DNA of 64,000 nucleotides from Flavobacterium sp. CG_23.5. GTDB lineage: Bacteria; Bacteroidota; Bacteroidia; Flavobacteriales; Flavobacteriaceae. Both the position numbers and the translations under genes were made by a program. The notes beneath the pieces were generated by a model. The model was not told the origin of the DNA, did not search any database, and saw only the letters and a program-made list of their open reading frames with translations. The stretch's first letter is position 1. The number at the start of each line of letters is the position of its first letter. Positions 1 to 64,000 of the stretch are shown in pieces. The stretch lies in the NCBI RefSeq assembly GCF_017875765.1, contig NZ_JAGGNA010000001.1, forward strand, positions 3,003,001 to 3,067,000, in the 5' to 3' direction.

Positions 1-199
1 ATAAAACACCGTTTTTAAGTTGCGTTTCGTTCATTTTCAATTCATTAAATACTTCCAAAGCCCTGTCGAACGGAACTTTGGAAGTTGTTTTTTCTATATG
101 TACCCTAATCTCGCCAGAAGTATTTTTTTCGGCCATGCGAATAGCTTCCACAACGGCTTGTTCTTCTTCTTTGGTTAAAAAATCTTCTACTTTTGACAT
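1..199 (-). CDS. TPM-domain protein, N-terminal part (cut by window edge)
   Basis: The minus strand is open from an ATG at 199 to the window edge, giving 66 residues beginning MSKVEDFLTKEEEQAVVEAI and continuing with NTSGEIRVHIEKT. This is the start of a TPM domain (Psb32/TLP18.3/YgcG family), whose members are small cytosolic or membrane-linked proteins of poorly defined function, some with phosphatase activity. It follows lemA on the same strand, and lemA followed by one or two TPM genes is a recurrent Bacteroidota arrangement, which supports the call. There is no signal peptide at this start. The 3' end lies outside the window. Confidence 0.8.
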   Translation of the reverse strand, partial: MSKVEDFLTKEEEQAVVEAIRMAEKNTSGEIRVHIEKTTSKVPFDRALEVFNELKMNETQLKNGVL

Positions 200-219
200 G
201 GGAAAAATTTTTAAATGAA

Positions 220-269
220 GATTAACGATTTTTGATTGCAGTATATTCTACAATCAAAAATCGTTAATC
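220..269. repeat. Perfect 19-bp inverted repeat between lemA and the TPM gene
   Basis: The arm GATTAACGATTTTTGATTG (220-238) is exactly repeated in inverted orientation at 251-269, with a 12-nt loop. It fills the 88-bp gap between two genes that look co-transcribed. There is no long T-tract after either arm, so it looks like a transcript-stabilising or processing hairpin, or an intergenic repeat element, rather than a plain terminator. Confidence 0.85.
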
Positions 270-287
270 GAAAATCTGAAATCGTTT

Positions 288-875
288 TTAGAATTTTACT
301 TCAACAGGTTTATCAGCTCCTTCAACAGAATTGAAATATGCTTTTTCTTTGAAACCAAAAATACCAGCAAACAAGCTGTTTGGAAACGTTTTAATGTGAG
401 AGTTATATGGTTTTACCGCCTCGTTAAAACGGGTTCTAGCTGTAAGGATTTGATTTTCAGTACTGGCTAATTCATCTTGTAATTTCAAGAAATTCTGATT
501 GGCTTTCAAATCAGGATATTGCTCTACGGTTACTAATAATCTAGACAAAGAACTGCTTACGCCACTTTGTGCTTTGTTGAATTCGGCTAATTTTTCCGGT
601 GTAATATTCGTTGGGTCAACAGTTGTTGAAGTTGCTTTGGCACGGGCTTCAATTACAGCTGTTAAAGTGCTTTTTTCAAATTCGGCGGCTCCTTTTACGG
701 TATTTACTAAATTACCAATAAGGTCATTTCTTCTTTGGTAAGCAGTCTGTACGTCTCCCCAAGATTGCTCAACGGTTTGATTTAATGCAACAGCAGTATT
801 GTTAATTCCTTTAACCCAGCTGTAAATTCCAATGATAACAACTGCTACGATAATCCAAGGCAAAAATCTTTTCAT
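288..875 (-). CDS. lemA: LemA family protein
   Basis: The protein has 195 residues with an N-terminal membrane helix (residues 5-20, PWIIVAVVIIGIYSWV) followed by the LemA helical domain. Diagnostic LemA features are NNTAVALNQTVEQSWGDVQ, QRRNDLIGNLVNTVKG and the C-terminal segment FPNSLFAGIFGFKEKAYF. LemA proteins are widespread, membrane-anchored, mostly helical proteins with an N-out topology and no settled biochemical role. The gene sits 12 bp downstream of the MerR-type gene and upstream of a TPM-domain gene, all on the minus strand, so the three are probably one transcript. Length is normal for the family. Confidence 0.95.
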   Translation of the reverse strand: MKRFLPWIIVAVVIIGIYSWVKGINNTAVALNQTVEQSWGDVQTAYQRRNDLIGNLVNTVKGAAEFEKSTLTAVIEARAKATSTTVDPTNITPEKLAEFNKAQSGVSSSLSRLLVTVEQYPDLKANQNFLKLQDELASTENQILTARTRFNEAVKPYNSHIKTFPNSLFAGIFGFKEKAYFNSVEGADKPVEVKF

Positions 876-887
876 GTTTATTTAATT

Positions 888-1241
888 TTAAAGTTGATTT
901 TTAATATTTGTTAATTGTGTTCTTATTGTTTCTAGTTTGCGTATAATTTCAAATTTATCCAAGGTTTTTTTCTGTCCTTCTTTCAAATGTGTTTTGGCAC
1001 CTTCCAGCGTAAAACCTCTTTCCTTCACTAAATGAAAGATGAGTTGTAAATTCGTTACGTCTTCGGGCGTGAACATTCTGTTGCCTTTGGCGTTTTTTTT
1101 AGGTTTTAAAATGTCAAATTCATTATCCCAAAAACGGATAAGCGATGCATTCACATCAAATGCTTTAGCTACTTCGCCAATGCTGTAATATCTTTTGTCT
1201 TTAGAAAGTTCAATATGCATATTATTTTTATTTTTTGTCAA
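888..1241 (-). CDS. MerR-family transcriptional regulator
   Basis: This 117-residue protein has a MerR winged-helix near the N-terminus: YYSIGEVAKAFDVNASLIRFWD (about residues 18-39), then the wing with NRMFTPEDVTNLQLIFHLV and the typical RGFTLEGAKTHL segment. A short coiled-coil region with leucine and isoleucine heptads follows (EIIRKLETIRTQLTNIKNQL) and would mediate dimerisation. There is no cysteine-rich metal site or effector domain, so no inducer can be inferred. MerR genes of this size are common next to lemA and the M23 peptidase gene in Flavobacteriaceae. It probably belongs to the lemA transcript. Confidence 0.9.
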   Translation of the reverse strand: MTKNKNNMHIELSKDKRYYSIGEVAKAFDVNASLIRFWDNEFDILKPKKNAKGNRMFTPEDVTNLQLIFHLVKERGFTLEGAKTHLKEGQKKTLDKFEIIRKLETIRTQLTNIKNQL

Positions 1242-1318
1242 GTTGAATTGTCACTGAATACTATTTTATGATCTTTTATCTGAACACTGCGAACCGAACA
1301 CTGAATACTATTTTTGTA

Positions 1319-2296
1319 TTAGTCTAATGATTGATTTTCTTGATTAGCCAATTTTGATATCGCAACATACTCAATCGCAGAAATATTGCCATAATAAAAA
1401 TTAAGCGGATTCACCACTTTCTCATCTTTGTGCACTTCATAATGTAAATGAGGACCTTCAGACCTTCCGGTACTCCCTACATATCCTATAATATCACCAC
1501 GTTTTATCCTTTGGCCGGCTCTACAATTGTATTTACTTAAATGGGCATATAATGTTTCATAACCGTAACCGTGCCTTAGTACAATGTGATTTCCGTATCC
1601 TGATGCTGTATTGTCTGCTTTTTCAACAACTCCATCACCAGTTGCATAAATTGGAGTTCCTATTTTTGCAGAAAAATCCATGCCTTCATGCATCTTTCTT
1701 ACCTTAGTAAAAGGGTCCGTTCGATAACCAAAACCGGAGGCTAAACTTTTCAAATTCTCATTCCTTACGGGTTGAATAGCAGGAATAGCAGCTAATAATT
1801 TATCTTTTGCTTTAGCCAATTTCAAAATATAATCCAGTGATTTAGACTGGATGGCTAGCTCCTTGCTCAGCACATCAACTCTTTTGGTGGTATTGATTAC
1901 CAACTGAGAATTGTCATATCCTTCCAACGCTTTGTACCGATTGATTTTACTGAAACCTGCCTTTCTTTCTTCAGCAGGAATTGGTTTAGCATTAAAATAA
2001 ACCCGGTATATATTATTGTCCCGGTCTTCAATAGCTTCGATAACATCATCTACCTGATCCATTTTTTTATTTACAATGGAATAATTTAATTTCAAATTTT
2101 CAATTTCACGCGCTTGCAAACGATCTTTTGGTGTTTCAAAATAAGGAGTGTTCAATAATACAATGAAACATAAAAATCCAAACAATGCTGATGCTATAAG
2201 AAATAGAGCTGCAACGCCAAATTTCTTTCTTTTTCTTATTTTTATTTTTCGGTATGCTAGATTTTCGGAATCGTAATAATATTTTACTTTCGCCAT
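1319..2296 (-). CDS. Membrane-anchored M23 family metallopeptidase
   Basis: The 325-residue protein has a basic cytosolic start, one membrane helix (about residues 27-49), a periplasmic coiled-coil-prone region (60-165) and a C-terminal LytM/M23 domain (about 180-300). Zinc-site residues are visible: H203 and D207 in MHEGMDFSA, and H285 in GPHLHYEV, with H252 and H283 as the other conserved histidines. The M23 core therefore looks catalytically complete; such enzymes are peptidoglycan endopeptidases acting at cross-links. A possible -7 box on the minus strand (TAAATTTG, 2342-2349) lies upstream. It is divergent from alaS and first in the minus-strand group that ends in the TPM gene. Confidence 0.93.
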   Translation of the reverse strand: MAKVKYYYDSENLAYRKIKIRKRKKFGVAALFLIASALFGFLCFIVLLNTPYFETPKDRLQAREIENLKLNYSIVNKKMDQVDDVIEAIEDRDNNIYRVYFNAKPIPAEERKAGFSKINRYKALEGYDNSQLVINTTKRVDVLSKELAIQSKSLDYILKLAKAKDKLLAAIPAIQPVRNENLKSLASGFGYRTDPFTKVRKMHEGMDFSAKIGTPIYATGDGVVEKADNTASGYGNHIVLRHGYGYETLYAHLSKYNCRAGQRIKRGDIIGYVGSTGRSEGPHLHYEVHKDEKVVNPLNFYYGNISAIEYVAISKLANQENQSLD

Positions 2297-2629
2297 GATT
2301 TAAAATACCCTATTTTTGCACCTAGTAAAAGGTTAGTCGAACAAATTTAATAAATGTTTCATTTGTTCTGCTCTTTTTTAAGGAATAAATATAATAATGT
2401 GCCTATTCCAGCTATTCGTTGCAAGTCCTCGTATTGAAATCTTTTTTTCTAATGAGCCAGCAGGAGCTTCCTTCGGTCGCTCTGCCATCTCAAGAAAAAA
2501 TAAATTTCAAAACCGCGAAGCTTTTCACTAGTATCTGGGGCAAAAAAACGTTGATTCGTTGATTTGGTTATTCGTTTATGCGATGCAGCCGATTGACCAA
2601 ATTAACAAATAACCGAACAAACAATAAAA
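2297..2629. other. Divergent intergenic region with dispersed-repeat copy A
   Basis: This 333-bp region separates the divergent M23 and alaS genes. About 140 bp of it (2404-2542) is a copy of the dispersed hairpin repeat described separately. The rest is AT-rich and carries the promoters of both genes, which I cannot place with confidence. No gene is visible. Confidence 0.6.
2404..2542 (+). repeat. Dispersed hairpin repeat, copy A
   Basis: It begins with TTCCAGCTATTCGTTGCAA and ends with AGCTTTTCACTAGTATCTGG, which match the ends of copies B (9878-10018) and C (38501-38577). Internally, GAAATCTTTTTTTCT can pair with AAGAAAAAATAAATTTC. The central 25 bp (2461-2485) is identical, apart from one base, to 9936-9960 in copy B. 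Confidence 0.75.
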
Positions 2630-5290
2630 ATGAAATCACAAGACGTACGTAAACAATTTCTAGATTTTTTCGCATCAAAAGGACACTTAATTGTTCCTTC
2701 AGCACCCATAGTTCTAAAAGATGATCCAACCTTGATGTTCAACAACTCTGGAATGGCGCAGTTCAAAGAATATTTCCTTGGGAATGCCACGCCAAAAAGC
2801 AATAGAATTGCCGATACACAAAAATGTCTTCGTGTTTCAGGAAAACATAACGACCTAGAAGATGTAGGTTTTGATACCTATCACCACACCATGTTCGAAA
2901 TGCTTGGAAACTGGTCATTTGGTGATTATTTCAAAAAAGAAGCCATCAACTGGGCTTGGCAATTATTAACTGAAGTGTATAAAATTCCAAAAGAAAACCT
3001 ATACGTTTCTGTTTTTGAAGGAAACCCGGAGGAAAATGTACCCTTCGATCAGGAAGCGTGGGATATTTGGAAGGAACTTTTAGATGAAGACCGAATCATT
3101 CTTGGAAATAAAAAAGACAATTTCTGGGAAATGGGCGATCAAGGTCCTTGCGGTCCTTGTTCTGAAATTCATGTTGATTTACGTACTGCTGACGAGAAAG
3201 CACTGGTTGCAGGGAAAAGTTTAGTCAACAACGATCATCCGCAAGTTGTTGAAATTTGGAACAACGTATTTATGGAATTCAACCGTAAAGCCGATGGTTC
3301 TCTTGAAAAATTACCTGCTCAACACGTGGATACCGGAATGGGATTTGAGCGTTTGTGTATGGCATTGCAAGGTAAAACATCAAACTATGACACCGATGTT
3401 TTTACGCCACTTATTGAAAAAGTAGAACAAATTACGGGAACAAAATATACATCCAATGAAGTGTTGAATGTAAGCGAGGAACAAAATCAAACCAACATTG
3501 CTATTCGTGTAATTGTGGATCACGTTCGTGCGGTAGCATTCGCAATTGCTGACGGTCAATTGCCATCAAACACAGCTGCTGGTTATGTAATTCGTAGAAT
3601 TTTGCGTCGTGCGATTCGTTACGGGTTTACTTTTTTAGATACTAAAGAACCTTTTATCAATAAATTGGTAGCTGTTTTAGCCAATCAAATGGGAGAATTC
3701 TTCCCGGAAATCAAATCGCAGGAAGCTTTTGTAACCAATGTAATTCGCGAAGAAGAAGCTTCTTTTTTGAGAACATTAGATCAAGGCTTGCAATTATTGG
3801 ACAACGTGGTTTCTAAAACAACAGGTACTGAAGTTTCAGGAGCTAAAGCATTCGAATTATACGATACTTTCGGTTTTCCAAAAGATCTGACAGCCTTAAT
3901 CTTGAAAGAAAAAGGAATGTCTTTCAACGAAGCCGAATTTGACGCTTCCATGCAAGCGCAAAAAGCGCGTTCTCGCGCCGCATCTGAAGTTTCTACGGAA
4001 GATTGGTCGGTTTTGATCCCGAGACTTCGGGACGGAAATGTGGAAACATTCGTGGGTTACGACCAAACCGAAAATGAAGTAAAAATCACAAGAATTCGTA
4101 AAATTGATAGTAAAAAAGACGGGATTTTATACCAAATCGTTTTAGATAATACACCATTCTATCCGGAAGGAGGAGGGCAAGTGGGTGATAAAGGTACTTT
4201 GGTTTCGGCAAACGAGACGATTGAAATCATCGACACCAAAAAAGAAAATAACTTAATTCTGCATTTTGCAAAACAACTTCCAGAGAATGTTGAAGCTAGT
4301 TTTGTGGCAAAAGTGAACACTAATTTACGAACTTCAACTTCAAGAAATCACTCGGCTACGCATTTAATGCACCAAGCCTTGAGAAGTATTTTAGGAACGC
4401 ACGTAGAACAAAAAGGTTCCTTGGTGAATCCAAATTATTTGCGTTTTGACTTTTCGCATTTTGCTAAAATGACGGAAACCGAATTGCAACAAGTCGAAGA
4501 TTTTGTAAATGCAAGAATACAAGAACAATTACCATTAATTGAGAGAAGAGATATTCCTTTTGCCCAAGCAGTAGCAGAAGGTGCAATGGCATTATTCGGA
4601 GAGAAATATGGAGATCACGTTCGTGCGATTAAATTCGGCGAAAGCATGGAATTATGCGGAGGAATCCACGTGAAAAACACCGCTGAAATCTGGCATTTCA
4701 AGATTGTTTCTGAAGGAGCTGTTGCTGCGGGAATTCGCCGTATTGAAGCGATTACAAGCGATGCGGTAAAAGCATTTTTTGCTTCTCAGGAAGATATATT
4801 GAATGAAGTAAAAGTAGCTTTGAAAAATCCTCAGGATATTTTGAAAGCCGTTCAGTCGATGCAAGAAGAAAATGCCAAACTTTCTAAACAAATTGAGGCT
4901 TTGGTAAAAGACAAAGTTAAAAATTTGAAAGCAAGTTTAATTGCTGAAATACAGGAAATAAACGGCGTTCAATTCTTGGCAAAACAAGTTGATTTGAACC
5001 CGGACGGAGCAAAAGATTTGGCGTATGAATTAGGGAATTTAGGGACTAACCTGTTCTTGGTTTTGGCTACAGTGAATCCCGAAGCTTCGGGAGATAAACC
5101 AATGCTAACCTGTTACATCTCAAAAGAATTGGTTGCTGAGAAAAACCTGAATGCAGGTACAGTAGTACGCGAATTGGGTAAATTTATCCAAGGAGGCGGG
5201 GGAGGACAACCGTTTTTTGCTACAGCAGGAGGGAAAAATGTTGCAGGAATTCAGCAAGCCTTAGAAAAAGCAATTGAATTTGTAAAGTAG
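2630..5290 (+). CDS. alaS: Alanine--tRNA ligase
   Basis: AlaRS charges tRNA-Ala with alanine in the cytosol and clears mischarged Ser/Gly-tRNA-Ala. The 886-residue length is normal. Class II catalytic motifs are present near the N-terminus ([39 protein letters not shown]). The editing domain carries the zinc-binding residues H574 and H578 (HSATH) and C676 and H680 (CGGIH). The C-terminal C-Ala domain ends with the usual [15 protein letters not shown] segment. The start [14 protein letters not shown] is the conserved family start, preceded by an A-rich leader without Shine-Dalgarno. A strong hairpin terminator follows at 5314. Confidence 0.99.
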
Positions 5291-5313
5291 AACACATTTA
5301 TTTTTTATCGTAG

Positions 5314-5355
5314 AAACCCTTTTAGAGCATAAGTTCTAAAAGGGTTTTGTTTTTT
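5314..5355 (+). terminator. Rho-independent terminator of alaS
   Basis: AAACCCTTTTAGA (5314-5326) pairs with TCTAAAAGGGTTT, followed by a run of T residues to 5355. Confidence 0.85.
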
Positions 5356-5531
5356 TGCGGAACGCACTATTCATGAGGTCTTCACATAGTGTTAAGGGAG
5401 GTTTGGAAATAGTAGTTTAACCGAATTATAGGGATTGCAACGATGAATATTGTCGCTTTTAGTTTATTTATCTAGGTTTGATTCATGTTACACCTGACGG
5501 TTTGAAAAGGTGAATCGATTTATTTATTATA

Positions 5532-6302
5532 ATGAAAAAAACAAAAAACATATTTTGGTTATTATCAGTTTTTGTGTTGGCACTTTATTCGTGTTCAAAC
5601 GATAATGACGAAAGTGTAAAATTGCTAAAGAAAGTCGTTGAGACTTCAGAGGGCGGTACATCAGAAACAACTTTGTTTACTTATAATGGAAATGAAATAG
5701 TTAATATGGACGGTGCCAAGAAGCGTAAGGATTTTACTTATACGGATGGTTTAATTACGAAAATTGTACAATTAAATAAAACAAATCAGCTTCTGGAGAC
5801 TATTGATTACACTTACCTTGAGGGCAAATTAGTTGAAGTTGTATCTTTGGGAAATTATAGATTTAAATACATTCATAATTCAGATAAAACGGTTTCTTAT
5901 GAAAATTTTTCGATTGGTTCTGGGAACCAAGAAGTAAAAGTATACCATGGAACATTGTATTTTGAAAATGATAATTTGATCAAAGACGAAAGAATTTTAG
6001 ACAATACAGCAGTTGGTGTCACTTCAACTTACAGCATAAGTTTTGATTATGATGCTAAAAATAATCCGCTGTATAGTATAACGGGATACAAAAAACTATT
6101 AGATCAAAATCAATCAATCTCATCAAATAATAGTCTAATAATTACAGAGATGACGCGTGTTACTAACGGCGACCAGATCATTTCTTCGGCTACTTTTTAT
6201 AAATGTAGTTTCAAATATGATTCAGACGGTTATCCTACGGAGCAAATCACTGAAAATGCTAATGGTAATTCGGGTTACTTAAAATCGGAATATTTTTACT
6301 AA
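5532..6302 (+). CDS. Putative surface lipoprotein of unknown function
   Basis: This 256-residue protein was not matched to a named family. It has a lipoprotein signal peptide (FWLLSVFVLALYSCSNDND), with lipobox Cys at about residue 21 followed by SNDNDES, an acidic stretch of the kind that directs Bacteroidota lipoproteins to the cell surface. The mature part is built of short repeated beta-hairpin units of the type FTYTDGLITKI, YTYLEGKLVEV, FKYIHNSDKT and FDYDAKNNPLY, reminiscent of YD/RHS-like repeats but few in number. It is flanked by its own terminator and is probably monocistronic. The role is unknown. Confidence 0.8.
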   Translation: MKKTKNIFWLLSVFVLALYSCSNDNDESVKLLKKVVETSEGGTSETTLFTYNGNEIVNMDGAKKRKDFTYTDGLITKIVQLNKTNQLLETIDYTYLEGKLVEVVSLGNYRFKYIHNSDKTVSYENFSIGSGNQEVKVYHGTLYFENDNLIKDERILDNTAVGVTSTYSISFDYDAKNNPLYSITGYKKLLDQNQSISSNNSLIITEMTRVTNGDQIISSATFYKCSFKYDSDGYPTEQITENANGNSGYLKSEYFY

Positions 6303-6323
6303 TAAAATAGCTGTTTTTGCAAC

Positions 6324-6361
6324 AACCCTTTCAGCGTATAAGACGATGAAAGGGTTTTTTA
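6324..6361 (+). terminator. Terminator of the 5532 lipoprotein gene
   Basis: AACCCTTTCA (6324-6333) pairs with TGAAAGGGTT, followed by TTTT. It lies about 20 bp after the stop codon. Confidence 0.8.
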
Positions 6362-6434
6362 ATACCAATGAAAAAAGAATTAAATCCCTTTTAATTCGCT
6401 AAAATTATTCAAATTTGTAGTAAATAAAATAGCA

Positions 6435-7391
6435 ATGCAATTCAGAACTCCAATTCCCATTTCTAAAAGTAATTATCCCATTGATTACAATTCAAAAATT
6501 GTGTCTTTGGGTTCTTGCTTTGCGGTAAATATGTCCGAGAAATTAGACTATTTTAAATTTCAAAATAGTTGTAATCCATTTGGAATTTTATTCCATCCGT
6601 TAGCGATTGAAAAGCTAATTGATTTTGCAGTTTCTGGAAAGCAATTCACAGATAACGATGTTTTTTTTTACAATGAACGTTGGCATTGTTTTGATGCGCA
6701 TTCAGATTTAAGTAATTCAAATAAGGATGAATTATTAAAATCATTAAACACAATAATCGAATCAACAAAACAGCAATTAGAACAAGCTTCACACATCATT
6801 GTCACTTACGGAACTTCTTGGGTGTATAAAAGTATAGAAAGCAATTCTATTGTAGCCAATTGCCATAAAGTGCCACAAAAGTTGTTCAATAAAGAATTGC
6901 TTTCTGTTGAAGAAATAAAAAAAAGTATTAAAAATGCAGTAAAATTAATTTATGCTGTAAATCCTAATTGCAACATTATTTTCACGGTTTCGCCAGTAAG
7001 ACACATCAAGGATGGTTTTGTCGAAAATCAAGTAAGCAAAGCAAATTTAATTTCGGCTTTGTTCAGTGCTTTGCAAGTTCCCCCTTCGGGGGCGGAGGGG
7101 GCTTACTTTCCCAGCTACGAGATCATGATGGATGAACTACGCGATTATCGATTTTATGCCGAAGATATGTTGCATCCTAGCCAAGTGGCAATAGACTATA
7201 TTTGGAAACGTTTTAAGGAAACGACGATTTCGGAAACTGCTTTCTCAACAATCGATGAAGTGGAAAGTCTTCAAAAAAGTCTTGCACACAAACCTTTTAA
7301 CCCAGATTCTGAAAGTCATTCAAAGTTTGAGGCCAAAGTCAGAGAAAAAATCACTAAATTGGAATCTCAATATTCATTCATGAAATTTTAA
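6435..7391 (+). CDS. GSCFA domain-containing protein
   Basis: The 318-residue protein opens with the family signature VSLGSCFAVNMSEKL, in which GSCFA is the defining motif of this SGNH/GDSL-like family. Later conserved pieces are VTYGTSWVYK, IIFTVSPVRHIKDGF, KANLISAL and the C-terminal YAEDMLHPS, whose histidine is the usual SGNH-fold catalytic His. The substrate is unknown; an esterase-type role is an inference from the fold. Residues 216-222 (PPSGAEG) are encoded by a GC-rich palindromic stretch that looks like an in-frame insertion between SALQV and the conserved YFPSYEIMMDELRDYRFY. It is 2 bp upstream of the DUF4230 gene and so co-transcribed with it. Confidence 0.93.
   Translation: MQFRTPIPISKSNYPIDYNSKIVSLGSCFAVNMSEKLDYFKFQNSCNPFGILFHPLAIEKLIDFAVSGKQFTDNDVFFYNERWHCFDAHSDLSNSNKDELLKSLNTIIESTKQQLEQASHIIVTYGTSWVYKSIESNSIVANCHKVPQKLFNKELLSVEEIKKSIKNAVKLIYAVNPNCNIIFTVSPVRHIKDGFVENQVSKANLISALFSALQVPPSGAEGAYFPSYEIMMDELRDYRFYAEDMLHPSQVAIDYIWKRFKETTISETAFSTIDEVESLQKSLAHKPFNPDSESHSKFEAKVREKITKLESQYSFMKF
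7080..7102. repeat. GC-rich palindromic insertion inside the GSCFA gene
   Basis: CCCCCTTCGGGGG (7080-7092) is a perfect 5-bp stem with a 3-nt loop, directly followed by CGGAGGGGGC. The stretch is almost pure G/C within an AT-rich gene and adds in-frame codons. Confidence 0.7.
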
Positions 7392-7393
7392 TT

Positions 7394-8014
7394 ATGCTTA
7401 AAAGAATACTTATCGGAATAGGAGTGATTTTCGGAATATTTTTATTATTCAAATTTTGTGATTTTAAAAAAAATGATGACGAAGATATCACCTATAACAC
7501 AAATCTCATTCAGCAACAAATTCTAAACGTGGGTAAACTAGTGGTTACTGAAGGACATTTTTCAGAAGTCATTACCTATAAAAATCAGCAAAAATATTTA
7601 TTGGACATGCTGTCTTTTGAGAAAAAAGCATTAGTTATTGTAAATGCTGATGTGACAGTTGCCTATGATTTGCACAAAATGAAATACGATATAGATGAAA
7701 AAAACAAAACCATCACAATTATTAGTATTCCAAAAGAAGAGATAAAAATTAGCCCAGATATTCAATTTTATAATGTGGAACAAAGTAAATTGAATCCTTT
7801 TACGGGGGATGATTACAATAAAATAAACAAATCAGTAAAAGCGAATTTGGCTAAGAAAATTGAAAAATCAAGCTTGAAAACAAATGCTCAGAATCGATTG
7901 ATTAGTGAATTATCCAAAATATTGATACTCACTAATACGATGGGATGGAAATTGCAATATGAAGGAACAGTTATTCAAAGCGAGAAAGACTTTGGACAGA
8001 AAATAAAATTGTAG
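7394..8014 (+). CDS. DUF4230 domain-containing protein
   Basis: The 206-residue protein has an N-terminal membrane anchor (about residues 5-22, ILIGIGVIFGIFLLFKF) and a periplasmic domain matching the DUF4230 pattern: KLVVTEGHFSEVITYK, a hydrophobic ALVIVNADVTVAYDL strand pair, IPKEEIKISPDIQFY, and a helical tail. The family is of unknown function, common in Bacteroidota and Firmicutes. It starts 2 bp after the GSCFA gene, so translation is probably coupled. A perfect palindromic terminator follows. Confidence 0.88.
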   Translation: MLKRILIGIGVIFGIFLLFKFCDFKKNDDEDITYNTNLIQQQILNVGKLVVTEGHFSEVITYKNQQKYLLDMLSFEKKALVIVNADVTVAYDLHKMKYDIDEKNKTITIISIPKEEIKISPDIQFYNVEQSKLNPFTGDDYNKINKSVKANLAKKIEKSSLKTNAQNRLISELSKILILTNTMGWKLQYEGTVIQSEKDFGQKIKL

Positions 8015-8019
8015 TGTAT

Positions 8020-8052
8020 AAAAAAACGTATCTGATCAGATACGTTTTTTTA
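8020..8052. terminator. Bidirectional terminator between converging genes
   Basis: The 20-bp perfect palindrome ACGTATCTGATCAGATACGT (8026-8045) is flanked by an A-run on the left and a T-run on the right, so it can stop transcripts from the DUF4230 gene and the converging hydroxylase gene. Confidence 0.9.
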
Positions 8053-8073
8053 TATAAGTATTTCTGTAATGAA

Positions 8074-9831
8074 CTACGCTTTTTCTTTATCAAAAATCAA
8101 ATCCAAACCGCCGGCAATCAAATGCGCTACTTCGGGTCTTTGGTGTTTTAAACTTTCAAGATAATTTAAAACTTCTTCCAGCAGTTGAGGTTCATTTCTA
8201 TTTTTTAGAAATTCTGTGATTTCAATAGCCAATAACCAGTCATTTGGATGATCTGTTTTAAGCTTTTGAAAAATAGGATCCAAAGATGCTGTTGTGTCTT
8301 TTGTTTCTCTAATTCTTCTAACAGTATGATATAATAATTCTAAATCATCGCGTTCTGCAGTATGCTTTGCTTTAATCGTTTTGCTGGAAGGCATATGCGT
8401 AATTAAATCAAAACTTTTCACATCAGCAGGTCCTGAAAATGCCGAAACCACTTTTTTACCTATCGCCATATCGTAGTTTCCCCATTCTGGTTGAAACAAA
8501 ATTGTCTCTCCATGAGTGACTGTACAATTTTTTAAACTGATTAAAATAATTTCGCCATGGAGGTTTCTAGAGCCAGTAATAATTTCCCCTTTTACGGTAA
8601 TATCTCCTTCAAATTCTAGGGTAACGGTTTTGTTTTCTGTGATAGAATAGGCGTTTAAATCTCTTGGACTCATATCTTCAATCGCAAGATTGATGCCTTT
8701 CAGTTTCCCAATAGGACTTCCAAAACCTTCCGGATGTTTGATGGTTCCATGACCTACTAGTTCTTTTTCTCGGTAAGATAAAGCCGTTTTACCTGTTGTT
8801 TGGATATATACTGGTTTTCCTTCGGCTTCAATAACATTGGTGAAAACGCCTGATATTTGAATACCCGTACTCAATTCAATTGTTCCCAAAGCGTTCGAGT
8901 GGATTAATTTGTTAATTCCAGACAATCCGCCTGTTCGCAACGCCATTTTATTGGCAAATTCTTCCAAGACTAAACTTAAATAAGCAAAATCTGGAGTGAC
9001 ATAAAGTTGAGGCTGTAGCTTCGTGATATCAAAACTCTGATTCGCTGCCGATATATCGTAAGGAATTTTCTTCACGTTGTCCGTCATACACCAGGCGCTT
9101 TCGCCAATTGATGAAAGCAAGCCGGCGCCATAAATTTTAGGGTTTTCAATGGTACCAATCAAACCATATTCTACAGTCCACCAGTGCAGGTTTCTAATTT
9201 GAGCCATTTCCGATAATTCCCCCATGTTGTTCTGCAAATCTTCCACTGCTTTTTCGGCAGCATCGATATCCGCTTGTGGCGTATCTTCGGCTTCTTTCAA
9301 GATTGAAAGCAGTCTGATGGCTTCATACATTTCGTAATCCTTATGAGACGAGATTGCTTTACAGCCTATTTCTCCAAAACGGCGCAAGTATTCCGCGTAT
9401 TCCGGGTTCGCAATAATGGGCGCATGACCAGCGCCTTCGTGAATAATATCCGGTGCGGGTGTGTATTCAATATGTTCAAGCTGACGAATATCTGAAGCTA
9501 TGACAAGTACATTATACGCCTGAAATTCCATAAAAGCATTTGGCGGAATAAATCCGTCAACAGCAACTGCTGCCCAACCTATTTCGGTCAAAATGCGGTT
9601 CATACCGTACATACTGGGGATGTTATCAATTTCGATTCCCGTTTTCTTCAATCCTTCTAGGTAAGAACTATGCGCCACATTCGAAAGATAATCCACATTT
9701 TTGCGCATCACATAACGCCAAACCGCTTGATTTATAGGCGTGTAATCGCTATAATCTTGAGGTTTAATAAATTGCTTTAAATGTTTTGGCAATCGGTCTA
9801 GTAGCGGATTGCTTTCTATAGTAGTATTCAT
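8074..9831 (-). CDS. Aromatic amino acid hydroxylase (phenylalanine 4-monooxygenase-like), long form
   Basis: It belongs to the iron- and pterin-dependent aromatic amino acid hydroxylases, most likely converting phenylalanine to tyrosine. The catalytic part contains PDIIHEGAGHAPII and LHWWTVEYGLIG; counted from the upstream TTG at 9858, H140, H145 and E230 form the 2-His-1-Glu iron site (H131, H136 and E221 from the start given here). I chose the ATG at 9831 (MNTTIESNPLLDRLPKHLK) because the upstream TTG lies inside a -7 promoter box. At 585 residues it is much longer than the usual bacterial enzyme of under 300: about 250 residues follow the catalytic domain, with a beta-rich part and a helical tail. 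No regulatory ACT domain is present. No pterin-recycling gene is nearby. Confidence 0.92.
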   Translation of the reverse strand: MNTTIESNPLLDRLPKHLKQFIKPQDYSDYTPINQAVWRYVMRKNVDYLSNVAHSSYLEGLKKTGIEIDNIPSMYGMNRILTEIGWAAVAVDGFIPPNAFMEFQAYNVLVIASDIRQLEHIEYTPAPDIIHEGAGHAPIIANPEYAEYLRRFGEIGCKAISSHKDYEMYEAIRLLSILKEAEDTPQADIDAAEKAVEDLQNNMGELSEMAQIRNLHWWTVEYGLIGTIENPKIYGAGLLSSIGESAWCMTDNVKKIPYDISAANQSFDITKLQPQLYVTPDFAYLSLVLEEFANKMALRTGGLSGINKLIHSNALGTIELSTGIQISGVFTNVIEAEGKPVYIQTTGKTALSYREKELVGHGTIKHPEGFGSPIGKLKGINLAIEDMSPRDLNAYSITENKTVTLEFEGDITVKGEIITGSRNLHGEIILISLKNCTVTHGETILFQPEWGNYDMAIGKKVVSAFSGPADVKSFDLITHMPSSKTIKAKHTAERDDLELLYHTVRRIRETKDTTASLDPIFQKLKTDHPNDWLLAIEITEFLKNRNEPQLLEEVLNYLESLKHQRPEVAHLIAGGLDLIFDKEKA

Positions 9832-9855
9832 ATCGAAAACGTTGTAGTTCAACTG

Positions 9856-9863
9856 CAAAAGTA
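9856..9863 (-). promoter_or_regulatory. -7 promoter box of the aromatic amino acid hydroxylase gene
   Basis: On the minus strand the bases read TACTTTTG, matching the Bacteroidota TAnnTTTG consensus, 25 bp upstream of the ATG at 9831. No convincing -33 TTG is found at the expected distance. Confidence 0.6.
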
Positions 9864-10220
9864 CGAATTTCAGGAGCTATATCCAGCTTTTCATTGCAAG
9901 TTTTTGCGAACCCGTTTGTTTTTCTAATGTTCCCGCAGGAGCTTCCTTTGGTCGCTCTGCAACAACAAGAAAAACCAAAACGGCTTTCGCAAAAAGCTTT
10001 TCATTATAATCTGGGCTACGGGAGATGTGGTTGTCGGAAGTTTAGTGGACTTAATTGCTAATTCCAGTACTCAGTTTGTCTTTCCTAAGAAGGAGGTATA
10101 TTATGAAAACTATTCCTCAATACTGTGAGATTCCTCCTTTGTCGGAATGACAATTAGCCGATAGTATTTTTGATGTAAATCAAAAAATAAGACTGTGTTT
10201 TCAAAAGTACAATGACGTTA
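9864..10220. other. Intergenic region with dispersed-repeat copy B and a GGAGG/CCTCC inverted repeat
   Basis: Besides repeat copy B (9878-10018), this region contains GAAGGAGGTAT (10089-10099) and the facing TTCCTCCTTTGTCGGAATGA (10132-10151), a second repeat-like element. A 15-codon ORF between them begins ATGAAAACTATTCC, but it looks incidental. No real gene is visible. Confidence 0.5.
9878..10018 (+). repeat. Dispersed hairpin repeat, copy B
   Basis: It starts TATATCCAGCTTTTCATTGC and ends CATTATAATCTGGGCTAC, with long internal arms: TGCGAACCCGTTTGTTTTTC pairs imperfectly with GAAAAACCAAAACGGCTTTC plus GCA. Its centre (9936-9960) is shared with copy A. Confidence 0.75.
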
Positions 10221-11354
10221 CTATTCCTGCAATTCAAAAACTAATACTTGAGTTTTTTGCTTCTCAGAGAAATTATTATCCGAAATAAATACTAGCGAAC
10301 GATGTCCGTTGGACAATTTTGGTCCAAAAGTAAGGCCTTCGATATTATCGATAAAAATTCCCAAATCATCCATGTTTAGAATTAATTTTTTAGAAGCTAA
10401 TTCCAATTTCTGGTTTTGTAAGGAGTTGTAATTTTTAACACTAGTCGCTTTTTTCAAATCACACAAAAACACTTTTACCGTGCAGGCTTGTGTACCGGTA
10501 GAGTAGGAGCGTTCCACCACAAGCAATTGATTTTTTGCATAATACTGAATTGCCGAAACCCCATTTACGGCAAAAGCCTCTTTAGGATTGGGCTCAAATG
10601 CAATTGGTTCTAGTTGGTACCCGTATTGGGCAGTGTTCTCTTTTGTTTTGGCATCAAATTTATACAATCTGATCAAGCCTCCTTTGCTGGTGTTGGCTTG
10701 GTTGCCATCTTCAAAAAGCGGCTCTTCAATATTGGTATAAATGTTTTTGTAATTTTTATCAAAACTTATCCCTTCTAATGTTCCATTATTTCTAGGTCCT
10801 TTGTTTTCTTTCTGCATTTCTAAATTCGCAGGCAATTTAACTTCGCCTTGAAAATTTCCTTTTAAATCAATAAAATTAATCCACGGATTTTGCAGAACAT
10901 TTTTGTCAATTGTTAGTACGCGGGCTCCTTCGCTACTCCAAACCAAGGAATTTGTTTTAGGATTAAATCGGATGTCTTCTGGATCGGCAGAGGTTGTTGG
11001 GCTTGTATTCCAATTATCATACTTTTTTCCCGCTACATCTTTTAAAGTAATGACATTTGTAAAATCTACGGTTTCCAATTTATTTTCGACTAGACGAATT
11101 TTTACGGTATAAAACCTGGAGTCATTAAATACGGATCTGTCGTCACTCATGAGATAGTAAAGATCCTTTTTTTTATCATAATCTATTCCTGATAGGCCGC
11201 CCACCTTAGTGTCTTGAAAAGTTTTATCAAAAGGAATTTCAATAGTGCTGACTAGTTTTAATTTAGGAGTTACGGTATTTCCAGTAGTCGGTTTTAAATT
11301 GGAACAAGAAAGAAAAATGGTTTGTATAATGACAAGGAAAAGTATTTTACGCAT
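10221..11354 (-). CDS. Esterase-like activity of phytase family protein, lipoprotein
   Basis: The 377-residue protein carries a lipoprotein signal (ILFLVIIQTIFLSCSN, Cys at about 17) and matches the phytase-like beta-propeller family (PF13449): GLSGIDYDKKKDLYYLMSDD, ADPEDIRFNPKTNSLVWSSE, NGTLEGISFDKNYKNIYTN, DNIEGLTFGP and SLVFISDNNFS. The acidic GxDxE-type blade motifs are typical. Family members are exported and assigned esterase-like activity, but the substrate is unknown; real phytase function should not be assumed. No acidic surface-export signal follows the lipobox Cys (SNLKPTTG). It is separate from the hydroxylase gene by about 360 bp and probably has its own promoter. Confidence 0.88.
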   Translation of the reverse strand: MRKILFLVIIQTIFLSCSNLKPTTGNTVTPKLKLVSTIEIPFDKTFQDTKVGGLSGIDYDKKKDLYYLMSDDRSVFNDSRFYTVKIRLVENKLETVDFTNVITLKDVAGKKYDNWNTSPTTSADPEDIRFNPKTNSLVWSSEGARVLTIDKNVLQNPWINFIDLKGNFQGEVKLPANLEMQKENKGPRNNGTLEGISFDKNYKNIYTNIEEPLFEDGNQANTSKGGLIRLYKFDAKTKENTAQYGYQLEPIAFEPNPKEAFAVNGVSAIQYYAKNQLLVVERSYSTGTQACTVKVFLCDLKKATSVKNYNSLQNQKLELASKKLILNMDDLGIFIDNIEGLTFGPKLSNGHRSLVFISDNNFSEKQKTQVLVFELQE

Positions 11355-11422
11355 AGTTCTATTTTGATGATTTGGTATGAATATGAGTTTGCATCTAATT
11401 GTGAAATTGTTGAATACTAATT

Positions 11423-11809
11423 TTAGTTTTTTTCAGCATTCCTGAAATACTCAATTTTATAGTTGAACATTTCCGCCATATTTTTAGCACGTAGTTTAGC
11501 TTCTTCGGCCAATGGGCCTGTAAATAAACTATCGGTGGTTTCTGTGAAAATTTCCATCCAGCGCTCAAAATGTTCTTTAGCCACCGGTAATTGTTTGTGT
11601 GGAGGAAAAGGGCTTCCGGAATAGGTGTGTACTTCGAGTAAAATAGTTTGCCAAAAGCGGTACATCTTTTCTAAATGTTCGGGCCAGCGATTGCCTATTT
11701 TTTCGTTGAATATAGGTCCGATAAATTGGTCTTTTTGAACTTTCGAATAGAAAGTGTCAACAAGTAATTTGATGTCTTGTAGGGTTGTAATGTCTGTATG
11801 GATTGTCAT
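11423..11809 (-). CDS. Group III truncated haemoglobin
   Basis: This 128-residue protein (MTIHTDITTLQDIKLLVDTF from the ATG at 11809) fits group III truncated haemoglobins. The expected features are FYSKVQKDQFIGPIFN, HLEKMYRFWQTILLE, and the proximal histidine in PVAKEHFERWMEIF. Such proteins bind haem and O2/NO; the physiological role here is unknown. The ORF can be extended nine codons upstream, but the extension overlaps the -7 box TACCTTTG (11834-11841, minus), so the later ATG is preferred. The promoter overlaps the terminator of the upstream DUF4136 gene. Confidence 0.92.
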   Translation of the reverse strand: MTIHTDITTLQDIKLLVDTFYSKVQKDQFIGPIFNEKIGNRWPEHLEKMYRFWQTILLEVHTYSGSPFPPHKQLPVAKEHFERWMEIFTETTDSLFTGPLAEEAKLRAKNMAEMFNYKIEYFRNAEKN

Positions 11810-11819
11810 AATTTGGTAT

Positions 11820-11845
11820 AAAAAAAGCCTACGCAAAGGTAGGCC
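11820..11845 (-). terminator. Terminator of the DUF4136 gene
   Basis: On the minus strand, GCCTAC (11844-11839) pairs with GTAGGC (11832-11827) around a 6-nt loop and is followed by seven T residues. The loop and one arm contain the -7 box of the next gene. Confidence 0.8.
11834..11841 (-). promoter_or_regulatory. -7 box of the truncated haemoglobin gene, inside a terminator
   Basis: TACCTTTG on the minus strand fits TAnnTTTG and lies 25 bp upstream of the ATG at 11809. No clear -33 TTG was identified. Confidence 0.6.
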
Positions 11846-11871
11846 ATTTATATAGTAAAATGAATTTTCAG

Positions 11872-12405
11872 TTATTTAGATTTGGGAGGAAATTGGGCTA
11901 AAATTTTAGCGACAAATTCGTTTATCCGACTTTCTTTTTTAGAACGATCTTCGGTCAAGTATCCTACGCCTTCGCCTTCCCATACGAGTTCTTTTTTCTT
12001 GGCATCAATTAAATCAATGTAAAGCGTTCCTTCTGTTGTTGACGAAATGTAGGTTCGTCCGCCCCATAAATAAGGATTCCATCCGTAGCCCCATCCATAA
12101 CCCCATCCGGCATTGTATTGATCCACGTCGATGCGTTCTCTTTCTTTGGTTAATATATTAACAAGCAAATCAGGATTTTCACTTTTGGTCATTCCTTTTT
12201 TACTAAGTTCGGAATCAATGGCGTTAAGAATTCTTTTCTTATCAAATTCTGAGATTTCAACTTTGTCAATGCCTTTTTTATGGAAAGCAAAGGTTTTGTA
12301 TTGGCTGAAATCTACATTTTTGTCATAATCAGAATTTACTCTTACCGAGCTGCAGGAACCCAATATAAAAAGGAAAAATATCGGAATAAATTTAATTGCT
12401 TTCAT
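11872..12405 (-). CDS. DUF4136 domain-containing lipoprotein
   Basis: The 177-residue protein has a lipobox (FIPIFFLFILGSCSS, Cys at about 18) and a DUF4136 domain: VNSDYDKNVDFSQYKTFAF near the start, ERIDVDQYNAGWGYGWGYGW in the middle and LVWEGEGVGYLTED towards the end. The Gly/Trp/Tyr-rich loop (about 98-116) is typical. Family members are periplasmic-side lipoproteins of unknown function. It shares strand and direction with the haemoglobin gene but has its own terminator. Confidence 0.9.
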   Translation of the reverse strand: MKAIKFIPIFFLFILGSCSSVRVNSDYDKNVDFSQYKTFAFHKKGIDKVEISEFDKKRILNAIDSELSKKGMTKSENPDLLVNILTKERERIDVDQYNAGWGYGWGYGWNPYLWGGRTYISSTTEGTLYIDLIDAKKKELVWEGEGVGYLTEDRSKKESRINEFVAKILAQFPPKSK

Positions 12406-12454
12406 GTTATAAATATTTGATTATTAATTCTTTACTAAAGATACGTCCAAATTT

Positions 12455-14491
12455 TTAAAAATCCAACAAATTGTCGGCAACTAAATTAGGAAGAGTTACC
12501 TTTAATAATGGCTGTGCTTCCATGGCTCTTTTTATGGCAAAAATGGCTCCGTCGTTACGGGCCCAACTTCTTCTTGAAATTCCATTGTTGACATCCCAAA
12601 AAAGCATTGATTGTAAGCGTTTTGACGCTTCTTTTGTACCATCAAGAACCATTCCAAATCCTCCATTAATTACCTCGCCCCAGCCAACGCCACCGCCATT
12701 GTGGATAGAGACCCAAGTGGCACCACGAAAGCTGTCTCCAATGACGTTTTGTATCGCCATGTCGGCGGTAAAACGGGAGCCATCATAAATATTTGAAGTT
12801 TCTCTGTAAGGCGAATCCGTACCGGAAACATCGTGGTGATCCCGACCTAAAACTATGGTTCCAATTTCTCCTTTGGCAATTGCCTGATTAAAAGCTTCCG
12901 CAATTTTCACGCGCCCTTCGGCATCAGCATATAGAATTCTGGCTTGAGAACCAACGACCAATTTATTTTCCTGTGCGCCTTTAATCCAATGAATATTATC
13001 CTGCATTTGTTGTTGGATTTCTACTGGAGCAGTTTTAGCCATTTCTTCCAAAACCTGGCACGCGATGGCATCGGTTTTTGCCAAATCTTCCGGTTTCCCA
13101 GAAGCACAAACCCAACGGAATGGACCAAAACCATAATCAAAACACATGGGCCCCATAATGTCCTGAACATAGCTTGGATATCTGAAATCAATATGATTTT
13201 CAGCCATGACATCTGCACCGGCGCGGGAAGCTTCCAGTAGGAAAGCATTTCCGTAATCAAAAAAATAGGTTCCTTTAGCAGTATGTTTGTTGATTGCCGT
13301 GGTATGACGGCGCAATGTTTCCTGTACTTTTTCTTTGAATAAATCGGGATTATTAGCCATCATTTCATTGGCTTCTTCAAAAGAAATATCAGCGGGATAA
13401 TATCCTCCAGCCCAAGGATTGTGTAAGGAAGTTTGATCTGAGCCCAAGTCGATATGGATATTTTCTTGGTCAAATTTTTCCCAAACATCCACCACGTTTC
13501 CGAGATAGGCGATAGAAACAATTTCATTATTGGCTTTCGCTAAAGCGACTCTTTTTACCAATTCCTCAATATTTTCGATCACTTCATTGATCCATCCTTG
13601 ATTATGACGAATATGTGTGATTTTTGCGTTTACTTCGGCACAAACGGTGATACAGCCTGCGATATTACCCGCTTTCGGTTGTGCGCCACTCATGCCGCCT
13701 AATCCTGAAGTTACGAATAAACCACCTGAAGGACTGCGCTTTATTTTACGGAAACCATTCAGAACAGTTATTGTAGTTCCGTGAACGATTCCTTGCGGAC
13801 CTATGTACATGTAACTTCCCGCAGTCATTTGCCCGTATTGCGAGACGCCCAGTGCATTCATTTTTTCCCAATCGTCCGGTTTAGAATAATTAGGGATTAC
13901 CATTCCGTTTGTAACGACAACGCGTGGAGCTTCTTTATGCGAAGGAAACAATCCCATTGGGTGACCGGAATACATTGTTAATGTTTGCTCATCGGTCATT
14001 TCCGATAAGTATTGCATTGTCAATAGATACTGTGCCCAGTTTTGGAAAACAGCACCATTGCCGCCATAAGTAATCAATTCATGGGGATGTTGCGCTACGG
14101 CATAATCCAAATTATTTTGAATCATCAGCATGATCGCTTTTGCCTGTTCGCATTTTCCTGGATATTCATTTATGGGTCGTGAGCGCATTTCGTAATCCGG
14201 GCGAAAGCGATACATATAAATGCGGCCGTATGTTTCTAATTCTTGTCGAAATTCTTGTATTAGTTCCCCATGATGTTCGGATGGAAAATAACGTAAAGCA
14301 TTGCGAAGCGCTAATTTTTTCTCTTCGGCCGAAAGGATTTCTTTACGCTTTGGAGCATGATTAATGTCTGACTCATATGGTTTAGGCTGAGGCAATACAG
14401 TTGGAATTCCTTGTTTGATTTGTTCTTGGAAGAGCTCCGTTGCCTTTAACTGGGGGGTTGTATCGGATGTTATATTAGTTTTGGTATTCAT
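12455..14491 (-). CDS. hutU: Urocanate hydratase
   Basis: HutU converts urocanate to imidazolonepropionate in histidine degradation, using tightly bound NAD+ as electrophile. The protein has 678 residues, the long Bacteroidota form compared with about 557 in Pseudomonas. Signatures are TYGGNGAVFQNWAQYLL, the NAD-binding YGQMTAGSYMYIGPQGIVHG, SGLGGMSGAQPKA, GSDQTSLHNPWAGGYYP and the GPFRWVCASG cysteine loop near the active site. The other hut genes (hutH, hutI, hutG or ftcD) are not in the window, so histidine breakdown genes are scattered or further away. The start MNTKTNITSDTTPQLKATEL follows the first in-frame ATG; about 40 N-terminal residues look poorly conserved. Confidence 0.97.
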   Translation of the reverse strand: MNTKTNITSDTTPQLKATELFQEQIKQGIPTVLPQPKPYESDINHAPKRKEILSAEEKKLALRNALRYFPSEHHGELIQEFRQELETYGRIYMYRFRPDYEMRSRPINEYPGKCEQAKAIMLMIQNNLDYAVAQHPHELITYGGNGAVFQNWAQYLLTMQYLSEMTDEQTLTMYSGHPMGLFPSHKEAPRVVVTNGMVIPNYSKPDDWEKMNALGVSQYGQMTAGSYMYIGPQGIVHGTTITVLNGFRKIKRSPSGGLFVTSGLGGMSGAQPKAGNIAGCITVCAEVNAKITHIRHNQGWINEVIENIEELVKRVALAKANNEIVSIAYLGNVVDVWEKFDQENIHIDLGSDQTSLHNPWAGGYYPADISFEEANEMMANNPDLFKEKVQETLRRHTTAINKHTAKGTYFFDYGNAFLLEASRAGADVMAENHIDFRYPSYVQDIMGPMCFDYGFGPFRWVCASGKPEDLAKTDAIACQVLEEMAKTAPVEIQQQMQDNIHWIKGAQENKLVVGSQARILYADAEGRVKIAEAFNQAIAKGEIGTIVLGRDHHDVSGTDSPYRETSNIYDGSRFTADMAIQNVIGDSFRGATWVSIHNGGGVGWGEVINGGFGMVLDGTKEASKRLQSMLFWDVNNGISRRSWARNDGAIFAIKRAMEAQPLLKVTLPNLVADNLLDF

Positions 14492-14724
14492 ATCTATAAT
14501 GGTGTAAATGTAATTCGTCTATCATTTAGAAAAAAATTTGGGTACCAACTCTATTTCTTGGATTATGTGCAGTAACTAAAATACTATGGATAACGAATAT
14601 CCGACCGGTGTGGTAGGATTTATGAATTTTAACTCTGTATTTCTGAAAACGAATATCCATTTTGTTTTTTTGGATTTAAAAACTTAAACTGTTATTCTTA
14701 CCCTTTAGCGTAAAACACTATTTA

Positions 14725-14913
14725 TCATTCATAGTTTTTCCTCTTGGCTCCTTTGGGGGTTAGCGGGCCTCCATACGGACAATGACGGCAACCGCTTTTA
14801 CAACAATACCCTCTTTTTAAGTGGTGTTTTTCGGTAAAGCATTTATAACCTTCTGGCGTGTAATAAAAATCTTCGCCTTCAATTAATTTATTTTCATTAT
14901 TCGATTCAATCAT
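14725..14913 (-). CDS. DUF5522 domain-containing small protein
   Basis: This 62-residue protein contains a compact cysteine-rich motif, KRGYCCKSGCRHCPYG, preceded by EDFYYTPEGYKCFTEKHHL. It is the short DUF5522 family found across Bacteroidota and Proteobacteria, sometimes fused to other proteins. The four clustered cysteines plus histidine suggest a metal site, which is inference. It lies about 230 bp upstream of hutU on the same strand and is probably transcribed alone. Confidence 0.85.
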   Translation of the reverse strand: MIESNNENKLIEGEDFYYTPEGYKCFTEKHHLKRGYCCKSGCRHCPYGGPLTPKGAKRKNYE

Positions 14914-15132
14914 GTGTTGGGTATTCTATTGAAATTTTTTTGAACATAATCCATTTTAAACGTTCTACTCAAACGATTGAGTTTTCCTTAAAATTGAATT
15001 ATTTTAGTGGTACAAATTTATAAATTTTATAATGAATGATGCTTATTGTTACTGAATATTTAATTCGAAGAAGGTTAGGATCGTTTTTTTACCAAATTAA
15101 ATTGGTTTGATTGCTGTTGGTTATTAGATATT

Positions 15133-15160
15133 AAAAAAGCCACTCGGTTAGGAGTGGCTT
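15133..15160 (-). terminator. Terminator of the 15183 adhesin gene
   Basis: On the minus strand AAGCCACTC pairs with GAGTGGCTT around a short loop, followed by a T-run. The same hairpin follows the neighbouring adhesin gene at 21111. Confidence 0.9.
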
Positions 15161-15182
15161 CTACAACAGTTATACTTTTTAA

Positions 15183-18100
15183 TTAGTATATTATTTTTTT
15201 TGAAACAACTGTGTCGTCTTCTAAAGTGATTTTGACGATTAAACCTGCGGTGGTTTTATTTAAATGACTCAAGGAATATTTTAAAGCGTTTACTTTTTTA
15301 TAACTGTCAATTTTTCTGCCCAGTAAATCATAGACCACTATATTTTTTATCAGTTGGTTTGAAGACTGAACGGTCACGTTTTGATTTCCAATTACATTTA
15401 CTTCATCAGCTTTAGCTAAATTGAATGTATCCGTTCCTAATGTTTTATCTGTGAAACGAAGAGTGAAACGATCGTTGAAAGTTCCTGCTGCCAAAGTGAC
15501 TTCATACGGATCTTTGTTTATGGTGTGGTACGTATCTGTTTCTGCGTCGTGAATAAAAATGGGCTGACTTTCATCAAAGTTTTCTAAAGCATCTATGCCA
15601 AAAGATACTTTTCCTGCACTTTCAGTTCGCACACCAATAGGGTAGGAGGCAGCTGCATCAAAATACCCTTCTCCTTCTATTGCTAATTCATTTTCACCAT
15701 TTATTAAGTACATATCACTTGGCGCATCATCTATGTTCACGGCATCATAACCATCATTCATATCGCTATCCGCTTTATCTTCCATAAAAGCGAGTAGCAC
15801 TTGTCTATGAAACTCTTCATTATAAGAATTGAAACCTAAACGAATCTTCTTATGAGTTTTTTTAGCAACTGGGTCATCACCGGTAAAAGTCCAGTGTCCA
15901 GCAATTTTTGGATCTACTGGTATCCTGTATGTTGTTTGGGAGAAAGCATTATCTTCTTTAACAAAAGCTCTTTGACTATTTTTAAAAACAACATTTCCTC
16001 CGCTGGCATTTCCAAAGACGAAGAATCCTTGTCCAACAGGGATGTAAGGTTGGGGTGGTATAGCTTTGCTTGTTGAACCTGCTCCACTAATAAAATCAAC
16101 ACCAGTTGAACTTGGGGCAACACCTCCTGAAATATTATAGATGCCATACCCTCCTTGATAACCTGAGAGATTGTGCGTGGTATTTGAGGCGTAATGTTCC
16201 CAAAAATAGAGTGCTCCATCAGTAGCTGGGATAGTTGTTGTAACGTCAATGCGTAATATATTATCGTTTATAAATTTGTCTGCATCTAAGGCAGATGGAT
16301 ATGGGTTTCCAACAAGCAACAATTGATTTGCAGTAACAGTGTTCGTTATTGTACCATTATTGGGTTTTCCCACAAAGGTCAAATTTTGAGTAGCAGTTGC
16401 CGCACCACTTCCTTTTAGGGTAAAACCTTTGCCCGCTGTTAATGAACCAGTTTCCAGAATTTGTATCCAATTGGCATAATTATTACTGGCATTGTCAAAT
16501 TTGTAAATCCAATAACGGGCTAAACTGATGGGATTTCCAGGTGATCCATTGTATCCATTAACCCAATTTATAGCAATAGGTACAGCGGGATTTGTACCAT
16601 CTTGTAAAACACCTCCAACTGTAAATGGATTGTTATTAGTGGTGTTGTTAATTGTACCTACAGGGGAACTCCAATAATTGTAATTGTATTTATTAGATTG
16701 TCCTTGCTGGTCTCGTTCTATTGATCCTGCACTTGTTGCATCCAGGTCGCTGCCTTCCGTTTGTACTAATTGCGAACGGCCAACCAAATCGATTTTTCCA
16801 TCTAATTTCAAGTAATGGGAAACTTCAATTTTTGATCCCGTAGCTTGCGTGGCTGTAGTTGCAGTTGCTAACAGACTGCTGCCTGTTTCAAGTAATAATG
16901 CAAGAGCCTTTTTATTGCCCAATGAAGTTAAGGTATGGCCACTCTTTACTCGGATAATAGTTCCGTCAACTGAATTAGATTCAACTGTACCGTCACTTAA
17001 TCCATTAGGTGGAGGAGGACCAGTACCGCTTGGATTTTCTACTGATGCACTATTTGGAATATCTTGAACGTCGCCATTTACCCAAGTGGTTGACGACGAC
17101 CATTCCCCAGTAGTAGACGTTTCGTAGGGTAGTGGCGCTGTTTGAAGATCAACTGTATTAATGTTTTTTAAGGCAGCAGTTAATCCGTATCCAGATTTGT
17201 CTTTTACGTTGTTAATAGAAAAAGTAGACATTGGATAATAGGCAGTAAGATTAGACCAAGGAATTGCCTTTATTTCGTTAAGTGTAATTGTATTGGGAAT
17301 AATGACACCATTTGTGATTCCTGCATTATTTATGATTTCTTGATTCATCACATACTTCAGTTGCATTGCAGTTAACGCTACATTCCAAATTCGAACTTCA
17401 TCAATAGACCCCTCAAAAAATGCTGTGGGTGCAATTCCATTGGCAGCAGCAATTAAGAACGAGTTATTACTACTTGTTGGTGCACTTGCAGCTACACTGT
17501 TTTTATTTACTCCATCAATGTAAATTTTAGCGTTTGTTCCATCATATACCACCCCAATATGATGCCATTTTCCTGTATTTATAGCAGAATAAGAAGTTAT
17601 AGTGTTACCATTCCAGCTCATCTCCGCCTTGCCGTTAGTATTAATTTTCAAATCATATCCTTGCGTGAAAGCACTGTTTCTCTTTGATAAGATTGTCATG
17701 TTTGTTTTCGTAGATTTTACCCAAGCCGAAACTGTAAATGATGAGTTTAAATTTAATACATTCCCTGCATCTAGGTAATCATTGATCCCATCGAATTTGA
17801 TGCAACGAACATAAGGTGTTTCAGGTGCGTATCCAAAAGTGATATACTTAGTTCCATCAAAGTTATAAGTAGTTTCCAGATTGGTTCCGTTGACAGTCAT
17901 AATTCTCGCTTCGGAGGTGGCGTCAAATGTCGGAGTGCTTGAAATAAGCATTACATAATCCCCAGTTGCAGTCGCAGCAGCGGTGTAAGCCGCAGCAATT
18001 TGAGTAGTAGGAATCGCTACTTTACAAGTAGATACGTCGCCGCCAGTTTCAACCACTTTCCAAATTTTAGCGATTCGCTGGTAACTAACATCAGTACTTA

Positions 18101-20093
18101 ATGTTGGCGAAATTCCTGAACTTAAATTAAACGTTACTGCTTGTGCTGTCAGTGCGCCACCATTATTACCCCAAACCAAGAATTTTTTATCGGTATCAAA
18201 TACATTAGTGTTAGCGGTATTTGTAGCGGCAATATCTCCTAATCCAATGGTGATTCCATTCACATTGTTAATGCTTCTCGATTGTTTCTGCGTTAACTTG
18301 GTGATATCGTCTCGTCCTATACCAGCGATGTCATAGTTGAAAATATCATTGGCTGGAACTCCCGTGTTTACATTCCAAATCGTGCTTCCCGCAGAGTTAG
18401 TGTAGTTCATGGAAGTACCATTGGTCCCTAACGTTATCCCGTATTTAATTGCTAAATAGCTACGTATGTTACTTCGTTCCGCATCGGTGGCTCTAGTATC
18501 ATAGGTAATTACTTCAGCAACTCTCGCATCTAAATTTCCAGTGTATGCCTTGCTACGGCCAATCCAATATTGGCTATTAGTAACATTAGAGAAAGCTGCC
18601 GGGTAGGATGTAGGGTTTGTATTATTTCCATTGTAAAAAAGTTCCTGCGCTGTTGGTGCAATAGCATCATTGTTTCGTGTATTGATTATAGCGGCAGCAT
18701 TACCATAAGTGGCTGTTGCTATTCCGTAATCTGGCGAGACACCCACAGCATAAGTTAAAGCTTCATTGTTGAATCGGGTAGTGTAATCTCCAAAACCGAT
18801 TCCCGTGTCATCATAATCATTAGTTGTTGAATTTGAGCCACAAAACAGATCCATTCTTCTGGTCGTAGTTGTTACTGTTACATCTGGAATTGTTACCACA
18901 AATATATCTTGGCTATAAAAACCTGTTGCGGCTTTTAGATACTGCCTTGTATTATCGGTGTCTAAAAAAGTTTGTGATGGGGAATTGTAGGCATTAGTAA
19001 AATCGACAACTGAATTAAAATTAAGATTAGAAGTCAAATTGTTACGGTAAACTGGAGAGCCCACACCTGTAGGTTTTATCGCGTCGTCACCCAATGCTTG
19101 CGTCTTCCATGTTGAAACGGCTGTATTATCAGCAACAGAAGTTGTTCCGTCTAATAAATCAGACCGCAGCCAAAGCTGTAAATTTTTAGTAACTCCTCCA
19201 GGGCCATACGGCAAATTTAAGGTGATAATTAGGGCGCCATCTTGACCTAATCCAGCAGTAGTCTGCCAACCTTGTCCATTATTGTCACCACTACCACCTC
19301 CGCCTCCACCGTATCCAGAAGTTGAAGCCCTTTGTCCGGCACCCCTGTCATTTCCGCCATTACCACCTGCACCACCATTAACGCTTGTTGCTACTCCTCC
19401 AGCACCACCGAAGGTTGTACCAGAAGGCGAGCCACCCGTAGCTCCATTTCCTAATGAACCTGCTCCACCACCACCACCACCACCGGCGCCACTTCCACTA
19501 GAATTAGAATCTCCTTTACTTGTTCCGCCATCACCACCAGAAAATTTTATATCCCCAAAACATGCAGAAGCTAGTCCACCTTTACCACCAGTAGATACCG
19601 TTTTACCACCCTCACCTACATTTCCGCCAACTGCTAAAATATCCCTGCCTCCAAAATTCCCTGATGTTGAAGTCCCTGCTGTAGCGTAGAATGTTGTAGA
19701 TGCTCCACCTACGGTAAAATTATAAGGAGTGCCTGGGACAACGGTTACTGTGCTTAATCGAGCATAAGCACCACCACCACCACCACCACCTGTTAAACCT
19801 TTTGTAGCTCCTCCTAGAGATCCACCCGCACCTGCACCCCATGCCTCTACGGTAATTGAGGTTACACCTACCGGACAGGTCCATGAGCCAGAAGTGCCAG
19901 TATATTTATAAATTATCTTGGTTTGCGCTTGTGAATAGTTGGCTGAAAGGAAAAGAAACAGCGCTAAAATACTGCGGCACAAATTGTATAAAATTTTGGT
20001 ATTCAATGAATTGTTGTATTTTGAAGTTTTAGTATCACTTTGCAAGTACTGTTTGGGCAAAACAGTATTTGACAATAAGTATATTTGTTTCAT
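15183..20093 (-). CDS. Giant type IX-secreted adhesin with glycine-rich and LamG domains
   Basis: The 1636-residue protein has an N-terminal signal whose hydrophobic core (SILALFLFLSANYSQAQ) is delayed to about residues 41-57. Next come a glycine-rich domain (about 58-290, with many GGGGGG runs), a concanavalin-like region with the Flavobacterium adhesin motif RSNIRSYLAIKYGITL (about 540-560), a LamG/pentraxin domain (about 760-930; FDGINDYLDAGNVLNLNSSF, KWHHIGVVYDGTNAKIYIDG, EVRIWNVAL), beta-rich regions, and a C-terminal T9SS sorting domain (about 1550-1636) ending in TLEDDTVVSKKIIY. It is predicted to be secreted and attached to the surface. Its C-terminus is nearly identical to that of the 21159 gene. 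A -7 box (TATTTTTG) lies at 20119-20126. Confidence 0.9.
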   Translation of the reverse strand: MKQIYLLSNTVLPKQYLQSDTKTSKYNNSLNTKILYNLCRSILALFLFLSANYSQAQTKIIYKYTGTSGSWTCPVGVTSITVEAWGAGAGGSLGGATKGLTGGGGGGGAYARLSTVTVVPGTPYNFTVGGASTTFYATAGTSTSGNFGGRDILAVGGNVGEGGKTVSTGGKGGLASACFGDIKFSGGDGGTSKGDSNSSGSGAGGGGGGGAGSLGNGATGGSPSGTTFGGAGGVATSVNGGAGGNGGNDRGAGQRASTSGYGGGGGGSGDNNGQGWQTTAGLGQDGALIITLNLPYGPGGVTKNLQLWLRSDLLDGTTSVADNTAVSTWKTQALGDDAIKPTGVGSPVYRNNLTSNLNFNSVVDFTNAYNSPSQTFLDTDNTRQYLKAATGFYSQDIFVVTIPDVTVTTTTRRMDLFCGSNSTTNDYDDTGIGFGDYTTRFNNEALTYAVGVSPDYGIATATYGNAAAIINTRNNDAIAPTAQELFYNGNNTNPTSYPAAFSNVTNSQYWIGRSKAYTGNLDARVAEVITYDTRATDAERSNIRSYLAIKYGITLGTNGTSMNYTNSAGSTIWNVNTGVPANDIFNYDIAGIGRDDITKLTQKQSRSINNVNGITIGLGDIAATNTANTNVFDTDKKFLVWGNNGGALTAQAVTFNLSSGISPTLSTDVSYQRIAKIWKVVETGGDVSTCKVAIPTTQIAAAYTAAATATGDYVMLISSTPTFDATSEARIMTVNGTNLETTYNFDGTKYITFGYAPETPYVRCIKFDGINDYLDAGNVLNLNSSFTVSAWVKSTKTNMTILSKRNSAFTQGYDLKINTNGKAEMSWNGNTITSYSAINTGKWHHIGVVYDGTNAKIYIDGVNKNSVAASAPTSSNNSFLIAAANGIAPTAFFEGSIDEVRIWNVALTAMQLKYVMNQEIINNAGITNGVIIPNTITLNEIKAIPWSNLTAYYPMSTFSINNVKDKSGYGLTAALKNINTVDLQTAPLPYETSTTGEWSSSTTWVNGDVQDIPNSASVENPSGTGPPPPNGLSDGTVESNSVDGTIIRVKSGHTLTSLGNKKALALLLETGSSLLATATTATQATGSKIEVSHYLKLDGKIDLVGRSQLVQTEGSDLDATSAGSIERDQQGQSNKYNYNYWSSPVGTINNTTNNNPFTVGGVLQDGTNPAVPIAINWVNGYNGSPGNPISLARYWIYKFDNASNNYANWIQILETGSLTAGKGFTLKGSGAATATQNLTFVGKPNNGTITNTVTANQLLLVGNPYPSALDADKFINDNILRIDVTTTIPATDGALYFWEHYASNTTHNLSGYQGGYGIYNISGGVAPSSTGVDFISGAGSTSKAIPPQPYIPVGQGFFVFGNASGGNVVFKNSQRAFVKEDNAFSQTTYRIPVDPKIAGHWTFTGDDPVAKKTHKKIRLGFNSYNEEFHRQVLLAFMEDKADSDMNDGYDAVNIDDAPSDMYLINGENELAIEGEGYFDAAASYPIGVRTESAGKVSFGIDALENFDESQPIFIHDAETDTYHTINKDPYEVTLAAGTFNDRFTLRFTDKTLGTDTFNLAKADEVNVIGNQNVTVQSSNQLIKNIVVYDLLGRKIDSYKKVNALKYSLSHLNKTTAGLIVKITLEDDTVVSKKIIY

Positions 20094-20118
20094 AATAATT
20101 TAACTAAGATTTGGTATC

Positions 20119-20126
20119 CAAAAATA
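20119..20126 (-). promoter_or_regulatory. Candidate -7 box of the 15183 adhesin gene
   Basis: TATTTTTG on the minus strand fits TAnnTTTG, 26 bp upstream of the ATG at 20093. No -33 TTG at the expected spacing, so support is moderate. Confidence 0.45.
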
Positions 20127-21110
20127 ACGTATTACATCAGAAAAGTACTGTTATTAAAGCTAAAATTTTATGTAGTTGAACGGGTTTTTGTGGCTGTTAA
20201 TCGACAAAATCGTTAAACAGAGCTAAATTTGTTAGTAAAATGTTTATTTTGTTGGATTTGTAACACTGGATTTCATCGGATTTTAAATGCTTTTTGTCGA
20301 ATTTTTTCCTTCTTACAAAGCTGGCTGTAAGATGTTTAGCGAATTGGATTTACAATTGATTATTAGTTTAAACAGGCAACTTGTGGCAGGGCTTCATAAG
20401 ACTCAAATCGAAGTTATTTGCATAAATTTTTGTAACAATTTTACAAATAGGAAACTTTACCTTGCCAAGAACTTTCTTTTATTGCAAACCACATGAAAAT
20501 GCGTTCAACAGTTAGAAAATATCTGTTTTCATAAGGTTTTTATGGCCATACCACGTTTCCTTTTTTTTGTGATACGCTGCAGATAAAAATAATCCACTTA
20601 TGATTAATCATGAAAAAATTGACAGATAGAAGTAACTCGAATTTTTATCATTGCCCTTTTTAATTTCTTATTGACTATTTACTTGTTTTACTTTAATATA
20701 AAACCTGCAAACAGACGTATAGAAATATCAGTTTTGAACCTGTGGCAATTTGGTACGAAAGTAACTAGCAGTAGTTGAAAATTCGACCGTTACATCACTT
20801 CATTAAATTTAAAAAATAGGTATCCTTGGTAGTACTTAGGTATTTACATTCAATAAATTAGAAAAATTAATATTTTTCGAGACTAATTTTATTTATAAAA
20901 ATAATTGGATTTTTTGACACATTTATTGGTGAGATTAGTTTCTAGGAAATAACCTATTTTGCCATATAATTTCATTTTTTGAAGAAGGTTTCATTGGATT
21001 GCGAACAATATAATGCAGGTTCGAAAATCATGATTAATTATTGATTAAAATACATTGAACTTTAAGTACGCATGATGAAAAAAAATAGGAGGAATGGTTT
21101 AACTTATTAT

Positions 21111-21141
21111 AAAAAAAACCACTCGGTTAGGAGTGGCTTTT
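21111..21141 (-). terminator. Terminator of the 21159 adhesin gene
   Basis: CCACTC pairs with GAGTGG around GGTTAG/CTAACC, followed on the minus strand by an eight-T run. It is nearly the same sequence as the terminator at 15133-15160. Confidence 0.88.
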
Positions 21142-21158
21142 ACAGTGATGCTTTTTGA

Positions 21159-24100
21159 TTAATATATTATTTTTTTGGAGAGAACGGTGTCATCTTCCAA
21201 AGTGATTTTCACAATTAAGCCTGCGGTCATTTTGGTTAAATGATTCAACGTATATTTTAAAGCGCTTACTTTTTTATAACTGTCAATTTTTCTGCCCAGT
21301 AAATCATAGACAACGATATTTTTTATCAGTTGGTTTGACGATTGAACGGTCACGTTTTGATTTACTATTACATTTACTTCATTGGCTGTGGCCAAATTAA
21401 ATGTATCCGTTCCTAAAGTTTTATTTGTGAAAAGAAGAACAAAACGTTCGTCAAAACCACCAATTTCTGTTTTAAAAACATAAGGCGCTTCTTTTAAATC
21501 ATGAATAACATTTTGAACTTTATCTTCTAAATAGATGTTTTGGGTGTCAAAAAGACCATCTATATGATCAATTCGTATCGACAGTTCTCCAGAAATTTCA
21601 GAATTATAGCCTAATGGGATGTGGTCATTTTCATCAAATGGTAATCCGCGACCTTGAATGGTTAGTTGAGCTTCGGGTATAATAGAGTAGAAGCTAACAT
21701 CGTTTCCTCCCAATGATTCTCCGTCAAAACTCCTGTCCAAACCTTGTGTTGCACCCGCTACATAACCCAACAATGTTTGACTAAAAGCTCCTGAGTTATT
21801 GGTCAAGTTTAACCAAATGCGGTGTCTCTCTATTTCGGGAACACTCTTTGGAATGGCTTCGTTTTTTTGGTTGTTAGTTAATTTAAAAAAATCTCCATTT
21901 TTCCCCTCTGTACCCACACGCATGCTATTATTGAAAGTTGCATTTAGAGTTGTACCATTTGTCATGCTATTAGCCGCTTTTACAAAGAAGGATTGACCAC
22001 TGGCAATATAGCCGCTTGGCACGGAGCCTCCTGTACTTGCGGCAGCTGTTGCTGTTCCCCCAGTCGTATTGAAGACAGCATAATCATTTTCTGTGTAGTT
22101 TAATACATAATCGCCATAAAAAGGATCCGCATAGACAGTGCTAGGTTGGGCATTGTGTGTCCAAAGATATAAAGTCCCATCAATGACAGGTACATTAGAA
22201 GCAAGATTTAAGAATGCTGCTGCATTAATCGCGGAAGGATAGGGATTACCTATGAGGTTCCATTCGTCATCCTCGTCGTTAAGGCCTATCGTACCGCTTA
22301 GAGTTCCTTTTTGTATTGGAGTTGTTATATCACCATTGTTAGGGGTGCCAACAAATGTGGCGGTGTAAGATGTCTTAATAGTTGAGCTAAAAGTGTTGGG
22401 GGCTCGTACAATATATCCTTTGCGAGGATCCATTTTTGTGATGGAAGTTTCACTTTGCCAGTTGCCAGGCCCATTTGAAATTGTTGGTATCCAAGAAAAC
22501 ATCAAAGGGCTATTAGGAGATAATAATCCTAAAGTAAAATTAGAAGCTAATGTTACTGGCGTACTCCAATAAGTGTAATCGAGTTTAGACATTGGTTGCG
22601 TTATCCTTTGAATATTTGCGATTCCGGTATTAGCGACATTATTTGTTTGAATTAGACTCGCATTGTTGGCTATATTAAAACTTCCTCCTGCTGTTACTGT
22701 AACTTTATCAATAACAATAATTGTATTTCCGGAAGTGATATTTAAAACGGAAGCTGCATTTGTTAATGTCAGATTATAAGCATAAGCTAAATCGGAAGTA
22801 ATTGGATTTGGAGTTACGTTAGAAACTTCTACGCAGTTGCTGGCTGTAGGTTTACCAGGCGGATACCAGTTATTAGGTTGATTATAATTGGAATTAACGG
22901 ATCCATTCCATGTTTTGGTATTATTAGGAACAGTAATAGTTTTGTTTATTACACAACCATTTGGTAAAGTTGTTTGTGCTGTAAAATCCCACTGGGTTCC
23001 TGTGGTTACATTTGGTTTTGCATATACCGTAGCAAGAGGGGTCTTTCCATCATAAGGAATAGTTGCATTTAGATCAGAATATAAATCAGCTACATTAGTA
23101 CCGCCCCAAACAAAGGTTGAAGTCAAAGGTTTTGTTCCAAATAATTTTACATTATCTAATGCGTAACCTTCGTCCCAGCCAGCAGAATATCTGAATCTGA
23201 ATTTTAAATTAGCCTGATTGATAAAAGATGTAAAATCTACAGTCTTGGTTGCAAAATTCCCTGCACTTCCATCATCGGCTGTATAAGTTATTACTGGTGT
23301 GGTAGACCATGTTGTTCCGCCGTCTGTTGAAACTTCAATATCAATTTTATCGGAAGTTCCGTAGTCAGCGTAATAATGATCAAAAGTTAAAGTAAGATTT
23401 GTAAATCCATTGGTGTTAATGACAAAAGATTGTATGGCGGTGTTTACTGTTGTTCCGTCTGCAGTATCTGAAGTAGTAAATGCAAATTTATTTTCGCTAG
23501 TACCTGCTCCCCCTGAATTAATTGCGGGCTTAAAAACATTGGTATTTATTGGCAAATAAGAACTAGTTTTTACATTCCATACTTCCGCTAAAGGGGTATT
23601 GCCTTTAGTATTAATATTACTAATGGTATTTAAGGTGAAATTTCCCAAAGTTCCTCCTTCAAAATTTTCAGTAAATAGATCTTCAATTGCAGAATCGCCG
23701 CTTGCACCAATAGTCAATATTGTACCAGATCCGCAAATGGTTGGTAAAGCGGGAGAAAAAGCAATATTGGCAATGGGATAAATAATAGCTTTTACGGCCA
23801 CCCTAACTAATGATTCGCAACTACCATTATAAGAAGATACATAGTAAGTTGTGGTTGCGGAAATTGATGGCGTTGTCCAAGATCCAGTAGCAGTAGTACC
23901 TAATAAAGACCCTCCGGTTTTAGCAGAATACCATCTAAATTCTGTAGCACCACCGTCACTAGCTGCTCCTAAATTGACAGTTCCAGTGCCGCAATTTGTC
24001 CCTCCGGTTACTAGACTTATTTTTGAAGCACAATCAGAAACAATACTTATGGTGAAATCTTCAGCTTCACCTGTAGAATAACCTGTATCACAAGCTAATA

Positions 24101-26714
24101 TAGTGGATGAATCGCCATAACTTCTGGTTCTGACCCGCATTCTATAATTACCCGGGCTTTGGGATGTTGGTACAATAAATCCGAAAGAAGTGTCGTTTGT
24201 GGCAGTAATTCCGGTTGTGTAAACTTTTTCTCCTGCATCTAGAAAATCACCGTCGGAATTCCAATCTATAAAAACGGAAATGAATGACACTTGAGGACCT
24301 GTAACATCAATATTTAAATTTATTGCACCTCCGGGAATTTGCCGACCTAAAATTATCGAAGAATTATCGTCATACCCACTTGCATTATACCCTGCCGATG
24401 AACTACTTACTAAATCTTGTAATGTACCTGTGGTTGCTAGGCCATCTATGTAAGTTGTAGAAGTTGTAGAAGAGGGAGCACAATAAGTTTGTGTAACAGT
24501 TAAATTACCAGGAGTTGATGTTGCATTGCCACAAGCATTAGTTGCTTTTACTTTATATTTAAAACCTGTCATACTTGACGGAGCGGCAGAAATGGTTAAG
24601 GTAGCTGTAGTGGCTCCACTATAAACACCTCCATTTGTAATTATTGAATAGTTTGTGCCGCCATCAGTACTTACTTCCCAAATAATGCTATCCGGACTAT
24701 TTGCTATTGTGGATGTAAAAGTAGTGCTAGTACCTGAAGCAATAGATTTATTTGGTGGTGTGGTAACTGTAGGTGCCAATGTACATGCGACTGCTGCAGT
24801 AACATTTAAAGTGTAATCTTCGTAAGTTCCATATGTTCCCGTGTAACAAGGGGTTGGTGTTCCCAAATCTATCGCACCAATCCTAATTCTGTGATTCCCT
24901 ATTGTGGCTCCTGACGGAATGGCAATTGTAGCTGCTAAAGTTGCGGATGTAACGCTGCCCGAATACACATTTTCACCAGTATCATTAAAATCTAAATCAT
25001 CATTCCAGTCTACCCAAATTATCAATTGATAAGCATAGGATAGTGTTGAAGTAGTTATATTTATAGGTACAGATGTTCCTTTAATCCCAGTACCTATCAT
25101 AGCGGTATAATCGCCATAATTAGTAGTTTCGGCAGCTGTGGTATTATTTACGGTGCTAAAAGATACATTAGTAATTCCTGATGCATCTACTGAACTTGGA
25201 GCAGGAATACAATATCCAGTCAAGGTGGTGCCGGTTCCGGTTAATGCTCCACCCGTTTTGTAAACAGGTCCGCCGGCACAACTGGTATCGTTATAAGCAA
25301 AGATAAAATAATAGTAGGTTGTGCCAGAACTTAAACCAGTTTCGGGTATGGATGTAGTAGCAGCACTTTGAACAAAACTGAAGGCAGCACCTAAAGAGGC
25401 AACGTTAGCAGTTGTGTAAATAGTTCCATTTACCGGCTGGGAGGGTGGGGTACTTGTTAATGAACGAACTATCAAATAGCTGCTTGCAGCTGGTGACGAT
25501 GCCGTAAATGTAAAGGGTAGTGAAGTACTAGTTTTAGTTCCTAATACAAATACGGTTGCTTGGGCAGGGGCGCTGCATGTTGTGTTTGCTATACTTATAG
25601 TGTAGTCCTCAGTTTCTCCGTATGTTCCTGGCATAGTACAACTCATTCCTGAACCTGAAGCAACGGTTGTATTATATGCATAACGGACGCGCATTCGAGT
25701 TATTCCAGTGGTTGCACCCGCAGGAATAGGAATAGAAATTGTTTTTGTTGTGCTTGGATTAATGGTATTACTGACAAGGAAAAATTCCCCGGAATCTGAA
25801 AAACTTCCGTTCTGATTAAAATCAATCCAGACGCCAGCACCATGTGTGCCTGAACCGTTTCCAACACTTAGATTAAAGTTGTAGCTTGAGCCTCTAAGTA
25901 CGGTAGTAGTTTGTGTTCCTGCCGCAGCATAGTTAGTATAGCCACCAGCACCGCAAGTTGAAGTGGTGTTGAGTGTGTTGAAGGTTACATTGCTAATAAA
26001 ATCGTTTAAAGTACAATTTAAATTCCCTGCTGGAGTGCAATAACTTTCCGGTTGAACACTGTCGTATTCAACAATAGAAATGTCGTCTAAAAGCATTTGA
26101 GCTCCGGGAGTACCCGATTGAAACATTTGGAAACCTATATACTTTGTCTCATTTGCGGCAACTGTAAAACCTGCAGTATACTTCACCCAAGAAGATGAAG
26201 TAACATTTTCTGAAGATGCATTTAGAATAATATCCGATCCTGTAGCATTTTTCATTGCCGTATTTGTGGCCGTCAAACTTTTCATAATTCTTAATTTCCC
26301 CGACGCGCTAGCAACTTTTGCAAAAACGGTTACGACATAATATTTACCTGTAATAAATGAAAGTGTAGTGTTAGTAATTATAGACCCATCATATGCTTTT
26401 GAAGGAGCGCCTTCAGCCGTAATCTGTCCGCAATAAGGAGCAATATTACCACCAGAGCTTACTGTGCCAAATGAAGCGGAATTGTTAGCTGTACCTATTA
26501 CTCCCGTCTGTCCACTTTCAAATCCAGTGGTATACAGAGTCGTTTGCCCATTCATTTCATTTCCTAAGAAAAATAAAAAGAACAAACTTAAAAAGGCTAT
26601 GATAGTTTGGGTTTTATTTTTGGTTGTTTTTGCAGTAGTCTTAGAACAAATTTGACTATAATTAGTAATAAAAAACTTACATATTTTATTTTTGTAATAG
26701 TAATTTTCGATCAT
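21159..26714 (-). CDS. Giant type IX-secreted protein with three GEVED domains
   Basis: From the ATG at 26714 this is 1851 residues. A delayed signal (TIIAFLSLFFLFFLGNEMNGQ) precedes a jelly-roll-like region, then three GEVED repeats at about 290-375, 560-640 and 810-890. Each has a core like FIDWNSDGDFLDAGEKVY and ends in GEAEDFTISI-type sequence. Ig-like and jelly-roll segments follow, then a T9SS C-terminal domain ending in TLEDDTVLSKKIIY. GEVED proteins are exported adhesins or substrate binders. An ATG at 26741 would add nine residues but sits inside a -7 box whose -33 element is well placed, so the internal ATG is chosen. Its last 85 or so residues are almost the same as those of the 15183 protein. 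Confidence 0.9.
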   Translation of the reverse strand: MIENYYYKNKICKFFITNYSQICSKTTAKTTKNKTQTIIAFLSLFFLFFLGNEMNGQTTLYTTGFESGQTGVIGTANNSASFGTVSSGGNIAPYCGQITAEGAPSKAYDGSIITNTTLSFITGKYYVVTVFAKVASASGKLRIMKSLTATNTAMKNATGSDIILNASSENVTSSSWVKYTAGFTVAANETKYIGFQMFQSGTPGAQMLLDDISIVEYDSVQPESYCTPAGNLNCTLNDFISNVTFNTLNTTSTCGAGGYTNYAAAGTQTTTVLRGSSYNFNLSVGNGSGTHGAGVWIDFNQNGSFSDSGEFFLVSNTINPSTTKTISIPIPAGATTGITRMRVRYAYNTTVASGSGMSCTMPGTYGETEDYTISIANTTCSAPAQATVFVLGTKTSTSLPFTFTASSPAASSYLIVRSLTSTPPSQPVNGTIYTTANVASLGAAFSFVQSAATTSIPETGLSSGTTYYYFIFAYNDTSCAGGPVYKTGGALTGTGTTLTGYCIPAPSSVDASGITNVSFSTVNNTTAAETTNYGDYTAMIGTGIKGTSVPINITTSTLSYAYQLIIWVDWNDDLDFNDTGENVYSGSVTSATLAATIAIPSGATIGNHRIRIGAIDLGTPTPCYTGTYGTYEDYTLNVTAAVACTLAPTVTTPPNKSIASGTSTTFTSTIANSPDSIIWEVSTDGGTNYSIITNGGVYSGATTATLTISAAPSSMTGFKYKVKATNACGNATSTPGNLTVTQTYCAPSSTTSTTYIDGLATTGTLQDLVSSSSAGYNASGYDDNSSIILGRQIPGGAINLNIDVTGPQVSFISVFIDWNSDGDFLDAGEKVYTTGITATNDTSFGFIVPTSQSPGNYRMRVRTRSYGDSSTILACDTGYSTGEAEDFTISIVSDCASKISLVTGGTNCGTGTVNLGAASDGGATEFRWYSAKTGGSLLGTTATGSWTTPSISATTTYYVSSYNGSCESLVRVAVKAIIYPIANIAFSPALPTICGSGTILTIGASGDSAIEDLFTENFEGGTLGNFTLNTISNINTKGNTPLAEVWNVKTSSYLPINTNVFKPAINSGGAGTSENKFAFTTSDTADGTTVNTAIQSFVINTNGFTNLTLTFDHYYADYGTSDKIDIEVSTDGGTTWSTTPVITYTADDGSAGNFATKTVDFTSFINQANLKFRFRYSAGWDEGYALDNVKLFGTKPLTSTFVWGGTNVADLYSDLNATIPYDGKTPLATVYAKPNVTTGTQWDFTAQTTLPNGCVINKTITVPNNTKTWNGSVNSNYNQPNNWYPPGKPTASNCVEVSNVTPNPITSDLAYAYNLTLTNAASVLNITSGNTIIVIDKVTVTAGGSFNIANNASLIQTNNVANTGIANIQRITQPMSKLDYTYWSTPVTLASNFTLGLLSPNSPLMFSWIPTISNGPGNWQSETSITKMDPRKGYIVRAPNTFSSTIKTSYTATFVGTPNNGDITTPIQKGTLSGTIGLNDEDDEWNLIGNPYPSAINAAAFLNLASNVPVIDGTLYLWTHNAQPSTVYADPFYGDYVLNYTENDYAVFNTTGGTATAAASTGGSVPSGYIASGQSFFVKAANSMTNGTTLNATFNNSMRVGTEGKNGDFFKLTNNQKNEAIPKSVPEIERHRIWLNLTNNSGAFSQTLLGYVAGATQGLDRSFDGESLGGNDVSFYSIIPEAQLTIQGRGLPFDENDHIPLGYNSEISGELSIRIDHIDGLFDTQNIYLEDKVQNVIHDLKEAPYVFKTEIGGFDERFVLLFTNKTLGTDTFNLATANEVNVIVNQNVTVQSSNQLIKNIVVYDLLGRKIDSYKKVSALKYTLNHLTKMTAGLIVKITLEDDTVLSKKIIY

Positions 26715-26738
26715 AGGATTTTGTGGTATTATTTGCCG

Positions 26739-26769
26739 CAAAAGTACCTTATTGATTTTTGTAAAACAA
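26739..26769 (-). promoter_or_regulatory. Promoter of the GEVED protein gene
   Basis: Minus strand: -33 TTG (26769-26767), 20-nt spacer, -7 TACTTTTG (26746-26739). This fits the Bacteroidota consensus and puts the transcript start downstream of the alternative ATG at 26741, so translation must begin at 26714. Confidence 0.75.
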
Positions 26770-27343
26770 CATTTTAACGATTAAATGTTATATTTTTTGA
26801 TGTAGTTTATCGGGTATTTTGTTACTTTCATCGATGATTATGAGGTTTTTATGAAATTCAGTGTAGTTTAAGACAATTATAAGTTAAAAAAGATAAATTA
26901 ATTTGTATCTGTTTTTGCCTCTAAATGTTGAAAAAAAATTTTTTTTATTATAAAAAATGCGATTTTTTGTAAGAAATAGATTTGATATAAGTGAACATTT
27001 CGAATAGCTCAAATAATTCAAATTTTTTTTGCGTCAATTGGGCAAAAAATCAAATAAGTATATTTTTTTCTGTAAGGGAATACGTGATTTTAATACGAGC
27101 GAAACGCAAACCATTACTTTTCGCACATTGAGTCATAAAAAAAGTAAATCAATTAGTTTCATAGAAATAATTTCCCCAAACAGATGATGACGAACTAGAT
27201 TATTAATTTTAGCTTAAGTGGAGTGTGTGATATTTAAAATTTATTTTTATTGTGTTGACCGTTATGTTATTATTATTGTTTTTAAGCATTTTATTTTTAT
27301 TACTTTGTAATCTATAATCTTTAACACAAAACCTACCCAATAG
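26770..27343. other. AT-rich intergenic region, nothing recognised
   Basis: About 570 bp between the divergent GEVED and HEXXH-protein genes. It is very AT-rich with homopolymer runs, has no convincing ORF, RNA gene or consensus promoter for the plus-strand gene, and no long inverted repeat was noticed. Confidence 0.4.
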
Positions 27344-27682
27344 ATGCTTCTAATTGTCACTAAATATTTAATTCCCAAAGGGTATCGTGGATTGACTGCG
27401 TTTCCCTTTGTCTTTGTGAAATATCGGGTCGACAAAGAAGATCAGGTTTTTGTAAATCACGAAAAAATTCACCTCCGCCAGCAAGTGGAATTACTGGTAC
27501 TTCCTTTTTTTATTTGGTATTTTCTCGAATATCTTGTAAGATTGATTCAGTATAAAAACACTGAAATAGCCTATCGGAACATCAGTTTTGAGCGGGAAGC
27601 CTATGCCAATGAACTCAATTTAGAGTATTTAAAACACCGCCCTTTCTTTCGATTTTTAAAATATAATGTCAAAAAGAAGTAG
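27344..27682 (+). CDS. Small membrane protein with an HEXXH motif
   Basis: The 112-residue protein is not assigned to a named family by me. It has HEKIH at residues 39-43 (VFVNHEKIHLRQQVELL), directly followed by a hydrophobic helix (about 49-66, ELLVLPFFIWYFLEYLVR), then SFEREAYANELN (81-92) with a possible third ligand at E83 or E85. HEXXH plus a downstream ExxA is the arrangement of gluzincin metallopeptidases such as M48 and M56, though the protein is far smaller than these. A protease function is an inference. It stands alone with hairpins downstream at 27721 and 27847. Confidence 0.75.
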   Translation: MLLIVTKYLIPKGYRGLTAFPFVFVKYRVDKEDQVFVNHEKIHLRQQVELLVLPFFIWYFLEYLVRLIQYKNTEIAYRNISFEREAYANELNLEYLKHRPFFRFLKYNVKKK

Positions 27683-27721
27683 TTATAATCGCACTTACAA
27701 ATTGTTTTTTTTAGCAAAAAA

Positions 27722-27780
27722 TTGACCGCGAGTTCGCTAATTAAAAAAGAAAAAATTTAATTAGAGAATTCGCGGTTTAA
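27722..27780. repeat. Long imperfect inverted repeat
   Basis: The left arm TGACCGCGAGTTCGCTAATT (from 27723) is complementary, with about three mismatches, to the right arm AATTAGAGAATTCGCGGTTT (27759-27778). The centre is an A-rich loop. It may be a bidirectional terminator or a REP-like element. Confidence 0.7.
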
Positions 27781-27846
27781 ATTTTCTTACCTATTTCTAA
27801 TCTTTATTCCCGACCTACTTTTACACTGTTTTTATAGTATTAATCT

Positions 27847-27880
27847 AAAACCTTAGCTCTTATGGTTTAAGGTTTTTTAA
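27847..27880 (+). terminator. Terminator-like hairpin
   Basis: AAAACCTTA (27847-27855) pairs with TAAGGTTTT (27868-27876), followed by TT. It lies about 165 bp after the HEXXH gene. Confidence 0.55.
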
Positions 27881-28241
27881 GTTCAATTTAAATATAAGAA
27901 AATTCATGTAATTTAGTTATAAACATGTATTTCATCGATTTTTATAGCTTTTTAACGTATTTAGTACTCTTGTCAAGCTTTCTTTTGTTGTAACTTTATC
28001 AAAAAAAAGAGCCTATTTGTAAATTTTACCCAAATTTTTTTTTATTCCTAAGAATTTGCTGATTAATTAATTCAGCTTCTGTTAATCAATTAACAATCAG
28101 ATATCTGAAATGTATAATAATTTGCAACCTTGGAATCCAAAAAAAAGCAAAGTGTTCTGTAAAATTCAGATTCATTTTTTACGCAGGTAAAATTACAGTG
28201 GAGCATAAAAGTATTTTTAAATTAATTAAATCCACCTGTTT

Positions 28242-30077
28242 ATGAGCACAAAAATACTAAATCGATTATTCCTGTTTATTTTCGGGTTTCTAGTTCAAAA
28301 TTTTGCAAATGCACAAATGTTTGTTAGTCCAAACACTAACGTTTTTGTTAACAATGAAGTGGTGTATGTGAAGCAGGACTTAGAATTAAATGCGGCAAGT
28401 AGTAATTTTTACTTAAGAAAAGATGCGCAATTGCTTCAAGGAACTACAGTTGCCGGAGCCAATAAAGGCTTAGGGAATTTATCCGTTTTTCAAGAAGGAT
28501 CAACTAATAATTTTCAATATAATTACTGGTGTTCTCCTGTTGGAGGAAATATAGCTACTGCGGGAAATGCTACTTTTGGTATAACGCAATTAAAAGATGT
28601 CGCTGATTTAACGACTAGTAATGCCCCAAGTATTTTGGCATCGAACAATTATAACGGCACAGCAAGTCCTTTGGCAATTGCTCCTTATTGGATAAATAAA
28701 CTCACTCCTTTAAATGGGAATTATAACTGGATTCAAGTGGGTTCAACGGCTACTTTGAATGCTGGCGAAGGTTTTACCATGAAGGGAACATCAGGAACTA
28801 ATGCCATAACAGTAAATGGGGTTCAAAATAACCCAGGAAGCAAACAACGATATGATTTTAGAGGAAAGCCAAATGACGGTACAATTTCTATTCCTGTCGC
28901 AACGGCACAGTTCACTTTAACTGGAAATCCATATCCATCAGCAATTGACTTGTCAGCATTTTTGACCGATGCGACGAATTGTACCGGTATTGCTTATTTC
29001 TGGGAACAGGATAAAACAGTAAATTCACATTATATAGCAGACTATAAAGGAGGTTATGGAACATTTTCACCTGTAAGTAGATTAGGAAGCGGCATTTATG
29101 TTGCGGCAACTTTTTACTCTTACGATGGATCTGGGAACGAAATAATTTCAACTGGAATGGGGGCTAATTATGAAAGACGCTTTTGTCCTGTCGGTCAAGG
29201 TTTTATGATAGACGGCGCCGCTAATGGAACAGTTGATATGAAAAATAGTTATAGAGTTTTTGTTAAAGAAGGTGCTGCAAATTATTCGCAGTTTGAAAAA
29301 ATTGCAAATAGCACTAAAACTAATGACAGTAATGGAAAATTGGCTGCTGTTCAGTCTGTTTCGGGTTTTGATTATAGTACGGTAACAATAACTCCAACGC
29401 CGCAAATTAGGTTTAATACCTTATTAAATAATCAAGGAGTGCGTCAATTAGCGTTGGCTTTTATTCCGGAAGCGACAGACGGGGTGGATCATGCCATGGA
29501 TGCACTGTCTTCGGGTGATGATTCGAGTGCCGATGTCTATTTTGTTTTGGACGATTCAGAATATATCATTAATGCATTAAAATTTGATATTGATAAAAGC
29601 ATTCCTATTGGTTTTAAAAATGCCCAAGAAGCTAATTACAAAATTACTGTCAAAGAGATTTTAAATTTTAATGCTGCGAATAATGTTTACTTACACGATA
29701 AAACGGCTGATTTATATTATGACATTAAAAATAGTTTTCACGAGATGACCTTGCCTGCCGGAGTCAATAATAAACAATATGAAATTACCTTTAAGACTAA
29801 AACTACTTTAGGGCTTAATACGGAAGCCACTCAAAATTTTGTCGTGTACCAAAACAATGCTACTAAAAGTTTAACAATTAATAATGCGTTATTGATGGAT
29901 CTTGATGCGTGTAGTTTGTATGATGTGGCTGGGAAAATAATTTTTAGTAAGAAGGATTTGGGCGTCAATTCCACTTATAAATTTTCTACATCAGGACTAA
30001 GTGACGGTATTTATATCGTTAAACTATCCACAAAGGATAAAATAGAAGTGGGTAAAAAAATTATCATTAAAAATTAA
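28242..30077 (+). CDS. Type IX-secreted protein with C-terminal sorting domain
   Basis: The 611-residue protein has a Sec signal (FLFIFGFLVQNFANAQ, cleavage at about 25) and a C-terminal T9SS sorting domain of about 80 residues with YDVAGKIIFSKKDLG and the end GIYIVKLSTKDKIEVGKKII. The middle part resembles the last third of the giant adhesins: NYWCSPVGGN, GEGFTMKG, FRGKPNDGTI, LTGNPYPSAIDLSAF and PVGQGFMIDG all recur there (for example LVGNPYPSALDADKF in the 15183 protein). So it is a stripped-down version of the same conserved surface module without the adhesive N-terminal domains. It is predicted to be secreted and surface-attached; the ligand is unknown. Its terminator overlaps the next gene's promoter. 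Confidence 0.9.
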   Translation: MSTKILNRLFLFIFGFLVQNFANAQMFVSPNTNVFVNNEVVYVKQDLELNAASSNFYLRKDAQLLQGTTVAGANKGLGNLSVFQEGSTNNFQYNYWCSPVGGNIATAGNATFGITQLKDVADLTTSNAPSILASNNYNGTASPLAIAPYWINKLTPLNGNYNWIQVGSTATLNAGEGFTMKGTSGTNAITVNGVQNNPGSKQRYDFRGKPNDGTISIPVATAQFTLTGNPYPSAIDLSAFLTDATNCTGIAYFWEQDKTVNSHYIADYKGGYGTFSPVSRLGSGIYVAATFYSYDGSGNEIISTGMGANYERRFCPVGQGFMIDGAANGTVDMKNSYRVFVKEGAANYSQFEKIANSTKTNDSNGKLAAVQSVSGFDYSTVTITPTPQIRFNTLLNNQGVRQLALAFIPEATDGVDHAMDALSSGDDSSADVYFVLDDSEYIINALKFDIDKSIPIGFKNAQEANYKITVKEILNFNAANNVYLHDKTADLYYDIKNSFHEMTLPAGVNNKQYEITFKTKTTLGLNTEATQNFVVYQNNATKSLTINNALLMDLDACSLYDVAGKIIFSKKDLGVNSTYKFSTSGLSDGIYIVKLSTKDKIEVGKKIIIKN

Positions 30078-30103
30078 AATTGTAGGAAAGAGCAAAAAAA
30101 TAG

Positions 30104-30134
30104 AAGTGCAATATGTTAAGATTGCACTTTTTTT
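30104..30134 (+). terminator. Terminator of the 28242 gene
   Basis: AAGTGCAA (30104-30111) pairs with TTGCACTT (30122-30129), followed by a T-run to 30134. The right arm contains the TTG used as the -33 element of the next gene. Confidence 0.85.
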
Positions 30135-30154
30135 ATATATAAATTTTATCTTTG
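30122..30154 (+). promoter_or_regulatory. Promoter of the PLP-enzyme gene, overlapping a terminator
   Basis: -33 TTG at 30122-30124, 22-nt spacer, and -7 TATCTTTG at 30147-30154. The transcript would start near 30160. Confidence 0.65.
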
Positions 30155-30171
30155 CAGAAAACATACTTGGT

Positions 30172-31068
30172 TTGAATCAACAAATAGCATTAGAATTTCC
30201 AAACTCTATTTCACTGCATATCAAAAGGGAAGATTTGATTCATCCTTTCGTTTCTGGAAATAAGTTTAGAAAGCTAAAGTATAATTTGCTTCAAGCAAAA
30301 GCGGAGCATCAGGAAATTTTGCTAACTTTTGGAGGTGCGTTTTCCAATCATATTGCGGCAGTAGCTTTTGCAGGGAAAGAAAAAGGATTCAAAACTATTG
30401 GTATTATTCGAGGGGATGAACTGAAGGACAAAATTTCGGAAAATCCAACCTTGACATTTGCTCAAAGCTGCGGAATGCAATTCGAATTTGTTAGCAGAGA
30501 ATCCTATCGGTTAAAAAACGAAATTCCATTTTTGGAAAATTTAAAACAAAAATTTGGTGATTTTTACCTTATTCCAGAAGGAGGAACCAATGCATTGGCC
30601 ATCAAAGGCTGTGAGGAAATATTAAATGAAAAAGATGCCGAATTTGATTATATCTGCTGTTCAATTGGAACAGGTGGAACTATATCGGGAATAATTAATA
30701 GTGTTTTGCCACACCAAAAAGTTTTAGGATTTCCAGCATTAAAAGGGGATTTTTTAACAGATGAAATTCGTAATATTGTAATAAATAATAATTGGGAATT
30801 GCTGACGGATTATCATTTTGGAGGCTATGGGAAAGTAAATAGTGAGTTAATCGCATTTATCAACCAGTTTTTCAAAGAAAATAACATTCCTTTGGATCCT
30901 ATTTATACTGGAAAGATGGTTTTTGGCGTTATAGATTTAATACACCGGAACTATTTTCCAACTCAATCAAAAATTTTACTCATTCATACTGGTGGAATTC
31001 AAGGAATTCAAGGGATGAATATGAAACTAAGAAATAAACAATTACCAACAATCGACATCAATGTTTAA
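30172..31068 (+). CDS. 1-aminocyclopropane-1-carboxylate deaminase/D-cysteine desulfhydrase family PLP enzyme
   Basis: It is a fold type II PLP enzyme of the ACC deaminase/D-cysteine desulfhydrase group. The PLP lysine lies in HPFVSGNKFRKLKYNLL. Other family motifs are LTFGGAFSNHIAA, IPEGGTNALAIKG, CCSIGTGGTISGI and ILLIHTGGIQGIQG. D-cysteine desulfhydrase activity is likelier than ACC deamination in this phylum, but the sequence alone does not decide. The open frame runs back to a GTG at 30106, but that codon lies inside the preceding terminator and upstream of the -7 box, so I prefer the in-frame TTG at 30172 (MNQQIALEFPNSISLHIKRE), giving 298 residues. It overlaps the next gene by 8 bp. 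Confidence 0.85.
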   Translation: MNQQIALEFPNSISLHIKREDLIHPFVSGNKFRKLKYNLLQAKAEHQEILLTFGGAFSNHIAAVAFAGKEKGFKTIGIIRGDELKDKISENPTLTFAQSCGMQFEFVSRESYRLKNEIPFLENLKQKFGDFYLIPEGGTNALAIKGCEEILNEKDAEFDYICCSIGTGGTISGIINSVLPHQKVLGFPALKGDFLTDEIRNIVINNNWELLTDYHFGGYGKVNSELIAFINQFFKENNIPLDPIYTGKMVFGVIDLIHRNYFPTQSKILLIHTGGIQGIQGMNMKLRNKQLPTIDINV

Positions 31069-32017
31069 AAAAATTATACTCATTCTCATCCTAATAACTT
31101 TAGTAGGCTGTAACGCAGCTAAACCAGTTGTTATCACTACTAAAAAAATGCCTTTGAATCAAAAGAAGGTGATTGTTCATACTACTAAAGTAACAAAAGT
31201 AACAAAAGCGCCTATTGCGACAAAAACAATAGCAGCAAAAGCAATAGTTACAAAGACAGCTTTAAAAAAGCCTGTTGTAGAAAATCAGCCAGAACAAGAA
31301 TATCCTAATCAAATAACGGAAGTAATAGTTTCAACTTCGCAAACGGTAGTTAGTAGTGATGTGGTAGTTAATTATGTCGCTCAATTCAAAAATGTAGCGA
31401 TGGATAACATGAGAATTTATGGCATTCCGGCTAGTATTGTTTTGGCGCAGGGAATTTTGGAATCAGGAGCTGGAAGGGGTGATTTGGCTGTAAATGCTAA
31501 TAATCATTTTGGAATAAAATGCCATGAAGATTGGAGAGGCGATACCATAAGACATGATGATGATTCAGATCAGGAATGCTTCAGAAAGTATGATAATGTA
31601 TCGGAATCTTTCAAAGATCACGCCTTGTTTTTAACCAGTAGAGGGAGATATTCTAATTTGTTTGCCTTGTCAAAAGGAGATTACAAAGGATGGGCAAGAG
31701 GATTAAGAACAGCAGGCTATGCAACAGATCCTAAATATCCTAATAAATTGATTTCCTATATCGAGCGTTACAATTTACAACAATATGACAGTGAAGTGTT
31801 AGGAATCGAATATAAAGCAATTGAAAAGCAATTAACAGCCAAAATTCCTATGGAGGCGATAAAGAATACAAGTCGGGAAGTAACTTCATATCAGGTTCAA
31901 AAAGGCGATACGCTTTATTCTATTTCCAAAAAATTTAACTTAGTACTTGAGGAACTAAAACACAAAAACAATCTTAGGGACAATTCCGTTTCAGTCGGGC
32001 AACAACTGAAAATCTAA
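31061..32017 (+). CDS. Glucosaminidase-LysM lipoprotein
   Basis: The 318-residue protein has a lipoprotein signal ([15 protein letters not shown], Cys17), a Lys/Thr/Val/Ala-rich linker (about 20-85), a glucosaminidase domain (about 105-240) and a C-terminal LysM domain (about 274-318, [18 protein letters not shown]). The catalytic glutamate is probably E134 in [29 protein letters not shown] is another family signature. It should cleave the glycan strands of peptidoglycan while tethered to a membrane. It overlaps the upstream gene by 8 bp and is followed 22 bp later by hemL, suggesting one transcript. Confidence 0.95.
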
Positions 32018-32039
32018 AATTATAAATTTAAAATTTAAA

Positions 32040-33326
32040 ATGTTATATACAAGAAGTAGTCAGCTTTTTGCTGAAGCAGAAAAAGTAATTCCTGGAGGTG
32101 TAAATTCGCCCGTAAGAGCCTTTAAAGCAGTGGGTGGAACCCCAATTTTTGTCAAAAGTGCCAAAGGTGCTTATTTGTATGATGAAGATGGAAATCGCTT
32201 AATTGATTACATTAATTCATGGGGGCCAATGATTTTAGGCCATGCTTATGAACCGGTTGTACAAGCCGTAATTGAAAAAGCAAAATTAGGAACATCTTTT
32301 GGAATGCCTACAGAATTAGAAACGCAAATTGCAGCCTTAGCCGTTTCTATGGTTCCAAATATTGATAAGATAAGATTCGTAAATTCTGGGACTGAAGCTT
32401 GTATGAGCGCCGTAAGACTGGCTCGCGGATTTACCAAAAAAGATAAAATAATTAAATTTGCAGGTTGCTATCACGGCCATTCTGATTCTTTCCTGATTCA
32501 GGCGGGAAGTGGTGCAATTACTTTCGGGTCACCAAACAGTCCTGGAGTTACTGCTGGTACCGCAAAGGATACGTTATTAGCAAAATACAATGATTTAGAA
32601 AATGTTGCCACATTAATTGAAGCTAATAAAAACGAGATTGCCGCGATTATCGTTGAACCTGTTGCAGGGAATATGGGTTGTATTCCGCCTAATAGAGGTT
32701 TTTTAGAAGGCTTACGCCAATTGTGTACAGACAATGATATTCTATTAATTTTTGATGAAGTAATGACGGGATTCAGACTCGCAAGAGGAGGAGTTCAGGA
32801 ATTGCTGAATGTGAATGCCGATATGGTGTGCTTCGGGAAAGTAATAGGAGGAGGATTGCCGGTAGGAGCATTTGCTGCCCGCGCAGAAATTATGAATTAT
32901 CTGGCTCCATTAGGACCGGTTTATCAAGCGGGAACATTGTCAGGAAATCCATTAGCAATGGCTGCGGGACTGGCAATGTTACAAGCGTTAGATGCTGATC
33001 GAGCAATTTTTAAAAGATTAGAAGAAAAAACTGCTTATTTGGCCGCAGGAATCGACAAAGTATTGAAAGCGAACAACGTTGTTTTTACAATCAATAGGAT
33101 TGGATCTATGATTTCAGTTCATTTTGACGAGGCTCCGGTAGTTGATTTTCAAACGGCTGCGAAAGGAGATAATGAAACCTTCAAAAAATTCTTCCATGGT
33201 TTATTGCAAGAAGGGATTTATATCGCCCCATCGGCTTATGAGACTTGGTTTATTACTGATGCATTATCTTATGAAGATTTAGATTTTACCATTCAAGCAG
33301 TAGACAAAGTTTCCAAAACATTTTAA
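32040..33326 (+). CDS. hemL: Glutamate-1-semialdehyde 2,1-aminomutase
   Basis: HemL makes 5-aminolevulinate from glutamate-1-semialdehyde in the C5 route of haem synthesis. The 428-residue length is normal. It has the start [20 protein letters not shown], the class III aminotransferase motifs [26 protein letters not shown] and [13 protein letters not shown], and the PLP lysine K267 in [29 protein letters not shown] follows as expected. It is 22 bp downstream of the glucosaminidase gene, with a strong terminator after it. Haem supply is relevant to the truncated haemoglobin also present in the window, though the genes are not linked. Confidence 0.98.
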
Positions 33327-33330
33327 ACGA

Positions 33331-33360
33331 AAAAAAGACCCAAATTTGGGTCTTTTTTTA
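33331..33360. terminator. Bidirectional terminator between hemL and the Spy-like gene
   Basis: AAAAAAGACCCAAA pairs with TTTGGGTCTTTTTT as a perfect palindrome lying between two converging genes. Confidence 0.9.
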
Positions 33361-33392
33361 TGAAATAAGATGAAATATTTCAAGTAAATGGA

Positions 33393-33863
33393 TTATTTTT
33401 TGTCCTCCATATTTGCTGGTTTCCCGTTTTTATGGCGCATCATTCTGTTTTTCATTCCGTGATGTCTTTTCCCTTTCATGTCTTCCCATTTTTTAAATTG
33501 TTCTTGATTAAGAATTTTTTTCATTCTTTCTTTCATAACAATTTGTTCATCTAACATCTTGTTTTTTCTTGCAAACAGTTCATCAGAAGTGAGTTTTTTA
33601 CCAGCCTCTTTATTGGCTTTCATTTCCATCATTCTTGCTTCTCTTTTGGCACTATTCTCAGCAATGATTTTACCCATTTCTTTTTGTTGTGAAGCATTTA
33701 AATCCAACTCCAATGTCATTTTTTTTAACATCAGTTGATTTCGCTGTTCTGGAGTAAATTTTTCCATTTCAGCTCTATCATGTCTTTTACCTGTTTCTTT
33801 TTTGTCTTGAGCAAAGCTTGTCATTCCAACAATTAACAATGCAGCAATAATTAATCTTTTCAT
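33393..33863 (-). CDS. Spy/CpxP-like periplasmic helical protein
   Basis: The 156-residue protein has a Sec signal (LIIAALLIVGMTSFAQ) and a highly charged helical mature part. It contains LTxxQ-type elements (LDLNASQQKEMGKI at about 53-66, and ILNQEQFKKWEDMKGK at about 117-132) like the Spy/CpxP fold, and a His/Met/Lys-rich tail (GKRHHGMKNRMMRHKNG) that could bind metal. Spy-like proteins are periplasmic chaperones or metal-stress proteins; this specific function is inferred from motif and composition only. Confidence 0.75.
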   Translation of the reverse strand: MKRLIIAALLIVGMTSFAQDKKETGKRHDRAEMEKFTPEQRNQLMLKKMTLELDLNASQQKEMGKIIAENSAKREARMMEMKANKEAGKKLTSDELFARKNKMLDEQIVMKERMKKILNQEQFKKWEDMKGKRHHGMKNRMMRHKNGKPANMEDKK

Positions 33864-34082
33864 TTTTATTGTTTTTAAATTATACTAATAAGACGAGGAT
33901 AGTTAAGTAAGGTTTAATTGTTAACAAAAGTTTATAGTTTCTATTCTTGAAGAATTCCCATTGACTAGTCTCATAAAACAGTGTGGTTTTCAATGAAGTA
34001 AATAGTACTTCATGATATTTATCAGTTTTTAAACTGTTTTGTTTATCGAATTTTGTGCTTTGTTTAATAAATCATCAAACGC

Positions 34083-35894
34083 ATGAAAACAACTAAACCG
34101 TTACATACTTTCCATATACCAGTGATGGGACTTGCTTACACCATAGACAGTCCAATTCGCGTGGCAAAATATGGTATATCCTCTGTGATTTCGATTATAG
34201 ACGATGATCTTATCGAAAAAATGAATGCTTTTTACAGCGAAAAATTTAGTCTTCCGTATCAGGAGATTTCTCAAAAAATGCACGATTATAGGGCAGAGCG
34301 TATTACGTCGTATCTAAATTTGGTTGACAAAATCGTAAAAGATAAATTCGAGAATTTCAAGAATGAACTGGCTGAAAGTAAATTGGCATTAGAGAATTAT
34401 ATCGCCATGTTACCGAACAAATCCGAGATCAAAAAAGGACTTCAGCATCTAATGGATGACGGAATTACTTTTAAGGAAAATATCAAGAATTATCTTGAAA
34501 AAAACTTGATTGTAGGTGAGATTGATGTCAATATCATGACCAAGGTCGATAAGGATAATTTCATTAAGGACGAACAATTACCAGTAGCTTTCAATGATGC
34601 TCATGCTTCACTTCGTGGTTTTGCTAATAGCACGTTGACTTCTTCGGTGGTGCTTTCAGCAGGTATGAATCCTAGACTGTACAGTTATTTTGAGAACTTC
34701 GATGTCTTTTTTCCAGACAACACCAATACTTTGAAGAAGAAAATTATTCTAAAAGTGAGTGATTTCCGTTCGGCGATGATACAAGGGAATTTTTTGGCCA
34801 AAAAAGGACTTTGGGTTTCTGAATACCGAATCGAATCCGGATTGAATTGTGGTGGACATGCTTTTGCTACTGAGGGATTTTTGTTAGGTCCAATTTTGGA
34901 AGAGTTCAAGAATAAAAAAGAGCAATTGATTCAGTCGGCACATGATTTAATGGTGAAGGCGCTGGCGCAAAAGGGAATGCACGTTCCTGAAAATCCATTG
35001 GAATTAAAAATTACCGTTCAGGGTGGCGTGGGTACAGCCGAAGAGCACGACTTTTTATTGGATTATTATCATGTGGATTCTGTGGGTTGGGGTTCTCCAT
35101 TTTTATTGGTTCCCGAAGCTACTTCTGTTGATCAAGCCACAAGGGAATTATTGGCAAAAGCCAAAGAAGAAGATTTGTATTTGAGTCATATTTCTCCTTT
35201 GGGAATTCCATTTAACACCTTAAGAGGAACAACGAATGAGCATTTAAAACTAAAACGTATTCATGATAATAATGCGGGAAGTTCTTGTCCTAAAAAGTTT
35301 TTGGCGTTAAGCAAAGAATATGGGGCTAAAGGAATTTGTTCTGCTTCCAAAAAATTTCAGGATTTAAAATTGGAGGAGTTGGACACCAAGAAAGATACTT
35401 TGACTGCCGAAATGTTTGAAAATGCAAAAAATAAAATCACCGAAAAATCGTGTCTTTGTGTTGGTTTAGCCAATGCTTCCTATCTGGAAAATGAGATCAA
35501 GATTAAAGGACAGGCGCAAGGTGTAGTCATTTGTCCGGGACCTAACATGGCTTATTTTGACCATGAAGTTTCACTTTCTAAAATGGTGCAGCATATTTAT
35601 GGAAACACTTCGGTATTGAATGTTAAAAACCGTCCGAATATGTTTGTGAAAGAATTGAAAATGTATGTGGATTATTTGAAAAATGAAATCGCAACTGTTT
35701 CTGCCGAAATAACTGCCCCGCAAATTAAAAAATGGAATTCCTTTAAAAATAATTTGATAGAAGGAATTGGGTACTATCAATCCTTATTTTCTTCTTCATT
35801 TTCTTCTCAAACCAATGTTAATAGTATTCATTTGCTAGACTTTTATAAAGAGGAATTGTTTGGAATAAAAATTCCTGAACTGGAATTGGTTTAA
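34083..35894 (+). CDS. Unrecognised 603-residue protein, divergent FMN-type TIM barrel with cysteine-rich C-terminal part
   Basis: I do not recognise a named family. Segments fall in the order seen in nitronate monooxygenase/FabK-type FMN barrels: HIPVMGLAYTIDSPIRVAKYG at 11-31 (substrate-entry strand), VSEYRIESGLNCGGHAF at 245-261 (compare the family's QGxEAGGH), then ITVQGGVGTAEE at 310-321 and VDSVGWGSPFLLVPEA at 331-346 (compare AAGGI and ADGVQxGTRFL). C256 replaces a residue near the glycine pair. The helical region 44-140 and the part after about 395 are extra. Five more cysteines lie at 402, 419, 457, 459 and 484 (SSCPKKF, GICSAS, SCLCVG, ICPGPN), a possible iron-sulphur site. Monocistronic, with its own terminator. 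The FMN-barrel assignment is inference. Confidence 0.6.
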   Translation: MKTTKPLHTFHIPVMGLAYTIDSPIRVAKYGISSVISIIDDDLIEKMNAFYSEKFSLPYQEISQKMHDYRAERITSYLNLVDKIVKDKFENFKNELAESKLALENYIAMLPNKSEIKKGLQHLMDDGITFKENIKNYLEKNLIVGEIDVNIMTKVDKDNFIKDEQLPVAFNDAHASLRGFANSTLTSSVVLSAGMNPRLYSYFENFDVFFPDNTNTLKKKIILKVSDFRSAMIQGNFLAKKGLWVSEYRIESGLNCGGHAFATEGFLLGPILEEFKNKKEQLIQSAHDLMVKALAQKGMHVPENPLELKITVQGGVGTAEEHDFLLDYYHVDSVGWGSPFLLVPEATSVDQATRELLAKAKEEDLYLSHISPLGIPFNTLRGTTNEHLKLKRIHDNNAGSSCPKKFLALSKEYGAKGICSASKKFQDLKLEELDTKKDTLTAEMFENAKNKITEKSCLCVGLANASYLENEIKIKGQAQGVVICPGPNMAYFDHEVSLSKMVQHIYGNTSVLNVKNRPNMFVKELKMYVDYLKNEIATVSAEITAPQIKKWNSFKNNLIEGIGYYQSLFSSSFSSQTNVNSIHLLDFYKEELFGIKIPELELV

Positions 35895-35897
35895 ATA

Positions 35898-35931
35898 GAA
35901 ATCGGCTTGAAATTATTCAAGCCGATTTTTT
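35898..35931. terminator. Bidirectional terminator between two converging genes
   Basis: AAATCGGCTTGAA pairs with TTCAAGCCGATTT around a short loop, followed by T residues. Confidence 0.9.
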
Positions 35932-35985
35932 ATTTCCTAATAATGAATTAATGTTTTTATTATTTATCCTTTCGCAAAAGTAATC

Positions 35986-36507
35986 TTAGAAATGCAATGC
36001 AAACCCAATATTAAATTGTAAACTGTTGTCGTAATATTGTTTATGTGTAGCCATATTATAGCGAATTCCAGGTTCAATACTTACATTTTTTCCTAAAAAT
36101 AAGGCGTAACCTACTTGAGCACCAACATATGTTGGATTAGCATCTGCATTACCAAAACCTACACCGTTATACGAAAGCTCAACAGGAATCATACTTTTAA
36201 AATAATATTTGGCTCCAATTTTATAAGCAATAGGTTCATTTTCTCCTGCTATACCATTATCACCATAACCTAATCCTAATTTAAGCGCCAGATTGTTTTT
36301 GATGAAATAACCGCCCTCGACTCCAATGTTGTAAGCAGTAACACCGTCAGAAGAAGTTAGGTACAATGAGGTAGAACCTACATTTTTACCAAATCCAGTA
36401 TTTACTTCTACGAGCCATTTCCCTTTTGAAACTTGGCCTTCTTTTGCTTGACCATTTGCAAATCCAAATGCAAATAACGCAAGTGCAGCTAAAATAATTT
36501 TCTTCAT
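35986..36507 (-). CDS. Small outer membrane beta-barrel protein
   Basis: The 173-residue protein has a Sec signal (IILAALALFAFGFANGQA) and a mature part of alternating hydrophobic strands (WLVEVNTGFGKN, YNIGVEGGYFI, LALKLGLGYG, YKIGAKYYFKS, VGAQVGYALFLG, SIEPGIRYNMA), ending with aromatic FNIGFALHF as expected for outer-membrane insertion. Porin-family 8-stranded barrel is likely. A minus-strand -7 box TATTTTTG is at 36534-36541. No partner gene in the neighbourhood explains its role. Confidence 0.85.
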   Translation of the reverse strand: MKKIILAALALFAFGFANGQAKEGQVSKGKWLVEVNTGFGKNVGSTSLYLTSSDGVTAYNIGVEGGYFIKNNLALKLGLGYGDNGIAGENEPIAYKIGAKYYFKSMIPVELSYNGVGFGNADANPTYVGAQVGYALFLGKNVSIEPGIRYNMATHKQYYDNSLQFNIGFALHF

Positions 36508-36662
36508 ATTTATTTGTTTGTTTTTTGTTCAAACAAAAATAGAATTAAAACTTATTTAAATAAGAAATTTATGACATATTTAACTAAAAGTAAATTTTTA
36601 AAAAATCATACTATCAACTTGGTATCGTAATATAGACATATTGCAATATGAAGTATTTTCAT

Positions 36663-36698
36663 AAAAAAAGGAGCTCCAATTTGAAGCTCCTTTTTTTT
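36663..36698 (-). terminator. Terminator of lysS
   Basis: AGGAGCT pairs with AGCTCCT around a short loop, with A-run and T-run on either side. On the minus strand it follows the lysS stop by about 20 bp. Confidence 0.85.
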
Positions 36699-36717
36699 AT
36701 ATATTTCTCGAATAAAC

Positions 36718-38427
36718 TTATTCCTTCAATCGACAAGCTTTACTTTCCCCAACAACCACAACTTCGGTCATTCCCAAAGAAGATAAGTTTTTCATGGCTT
36801 TATCCCATTTTTTACCACTCAATTCTGATTTGATTTTTAGTAACCCAAAATCCATTTGGTTTTCATTGGTTTTCAACAGCGCAACAATCAATTTCTCGTC
36901 ATCTTCCAATTCAATTTGAACTTGCTTTTTCTCTGGTCGCATTTGAGGAAACAACAATACTTCTTGAATAGAAGCATTATTTGTCAAATACATAATCAAA
37001 CGGTCCATTCCTATTCCCATTCCTGATGTAGGAGGCATTCCATATTCTAAAGCTCTCAAGAAATCTTCATCGATAATTCCCGTGGCTTCATCATCTCCTT
37101 TTTCAGCCAAACGCATTTGGTCTTCAAAACGTTCTCTTTGATCAATTGGGTCATTCAATTCCGAATAAGCATTTGCCACTTCTTTACCACAAACCATTAA
37201 TTCAAAACGCTCTGTCAATTCCGGATTATCGCGGTGTGATTTACACAAAGGCGACATTTCCTTTGGATAATCAGTGATGTAAGTAGGCTGAATATAATTT
37301 CCCTCGCATTTCGCACCAAAAATCTCATCGATCAATTTTCCTTTCCCCATTGTAGCATCCACGTCAATTCCCATGCCTCTTGCAGCATCAAAAAGTTCAG
37401 TTTCACTTTTTCCAGAAATATCAAAACCAGTAAAATGTTTGATAGAATCCGTCATCGTAACACGAGCATAAGGTGCTTTAAAGCTAATTTTGTGTTCTCC
37501 AAAAGTAACTTCGCTAGTTCCATTTACAGCAATTGCACAATATTCCAGCAAATCTTCGGCAAATTTCATCATCCAATTGTAGTCTTTGTAGGCTACATAT
37601 ATTTCCATAGCGGTAAATTCCGGGTTGTGCGTACGATCCATTCCTTCGTTACGGAAATTTTTCGAAAACTCATAAACTCCTTCAAAACCACCAACAATCA
37701 ATCTTTTTAAGTACAACTCATTCGCAATACGCATGTATAAAGGCATATCAAGCGAGTTGTGGTGTGTGATAAAAGGACGCGCTGCGGCACCACCAGGAAT
37801 TGGTTGTAAAACAGGAGTTTCCACTTCAAGATATCCTTTGTCATTAAAGAAAGTACGCATGGCATTGAACAATTTTGTTCTCTTGATAAACGTTTCTTTC
37901 ACATGATCGTTCACCGTTAAATCCACATAACGACGACGGTATCTTTGTTCTGGATCAGCAAAAGCATCGTGTGTTTTTCCGTCAGCATCCGTTTTTACAA
38001 CAGGAAGTGGTTTCAAGGCTTTTGCCAAAACTGTCAATCCATACACATGGACCGAGATTTCACCCACTTGCGTTTTAAAAACCGTTCCGCGAACCCCAAT
38101 AAAATCGCCAATATCCAATAGTTTTTTGAAAACCACATTGTACATCGTTTTCTCCTCATCAGTCGAAATATCATCTCTCGAAACATAGATTTGAATACGT
38201 CCTTCAGCATCTTTCAATTCTGCAAATGACGCCTTTCCCATGATACGCTTACCCATCAATCGTCCTGCTAAAACAACTTCTTTCCCTTCGTACTTCTCGA
38301 AATCGGCTAGGATTTCGCTGGAATAAGCGGTGGTAATAAATTCGGCTGCTGGATAAGGCTCGATGCCTAAATTGCGTAATTCGGTAAGTGCTTCTCTACG
38401 TAATATTTCTTGTTCGGATAATGCCAT
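36718..38427 (-). CDS. lysS: Lysine--tRNA ligase (class II)
   Basis: LysRS charges tRNA-Lys. The N-terminal OB fold contains VVLAGRLMGKRIMGKASFAE; the class II catalytic core has FLEVETPVLQ-type motif 1 (GYLEVETPVLQPIPGGAAARPF), motif 2 (FRNEGMDRTHNPEFTAMEIY) and motif 3 (GMPPTSGMGIGMDRL). At 569 residues it is about 65 longer than most LysRS: after the usual end LLFPQMRPE a helical tail (LKTNENQMDFGLLKIKSELS... KAMKNLSSLGMTEVVV) is present, as in other Flavobacteria. A consensus promoter is at 38449-38479. Confidence 0.98.
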   Translation of the reverse strand: MALSEQEILRREALTELRNLGIEPYPAAEFITTAYSSEILADFEKYEGKEVVLAGRLMGKRIMGKASFAELKDAEGRIQIYVSRDDISTDEEKTMYNVVFKKLLDIGDFIGVRGTVFKTQVGEISVHVYGLTVLAKALKPLPVVKTDADGKTHDAFADPEQRYRRRYVDLTVNDHVKETFIKRTKLFNAMRTFFNDKGYLEVETPVLQPIPGGAAARPFITHHNSLDMPLYMRIANELYLKRLIVGGFEGVYEFSKNFRNEGMDRTHNPEFTAMEIYVAYKDYNWMMKFAEDLLEYCAIAVNGTSEVTFGEHKISFKAPYARVTMTDSIKHFTGFDISGKSETELFDAARGMGIDVDATMGKGKLIDEIFGAKCEGNYIQPTYITDYPKEMSPLCKSHRDNPELTERFELMVCGKEVANAYSELNDPIDQRERFEDQMRLAEKGDDEATGIIDEDFLRALEYGMPPTSGMGIGMDRLIMYLTNNASIQEVLLFPQMRPEKKQVQIELEDDEKLIVALLKTNENQMDFGLLKIKSELSGKKWDKAMKNLSSLGMTEVVVVGESKACRLKE

Positions 38428-38448
38428 TTTATGCTGTTTTTAAGAGCA

Positions 38449-38479
38449 CAAAGATACTGTATAAGTAGCAAAGTAACAA
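38449..38479 (-). promoter_or_regulatory. Promoter of lysS
   Basis: Minus strand: -33 TTG (38479-38477), 20-nt spacer, -7 TATCTTTG (38456-38449), 22 bp upstream of the lysS ATG. Confidence 0.75.
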
Positions 38480-38500
38480 AGTGCTAAAGGTTTTTTGGAG

Positions 38501-38577
38501 TTATTTCCAGCTTTCCGTTGCAATCTTTTTATTTTTGGCAGCAAAAATAAAAAGGATTTTCACTTTAATCTGGGCTA
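38501..38577 (+). repeat. Dispersed hairpin repeat, copy C
   Basis: The shortest clean copy. It opens TTATTTCCAGCTTTCCGTTG, contains the hairpin TCTTTTTATTTTTG/CAAAAATAAAAAGGA around GCAG, and closes TTTCACTTTAATCTGGGCTA. Ends match copies A and B. Confidence 0.8.
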
Positions 38578-38634
38578 GAAATTGTAGTTATTATTTTACA
38601 TTTGGCAAAAAATAACGATTTAAAACCATAAAAA

Positions 38635-39366
38635 TTGAAAAATAAAATTTACGTCTTTATACTTTTAGTTATTCTAACAACAAGTTGCCAAATCACCGAA
38701 ACCATCCATCTAAACCAAGACGGTTCCGGAAAAATAGAAACCGAATCACTTCGCGACGAACACAGTTACATGCAATTAGCGGGTGAAAATTATTCCAAAG
38801 AAGAAAAATTCGAGGATACAACTTACGTTTTCAAGGATTTTATAACGAAATATTCCGAGACATTTTTAAAACTTCAACCATCTGAAAAAGCAATTTTTCA
38901 AAAGTTTTCAAACGTAAACGTTCACATCAAGAAAAGTTCCTTCGAGAAAGAATTTCGAACAAAAATCAATCAAAACTTCAATAAAATTTCTGCAGTTCCG
39001 GATTTATACAAAACTCAGGAATATGCGGATGATTTAGAGCATAATTACGCACTAAGCGCCGAAGAACATTATTATAGTGTGAGTTATGCTTTTGACGGGA
39101 GTCTTTTTAAAAGAATAGTGAAAATCACAGATCCTGTCGAATTAAAAAAACAACAGGATAAAATTGCAACATTGAAAACCCGAGTTTCCAATTTTAAAAT
39201 CAATCAGCCGTATGTTTTAAAATATCATTTTCCTCGAAAAATAAAATCGGTTTCAAATCAAAATGCTAAAATAAGTGAAGATAAAAAAGCATTGGAATTG
39301 CAATTTCTTATAACAGATTGTTTGGTAAATCCTGAGAGTACTAATCTAGAGGTTTTCTTAGAATAA
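38635..39366 (+). CDS. Lipoprotein of unknown function
   Basis: The 243-residue protein has a lipoprotein signal (IYVFILLVILTTSCQIT, Cys at about 18) and a mature region starting ETIHLNQDGSGKIETESL. This resembles the beginning of DUF-type Bacteroidota lipoproteins in which an IxxNxDGSGxxxxE strand pair opens the domain. The C-terminal half has alternating strands (QPYVLKYHFPRKIKSVS, ALELQFLITDCL). The start codon is a TTG (38635); no in-frame ATG exists upstream of the lipobox, so the TTG is required for export. The Bacteroidota -7-like TACATTTG at 38597-38604 may be its promoter. Function unknown. Confidence 0.8.
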   Translation: MKNKIYVFILLVILTTSCQITETIHLNQDGSGKIETESLRDEHSYMQLAGENYSKEEKFEDTTYVFKDFITKYSETFLKLQPSEKAIFQKFSNVNVHIKKSSFEKEFRTKINQNFNKISAVPDLYKTQEYADDLEHNYALSAEEHYYSVSYAFDGSLFKRIVKITDPVELKKQQDKIATLKTRVSNFKINQPYVLKYHFPRKIKSVSNQNAKISEDKKALELQFLITDCLVNPESTNLEVFLE

Positions 39367-39567
39367 CTAACAGAACTGAGTGTTGTTTTTCAAGGCTGAA
39401 TTGAGCTGCCAAAAATCAAAAAATTTTTTAAATGTCTGAAAATTAAATATATGTAAAATTATCTCTAACTTTAAGTTCTTTAAAATTCATTTAAAATCGC
39501 ATCCCTTATTCCAAGTTTAAACGGAGGTGATTTTAGGAAATAAGTAAACAATTTAAATAAAGATAGT

Positions 39568-40719
39568 ATGAAAGCACTTGTTTATTTCGGTCCTCGAGAC
39601 GTGAGGGTGGTACAAATGCCGGATGCCAAAATTGAGCAACCGACGGATGTATTGGTTAAAGTAACCACAACTAATATTTGTGGATCAGATCTTCACATGT
39701 ACGAAGGGAGAACAGATATGGAATCTGGAAGAATTTTGGGTCACGAAAACATGGGTAAGGTGGTTGAAGTTGGCAAAGCGGTAACTCAGATAAAAGTAGG
39801 AGATATGGTTTGTCTTCCGTTTAACATTGGATGCGGTCATTGTCAAAATTGTGAACGCGGCTTAACTGGTTTTTGTCTCACAATGAATCCGGGAACTGCC
39901 GGTGCTGCTTATGGTTTTGCGGGAATGGGACCTTACAGCGGGGGTCAGGCTGAGTACTTGCGTGTACCTCATGGCGACTTTAATTGCCTAAAATTACCCG
40001 AAGACGCCATCGAGAAGGAAAATGATTATGTGATGCTATCGGATATTTTCCCTACTGGATATCATGCCACGGAATTGGCTGGTGTAAAGCCAGGAGACTC
40101 TGTGGTGATTTATGGCGCAGGTCCGGTTGGACTTATGGCGGCACATTCAGCGAGTATTAAAGGAGCCAGTAAGATTATGGTTGTTGACAATCATCCTGAC
40201 CGATTGAAGCTCGCTGAAAAATTGGGAGCTATCCCTATTGATTTTTCAAAAGGTTCAGCGGTTGAGCAGGTTTTGGAGCTAACCAAGGGCAAGGGCGCCG
40301 ATAAAGGTTGCGAATGCGTAGGCTACCAGTGTTGTGATAAACATGGTAATGAACATTCTAATATAACGATGAATGAACTCGTACAAGCAGTAAAAGCTAC
40401 AGGTTCAATAGGGGTAGTGGGGGTTTTTGTTCCCAAGGACCCGAAATCCAAAGAAGATTTACAGAAAGAAGGGCATATGGACTTTGACTTTGGCCAATTC
40501 TGGATGAAAGGACAGCGAATAGCAACTGGACAGGCAAATGTAAAATCCTATGATCGTCAGCTTTGTACATTAATTTCTGCTGGTAAAGCTACACCATCAT
40601 TAATTATTTCACATGAACTTTCACTGGACGAGGCTCCTAATGCTTACAAACATTTTGATGCTCGCGATGAAGGATGGACAAAAGTAATACTGAAACCAGA
40701 GATGGATAAAAGTAAATAA
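39568..40719 (+). CDS. Zinc-dependent alcohol dehydrogenase, glutathione-independent formaldehyde dehydrogenase type
   Basis: The 383-residue medium-chain dehydrogenase has the catalytic-zinc motif TTNICGSDLHMYEGR, GHENMGKVVEVG, the four structural-zinc cysteines in IGCGHCQNCERGLTGFC, and the Rossmann motif VIYGAGPVGLMAAHSA. The insertion ADKGCECVGYQCCDKHGNEH and the long substrate loop match the Pseudomonas formaldehyde dehydrogenase (FdhA)-like group, whose members oxidise formaldehyde or other small aldehydes with NAD and without glutathione. Actual substrate cannot be deduced. It stands alone; the 200-bp leader contains an ACGGAGGTGA motif too far upstream (about 40 nt) to act as Shine-Dalgarno. 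Confidence 0.9.
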   Translation: MKALVYFGPRDVRVVQMPDAKIEQPTDVLVKVTTTNICGSDLHMYEGRTDMESGRILGHENMGKVVEVGKAVTQIKVGDMVCLPFNIGCGHCQNCERGLTGFCLTMNPGTAGAAYGFAGMGPYSGGQAEYLRVPHGDFNCLKLPEDAIEKENDYVMLSDIFPTGYHATELAGVKPGDSVVIYGAGPVGLMAAHSASIKGASKIMVVDNHPDRLKLAEKLGAIPIDFSKGSAVEQVLELTKGKGADKGCECVGYQCCDKHGNEHSNITMNELVQAVKATGSIGVVGVFVPKDPKSKEDLQKEGHMDFDFGQFWMKGQRIATGQANVKSYDRQLCTLISAGKATPSLIISHELSLDEAPNAYKHFDARDEGWTKVILKPEMDKSK

Positions 40720-40897
40720 AAAACGTATAATTATAGGAGGTATTCAACACAAAGGGAAAACGAAAGGTGTAGTGCCCTGTTTTGTGAACCAAATTTAGTA
40801 ATTAAATGGGGTAATGTAATGCTATGTAAATAGATTATATCATCCCTTTTTTGCGTAGTCTAATTTCCAATATTCTACATTCATGTTTCAAACTTCG

Positions 40898-40905
40898 TAT
40901 CTTTG
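40898..40905 (+). promoter_or_regulatory. -7 box of lipB
   Basis: TATCTTTG fits TAnnTTTG, 28 bp before the preferred lipB ATG at 40934. It lies inside the longer ORF starting at 40883, ruling out that start. Confidence 0.65.
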
Positions 40906-40933
40906 CCACGCTGAAACTTTGCAATTCACAAAA

Positions 40934-41644
40934 ATGAACAAAATAATCCAACTTCAAGATTTAGGAAATAAAGATTACAAAGCGACTTGGGAATACCAAG
41001 AAGAATTGTTTAGAGAAATCGTAGATTTAAAAATCAGGAATAGGAGAGAGGAACTTGAACTTGAGACTCCAAACTATTTTTTGTTTGTCGAACATCCACA
41101 TGTGTATACGTTAGGAAAAAGCGGGGATTTATCTAATTTATTATTATCGGAAAAACAGCTTGAAGCCAAAGGAGCGACTTTCTATAAAATCAACCGTGGC
41201 GGTGATATTACTTATCATGGGCCAGGCCAAATTGTAGGGTATCCTATTTTGGATTTAGAAAATTTCTTTAGTGATATTCATAAATACTTACGTTTTTTGG
41301 AAGAAGCCATTATCCTCACTTTGGCTGAATACGGACTAAACTCTGGACGAAGCGAAGGGGAAACGGGAGTTTGGCTAGGCGCTGGAACACCATTTGCCAG
41401 AAAAATTTGTGCGCTCGGTGTTCGTGCTTCCCGTTGGGTCACCATGCATGGATTCGCCTTAAACGTAAATGCTGATTTGGGTTATTTTGATAACATTATT
41501 CCGTGTGGTATTCGCGGAAAAGCAGTTACTTCATTAAACGTGGAACTCGGTGTTGAAAAAGTAAATGAAGAAGAAGTGAAAGAAAAAATACTGAAACATT
41601 TCACGGAGTTATTTGAAGCAGAAATCCTAAATCTAAAATCCTAA
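40934..41644 (+). CDS. lipB: Octanoyltransferase LipB
   Basis: LipB moves octanoyl groups from acyl carrier protein to lipoyl domains, the first step of lipoate synthesis. The protein has 236 residues from the ATG at 40934 ([20 protein letters not shown]). Family motifs are [52 protein letters not shown] and [14 protein letters not shown]; the Lys and Cys of the catalytic dyad are in the last two. An upstream ATG at 40883 is rejected because a -7 promoter box falls between. Its 3' end overlaps rnhB by 12 bp, tail to tail, inside a tandem 14-bp repeat. Confidence 0.97.
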
Positions 41645-41650
41645 ATCTAA
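41623..41650. repeat. Tandem 14-bp repeat spanning both stop codons
   Basis: The unit AATCCTAAATCTAA occurs twice in a row (41623-41636 and 41637-41650). The stop codons of lipB (41642-41644) and rnhB (41633-41635, minus) both lie in it. Confidence 0.85.
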
Positions 41651-42298
41651 AATATTTTTTTCCGGCAACAATCGAAACGTCATTCGATGGTATTTAGTCA
41701 CGCCGTATTTTCTAATTGCTTCACGATGTTCTTTGGTGGGATATCCTTTATTTTGTTTCCAATTATATATTGGGAATTCCTCATGAATGCGATTCATGTA
41801 GTCGTCTCGATAAGTTTTTGCCAAAACGGAAGCCGCCGCAATACTCATATATTTCGAATCTCCCTTTACAATACTGCAACTCGGAATAGAGGTCAGGATC
41901 TCAATTTCAGCATCAGTGAAAATTTTTCCGCTTGAATTTTTTATTCCTTTTTTTCTAATGAAAGGGCTGTTTCCATCAACAATTATATATTCAGGTTGTG
42001 GATTGAGTTTTAAAACACATTCTTGCATTGCCTTTATGGATGCATTCAATATGTTGATGGAGTCAATTTCTAATGGTTCAAGATGAGTTACGGCGAACGT
42101 AATGGATTGTTGCTCGATAATAGGTCGTAATTTTTCTCTGGTTTTTTCGGATAGTTGCTTACTGTCATTAAGAATTTCATTCACAAAATCAATTGGAAGA
42201 ATTACTGCTGCTGCTGTAACTGGTCCGGCAAGGCAGCCACGTCCGGCTTCATCAGTTCCGGATTCTAAATTTGGTGTTAAAAAATAAGGGCTTAACAT
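41633..42298 (-). CDS. rnhB: Ribonuclease HII
   Basis: RNase HII nicks RNA in RNA-DNA hybrids and removes ribonucleotides from DNA. The 221-residue protein has the catalytic acidic residues in [14 protein letters not shown] (DEAGRG signature) and in IIVDGNSPF, plus [34 protein letters not shown] and the C-terminal [12 protein letters not shown] -7 box (TATTTTTG, minus, 42313-42320) lies just upstream. Convergent overlap of 12 bp with lipB. Confidence 0.97.
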
Positions 42299-42495
42299 TA
42301 AATTAATTTTGGCAAAAATACAAGTTTATGACTTAATATCTACTCATAAATTCATTTTCTGAAGCTATAGTTTAGTTATTCTCTTTTTTTTATTTAAAAC
42401 TGTGTTGAAAAGTAATTCTATTATTATTTAAAAACCTTTGTTTCTTTAAGAAATAATTATGATTTTTGCCGAATAACTAATTCAAATAATTTAAT

Positions 42496-45400
42496 ATGAG
42501 ATTGAAATTCAAATGGGTTTTTTCGCTATTACTAGCGTTATCTATGCAGTTTTCTTTTGCCCAAGAGAGAACTGTTTCGGGTGTTGTTTCAGATGGGTCT
42601 GCACCTATCCCTGGAGTAAATATTATTGTTAAAGGTGCAAAAACAAGTGTGCAAACTGATTTGCAAGGAAAATATGCTATAAAAGCAAAGACTGGAGACG
42701 TTGTGGTTTTTTCTTTTGTAGGGATGCAAGATGAAAGCGCTATTGTTGGTGCTTCTTCAATTCTAAATGTAAAAATGGACCAGGTAGGTAAAGCATTGGA
42801 AGAGGTCGTAATTGTAGCGTATGGTAAGGCGAAAAAGAGTTCCTATACTGGTTCTGCTACGCAAATTAAATCAGAAAAGTTGGAAAATAGACCTTTAAGT
42901 AATGTACTTTCGGTTTTAGAAGGTAGTACATCTGGAGTACAAATTCAGAGTTCAGCAGGGCAGCCAGGTTCAGCACCTGCTATAAGAATACGCGGATTTA
43001 GCTCAATAAATGGATCTAATAGCCCTTTGTATATTGTAGATGGTGTTCCGTTTGCTGGAGATATTAGCACTTTAAATTCAAATGATGTTGAAAGTTTAAC
43101 TGTTTTGAAAGACGCTTCTTCGACATCGCTTTATGGTTCTAAAGCTGCAAATGGAGTAATTATTATTACTACAAAAACAGGGAAATCATCAAAAGATAAA
43201 ATTTCGTTAAATGTTAGTCAAGGTCTTATTTCTAGATCTATAAAGGAATATGAAAGAGTAAATGCTTTCGATTACTATCCTTTAGAATGGGAAGCAATTA
43301 GAAACAGTCGTCCAATGGGAACACAAGCTCAAATTGATGCGGCAAATTTATATGCTTCAGGTAGGGTTCCTGTTGTATTGGTGACAAATCCTTTTAATGT
43401 TCCAAAAGCTATTATTGTCGGAACTGACGGAAAATTAAACCCAAGTGCACAATTATTGTACCCTCAAGATTTAGATTGGGCTAAACAATTAGAAAGAGCA
43501 GGAGTTCGCAGGAATACGGATCTTTCTTATCAAGGTAAGTCAGAAAGATCTAATTATTTTGCTTCTTTAGGAAATTTGAAAGAGGAAGGGTATATAAAAG
43601 GATCAGATTTTGAAAGAACCACTGGACGTTTGAACGTAAATTCAAATCTTAAGGATTGGTTTAAAACAGGAATAAATCTATCGGGAACATTAACAAAATC
43701 AAATTTAGCGGTTGATGGTGTCGATAATACAAGTTCTTTTAATAATCCTTTTAGGACGATCAGATATATGGGGCCTATATATCCAGTTTTTGATCATACT
43801 GCAAATGGAGATTATTTATTAGATGCTACAGGTAACCAAGTATATTCAACTGTTCGTGGATCAGGTGCGTCTAATGGTAGAAATGTTGTTTATGAGACAC
43901 TAAATAATACGGATATACAAAAAGGATTGGCTCTTTCGGCAAGAACTTATTTTGAAATAAAATTTTTAAAAGATTTCAAATTCACTGCTAATGCGTCTAT
44001 TGATAAATCTTATTTTAATAGAACATATTCTTGGAATACTTTGATAGGAGATGGAGCTCCTTCTGGTTTAATGTCTAAAGAAAATAGGATATTAACGGGT
44101 ATAACTTATAATCAATTACTAGATTATTCAAAAAAGATAGATAAACACAATATCTCGGTATTAGTAGGGCACGAAAGCTTTGATTACGAAAGAAATTGGA
44201 CTACAGGTACAAAAACTGGTCAAGTTACTCCAGGTAATCCAGAGTTTATTAATTATGCTACGACTACTGATTTATCGTCCTATACAAGAAATTATGCAAC
44301 AGAATCTTATTTCTCTAGAGTTGGATATGATTATATGGATAAATATGTTTTATCAGCATCTTTACGTAAAGATGGATCTTCAAAATTTGCTAAAGATAAT
44401 CGTTGGGGAAATTTTTGGTCAATTGGAGGCGCTTGGATTATAAATAAAGAAAATTTCCTTAATAATAGTTCTTGGGTCAACGATTTGAAATTAAGAGCTT
44501 CAATTGGAGAAGTAGGAAATGATTCACATACTGATAATGGTGGTTTAAATTTTTATGTAAGTCAGCCTACATTTAGTTTAGGTAATGATAATGGAAGTGA
44601 AGGAGGAGTTGTTACTAATGCTGCCGGTGCACCAAACTTGAAATGGGAGGTTAATACTCAAAAAGACGTAGCGGTTGAGTTCGGGTTATTTAATAACAGA
44701 CTTAAAGGAAGTGTTGAATATTATAATAGAAACACCGATGGACTTATTTTCTCTGTGCCCAATCCATTATCTTCAGGACTAGATAATAGAGTAGAAAACA
44801 TTGGTTCTATGTTTAACAAAGGCTTTGAAGTTTCGTTAGACGGAACAATTCTTAAAACTAGTGATTTTGCATGGAGTCTAAATGTAAATGCATCTACGAT
44901 CCATAATGAAATCACAAGTTTACCTCAAAAAGAAATTATTACAGGGACTAAAAAATATACTGTAGGTAGTTCGATCTACGATTACTGGTTGAGAGATTGG
45001 TATGGTGTTGACCCTGCAGATGGGTATGCTTTATATGTATCAGATCCATTGTTAATGGCTACTAATGATCCAACAGGTAGGGTTGTTAATGGTGTAAGTG
45101 TTACTACAGATCAAAACAAAGCTCAATATCATTATGCGGATTCTGCTATTCCAGATTTATTTGGTAGTTTTGGTAATACGATTAAATACAAAGGATTACA
45201 ATTAGATGTTATGTTTTCTTACCAAATAGGAGGTAAGATGTATGATTCAAATTATCAAGCATTAATGCATTCAGGTAATAATTATGGTTCAGCTTTAAGT
45301 ACAGATATTTTGAATAGATGGCAAAAAGCAGGAGATATTACTGATGTTCCTAGGTTAGATGTAAATAGAAATACGCAATCCTCTGCTGCTTCAGATAGAT

Positions 45401-45636
45401 GGTTAAAAGGTTCGGATTATTTATCTTTGAGACAAATTAATTTGTCTTATAAAATGCCTTCTGATTTAATTTCTAAATTAGGTGTAGATAATGCTACTGT
45501 ATATGTAAATGGTGAAAACCTATTGCTATTCACAAAACGTATAGGAATGGATCCAAGTCAGACTTTTAATGGGACTACTCAAAATAGATTTACCCCTTCT
45601 AGAATAATTACTTTAGGGTTTAATTTAAATTTTTAA
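42496..45636 (+). CDS. SusC/RagA family TonB-linked outer membrane protein
   Basis: The 1046-residue protein has a signal peptide (VFSLLLALSMQFSFAQ), a carboxypeptidase-regulatory-like beta domain (about 24-95, RTVSGVVSDGSAPIPGVNII), the TonB box region EEVVIVAYGKAKKSSYTGS, a plug domain (about 115-230, with IRIRGFSSINGSNSPLYIVD and LKDASSTSLYGSKAANGVII) and the large barrel ending in FTPSRIITLGFNLNF. SusC proteins import bulky nutrients with their SusD partner, encoded 11 bp downstream. No glycosidase, peptidase or regulator of a utilisation locus is nearby, so the substrate is unknown. Confidence 0.97.
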   Translation: MRLKFKWVFSLLLALSMQFSFAQERTVSGVVSDGSAPIPGVNIIVKGAKTSVQTDLQGKYAIKAKTGDVVVFSFVGMQDESAIVGASSILNVKMDQVGKALEEVVIVAYGKAKKSSYTGSATQIKSEKLENRPLSNVLSVLEGSTSGVQIQSSAGQPGSAPAIRIRGFSSINGSNSPLYIVDGVPFAGDISTLNSNDVESLTVLKDASSTSLYGSKAANGVIIITTKTGKSSKDKISLNVSQGLISRSIKEYERVNAFDYYPLEWEAIRNSRPMGTQAQIDAANLYASGRVPVVLVTNPFNVPKAIIVGTDGKLNPSAQLLYPQDLDWAKQLERAGVRRNTDLSYQGKSERSNYFASLGNLKEEGYIKGSDFERTTGRLNVNSNLKDWFKTGINLSGTLTKSNLAVDGVDNTSSFNNPFRTIRYMGPIYPVFDHTANGDYLLDATGNQVYSTVRGSGASNGRNVVYETLNNTDIQKGLALSARTYFEIKFLKDFKFTANASIDKSYFNRTYSWNTLIGDGAPSGLMSKENRILTGITYNQLLDYSKKIDKHNISVLVGHESFDYERNWTTGTKTGQVTPGNPEFINYATTTDLSSYTRNYATESYFSRVGYDYMDKYVLSASLRKDGSSKFAKDNRWGNFWSIGGAWIINKENFLNNSSWVNDLKLRASIGEVGNDSHTDNGGLNFYVSQPTFSLGNDNGSEGGVVTNAAGAPNLKWEVNTQKDVAVEFGLFNNRLKGSVEYYNRNTDGLIFSVPNPLSSGLDNRVENIGSMFNKGFEVSLDGTILKTSDFAWSLNVNASTIHNEITSLPQKEIITGTKKYTVGSSIYDYWLRDWYGVDPADGYALYVSDPLLMATNDPTGRVVNGVSVTTDQNKAQYHYADSAIPDLFGSFGNTIKYKGLQLDVMFSYQIGGKMYDSNYQALMHSGNNYGSALSTDILNRWQKAGDITDVPRLDVNRNTQSSAASDRWLKGSDYLSLRQINLSYKMPSDLISKLGVDNATVYVNGENLLLFTKRIGMDPSQTFNGTTQNRFTPSRIITLGFNLNF

Positions 45637-45647
45637 ATTTTAATATT

Positions 45648-47123
45648 ATGAAATCAAATTATATAAAACTGATATTCTGTACAATATCAATAGTTATGTT
45701 GGCTTCTTGCTCAGATGATTTTTTGGACAAAAAGCCTACGGAATTTGTGGATTCTGATGCTGCAACCAAAACAACAGCAAATTTAATGACAACCTTAAAT
45801 GGTATTCATAGATCTTTGTATATTCAATATGATGGTCTACAGAATCAAGGCGGTATAGGTGGAATAATGCAACAAACAGATATTGTTGGTGAGGACATTG
45901 TTTTTCCTGTAACAAATGGCTGGTTTTTAACTGTGTATAACTGGAGTGGATTGAATAATGAAAACTCTGGAGATGTTTTGTATCCATACAGGACTTATTA
46001 TAGAATAATTAGAAATGCAAATACAATAATCAATGCAGTTGATAATGCTACAGGCTCTGTTGCAGAAAAAAACATTGTAAAAGGTCAAGCTTTGCTTTAT
46101 CGTGCTTTTTGCCATTTTCAGTTAGTTCAGATATATGGGAAAAGATATGTAAATGGTGCAACTAACTCTCAACCAGGTGTTCCAATTATCCTGACAGTGG
46201 GTAGTGATAATTTTCCAAGATCAACTGTTGAAGAAGTTTATACTCAAATTAACAAAGATTTAGATGAAGCAAATACTTTGCTAATCGGTTATGTAAAACC
46301 AAATAATTCTCATTTAAACTTGAAAGTTGCACAGGGGTTAAAGGCTCGTGTAGCTTTAACTCAAGGACAATGGGCAGTTGCTGCTGACTACGCTAATAAA
46401 GCAAGAACTGGTTTGAGCCTGATGTCTATTCCGGAATACGGGGCTGGGTTCAATGATTATACAAATAAAGAATGGATGTGGGGAAGCCATATTAATGAAG
46501 TACAGACGTTGTATTTTGCTAATTTTGGAGCTTATATGTCTCGTAACTTTAGTTCAACAGTAATTCGTACCTGTCCGAAGGCAATTAATAGTAAGTTGTA
46601 TAATTTGATTCCATCAACAGATGTGCGCTCTACTATTTTTAGTAAAACTGGACAACATCCAAATATTACACTTGTAGCTGCTGCTTCTAAATACCCATAT
46701 ACGAGTCAAAAATTCTTAGCGATAAGTACAGGAGATAGTAGATGTGATGTTCCTTATATGCGCACCGCTGAAATGTATCTTATTGAGGCTGAAGCAAAAG
46801 CAAGGTTAGGGCAAGCTGATGCCACTACTGTACTTTTCAGTTTTGTGAAAAGTAGAAATCCTTCATATGTGTTGTCTGCCAATACTGGACAAGCATTAGT
46901 GGATGAAATCTTACTACAAAGAAGAATTGAGTTATGGGGTGAAGGATTTAGATTTTTTGATTTAAAAAGAACAAATTCTCCATTAGACAGAACAGGGGCT
47001 AATCATGATCCTGCAATTGTAAATGGAGTTTTAAATGTTTTGCCAACCGATAAAAGATGGCAATGGTTAATCCCGAAAGCTGAGATCAATGCAAATCCTT
47101 TAATTGTTCAAAACGAACTTTAA
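45648..47123 (+). CDS. SusD/RagB family nutrient-binding lipoprotein
   Basis: The 491-residue surface lipoprotein has the lipobox FCTISIVMLASCSDDFLDK; the SDD that follows the Cys is the acidic surface-export signal. SusD features are FLDKKPTEF, the helical tetratricopeptide-like region with RIIRNANTIINAV and ALLYRAFCHFQLVQIYGKRY, and the C-terminal EILLQRRIELWGEGFRFFDLKRTNSPLDR. It caps the SusC barrel and captures the nutrient. It is 11 bp from susC, with a palindromic terminator after it. Confidence 0.97.
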   Translation: MKSNYIKLIFCTISIVMLASCSDDFLDKKPTEFVDSDAATKTTANLMTTLNGIHRSLYIQYDGLQNQGGIGGIMQQTDIVGEDIVFPVTNGWFLTVYNWSGLNNENSGDVLYPYRTYYRIIRNANTIINAVDNATGSVAEKNIVKGQALLYRAFCHFQLVQIYGKRYVNGATNSQPGVPIILTVGSDNFPRSTVEEVYTQINKDLDEANTLLIGYVKPNNSHLNLKVAQGLKARVALTQGQWAVAADYANKARTGLSLMSIPEYGAGFNDYTNKEWMWGSHINEVQTLYFANFGAYMSRNFSSTVIRTCPKAINSKLYNLIPSTDVRSTIFSKTGQHPNITLVAAASKYPYTSQKFLAISTGDSRCDVPYMRTAEMYLIEAEAKARLGQADATTVLFSFVKSRNPSYVLSANTGQALVDEILLQRRIELWGEGFRFFDLKRTNSPLDRTGANHDPAIVNGVLNVLPTDKRWQWLIPKAEINANPLIVQNEL

Positions 47124-47151
47124 AATATTTTGAATTAATTAAAATGTCAAG

Positions 47152-47184
47152 AAAACTCGATTACTTTAAGTAATCGAGTTTTTT
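47152..47184 (+). terminator. Terminator of the susCD pair
   Basis: AAAACTCGATTACTT is followed one base later by its inverse AAGTAATCGAGTTTT and a T-run, a nearly uninterrupted palindrome. Confidence 0.9.
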
Positions 47185-47406
47185 ATTTTTAATGTCTTAT
47201 GGTTCTTATTAAACGATATAATTCAATTATAAATAATGGGTTTGGATTGTCGAGTTTAATTAATTCATACCTTTTTATAGAGGGGGATATTATTTAACTG
47301 TGGCATTAGTATTCGTACAACTGTTTTTTTATTTATATGTTTTTATCATTTACCTTTGTTTCAATTATTCGTTATTAAAACAATTGCCTAACTATATCTT
47401 TTTCAA

Positions 47407-49362
47407 ATGAGGATTTTCTTTTTTCTAATTTTTCTAGCAGTCCCTAAGTTGCTGTTTTCTCAAGTTAAAAATAGTAAGGACTTTAATTCCAATAGTAAAT
47501 ATCAACAACAATCCGACACAACAAAAAAGCAAAAAATTGCCACAATCGATTTGTATCGTGTAATTACGATAGACCGTGATACCACTTATATTGACACCTC
47601 ACTTACCATTAAGAGAGAGTACAGCCATAGCTATTTGAGAAATGATACTTTTGGACTGTTAGCTTTTGCAAATGATGGTCAAACCTACAACACCCTTCAA
47701 TATAGTTTAACTGATTTTTCTGCTTTTCCTGAGTTTGGTTTCAAAGCGAAACATTTCAATTTTTTGGAAGCAAACCAAATACGATACTACTCTGTTGCAA
47801 CTCCTATAACTGAATTGTATTTTAAGACGACTATCAAAAAAGGACAGTCGGCAGATTCATTTATTACTTTAAATACTTCTGAAAATCTTAATTTTTCTAT
47901 TGCTTATAAAGGATTGCGCTCTGAGGGACAATACATAAATCAATTAGCAAGCACGGGGAATTTTAGATTTACCGTGAGTTATAATACTAAAAACAAGCGG
48001 TATTATTCCAATGCGCATTACACCTATCAAGACATTTTAAATCAAGAAAATGGGGGAATCACCACAAATAATGATTTTGAAAGTGAAGACCCAAATTTTA
48101 ATAATAGACAAAGATTAGAAGTTTTTTTAAACGATGCTAAATCATTTCTTAAGGGTAAAAGAATTTTTGTAGATCACAATTTTAGAATTAATCCTACCAA
48201 AGGAGCTAATAATTTATTTATAGCGCACCAATTCAATTACGAAAATAAATTTTTCGAATACAATCAGGCTACAGTTCCTTCCAATGTTGGTTCTCAAACT
48301 GTTTATCGCTTTGGTGCTTCTTTTGTAGGCAGCGGGATCAACGATCAAACCCATTATAATAAAATGTATAATAAAGTGGGGTTGATTTACGAAAACACGA
48401 CTCTCGGGAAATTTCAGTTTTTTGCAGAAGATTTTAGATCAAACTATTTCTACAATCAGATTTTGATTTTTGACAATAAAACAGTTCCAAGTTCTTTGAG
48501 CCAAAATATAAACAATGTTGGCGGTCAATATGAGTATCAAAAAAATAAGTGGAATGGGAAATTTTTATATTCAAGATCCGTTACAAATCAATCTTTGTCG
48601 AATTTAGACGCCAAGTTGAAATACGATTACAATGATGAAACGGAATTAACATTTTCATATCAAAATATAAACAAGTTGCCAAATAACAACTATGATTTGT
48701 ATCAAAGTAGTTACGTCCAGTACAATTGGTCTAATGATTTCAAGAATGAAAAAATAAATTCTGTATCAGCTAATGCCGTGACTCCTTGGGTTAACGCGTC
48801 GCTCCAATATTCGATATTAAACGATCACCTTTATTTTGCAGATGTTTCTACAGATGCCCAAATATTGGCCCGTACCCAAATAATTGCGCCAGCACAATAC
48901 GACAAAACCATAAATTATCTATCCATAAAAGCCAGCAGAGAATTTAATTTTGGGAATTTTGCTTTAGATAATTCTATTTTATATCAAAAAGTGGGTCAAC
49001 AGGACAAAATCCTAAACGTTCCTCAAATTGTAACGAGAAATACTTTTTACTACTCTAATTATTTTTTCAAAAAGAATGCATTATTTCTGCAAACTGGTAT
49101 CTCACTGAATTATTTCACTAAATACCTAGGAAATGAGTACAATCCTGTAATTGGAGAATTTTTTGTTCAAAACAAAAAAGAAATAGGCAATTATCCAAAC
49201 CTTGATTTTTTCATTAATGCAAAAATTCAAAGAACCCGAATTTATTTCAAAGCAGAACACTTCAATTCTTCGTTGACAGGAAATAATTTTTATTCGTCAC
49301 CTAACAATCCGTATCGTGATTTTACAATCCGTTTTGGGTTAGTTTGGAATTTCTTCAATTAA
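47407..49362 (+). CDS. Putative porin (Bacteroidota outer membrane barrel)
   Basis: The 651-residue protein has a signal (IFFFLIFLAVPKLLFSQ) and a long series of amphipathic strands with aromatic girdles (YGTKNKRYYSNAHYTYQ-type; NFRINPTKGANNLFIAHQFNY; YFKAEHFNSSL), ending in RDFTIRFGLVWNFFN, a typical outer-membrane C-terminus with terminal aromatic residue. This matches the putative porin family (porin_10) widespread in Flavobacteria. Early region LQYSLTDFSAFPEFGFKAKH is characteristic. Substrate unknown. It is transcribed separately, about 280 bp after the susD stop. Confidence 0.85.
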   Translation: MRIFFFLIFLAVPKLLFSQVKNSKDFNSNSKYQQQSDTTKKQKIATIDLYRVITIDRDTTYIDTSLTIKREYSHSYLRNDTFGLLAFANDGQTYNTLQYSLTDFSAFPEFGFKAKHFNFLEANQIRYYSVATPITELYFKTTIKKGQSADSFITLNTSENLNFSIAYKGLRSEGQYINQLASTGNFRFTVSYNTKNKRYYSNAHYTYQDILNQENGGITTNNDFESEDPNFNNRQRLEVFLNDAKSFLKGKRIFVDHNFRINPTKGANNLFIAHQFNYENKFFEYNQATVPSNVGSQTVYRFGASFVGSGINDQTHYNKMYNKVGLIYENTTLGKFQFFAEDFRSNYFYNQILIFDNKTVPSSLSQNINNVGGQYEYQKNKWNGKFLYSRSVTNQSLSNLDAKLKYDYNDETELTFSYQNINKLPNNNYDLYQSSYVQYNWSNDFKNEKINSVSANAVTPWVNASLQYSILNDHLYFADVSTDAQILARTQIIAPAQYDKTINYLSIKASREFNFGNFALDNSILYQKVGQQDKILNVPQIVTRNTFYYSNYFFKKNALFLQTGISLNYFTKYLGNEYNPVIGEFFVQNKKEIGNYPNLDFFINAKIQRTRIYFKAEHFNSSLTGNNFYSSPNNPYRDFTIRFGLVWNFFN

Positions 49363-49397
49363 TTTTAGGAGCGAAAGCTTAGGCATTTTAGCAGTGA

Positions 49398-49479
49398 TAT
49401 TTCCTGCTATCAGCTATATCTCTCCACTCCGTTGCGAGGATGCCGCCCGAGGTATCGGGATCGGGACCATCAGGGCTAA
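49398..49479 (+). repeat. Dispersed hairpin repeat, diverged copy D
   Basis: It begins TATTTCCTGCTATCAGCTAT, has CCGTTGCGAGGATGCCGCCC in the middle, and ends CCATCAGGGCTA. The end motifs correspond to ATTTCCAGCT and AATCTGGGCTA of the other copies. Much more GC-rich than its surroundings. Confidence 0.55.
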
Positions 49480-49498
49480 AAAGGTAGGAATTTGCTAA

Positions 49499-49528
49499 TT
49501 GCCAAACATTTTTTTAATTCTATCTTTG
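49499..49528 (+). promoter_or_regulatory. Promoter of the cystathionine beta-synthase-like gene
   Basis: -33 TTG (49499-49501), 19-nt spacer, -7 TATCTTTG (49521-49528). A textbook Bacteroidota promoter; the TTG is also where the longest ORF would start, which excludes that start. Confidence 0.8.
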
Positions 49529-49564
49529 CATCATAAACAGATTTCGGTAAACATACAAACTCAT

Positions 49565-50926
49565 ATGAAATACTCAGAAAATATATTAGGCACCATAGGG
49601 AATACGCCATTAGTAAAACTTAATAAAGTGGTTGCTGGTGTGGATGCATTAGTACTTGCTAAAGTGGAGACTTTCAATCCGGGAAATTCAGTAAAAGACA
49701 GAATGGCAGTAAAAATGATTGCTGATGCTGAAGCCGATGGTCGATTAAAGCCAGGAGGAACTATTATTGAAGGAACTTCAGGAAATACAGGAATGGGATT
49801 AGCTTTAGTCGCTATTATAAAAGGATACAAATTGATTTGTGTGATTTCTGACAAGCAATCCAAAGAGAAAATGGATATCCTTCGTGCAGTAGGCGCAAAA
49901 GTGGTCGTATGCCCTACTGATGTGGAGCCAACAGATCCACGTTCTTATTATTCGGTTTCAAAAAGACTGGCGGAAGAAACACCTAATTCCTGGTATGTAA
50001 ATCAATATGATAATCCATCAAATGCAATTGCGCATTACGAACAAACAGGACCTGAAATTTGGGAACAAACCGATGGAAAAATCACTCATTTTGTTTCTGG
50101 TGTGGGGACTGGAGGAACAATTTCTGGTGTTGGAAAATACTTGAAAGAGAAAAATCCGAACATTAAAATTTGGGGAATTGATACCTATGGTTCCGTATTT
50201 AAAAAATATCATGAAACAGGAATATTCGACGAAAATGAAATCTATTCCTACATCACAGAAGGAATTGGTGAGGACATTTTGCCAGAAAATGTAGACTTCT
50301 CCGTGATAGATGGATTTACAAAAGTAACCGATAAAGACGCCGCAGTTTATACTCGTAAAATAGCTCTTGAAGAAGGTATCTTTGTTGGAAATTCAGCAGG
50401 TGCAGCTATAAAAGGATTGTTGCAGCTTAAAGAACATTTCAAACCAGAAGATGTAGTTGTGGTTTTATTCCACGATTCAGGAAGTCGTTATGTGGGTAAA
50501 ATGTTCAATGATGACTGGATGCGTGAAAGAGGTTTTCTTGATGAAGAAATTACAAAGGCCGAAGATGTTATCAAAGATCATATCGATAAACCATTAGTAA
50601 TTGTTCGTACGGAAGAATTAGTTTCTCATGCTATTGAACGTATGCGTAAATATAAAATCTCTCAAATACCAGTGATTGATATTACAGGATTTGTTGGTTC
50701 TGTTGATGAATCTGATTTGTTTCAAAGCTATGTTTCGGACAAAGATGTAGCCGATAAACCAATTAGGGAAGTTATGGGTAAACCATACCCAATTGTTAAA
50801 CTTGGGACAGCTATAGAAGAAGTTTCAAAACTATTCACCAAAGACAATCAAGCCGTTTTGGTTGATTTAGGAAATGGAAAACATCATATTATCACAAAAT
50901 ATGATATTATTGGTTCGATAAAATAG
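49565..50926 (+). CDS. Cystathionine beta-synthase-like PLP enzyme with C-terminal CBS domains
   Basis: From the ATG at 49565 (MKYSENILGTIGNTPLVKLN) the protein has 453 residues. Residues 1-320 are a fold type II PLP domain of the cysteine synthase/cystathionine beta-synthase kind: PLP lysine K44 in NPGNSVKDRMAVKM, phosphate-binding EGTSGNTGMGLALV and GVGTGGTISGVGKY, and the late FVGNSAGAAIKG. Residues about 330-453 form two CBS-type segments (VIVRTEELVSHAIERMRKYK, GKPYPIVKLGTAIEEVSKLF). It probably makes cystathionine or cysteine; the domain order is that of CBS enzymes. No haem-binding N-terminal extension is present. Confidence 0.93.
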   Translation: MKYSENILGTIGNTPLVKLNKVVAGVDALVLAKVETFNPGNSVKDRMAVKMIADAEADGRLKPGGTIIEGTSGNTGMGLALVAIIKGYKLICVISDKQSKEKMDILRAVGAKVVVCPTDVEPTDPRSYYSVSKRLAEETPNSWYVNQYDNPSNAIAHYEQTGPEIWEQTDGKITHFVSGVGTGGTISGVGKYLKEKNPNIKIWGIDTYGSVFKKYHETGIFDENEIYSYITEGIGEDILPENVDFSVIDGFTKVTDKDAAVYTRKIALEEGIFVGNSAGAAIKGLLQLKEHFKPEDVVVVLFHDSGSRYVGKMFNDDWMRERGFLDEEITKAEDVIKDHIDKPLVIVRTEELVSHAIERMRKYKISQIPVIDITGFVGSVDESDLFQSYVSDKDVADKPIREVMGKPYPIVKLGTAIEEVSKLFTKDNQAVLVDLGNGKHHIITKYDIIGSIK

Positions 50927-50956
50927 ATTTTCAGCCACAAATATTAAATTATACAG

Positions 50957-50997
50957 CACGAATTTCACTGTTTTTGAAGGTGAAATTCGTGTTTTTC
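50957..50997 (+). terminator. Terminator of the CBS-like gene
   Basis: CACGAATTTCAC (50957-50968) pairs with GTGAAATTCGTG (50980-50991), followed by TTTTT. Confidence 0.9.
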
Positions 50998-51021
50998 TTT
51001 ACACTTAAATAACGCAAAGCA

Positions 51022-51504
51022 ATGAATTTTACAGCAATAGATTTTGAAACTGCAACTGCATTCCATCCTTGTTCTGTGGGGATTATTACTGTTGAAAACG
51101 GAGTGATTGTCGATGAATTTGTAAGCCTGATAAAAACCCCAAATAATTTATATTCCCATTTTACCATACAAGTACATGGAATTTATCCGCGAGATACCAT
51201 AAATGCAAAAACCTTTGCGCAAGTATTTCCAGAAATCAAGAAACGCCTGCAAAATAGAGTAGTTGTAGCTCATAACGAAAGTTTTGACAGAAACGTTTTG
51301 GCTAAATCGATGGCACTTTATGGTTTGGATTACGCCGATTTGAATATTGCTTCTCGTTGGGAATGTACCGTGAAAATTTATAAAGCCAAAGGATTAAAAC
51401 CAACCAAATTAAGTGATTGTTGCCGTGAAATGAAAATCCAGCTCAATCATCATGAAGCTTTATCTGATGCTCGTGCTTGCGCCAAATTGTATTTGTTACG
51501 TTAG
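51022..51504 (+). CDS. 3'-5' exonuclease (DnaQ-like, DEDDh)
   Basis: The 160-residue protein is a stand-alone exonuclease domain. The first acidic pair is in FTAIDFETATAFHPCSVGII (residues 3-22), the middle D is in VVAHNESFDRNVLAKSM, and the final HxxxxxD is in HHEALSDARACAKLYL. VHGIYPRDT matches the family's V-G-I loop. Such proteins degrade single-stranded DNA or RNA from the 3' end; the specific role, for example in repair, cannot be told. It is followed by the DUF2851 gene on the same strand. Confidence 0.93.
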   Translation: MNFTAIDFETATAFHPCSVGIITVENGVIVDEFVSLIKTPNNLYSHFTIQVHGIYPRDTINAKTFAQVFPEIKKRLQNRVVVAHNESFDRNVLAKSMALYGLDYADLNIASRWECTVKIYKAKGLKPTKLSDCCREMKIQLNHHEALSDARACAKLYLLR

Positions 51505-51611
51505 ATTTGGCTTTTTGGTCTAAAATTGATTTTGTAAAAAGGTAAGAGTTATTGTATATTTTAGTATATTAGTTGTTCCTCTTTTTATCAATAATCAAAA
51601 TAGTCTTAAAA

Positions 51612-52883
51612 ATGAAAGAAGATTTTCTCCATTACCTGTGGAAATTCAAAAAGTTTGATACCATAAATTTGAAAACTTCGAACGAAGAGGAAATCACAAT
51701 CATAAGTGTAGGACAATATTTGGAACTAGCCGGTCCTGATTTTTTCAACGCCCAAATTACAATTGGCAATCAAAAATGGGCTGGAAATGTGGAGATTCAC
51801 CTTAAATCTTCGGATTGGTATGTGCATCATCATGAGAGAGATTCGGCATATGAAAACGTAATTCTCCACGTCGTTTGGGAACATGACACTGAGATTTTCA
51901 GAAGCAATAACACTGAAATTCCGGTATTGGAACTCAAAAAATATGTTGAAAAAGCAACGGTAGCTAATTACCAATCTTTATTGTCTCCAAAATCATGGAT
52001 TTTTTGCGAAAAGCAACTAAAAGACATCAACCAATTTACTTTTAAAAACTGGCAGGAACGGTTGTTTTTTGAACGATTAGAAAGGAAATCAAAACCAATA
52101 TTTGATTTATTAGAGCAAACAAATTCGGATTGGGAGGCTGTTTTATTTATCCTTTTAGCGAAAAATTTCGGGCTGAATACCAATGGAGAAATTTTTATGA
52201 AAATTGCTCATTTGATCCCTTTTTCGATAATAAGGAAAGAAAGTTTTGAAGTCGAAAATTTAGAAGCATTGCTTTTGGGCACGGCTGGTTTATTGGATTC
52301 AGAAAAAGAAGATAATTATTTTAAAGATTTAAAATTTCGGTATTACTACCTATTACATAAATACCAGATAGAGAAAAATTTCATTGAACCAGTGCAGTTT
52401 TTTAAGCACCGACCAGATAATTTTCCAACAATCCGATTGTCTCAATTAGCTACTTTATACCATACTCAGCAGAATTTATTTTCAAAAATCAGCACTGTAA
52501 GCTCATTAATGGATACTTATAGGATATTTGAAGTTTCTGCTTCTGAATATTGGCAAAATCATTATCAGTTTGATAAAGATAGTCCAAAGAAAAAGAAAGC
52601 ACTTTCGAAATCATTTATCGATTTACTTGTAATAAATACAATAATTCCGCTTCAGTTTGCTTACGCAAAAAGTCAGGGAAAGGAAGTTTCTGAAGATTTA
52701 ATATGTTTGGTAAATGAGGTCGCTCCCGAAAAAAATGCAATTATAGATAAATTTTCTTCTTTTGGAATAAAATCGAAGAATGCTTTTGAAACGCAATCGC
52801 TTCTACAACTCAAAAATGAATATTGCAATAAAAGTAAATGTTTGGAGTGCGCTGTGGGGATGGAATTATTAAAAAGCAATTAG
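51612..52883 (+). CDS. DUF2851 family protein
   Basis: The 423-residue protein starts at ATG 51612 (MKEDFLHYLWKFKKFDTINL), 13 codons inside the longest frame. It matches the DUF2851 family: EDFLHYLWKFKKF, GPDFFNAQITIGNQKWAGNV, HLKSSDWYVHHHERDSAYEN, VILHVVWEHD and the C-terminal CNKSKCLECAVGMELL with three cysteines. The N-terminal part shows a nuclease-like arrangement of acidic and histidine residues (GNVEIHLKSSDW), but no function is established for the family. Transcribed with or just after the exonuclease gene. Confidence 0.9.
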   Translation: MKEDFLHYLWKFKKFDTINLKTSNEEEITIISVGQYLELAGPDFFNAQITIGNQKWAGNVEIHLKSSDWYVHHHERDSAYENVILHVVWEHDTEIFRSNNTEIPVLELKKYVEKATVANYQSLLSPKSWIFCEKQLKDINQFTFKNWQERLFFERLERKSKPIFDLLEQTNSDWEAVLFILLAKNFGLNTNGEIFMKIAHLIPFSIIRKESFEVENLEALLLGTAGLLDSEKEDNYFKDLKFRYYYLLHKYQIEKNFIEPVQFFKHRPDNFPTIRLSQLATLYHTQQNLFSKISTVSSLMDTYRIFEVSASEYWQNHYQFDKDSPKKKKALSKSFIDLLVINTIIPLQFAYAKSQGKEVSEDLICLVNEVAPEKNAIIDKFSSFGIKSKNAFETQSLLQLKNEYCNKSKCLECAVGMELLKSN

Positions 52884-52907
52884 AAATGAGATAACTATAA
52901 AATTTCG

Positions 52908-52915
52908 TAATTTTG
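52908..52915 (+). promoter_or_regulatory. -7 box of the PspC gene
   Basis: TAATTTTG matches TAnnTTTG, 24 bp upstream of the ATG at 52939. No -33 TTG at good spacing. Confidence 0.5.
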
Positions 52916-52938
52916 CCGGTAACTTACAATTCATCAAA

Positions 52939-53166
52939 ATGTCTGCGATAATAAAACTAAAATTCTTTTTTGAAAAACATGGTTTTCATGTTTCTTCACG
53001 TTTGGCTGACACATTAGGAATGCGAGCGAGTAGTGTAAGGTTGTTTTTTATATACTTGTCGTTTGTTACTGCAGGATTGTGGTTTGCAGTGTATTTGACG
53101 TTGGCTTTTTGGATCCGCTTGAAAGATTTAATTCGAGCCAAACGCACATCGGTTTTCGACTTGTAA
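52939..53166 (+). CDS. PspC domain protein
   Basis: This small 75-residue protein consists of the PspC domain: a short lead-in (FFFEKHGFHVSSRLADTLGMRASSVRLFFIYLSF) followed by a hydrophobic helix (VTAGLWFAVYLTLAFWI) and a basic end. PspC proteins sit in the inner membrane and are linked to envelope stress in proteobacteria; in Bacteroidota the role is unknown. It ends 15 bp before a bidirectional terminator shared with the permease gene. Confidence 0.88.
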   Translation: MSAIIKLKFFFEKHGFHVSSRLADTLGMRASSVRLFFIYLSFVTAGLWFAVYLTLAFWIRLKDLIRAKRTSVFDL

Positions 53167-53181
53167 TCGAAACCAAAATAT

Positions 53182-53225
53182 AAAAAAAGGGACTATAAAG
53201 CTAATGCGCTTTATAGTCCCTTTTT
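53182..53225. terminator. Bidirectional terminator between PspC and permease genes
   Basis: AAAAAGGGACTATAAAGC pairs with GCTTTATAGTCCCTTTTT around a short loop. Both genes converge on it. Confidence 0.93.
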
Positions 53226-53242
53226 AATTTATTTAAAGAAAA

Positions 53243-54721
53243 TTATTCTTTTGGATTGTTCAATACGCTATTCTTTTTACCATAAACAAAATAGATTATT
53301 ACACCTATAGCCATCCAAGCGAAAAGTCTTAGCCAGTTTGTCCAACCTAAACCTGCCATCATCAATACGCAAGTGATAACCCCTAAAATTGGAACTAAAG
53401 GCACCCATGGCGTTTTGAATTCTCTTACCATATTTGGTTCTTTTTTTCTAAGAATTATAACAGATACACATACAAGTGAAAATGCAAATAACGTTCCTAT
53501 ACTGGTCATATCTCCTACAATATCTCCTGGAATAAAGGCTGCAAATAATCCAACAATTACTAAAATTGCAATATTTGCTTTATATGGAGTTTTGTATTTT
53601 GAATGCAAATCGCTGAATGCTTTTGGTAATAAACCATCTTTACCCATAGCATAAAATACTCTGGATTGTCCTAATAACATCACTAAAATCACAGATGAGA
53701 ATCCTGCTAATATGGCAATAGTTACTAATTGACCTAACCACGCATAACCGATCATATATTTATTGATTGCAAAAGCTACAGAAGCTTCTTTTCCACCAGT
53801 TCTAAAATCATCTACTGTGGCTACTCCAGTCAATACATGAGCAAAAAGGATGTATAACACGGTACAAACTGCAAGTGATCCTAATATCCCTATGGGCATA
53901 TTTCTTTTAGGGTTTTTAGTTTCTTGTGCAGCAGTACTTACGGCGTCAAAACCAATAAAGGCAAAAAACACAGTTCCTGCAGCTCCAATTATTCCCCAAA
54001 AACCACCAAAATTATGATCGATACCATGTTCATCTGTAAAAATTGAACTTGCTGGGATATAAGGTGTATGATTTGCTGGATTAATAAAATTCCAACCAAC
54101 AACAATAATTAATATTACAATAACAACTTTTACAACTACGATGATTCCGTTTACAAAAGCTGATTCTTGAATTCCTTTTATCAATAATAAACTGATAACC
54201 GCGACAATAAATAAAGCGGGTAAGTTGATTATTCCATGTTCTCCAGTTACCAAATCTGATTGAAATGGTGAATGAGAAAGAGAATAAGGAATTGGACTCA
54301 TATGGAGCACATTAATCAGCAAATTGTTTAGATATTCACTCCAGGCGATTCCTACCGTTGCAGCTCCTACAGCATATTCAAGGATTAAATCCCAACCAAT
54401 AATCCAGGCTAAAAATTCACCCATGGTGGCATAAGTATACGTATAAGCACTACCCGAAATTGGAATTGAAGAAGATAGTTCAGCATAGCATAATCCAGCT
54501 AAGGCGCATCCAATTGCTGCAACAATAAATGCTATTGTTACTGATGGCCCTGCATTTTGTGAGGCAGCCATGGCAGTTCTTACAAATAATCCTGCACCTA
54601 TAATGGCGCCAATTCCTAATGCGATTAATGACCAAGCGGTTAGTGTTCTTTTTAATCCCTTTTCAGAATCGGCTGCTTCTGCTAAAAGCTGAGCCAATGG
54701 TTTTCTTTTCCAAATAGACAT
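53243..54721 (-). CDS. APC family amino acid permease
   Basis: The 492-residue protein has about 12-13 membrane helices. It opens with SIWKRKPLAQLLAEAADSEK and the APC consensus LTAWSLIALGIGAIIGAGLFV (helix 1). Other landmarks are YAELSSSIPISGSAYTYTYA (helix 3), FFAFIGFDAVSTAAQETKNP and the C-terminal cationic amino acid transporter-like helices (WVPLVPILGVITCVLMMAGL). It most resembles the cationic amino acid transporter/YfnA branch; the real substrate is not determined. A -7 box TACATTTG (54758-54751, minus) with TTG at 54784-54782 lies upstream. Confidence 0.93.
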   Translation of the reverse strand: MSIWKRKPLAQLLAEAADSEKGLKRTLTAWSLIALGIGAIIGAGLFVRTAMAASQNAGPSVTIAFIVAAIGCALAGLCYAELSSSIPISGSAYTYTYATMGEFLAWIIGWDLILEYAVGAATVGIAWSEYLNNLLINVLHMSPIPYSLSHSPFQSDLVTGEHGIINLPALFIVAVISLLLIKGIQESAFVNGIIVVVKVVIVILIIVVGWNFINPANHTPYIPASSIFTDEHGIDHNFGGFWGIIGAAGTVFFAFIGFDAVSTAAQETKNPKRNMPIGILGSLAVCTVLYILFAHVLTGVATVDDFRTGGKEASVAFAINKYMIGYAWLGQLVTIAILAGFSSVILVMLLGQSRVFYAMGKDGLLPKAFSDLHSKYKTPYKANIAILVIVGLFAAFIPGDIVGDMTSIGTLFAFSLVCVSVIILRKKEPNMVREFKTPWVPLVPILGVITCVLMMAGLGWTNWLRLFAWMAIGVIIYFVYGKKNSVLNNPKE

Positions 54722-54750
54722 GTTTTATGGTTTTTTTTGTTATTAAGGTC

Positions 54751-54784
54751 CAAATGTATTCTTTTTTATAAAAAATAAAAACAA
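54751..54784 (-). promoter_or_regulatory. Promoter of the permease gene
   Basis: Minus strand: -33 TTG (54784-54782), 23-nt spacer, -7 TACATTTG (54758-54751), 30 bp before the ATG. The spacer is at the long end of the usual range. Confidence 0.55.
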
Positions 54785-55004
54785 TAATTAAGTTTTAAGT
54801 TGTTAAAACTGTGATTTTAATTTTTTTTGAGATGTAATTAGGAGGTAAGCTTTTTTTCTACCCATAAATTTGAAGGTTTAAGTGGTTCGTAATAACAATT
54901 TTGAGTGGACTTTCTAAATATTGTTTAAAGTGATTGGTGAGTCCTAAAATATTTCCTATTTTTAAAGTTCGCAAAAATCAATTTGTTAGATTTAATTAAT
55001 TCGA

Positions 55005-55892
55005 ATGGCATTTAATACAATAAATGAATATTTTAATTTTACACGAGAGCAACGTAAAGGTATTTTTGTATTAGTTGCAATTATTGTCGTTTTACAGCTG
55101 CTTTATTTTTATGTTGATTTTAGTGTTTTGGCAAAAGACTTTCCAGAGAAACGGAAATGGCTGTCACTTCAATCTCAAATTGATTCCATGAAAATGGATC
55201 GTAAAACCGAATCTCCTAAAATTTATCTTTTCAATCCAAATTTCATCACAGACTATAAAGGATACAAACTGGGAATGTCTGTTAAAGAATTAGATCGACT
55301 TTTTGCTTTTAGAAAAGAAAATAAATACGTTAATTCGTCTAAAGAATTTCAGCAGGTAACACAAATTTCTGATTCTTTGTTAAATGTGATGGCTCCGTTT
55401 TTCAAGTTTCCGGATTGGGTTAATAATAAAAAACAGTTTAAAGTCTATGAAAAATATCCAAATATGGCTTTCACCAAAAAGGAAAAAATAGTCTTTATCG
55501 ATATCAATGAGGCTACACAGGAAAATCTAATAAAAATATACGGAATAGGAGAGGCTATTTCACTTCGTATTTTAAAGCTAAAAGAAAGTCTTGGAGGTTT
55601 TGTTTCTATGGAACAGATGAATGACGTTTGGGGATTATCTCCTGAGGTTATTGCCAACTTGAATACTCATTTCAAAGTTTTAGCGCAACCAAAAATTAAA
55701 AAAATAGATATTAATAACGCTTCATTAAAGGAACTTTCTCAATTTTCATACTTCAGATACCCGTTGGCAAAAGAAATTGTAACGTATAGAAGTATGAACG
55801 GAGATATTAAAAATATTGAGGATTTAACAAAAATTAAGGGTTTTTCTGTTGATAAAGCAAAGATAATTGCCTTATATTTGGACTTTAATTAG
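55005..55892 (+). CDS. Membrane-anchored helix-hairpin-helix protein (ComEA-like)
   Basis: The 295-residue protein has one N-terminal membrane helix (about 20-38, GIFVLVAIIVVLQLLYFYV) and a periplasmic part with three helix-hairpin-helix units: EATQENLIKIYGIGEAISLRIL, then SLKELSQFSYFRYPLAKEIVTYRS and NIEDLTKIKGFSVDKAKIIAL. The order resembles ComEA and its relatives, which bind DNA outside the membrane during uptake. A DNA-binding role is inferred from the fold. Its neighbours (permease, acyl-CoA dehydrogenase) do not suggest a competence cluster. Confidence 0.85.
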   Translation: MAFNTINEYFNFTREQRKGIFVLVAIIVVLQLLYFYVDFSVLAKDFPEKRKWLSLQSQIDSMKMDRKTESPKIYLFNPNFITDYKGYKLGMSVKELDRLFAFRKENKYVNSSKEFQQVTQISDSLLNVMAPFFKFPDWVNNKKQFKVYEKYPNMAFTKKEKIVFIDINEATQENLIKIYGIGEAISLRILKLKESLGGFVSMEQMNDVWGLSPEVIANLNTHFKVLAQPKIKKIDINNASLKELSQFSYFRYPLAKEIVTYRSMNGDIKNIEDLTKIKGFSVDKAKIIALYLDFN

Positions 55893-56068
55893 AAGTTTAT
55901 AATTTGCTGCGTTAAAATTGTTTAAATTACTGCAAAATGGATGTTTTGTAGTACATTTTTTTAAAACTGTCGCTTTATTGTGAAACTTAAAAAAAACTTA
56001 TATCTGAAATAGAAAGCTGCTGCTTTTTGTTTCAATCACTTAAATTTGTTAAAGAAAATACTAGTTAT

Positions 56069-57238
56069 ATGAATTCAATTTATTTTACAGAAGAACATCA
56101 ATCATTTAGAAACAGTTTAAAAGATTTTTTACAAAAAGAAGTCGTGCCTCATATTGAAAAATGGGAGAAAACAGGCACTATTGAACGCTTTATATGGAAA
56201 AAGTTTGGAGAAATGGGCTTTTTCGGAATAGGCTATCCGGAGGCTTATGGCGGATTGAATTTAGATTTATTTTATACCGTTATTTTTTTAGAAGAACTTC
56301 AAAAAATTAAATCATCTGGTTTTGCGGCTGCTATGTGGGCACATTCTTATTTAGCTATGACCCATTTGAACGCAGAAGGTGACGAAAGAATAAAACAAGA
56401 TTATTTAGCTCCAAGTATTGCTGGGGAAAAAATAGGTGCGTTGTGTATAACAGAACCATTTGGCGGTAGTGATGTTGCTGGTATGCGTACTAATGCAGTA
56501 AGAAAAGGAGATAAATATATTATCAATGGTTCTAAAACATTCATTACGAACGGTATTTATGCAGATTATTATATCGTTGCTGCAAAAACAAGTCCCGAGC
56601 TTGGGAATAAAGGAATAAGTATCTTTTTGATGGATAGCAACTTGAAAGGTGTTTCTGCTGTTAAACTTGATAAGTTAGGCTGGAGAGCTTCAGATACTGC
56701 AGAAATAGCATTTGATAACGTGGAAATTCCGGTAGAGAATTTGATGGGAGAAGAAGGAAAAGGGTTCCCATATATTATGCAACATTTTGCTTTGGAGCGT
56801 TTGATTATGGCTATAAATGCTCATGCAAGAGCGGAGTATGCAATTGATTACACAATTGAATACATGTCGCATCGCGAGGCTTTTGGAAAAAAAATAAATA
56901 AGTTTCAGGCCTTGAGACATACTATAGTTGAACATGCAACAGAAGTAGAGCATTGTAAAGTCTTTAATTATGCTGCTGTAGCGCGATTAGACAAAGGAGA
57001 ATATGTAGTTAAAGAGGCAACTATGGCTAAATTAAAATCTACGAAAGTTGCTGATGAAACAATTTACAGTTGTTTACAAATGCTGGGAGGTTATGGTTAT
57101 ATGGAAGAATATCCTTTAGCACGTTTGTTTAGAGACAGTCGCTTAGGACCAATCGGTGGTGGAACTTCAGAAATTCTTAAGGAGATATTAGCAAAAATGA
57201 TAATTGATAAACAAGATTATAAGCCAGCGGTGAAATAG
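56069..57238 (+). CDS. Acyl-CoA dehydrogenase
   Basis: From ATG 56069 (MNSIYFTEEHQSFRNSLKDF) the protein has 389 residues. It is a flavoprotein oxidising acyl-CoA esters. Motifs: ALCITEPFGGSDVAGMRTNA (FAD/substrate region), INGSKTFITNG, and the C-terminal MLGGYGYMEEYPLARLFRD. The usual catalytic Glu site in the last helix reads IGGGTSEILKE instead of YEGTSQ, while E243 sits in FALERLIMAINA. This is the placement of isovaleryl- and long-chain acyl-CoA dehydrogenases, whose base is on helix G, so a branched- or long-chain substrate is likely. The first ORF codon at 56027 is not preferred. Confidence 0.92.
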   Translation: MNSIYFTEEHQSFRNSLKDFLQKEVVPHIEKWEKTGTIERFIWKKFGEMGFFGIGYPEAYGGLNLDLFYTVIFLEELQKIKSSGFAAAMWAHSYLAMTHLNAEGDERIKQDYLAPSIAGEKIGALCITEPFGGSDVAGMRTNAVRKGDKYIINGSKTFITNGIYADYYIVAAKTSPELGNKGISIFLMDSNLKGVSAVKLDKLGWRASDTAEIAFDNVEIPVENLMGEEGKGFPYIMQHFALERLIMAINAHARAEYAIDYTIEYMSHREAFGKKINKFQALRHTIVEHATEVEHCKVFNYAAVARLDKGEYVVKEATMAKLKSTKVADETIYSCLQMLGGYGYMEEYPLARLFRDSRLGPIGGGTSEILKEILAKMIIDKQDYKPAVK

Positions 57239-57391
57239 TAGCACAATCAAAATAAAAAAAAATCATTGATGACCACATGTTTTTATGTTATGTTGGTTTG
57301 TTTTGAACTTGTTAGATTCTATTAAATTGCAAATGTTTTACAAGCTGTGCTTGTATGGGATTTATTGAAAGTGTAAGAAATCATAAATTTT

Positions 57392-57425
57392 AAAAAAGAG
57401 TCAATTTGTTATTGACTCTTTTTTT
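57392..57425 (+). terminator. Terminator of the acyl-CoA dehydrogenase gene
   Basis: AAAAAGAGTCAA pairs with TTGACTCTTTTT around TTTGTTA, followed by more T. It is about 155 bp after the stop codon. Confidence 0.85.
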
Positions 57426-57440
57426 GTGTGAAGGATAGTA

Positions 57441-57490
57441 GTGGAAATCCTTTTACGAAGCCTTGCGGAGTAAAAGATTGCAACGAATAG
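57441..57490 (-). repeat. Dispersed hairpin repeat, partial copy E
   Basis: Read on the minus strand it begins GCTATTCGTTGCAATCTTTT and ends AAAAGGATTTCCAC, matching the end of copies A and C. The TAATCTGGGCTA end is missing or degraded. Confidence 0.65.
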
Positions 57491-57591
57491 CCTGACGGCA
57501 AAACGGAATGTTATTTTGGACTCAAATAGTGTATTTGCCGGCACACCAAAAATAAATTGACAATTCGTAAGTCATAAGTCAAAATAATGTT

Positions 57592-57599
57592 TACTTTTG
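57592..57599 (+). promoter_or_regulatory. -7 box of rpsU
   Basis: TACTTTTG fits TAnnTTTG, 29 bp before the rpsU ATG. The nearest upstream TTG (57557) is too far away to be a standard -33 element. Confidence 0.6.
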
Positions 57600-57608
57600 C
57601 ACACTTAA

Positions 57609-57620
57609 AGAAAGGGGGTG
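57609..57620 (+). promoter_or_regulatory. Exceptional Shine-Dalgarno of rpsU
   Basis: AGAAAGGGGGTG differs at one base from AGAAAGGAGGTG, the complement of the Bacteroidota 16S 3' end, and that difference is a G-U wobble. It lies 8 nt before the ATG at 57629. Other genes in the window lack any Shine-Dalgarno at this place. Bacteroidota ribosomes normally bury the anti-Shine-Dalgarno with help from bS21, so this site can let bS21-free ribosomes raise bS21 synthesis. Confidence 0.85.
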
Positions 57621-57628
57621 TCTATATT

Positions 57629-57823
57629 ATGTTAATTATACCAATTAAAGACGGAGAAAATATCGATAGAGCATTAAAACGCTACAAAAGAAAATTTGAT
57701 AAAACAGGAACTGTTCGTCAACTAAGAGCACGTACTGCTTTTATTAAGCCTTCAGTTACAAATAGAATCAAAATTCAAAAAGCGGCTTATATCCAAAATA
57801 TGAGAGATAACTTAGAGAGTTAG
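57629..57823 (+). CDS. rpsU: 30S ribosomal protein bS21
   Basis: The 64-residue protein MLIIPIKDGENIDRALKRYKRKFDK... is bS21, with the expected Arg/Lys-rich helical body (RALKRYKRKFDKTGTVRQLR, RIKIQKAAYIQNMRDNL). It binds near the 3' end of 16S rRNA on the small-subunit platform; in Bacteroidota it helps occlude the anti-Shine-Dalgarno. I chose ATG 57629 rather than the frame start at 57587 because the family begins MLIIP and because a strong Shine-Dalgarno (57609-57620) sits 8 nt upstream. The next gene, xerC, starts 70 bp later, just after the rpsU terminator. Confidence 0.96.
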   Translation: MLIIPIKDGENIDRALKRYKRKFDKTGTVRQLRARTAFIKPSVTNRIKIQKAAYIQNMRDNLES

Positions 57824-57845
57824 TCAATATCTATTAAAATAAATT

Positions 57846-57893
57846 ACCGTTAGTCATTAAAAGTTTTATAACTTTGATGCTAACGGTTTTTTT
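57846..57893 (+). terminator. rpsU terminator with promoter in its loop
   Basis: ACCGTTAG (57846-57853) pairs with CTAACGGT (57880-57887) around a 26-nt loop, followed by seven T residues (57887-57893). The T-run ends immediately before the xerC ATG. Confidence 0.85.
57869..57876 (+). promoter_or_regulatory. -7 box of the XerC-type gene, in the rpsU terminator loop
   Basis: TAACTTTG fits TAnnTTTG and lies entirely in the loop of the hairpin. The inferred transcript start (about 57883) is within roughly 12 nt of the ATG at 57894. Confidence 0.65.
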
Positions 57894-58787
57894 ATGAATA
57901 CTAAAGACGCATTTCGAGATTATCTACAATTAGAGAAAAAATATTCTCCACATACCGTAAATGCGTATTTGAATGATTTAACAGACTTCGAAACATTCAA
58001 CAAACTTCATTTTGATCAGGAAAACGTCGAGCAGGTGAATTACAGCCAAATTAGAAATTGGATTGTTTCGCTTGTGGATGCTAATTTGTCAAATGTCTCC
58101 GTCAATAGAAAAATTGCCTCCCTAAAAGCATTTTATAAATTTCTATTAAAAATAAAACAGATAGATGTCAGTCCTTTGTTAAAGCATAAAGCGCTTAAGA
58201 CTCCAAAAATATTACAAATTCCATTTTCTGAAAAAGAAGTATTGGATGTGTTATGCCATATGCAAAGTCCTGTAGGTTTTGAAGAAATTAGAAATAAGCT
58301 TATCATAGATTTATTTTACACTACCGGAATGCGTAGAACGGAGTTGATTCACATTAAAATTAGCAATGTTAATTTGTCTGGCCATACAATCAAGGTGCTT
58401 GGTAAAAGAAATAAAGAAAGAATACTTCCCGTTTTGCCAATAATTACAGAGCAATTCTCGTTGTATGTAAGAGAGCGATTGTGTCTGGAATCCATTGTTG
58501 ATAGTGAATATTTTTTTCTCACAAAAAAAGGGTTAAAATTAAACGATTCCTTTGTGTATCGATTAATAAATACTTACTTTAGTACAGTGTCAGAGAAGGT
58601 AAAAAAAAGCCCGCATATATTGAGGCATACGTTTGCAACTCATTTATTAAACAATGGGGCCGATTTAAATTCAGTGAAAGAATTGTTAGGTCATTCAAGT
58701 CTGGCATCGACTCAAATTTATACGCATAACAGTTTGTCTGAACTAAAAAAAGTGTACCAAGAGGCGCATCCAAGGAATAAAAAATAA
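57894..58787 (+). CDS. Tyrosine recombinase, XerC type
   Basis: The 297-residue protein is a tyrosine recombinase of the XerC/D size class. An N-terminal SAM-like DNA-binding domain (about 1-90) precedes the catalytic domain. Active-site residues are R147 (GMRRTEL), K171 (LGKRNKER), H241 and R244 ([10 protein letters not shown]), H267 (LLGHSSL) and nucleophile Y276 (TQIYTH). These are complete. Its position between rpsU and hpf next to translation genes, and the absence of att sites or phage genes, argue for a chromosome-dimer resolvase role rather than an integrase. It starts directly after the rpsU terminator's T-run. Confidence 0.93.
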
Positions 58788-58821
58788 TTCATGAAGTGTT
58801 TAACTATTAAAAAAAATGATT

Positions 58822-59124
58822 ATGAAGGTAAGTATTCATGCAGTTAACTTTACAGTTGACAAAAAGCTAGTAGATTTTGTTCAAGAAAGAATGGATAAAT
58901 TAGAAAAGTACTATGACAAAGTAGTATCAGCAGATGTTTTTTTGAAAGTTGAAAAGACAAGTGTTAAGGAAAATAAATGTGCCGAGATAAAATTAAATAT
59001 TCCAGGCGATGATTTTTTGGTGAAAAAGCAGTGCAAAACTTTTGAAGAAGCGGTGGATCTTTCGATAGAATCTCTGGAGCGATTATTGGTAAAAAAGAAA
59101 GAAAAAATAAGAGAGCAGATATAA
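58822..59124 (+). CDS. hpf: Ribosome hibernation-promoting factor (HPF/RaiA family)
   Basis: The 100-residue protein MKVSIHAVNFTVDKKLVDFV has the HPF/RaiA fold: a short N-terminal strand, helices, and the middle ADVFLKVEKTSVKENKCAEIKLN. Its short length matches the small HPF type without the C-terminal dimerisation tail. These proteins bind the 30S decoding region and help form inactive ribosomes in stationary phase. An ATG two codons upstream (58816) is also possible; the third-codon ATG is favoured because the family begins MKV. Located between xerC and the tRNA-tuf cluster. Confidence 0.9.
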   Translation: MKVSIHAVNFTVDKKLVDFVQERMDKLEKYYDKVVSADVFLKVEKTSVKENKCAEIKLNIPGDDFLVKKQCKTFEEAVDLSIESLERLLVKKKEKIREQI

Positions 59125-59149
59125 TATGAATTTTTTATTAAAAAATGTT

Positions 59150-59178
59150 TTGATTGAGAGATAAAATCTATACATTTG
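59150..59178 (+). promoter_or_regulatory. Promoter of the tRNA-Thr/tuf operon, overlapping the hpf terminator
   Basis: -33 TTG (59150-59152), 18-nt spacer, -7 TACATTTG (59171-59178). The transcript would begin inside the stem at 59180-59201. Confidence 0.75.
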
Positions 59179-59179
59179 C

Positions 59180-59208
59180 AGTCCGTTAGAAATAGCGGAC
59201 TTTTTTTA
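59180..59208 (+). terminator. Terminator hairpin after hpf, at the tRNA operon start
   Basis: AGTCCG (59180-59185) pairs with CGGACT (59196-59201) around a 10-nt loop, followed by a run of seven T residues. It should stop hpf read-through. Confidence 0.8.
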
Positions 59209-59216
59209 TTGATTTT

Positions 59217-59290
59217 GCCAGCGTAGCTCAGTTGGCTAGAGCAGCTGATTTGTAATCAGCAGGTCGTGGGTTCGAGTCCCTCCGCCGGCT
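59217..59290 (+). tRNA. tRNA-Thr (anticodon TGT)
   Basis: A 74-nt cloverleaf. The anticodon arm CTGATTTGTAATCAG gives TGT, reading threonine ACA. The T-loop GTTCGAGTC is normal. The acceptor stem GCCAGCG/CGCCGGC has one A-C mismatch. 3' CCA is not encoded. Confidence 0.95.
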
Positions 59291-59337
59291 CAAAATAAAA
59301 CTGAGGTTTTGATAAGCTGAAATAAAATAAGAAAAGA

Positions 59338-59418
59338 GGGGAGATACTCAAGCGGCCAACGAGGGCAGACTGTAAATCTGCTGTGTAAACTTCGCAGGTT
59401 CGAATCCTGCTCTCCCCA
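59338..59418 (+). tRNA. tRNA-Tyr (anticodon GTA)
   Basis: An 81-nt class II tRNA with long variable arm. Acceptor GGGGAGA pairs perfectly with TCTCCCC; the anticodon arm CAGACTGTAAATCTG shows GTA (tyrosine). Confidence 0.95.
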
Positions 59419-59454
59419 CAAATTTAGATTTTTGAATCTAAAGTTTAAAACTCT

Positions 59455-59526
59455 GCCGGTGTAGCTCAGGGGTAGAGTGCTTCCTTGGTAAGGAAGAGGT
59501 CTCGGGTTCAATTCCCGACATTGGCT
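59455..59526 (+). tRNA. tRNA-Thr (anticodon GGT)
   Basis: A 72-nt cloverleaf. The anticodon arm CTTCCTTGGTAAGGAAG has GGT in the loop TTGGTAA, reading ACC/ACU threonine codons. The T-arm TTCAATTC is standard. Acceptor GCCGGTG pairs with CATTGGC using two G-U pairs. Confidence 0.95.
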
Positions 59527-59580
59527 CAAGTAAGTAGGAGATTGAAATTAAATATATAACTAGATTAAAAATTAAGTAAA

Positions 59581-60768
59581 ATGGCAAAAGAAACCTTTAA
59601 CCGTAACAAGCCCCACTTAAACATTGGTACAATTGGGCACGTGGATCACGGAAAAACTACATTAACTGCAGCGATAACTAAAGTGTTATCTGATGCTGGT
59701 TACTGTCAAGCAAAATCATTTGATCAAATTGATAATGCACCAGAAGAAAAAGAAAGAGGTATTACAATTAATACATCACACGTTGAGTATGAAACTGCTA
59801 ATCGTCATTACGCTCACGTTGACTGTCCAGGTCACGCGGATTACGTAAAGAACATGGTTACTGGAGCTGCTCAGATGGATGGTGCTATTCTTGTTGTTGC
59901 TGCTACTGATGGACCAATGCCACAAACACGTGAGCATATCCTTTTAGGTCGTCAGGTTGGTATTCCTAGAATGGTTGTATTCATGAATAAAGTGGATATG
60001 GTTGATGATGAGGAATTACTTGAATTAGTTGAGATGGAAATCAGAGACTTGTTATCTTTCTACGAATATGATGGAGATAATGGTCCAGTTGTTCAAGGTT
60101 CTGCTTTAGGTGGATTGAACAATGATCCAGTTTGGGTACCAAAAATTCTTGAATTGATGGAAGCTGTAGATTCTTGGATCGAAGAGCCAATAAGAGATGT
60201 TGCAAAACCTTTCTTAATGCCTGTTGAAGATGTATTCTCAATTACTGGTCGTGGAACTGTTGCTACAGGTCGTATCGAAACAGGAGTTGCTAATACAGGA
60301 GATCCAGTTGAAATCATTGGTATGGGAGCTGAAAAATTAACTTCTACTATTACTGGAGTTGAGATGTTCCGTAAAATCCTTGATAGAGGAGAAGCTGGAG
60401 ATAACGTAGGTATTCTTTTAAGAGGTATTCAAAAAGAAGACATCAAAAGAGGAATGGTTATTTGTAAGCCAGGTTCAGTTAAACCACACGCGACATTTAA
60501 AGCTGAGGTTTATATCTTGAAAAAAGAAGAAGGTGGTCGTCACACACCATTTCATAATAATTACCGTCCACAGTTTTACGTACGTACAACTGACGTAACA
60601 GGTATCATTACTTTGCCAGCAGGTGTAGAAATGGTTATGCCTGGGGATAACTTAACTATTGATGTAGTATTGCTTAGTGCAATTGCATTAAATGTTGGTT
60701 TACGTTTTGCTATCCGTGAAGGTGGTAGAACAGTAGGTGCTGGTCAGGTAACTGAGATAGTAGCTTAA
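59581..60768 (+). CDS. tuf: Elongation factor Tu
   Basis: EF-Tu delivers aminoacyl-tRNA to the ribosome. The 395-residue protein has all GTPase motifs: [37 protein letters not shown], and [14 protein letters not shown]. Effector loop [17 protein letters not shown] and domain 2 ([16 protein letters not shown]) are normal. The upstream sequence has no Shine-Dalgarno, only an A-rich stretch. It is downstream of three tRNAs and upstream of tRNA-Trp, all on one presumed transcript. Confidence 0.99.
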
Positions 60769-60786
60769 TCCTATTAAATAAATTAT

Positions 60787-60820
60787 AAAGCCAGTGACAC
60801 CTAGGTTGTTGCTGGCTTTT
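60787..60820 (+). terminator. Hairpin between tuf and tRNA-Trp
   Basis: AAAGCCAG (60787-60794) pairs with CTGGCTTT (60812-60819), followed by a T. The loop contains the small palindrome ACCTAGGT. It acts as terminator or attenuator. Confidence 0.8.
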
Positions 60821-60825
60821 AACAA

Positions 60826-60896
60826 ACGGGCGTAGTTCAAGGGTAGAATAGCGGTCTCCAAAACCGTTGATGGGGGTTCGAATCCCTCCGCCCGTG
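60826..60896 (+). tRNA. tRNA-Trp (anticodon CCA)
   Basis: A 71-nt cloverleaf with anticodon arm CGGTCTCCAAAACCG (CCA, UGG codon) and perfect acceptor stem ACGGGCG/CGCCCGT. Position between tuf and secE is the usual one. Confidence 0.95.
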
Positions 60897-60914
60897 CAAA
60901 TAAACTAAATCATA

Positions 60915-61112
60915 ATGGCAAAAGTTGTTAATTATATATCGGAAGCATTCGAAGAATTAAAGTCAAATGTAACTTGGCCTGAGTGGGCTGAAGTACAACG
61001 TCTAACAATTATTGTGGCTGTCTTTTCAGTAGTATTCGCTTTGGCAACATGGGGAGTTGATGAAATTTTCGCCAAAGCCTTAGCTGGATTTTTTAACTGG
61101 ATAAAAGCATAA
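60915..61112 (+). CDS. secE: Preprotein translocase subunit SecE
   Basis: The 65-residue short SecE has a single membrane helix (about 33-50, LTIIVAVFSVVFALATWG) preceded by the conserved amphipathic segment AFEELKSNVTWPEWAEVQR. With SecY it forms the core protein-export channel. It is 18 bp after tRNA-Trp and 8 bp before nusG, in the standard order. Confidence 0.97.
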   Translation: MAKVVNYISEAFEELKSNVTWPEWAEVQRLTIIVAVFSVVFALATWGVDEIFAKALAGFFNWIKA

Positions 61113-61120
61113 TTTTTGTT

Positions 61121-61672
61121 ATGGCAGATAATAGTATAAAAAAGTGGTATGTCGTTAGAGCAGTAAGTGGACAAGAGAATAAAGTGAAAGCATACATCGA
61201 AACTGAGATCGCAAGATTAGGGATGGGTGATTATGTTTCGCAAGTTCTGGTTCCTACTGAAAAAGTGGTTACTGTTAAGGAAGGGAAAAAAATAATCAAG
61301 GATAAAGTTTATTTTCCTGGTTACGTAATGATTGAAGCAAACCTAATTGGAGAAATACCTCATATTATTAAGTCTATAACAAGTGTTATTGGTTTTTTAG
61401 GTGAAACCAAAAATGGTGAGCCTGTTCCATTGAGAGTTTCTGAAGTCAACAGAATGTTAGGTAAAGTGGATGAGTTGGCTGTTAATACGGACACTCGTTC
61501 TATCCCATTCAATATAGGAGAAACTATAAAAGTTGTTGATGGTCCATTTAACGGTTTCAACGGTACCGTTGAAAAAATAAATGAAGAAAAGCGTAAACTT
61601 GAAGTAATGGTTAAGATTTTCGGAAGAAAAACACCATTAGAATTAAGTTTTATGCAAGTTGAAAAAGTATAA
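61121..61672 (+). CDS. nusG: Transcription termination/antitermination factor NusG
   Basis: The 183-residue protein has the NGN domain starting KKWYVVRAVSGQENKVKAYI and including KIIKDKVYFPGYVMIEANL, then a C-terminal KOW domain GETIKVVDGPFNGFNGTVEK. NusG binds RNA polymerase and ribosomes and modulates pausing. Spaced 8 bp from secE. Confidence 0.98.
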   Translation: MADNSIKKWYVVRAVSGQENKVKAYIETEIARLGMGDYVSQVLVPTEKVVTVKEGKKIIKDKVYFPGYVMIEANLIGEIPHIIKSITSVIGFLGETKNGEPVPLRVSEVNRMLGKVDELAVNTDTRSIPFNIGETIKVVDGPFNGFNGTVEKINEEKRKLEVMVKIFGRKTPLELSFMQVEKV

Positions 61673-61692
61673 TTTTTGTTACATCTATAATA

Positions 61693-61720
61693 TCCATCAT
61701 AATCGCTTCCAATGATTATG
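61693..61720 (+). promoter_or_regulatory. Short hairpin upstream of rplK
   Basis: CATAATC pairs with GATTATG around a 9-nt loop in the 67-bp nusG-rplK gap. The T-run after it is weak, so it may be an attenuator or a ribosomal-protein leader structure; the gap is short and A-rich at the rplK start. Confidence 0.4.
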
Positions 61721-61739
61721 GTGTTAAATTTTTTAAAAA

Positions 61740-62177
61740 ATGGCTAAAGAAATTAGTAAGGTAGTTAAACTACAAGTTAAGGGAGGTGCTGCGAATCCAT
61801 CGCCACCGGTTGGACCTGCTTTAGGAGCTGCTGGGGTAAACATCATGGAGTTTTGCAAGCAATTTAATGCTAGAACTCAAGATAAACCCGGCAAAATATG
61901 CCCAGTACAAATTACTGTGTATAAAGACAAATCATTTGATTTTGTTGTAAAAACTCCTCCAGCAGCAGTTCAGTTAATGGAAGCTGCAAAGCTAAAATCT
62001 GGTTCTGGTGAGCCTAATCGTAAAAAAGTAGCTAGTGTTACTTGGGAACAAATTAGAGCTATTGCTGAAGACAAGATGCCAGACTTAAATGCATTCACTA
62101 TGGAGTCTGCAATGAGTATGGTTGCTGGAACAGCTAGATCTATGGGTATAACTGTATCAGGAGATTCTCCTTTTTAA
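61740..62177 (+). CDS. rplK: 50S ribosomal protein uL11
   Basis: The 145-residue protein is uL11, with [31 protein letters not shown] near the start and [20 protein letters not shown]. It binds the GTPase-associated centre of 23S rRNA. First gene of the rplKAJL group. Confidence 0.99.
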
Positions 62178-62190
62178 TTAAGAGAAAGAC

Positions 62191-62880
62191 ATGGCAAAAT
62201 TGACAAAAAAGCAAAAAGAGGCTGCTTCAAAAATTGAAAAGAACAAACTATATTCTCTTAAAGATGCTGCGGCATTGATAAAAGTAGTTGCTTCTGCAAA
62301 ATTTGATGAGTCTGTTGATATCGCAGTTCGTTTGGGTGTAGATCCAAGAAAAGCGAATCAAATGGTTAGAGGTGTGGTAACATTACCTCATGGAACTGGT
62401 AAAGACGTTAAAGTATTAGCATTGGTTACTCCAGACAAAGAAGCGGAAGCTTTGGCAGCAGGAGCGGACTTTGTAGGTCTTGACGATTATTTACAAAAAA
62501 TCAAAGACGGTTGGACAGATGTTGATGTAATCATCACGATGCCTTCTGTTATGGGTAAATTAGGTCCATTAGGTCGTATATTAGGACCTAGAGGTTTAAT
62601 GCCTAACCCTAAAACAGGTACTGTAACTATGGATGTTGCAAAAGCTGTTGCAGAGGTAAAAGCTGGTAAAATTGACTTTAAAGTTGATAAAACTGGTATA
62701 GTGCATGCAGGAATTGGTAAAGTTTCTTTTGGAACTGAACAAATTATTGACAATGCTCACGAAATTATTCAAACATTAATCAAACTTAAACCAACTGCGG
62801 CTAAAGGAACTTACATCAAAAGTATTTACCTAACTAGCACAATGAGTCCTGCAATTGCATTGGATCCTAAAGCAGTATAA
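62191..62880 (+). CDS. rplA: 50S ribosomal protein uL1
   Basis: The 229-residue uL1 has the signature [31 protein letters not shown] (62514-62600) and [15 protein letters not shown]. It forms the L1 stalk and in many bacteria represses its own operon. It starts 14 bp after rplK. Confidence 0.99.
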
Positions 62881-62902
62881 TTGGTAGTTAAAAATTTTTA
62901 GT

Positions 62903-63415
62903 ATGACTAGAGAAGAAAAATCAATCGCGATTGAAGTTTTAACTGCACAGTTAGCCGGTACAAACATTGTTTATGTATCTGATATTTCTGGAATGAATGC
63001 AGAAACTACTTCAAACTTGAGAAGAGCTTGTTTTAAAGCAGGTATTAAATTAGAGGTTGTAAAGAACACTTTGCTTGCAAAAGCAATGGAAGCTTCTGAT
63101 AAAGAATTTGGTGAGCTTCCATCTGTATTGACTGGAAACAGCGCTATCTTCATTTCGGAGATTGCTAATGCACCTGGAAAAATAATTAAAGATTTCAGAA
63201 AAAAGTCGGCTACACCTATATTAAAGGGAGCTTATGTTAATGCTGAAGTTTATATTGGAGATGATCAATTAGATGCATTAGCAACTATTAAATCTAAAGA
63301 AGAGCTTATCGGCGAAATCATTGGATTGCTTCAATCACCAGCTCAAAGAGTTATTTCTGCTCTTCAAAACCAATTCGCAAAAAGCGAAGAGGCTTCAGAA
63401 GAAGTAGAAGCATAA
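62903..63415 (+). CDS. rplJ: 50S ribosomal protein uL10
   Basis: The 170-residue uL10 contains TREEKSIAIEVLTAQLAGTN, SNLRRACFKAGIKLEVVKNT and the C-terminal helix ALQNQFAKSEEASEEVEA that anchors L7/L12 dimers. In operon order after rplA, with a 22-bp gap. Confidence 0.98.
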   Translation: MTREEKSIAIEVLTAQLAGTNIVYVSDISGMNAETTSNLRRACFKAGIKLEVVKNTLLAKAMEASDKEFGELPSVLTGNSAIFISEIANAPGKIIKDFRKKSATPILKGAYVNAEVYIGDDQLDALATIKSKEELIGEIIGLLQSPAQRVISALQNQFAKSEEASEEVEA

Positions 63416-63505
63416 TAAAAATAGAGTTTTGCTCTAGTTTTTATTTAAAAAAGCGCACAATAAATAAATTATATTTTTACAAATCATTTTAAAACGATAG
63501 AAAAA

Positions 63506-63874
63506 ATGGCAGATTTGAAACAATTCGCAGAACAATTAGTTAACCTTACAGTAAAAGAAGTTAACGAATTAGCAACAATATTAAAAGATGAATACGGTAT
63601 CGAACCAGCTGCTGCAGCTGTAGTAGTTTCTGGTGGTGGTGAAGCTGCTGCTGAAGATGTTCAAACAGAATTTACAGTGGTATTAAAAGCAGCAGGTGCT
63701 TCTAAATTAGCAGTTGTAAAATTAGTTAAAGAACTTACAGGTTTAGGTTTGAAAGAAGCTAAAGATGTAGTTGATAGCGCACCAAGTAATGTAAAAGAAG
63801 GTGTTTCTAAAGAAGAAGCTGAAGGGCTTAAAAAATCTTTAGAAGAAGCTGGAGCTGAGGTTGAGCTTAAATAG
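63506..63874 (+). CDS. rplL: 50S ribosomal protein bL12 (L7/L12)
   Basis: The 122-residue protein starts [20 protein letters not shown], has the alanine/glycine hinge ([17 protein letters not shown]), and the C-terminal domain with [20 protein letters not shown] and [20 protein letters not shown]. This is the factor-binding stalk protein. Followed by a hairpin and the expected rpoB. Confidence 0.99.
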
Positions 63875-63895
63875 TTTAACTCTTTTTGAGAACTA

Positions 63896-63940
63896 GGTTT
63901 AGGTCTTTGGATATATATCCAAGACCTAAACCATTTTTCG
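63896..63940 (+). terminator. Terminator/attenuator hairpin after rplL
   Basis: GGTTTAGGTCTTTGGATA (63896-63913) pairs with TATCCAAGACCTAAACC (63916-63932) with one bulged T, followed by ATTTTTC. Located where an attenuator before rpoB is common. Confidence 0.8.
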
Positions 63941-64000
63941 TATAACAAAAGTCTACCTTGTATAAGTACATATTAGTCTTTTAAAATAATTCATTTTACC

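Follow-up and report, generated by a model that had tools for sequence, protein, structure and literature searches.

The rpsU locus of Flavobacterium sp. CG_23.5 raises the question of why the gene of one small ribosomal protein should carry an extended Shine-Dalgarno (SD) sequence in a lineage, the Bacteroidia, whose ribosomes are reported in the main text of a study on F. johnsoniae not to recognise SDs (McNutt et al, 2023; PMC9976891). In the window, by which we mean the whole stretch of 64,000 nucleotides that was analysed, rpsU occupies positions 57629..57823 (+) and encodes a bS21 protein of 64 aa (Pfam PF01165, E 5.8e-17), in which the alignment shows that Tyr54, the contact to the 16S tail, is kept. 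The extended SD, AGAAAGGGGGTGT (57609..57621, +), forms 13 contiguous pairs with the 16S 3' tail, 12 of them Watson-Crick and a single one G-U, which lies within the GGAGG core at 57616. The preliminary description had counted 12 positions with one G-U for AGAAAGGGGGTG (57609-57620), 8 nt before the bS21 ATG at 57629; this count holds and was slightly understated, since the tail has AACACC where the canonical comparison tail has AUCACC, so that U at 57621 pairs too. Extraction of the genome's own 16S 3' end, which had been suggested as a check, gave CACCTCCTTTCT in 3/3 full-length copies, the longer 3'-end read of these three genes being GGAACACCTCCTTTCT and the tail GGAACACCTCCTTTCTAGAG, with an intact anti-SD of the ordinary CCUCC type in all three. 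With the mature 16S end taken to lie at UUUCU, an assumption behind the pairing count, the 13 positions correspond to -21.7 kcal/mol in RNAduplex between the rpsU leader and this tail. Pairing stronger than -13 kcal/mol over 9-13 bp is what characterises bS21-autoregulated rpsU, and the window's value, obtained with an energy program unlike that of the paper, is also near the range of -14 to -21 kcal/mol given there for rpsU with the other program (PMC9976891). Two partial 16S genes were also seen in the genome (G000:C1:1242485-1243757, model positions 9-1326, and 1819259-1820003, model positions 759-1520), both about 5-6 kb from full-length copies, which would point either to rRNA operons that are truncated or to an artefact of the assembly.

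The rpsU site is singled out by its place at a gene start, and less by energy alone. When both strands of the window are scanned for contiguous pairing, it is the sole run of 13, the next runs measuring 11 and 10. By energy it ranks first among 42,650 25-mers of the window by a small margin: a value of -15 kcal/mol is attained by 110 25-mers grouped in 23 clusters, the second of which comes to -19.9 kcal/mol (27622-27658, minus strand). Each of the five 25-mers that reach -20 overlaps the rpsU site. At other gene starts, the strongest leader found among 44 ORFs that do not overlap and are 90 aa or longer reaches -8.4 against -21.7 for rpsU, which bears out the earlier claim that other genes in the window are devoid of such an SD; only 2/44 lie at -8 or stronger and the median is -2.1, the longest start and the first ATG having been tried mechanically as putative starts. 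At the genome level, a pattern search for AAGGNGGT-N(3-13)-ATG gave 62 occurrences compared with 138 for the reversed control, in agreement with the SD depletion described in the main text of PMC9976891. The search for AGAAAGGAGGTGT with up to 2 mismatches gave 85 occurrences (control 102), the four perfect matches coinciding with the antisense of 16S 3' ends. Within the fetched subset of the listed genome sites, no convincing gene start with an extended match was found besides rpsU, the other sites that passed the filter being located within, or on the strand opposite to, longer open frames. One further motif, AAGGAGGT, precedes by 5 nt an ATG (10103) that is followed by only 15 codons; the region 10087-10150, containing AAGGAGGTATATTATG, these 15 codons and a downstream CCTCCTT, reads by eye as an arm of an inverted repeat and is probably an intergenic repeat element and not a gene start.

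In most bacteria strong SDs simply promote translation, and the rpsU site might likewise do no more than ensure high constitutive translation of an abundant small ribosomal protein, without any feedback. We regard this as improbable, given the reported indifference of Bacteroidia ribosomes to SDs, the absence of any comparable leader among the window ORFs tested, and the response of an F. johnsoniae rpsU'-gfp reporter to the state of bS21: it rose over 4-fold when bS21 was truncated and 3-fold with Y54A or depletion, whereas SD-less reporters remained about level (main text of PMC9976891). We propose instead, with a probability of roughly 0.93, that the rpsU leader is the sensing element in the loop of bS21 autoregulation that is known from Flavobacteriales. 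A model of bS21 autoregulation was reportedly put forward by Jha and colleagues in 2021, which we know via citing papers. In such a loop, the 16S 3' tail of complete ribosomes would be kept in a pocket by bS21, bS18 and bS6, so that a strong SD would be of little benefit on them. On 30S subunits without bS21 the tail would be free to pair with the 13-nt SD, so that rpsU would be translated preferentially, until newly made bS21 fills the deficient 30S subunits and the advantage of rpsU ends. For F. johnsoniae, the main text of McNutt et al (2023; PMC9976891) describes a 16S tail bound by bS21, bS18 and bS6, and an rpsU with an extended SD that is preferred by ribosomes lacking bS21, on the basis of reporters and purified ribosomes. 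We infer from this species that the loop would work in the same way in the present one. The two loci share the gene, an extended SD of comparable energy, a predicted leader of about 25 nt, the anti-SD CCUCC, Tyr54 and transcription of rpsU alone (predicted here); the window differs by the G-U at 57616 in the GGAGG core, the F. johnsoniae leader being compared by its description only. Autoregulation through bS21-free ribosomes, as the preliminary description had read this site, is supported by those sequence features of the leader that were compared and has been established by others in the close relative F. johnsoniae (PMC9976891, main text). It is already published, and the window provides a clean example of a system that is known, not of a new one. 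The interest of the locus is that it clearly exemplifies a circuit of specialised ribosomes: the ribosome missing one protein selects the mRNA of that protein.

The surroundings of rpsU are consistent with a single-gene unit with a short leader, as predicted from a -7 box and a hairpin. The -7 box match, TACTTTTG (57592..57599, +), was read from the sequence and fits TAnnTTTG, which we take to be the Bacteroidota -7 box consensus; no clear -33 TTG was found at the usual spacing from it. Inspection by eye placed TTTG at about the same distance in the 80 related leaders presented below. Taken together with the leader of 25 nt that has been predicted for rpsU of F. johnsoniae, the -7 box suggests a 5' leader at 57604..57628 (+), likewise 25 nt, and its folding is weaker than that of shuffled sequences (z +1.3 and +1.6). 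Between rpsU and the next gene, the stretch 57838..57893 (+) contains a terminator-like hairpin with a T run and has a stability of -19 kcal/mol (z -6.42), equalled by 0/200 shuffles. The next gene after rpsU, at 57894, encodes a tyrosine recombinase (PF00589), and the order across 57629-61672 of the window is rpsU, tyrosine recombinase, S30AE gene, tRNA-Thr, tRNA-Tyr, tRNA-Thr, tuf, tRNA-Trp, secE and nusG, in which tuf, secE and nusG are the names that these genes presumably bear.

Loss of the leader in related genomes had been named as an observation that would speak against autoregulation; what we found is that 80/80 related leaders pair with the window's tail at -19.2 kcal/mol or stronger, these relatives being the best 80 among 554 stretches that had been confirmed, mostly from Flavobacterium with some metagenome bins under other names. 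The pattern composed of TTTG, the SD frame and a bS21 start was matched in 184/199 Flavobacterium genomes. At the level of the order, a non-random sample of 50 loci (30 best-scoring and 20 hand-picked) yielded a start for 48, of which, by our own count, 21/48 have a strong canonical SD, 3/48 pair only with a Chryseobacterium-type tail and 24/48 have no strong SD with any of the three tails, which indicates that not all members share the circuit. Among these 24 is L165 (G281), a divergent bS21 copy without an SD-like leader in a family member that has two bS21 matches. It could be argued that the purine-rich block, which starts about 5 nt after the predicted transcription start, is kept mainly for transcription as an initial transcribed sequence, the 16S match being secondary. 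This is highly improbable in our estimation, since an anti-SD core of UCUCA is reported together with a matching rpsU sequence (Jha et al, as cited), and since TGAGA stands in the place of the SD in the 3/48 order-level leaders just mentioned, for which a Chryseobacterium-type tail with assumed flanks served in place of the genomes' own 16S. Such a Chryseobacterium-type rpsU, as described in citing work, shares with the window the gene, the position and the underlying logic, but differs in its core, the 16S of the window being of the ordinary CCUCC type.

The G-U pair had been singled out as a variation worth comparing between species. The comparison was made and the pair does vary within the genus, but the window's form is not unique, since it occurs in 37/199 Flavobacterium genomes, and a species-specific feature is therefore rejected. 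In the 13-position SD frame of 81 leaders (window + 80), one G-U is present in 78, none in 3 and two in 0. It lies at SD position 4 (GAGAGGAGG) in 51/81 leaders, at position 8 (GAAAGGGGG, the form of the window) in 26/81 and at position 5 in 1. Over the 199 genomes, four pattern searches assigned the position-4 G-U to 130, the position-8 G-U to 37, neither to 15 and both to 1 (G656), with one genome (G697) falling into two groups on two contigs. Independence of the two sites at these frequencies would predict about 27 genomes carrying both and about 41 carrying neither, in a calculation that ignores kinship, versus the 1 and 15 observed. The statement that the two wobbles never occur together is rejected as an absolute by G656 (1/199). 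A compensating 16S change is likewise rejected, T being opposite the G in 3/3 full 16S copies. A single wobble is not a family-wide rule either: a strict pattern, applied to 249 genomes of the family, matched 48 leaders (the 201 non-matching genomes being uninformative on the SD), which when counted by eye comprise 24/48 without wobble, 22/48 with the early G-U and 2/48 of the window's type. Wobble-free leaders are thus about as common as the position-4 wobble in the wider family (24 vs 22 of 48), which makes their scarcity a feature of Flavobacterium.

The two positions are exchanged repeatedly along the phylogeny. A tree of 80 rows was computed from rpsU together with the sequence that follows it, with the SD excluded and with one row (L025) dropped as too short; on it, 9 changes are needed for the position-8 state and 11 for the position-4 state. 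Across 8 independent pairs differing at position 8, position 4 differed in the reverse sense in 6 or 7 and in the same sense in 0 (median p 0.016); for 9 pairs differing at position 4, the change was opposite in 5 to 7 and the same way in 0 (median p 0.031, range 0.016-0.063). The predicted duplex energies give no support to energy tuning as an explanation of wobble avoidance, being -22.2 kcal/mol for the early wobble, -22.1 for none, -21.2 for the late one and -21.3 for both, and both together are predicted to be as stable as the late wobble alone. A recombining leader allele as the cause of the exchange is not supported either, since 9 changes are required both on a tree of the rpsU CDS (81 rows) and on that of rpsU and downstream sequence (80 rows), and 14 on a tree of the upstream sequence. 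Recombination of short tracts might nevertheless contribute, and CACACTTAA is found upstream in most late-wobble leaders. We tentatively put forward, as an explanation that we hold to be rather unlikely, that the rpsU SD in Flavobacterium is held to one moving G-U, positions 4 and 8 being coupled by selection on engaging or displacing the sequestered 16S tail, beyond nearest-neighbour energies. Its odds, already low, were reduced slightly further because one leader (G656) has both wobbles. The wobble exchange is the only detail of the locus that is possibly new, a modest and testable one: the terms 'wobble', 'G-U' and 'GU pair' are absent from the main text of PMC9976891, in a narrow literature search that offers a thin basis for novelty. 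The natural series of wobble variants across a well-sampled genus could serve to test the pairing needed to pull the 16S tail from its pocket.

Phage-borne bS21 genes provide a side observation. With the canonical tail, 0/61 phage leaders reach -13 kcal/mol or stronger, the best being -12.1 (L187, on a 735-kb phage record) and the median -1.5, and with a Chryseobacterium-type tail 0/61 reach -10. The 61 are distinct combinations of leader and protein among 93 loci on virus contigs or phage records (L090, L094, L097, L100, L108, L182, L184-L190 and L236-L315), 80 of these 93 being the best 80 of 453. From an earlier set of 22 loci, 5 were included; L089, which is bacterial, and L110, a false match at -11.2, were left out, as were the other 15 (-1.1 to +1.6), some of whose contigs recur in the later set. 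L183, with a leader equal to that of L182, and one further match, H3, were also left aside. An aromatic residue is found in 61/61 phage bS21 proteins, which is not independent evidence because the collection patterns favour Tyr54. If it is true that the phage hosts use the rpsU circuit, a phage gene without an SD would escape the feedback and could lower host rpsU translation by filling ribosomes. This escape from host feedback is speculation, and we keep it as a side observation because many bacterial relatives are also without an SD. L089/L181 was considered to be a phage gene from which the SD had disappeared; this was rejected, the neighbouring genes forming by eye a bacterial rpsU-recombinase-S30AE locus. 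This order, the same as in the window, recurs in L181 on a contig filed as viral, and the L089/L181 leader bears a TGAGA-type SD that reaches -11.9 with a Chryseobacterium-type tail.
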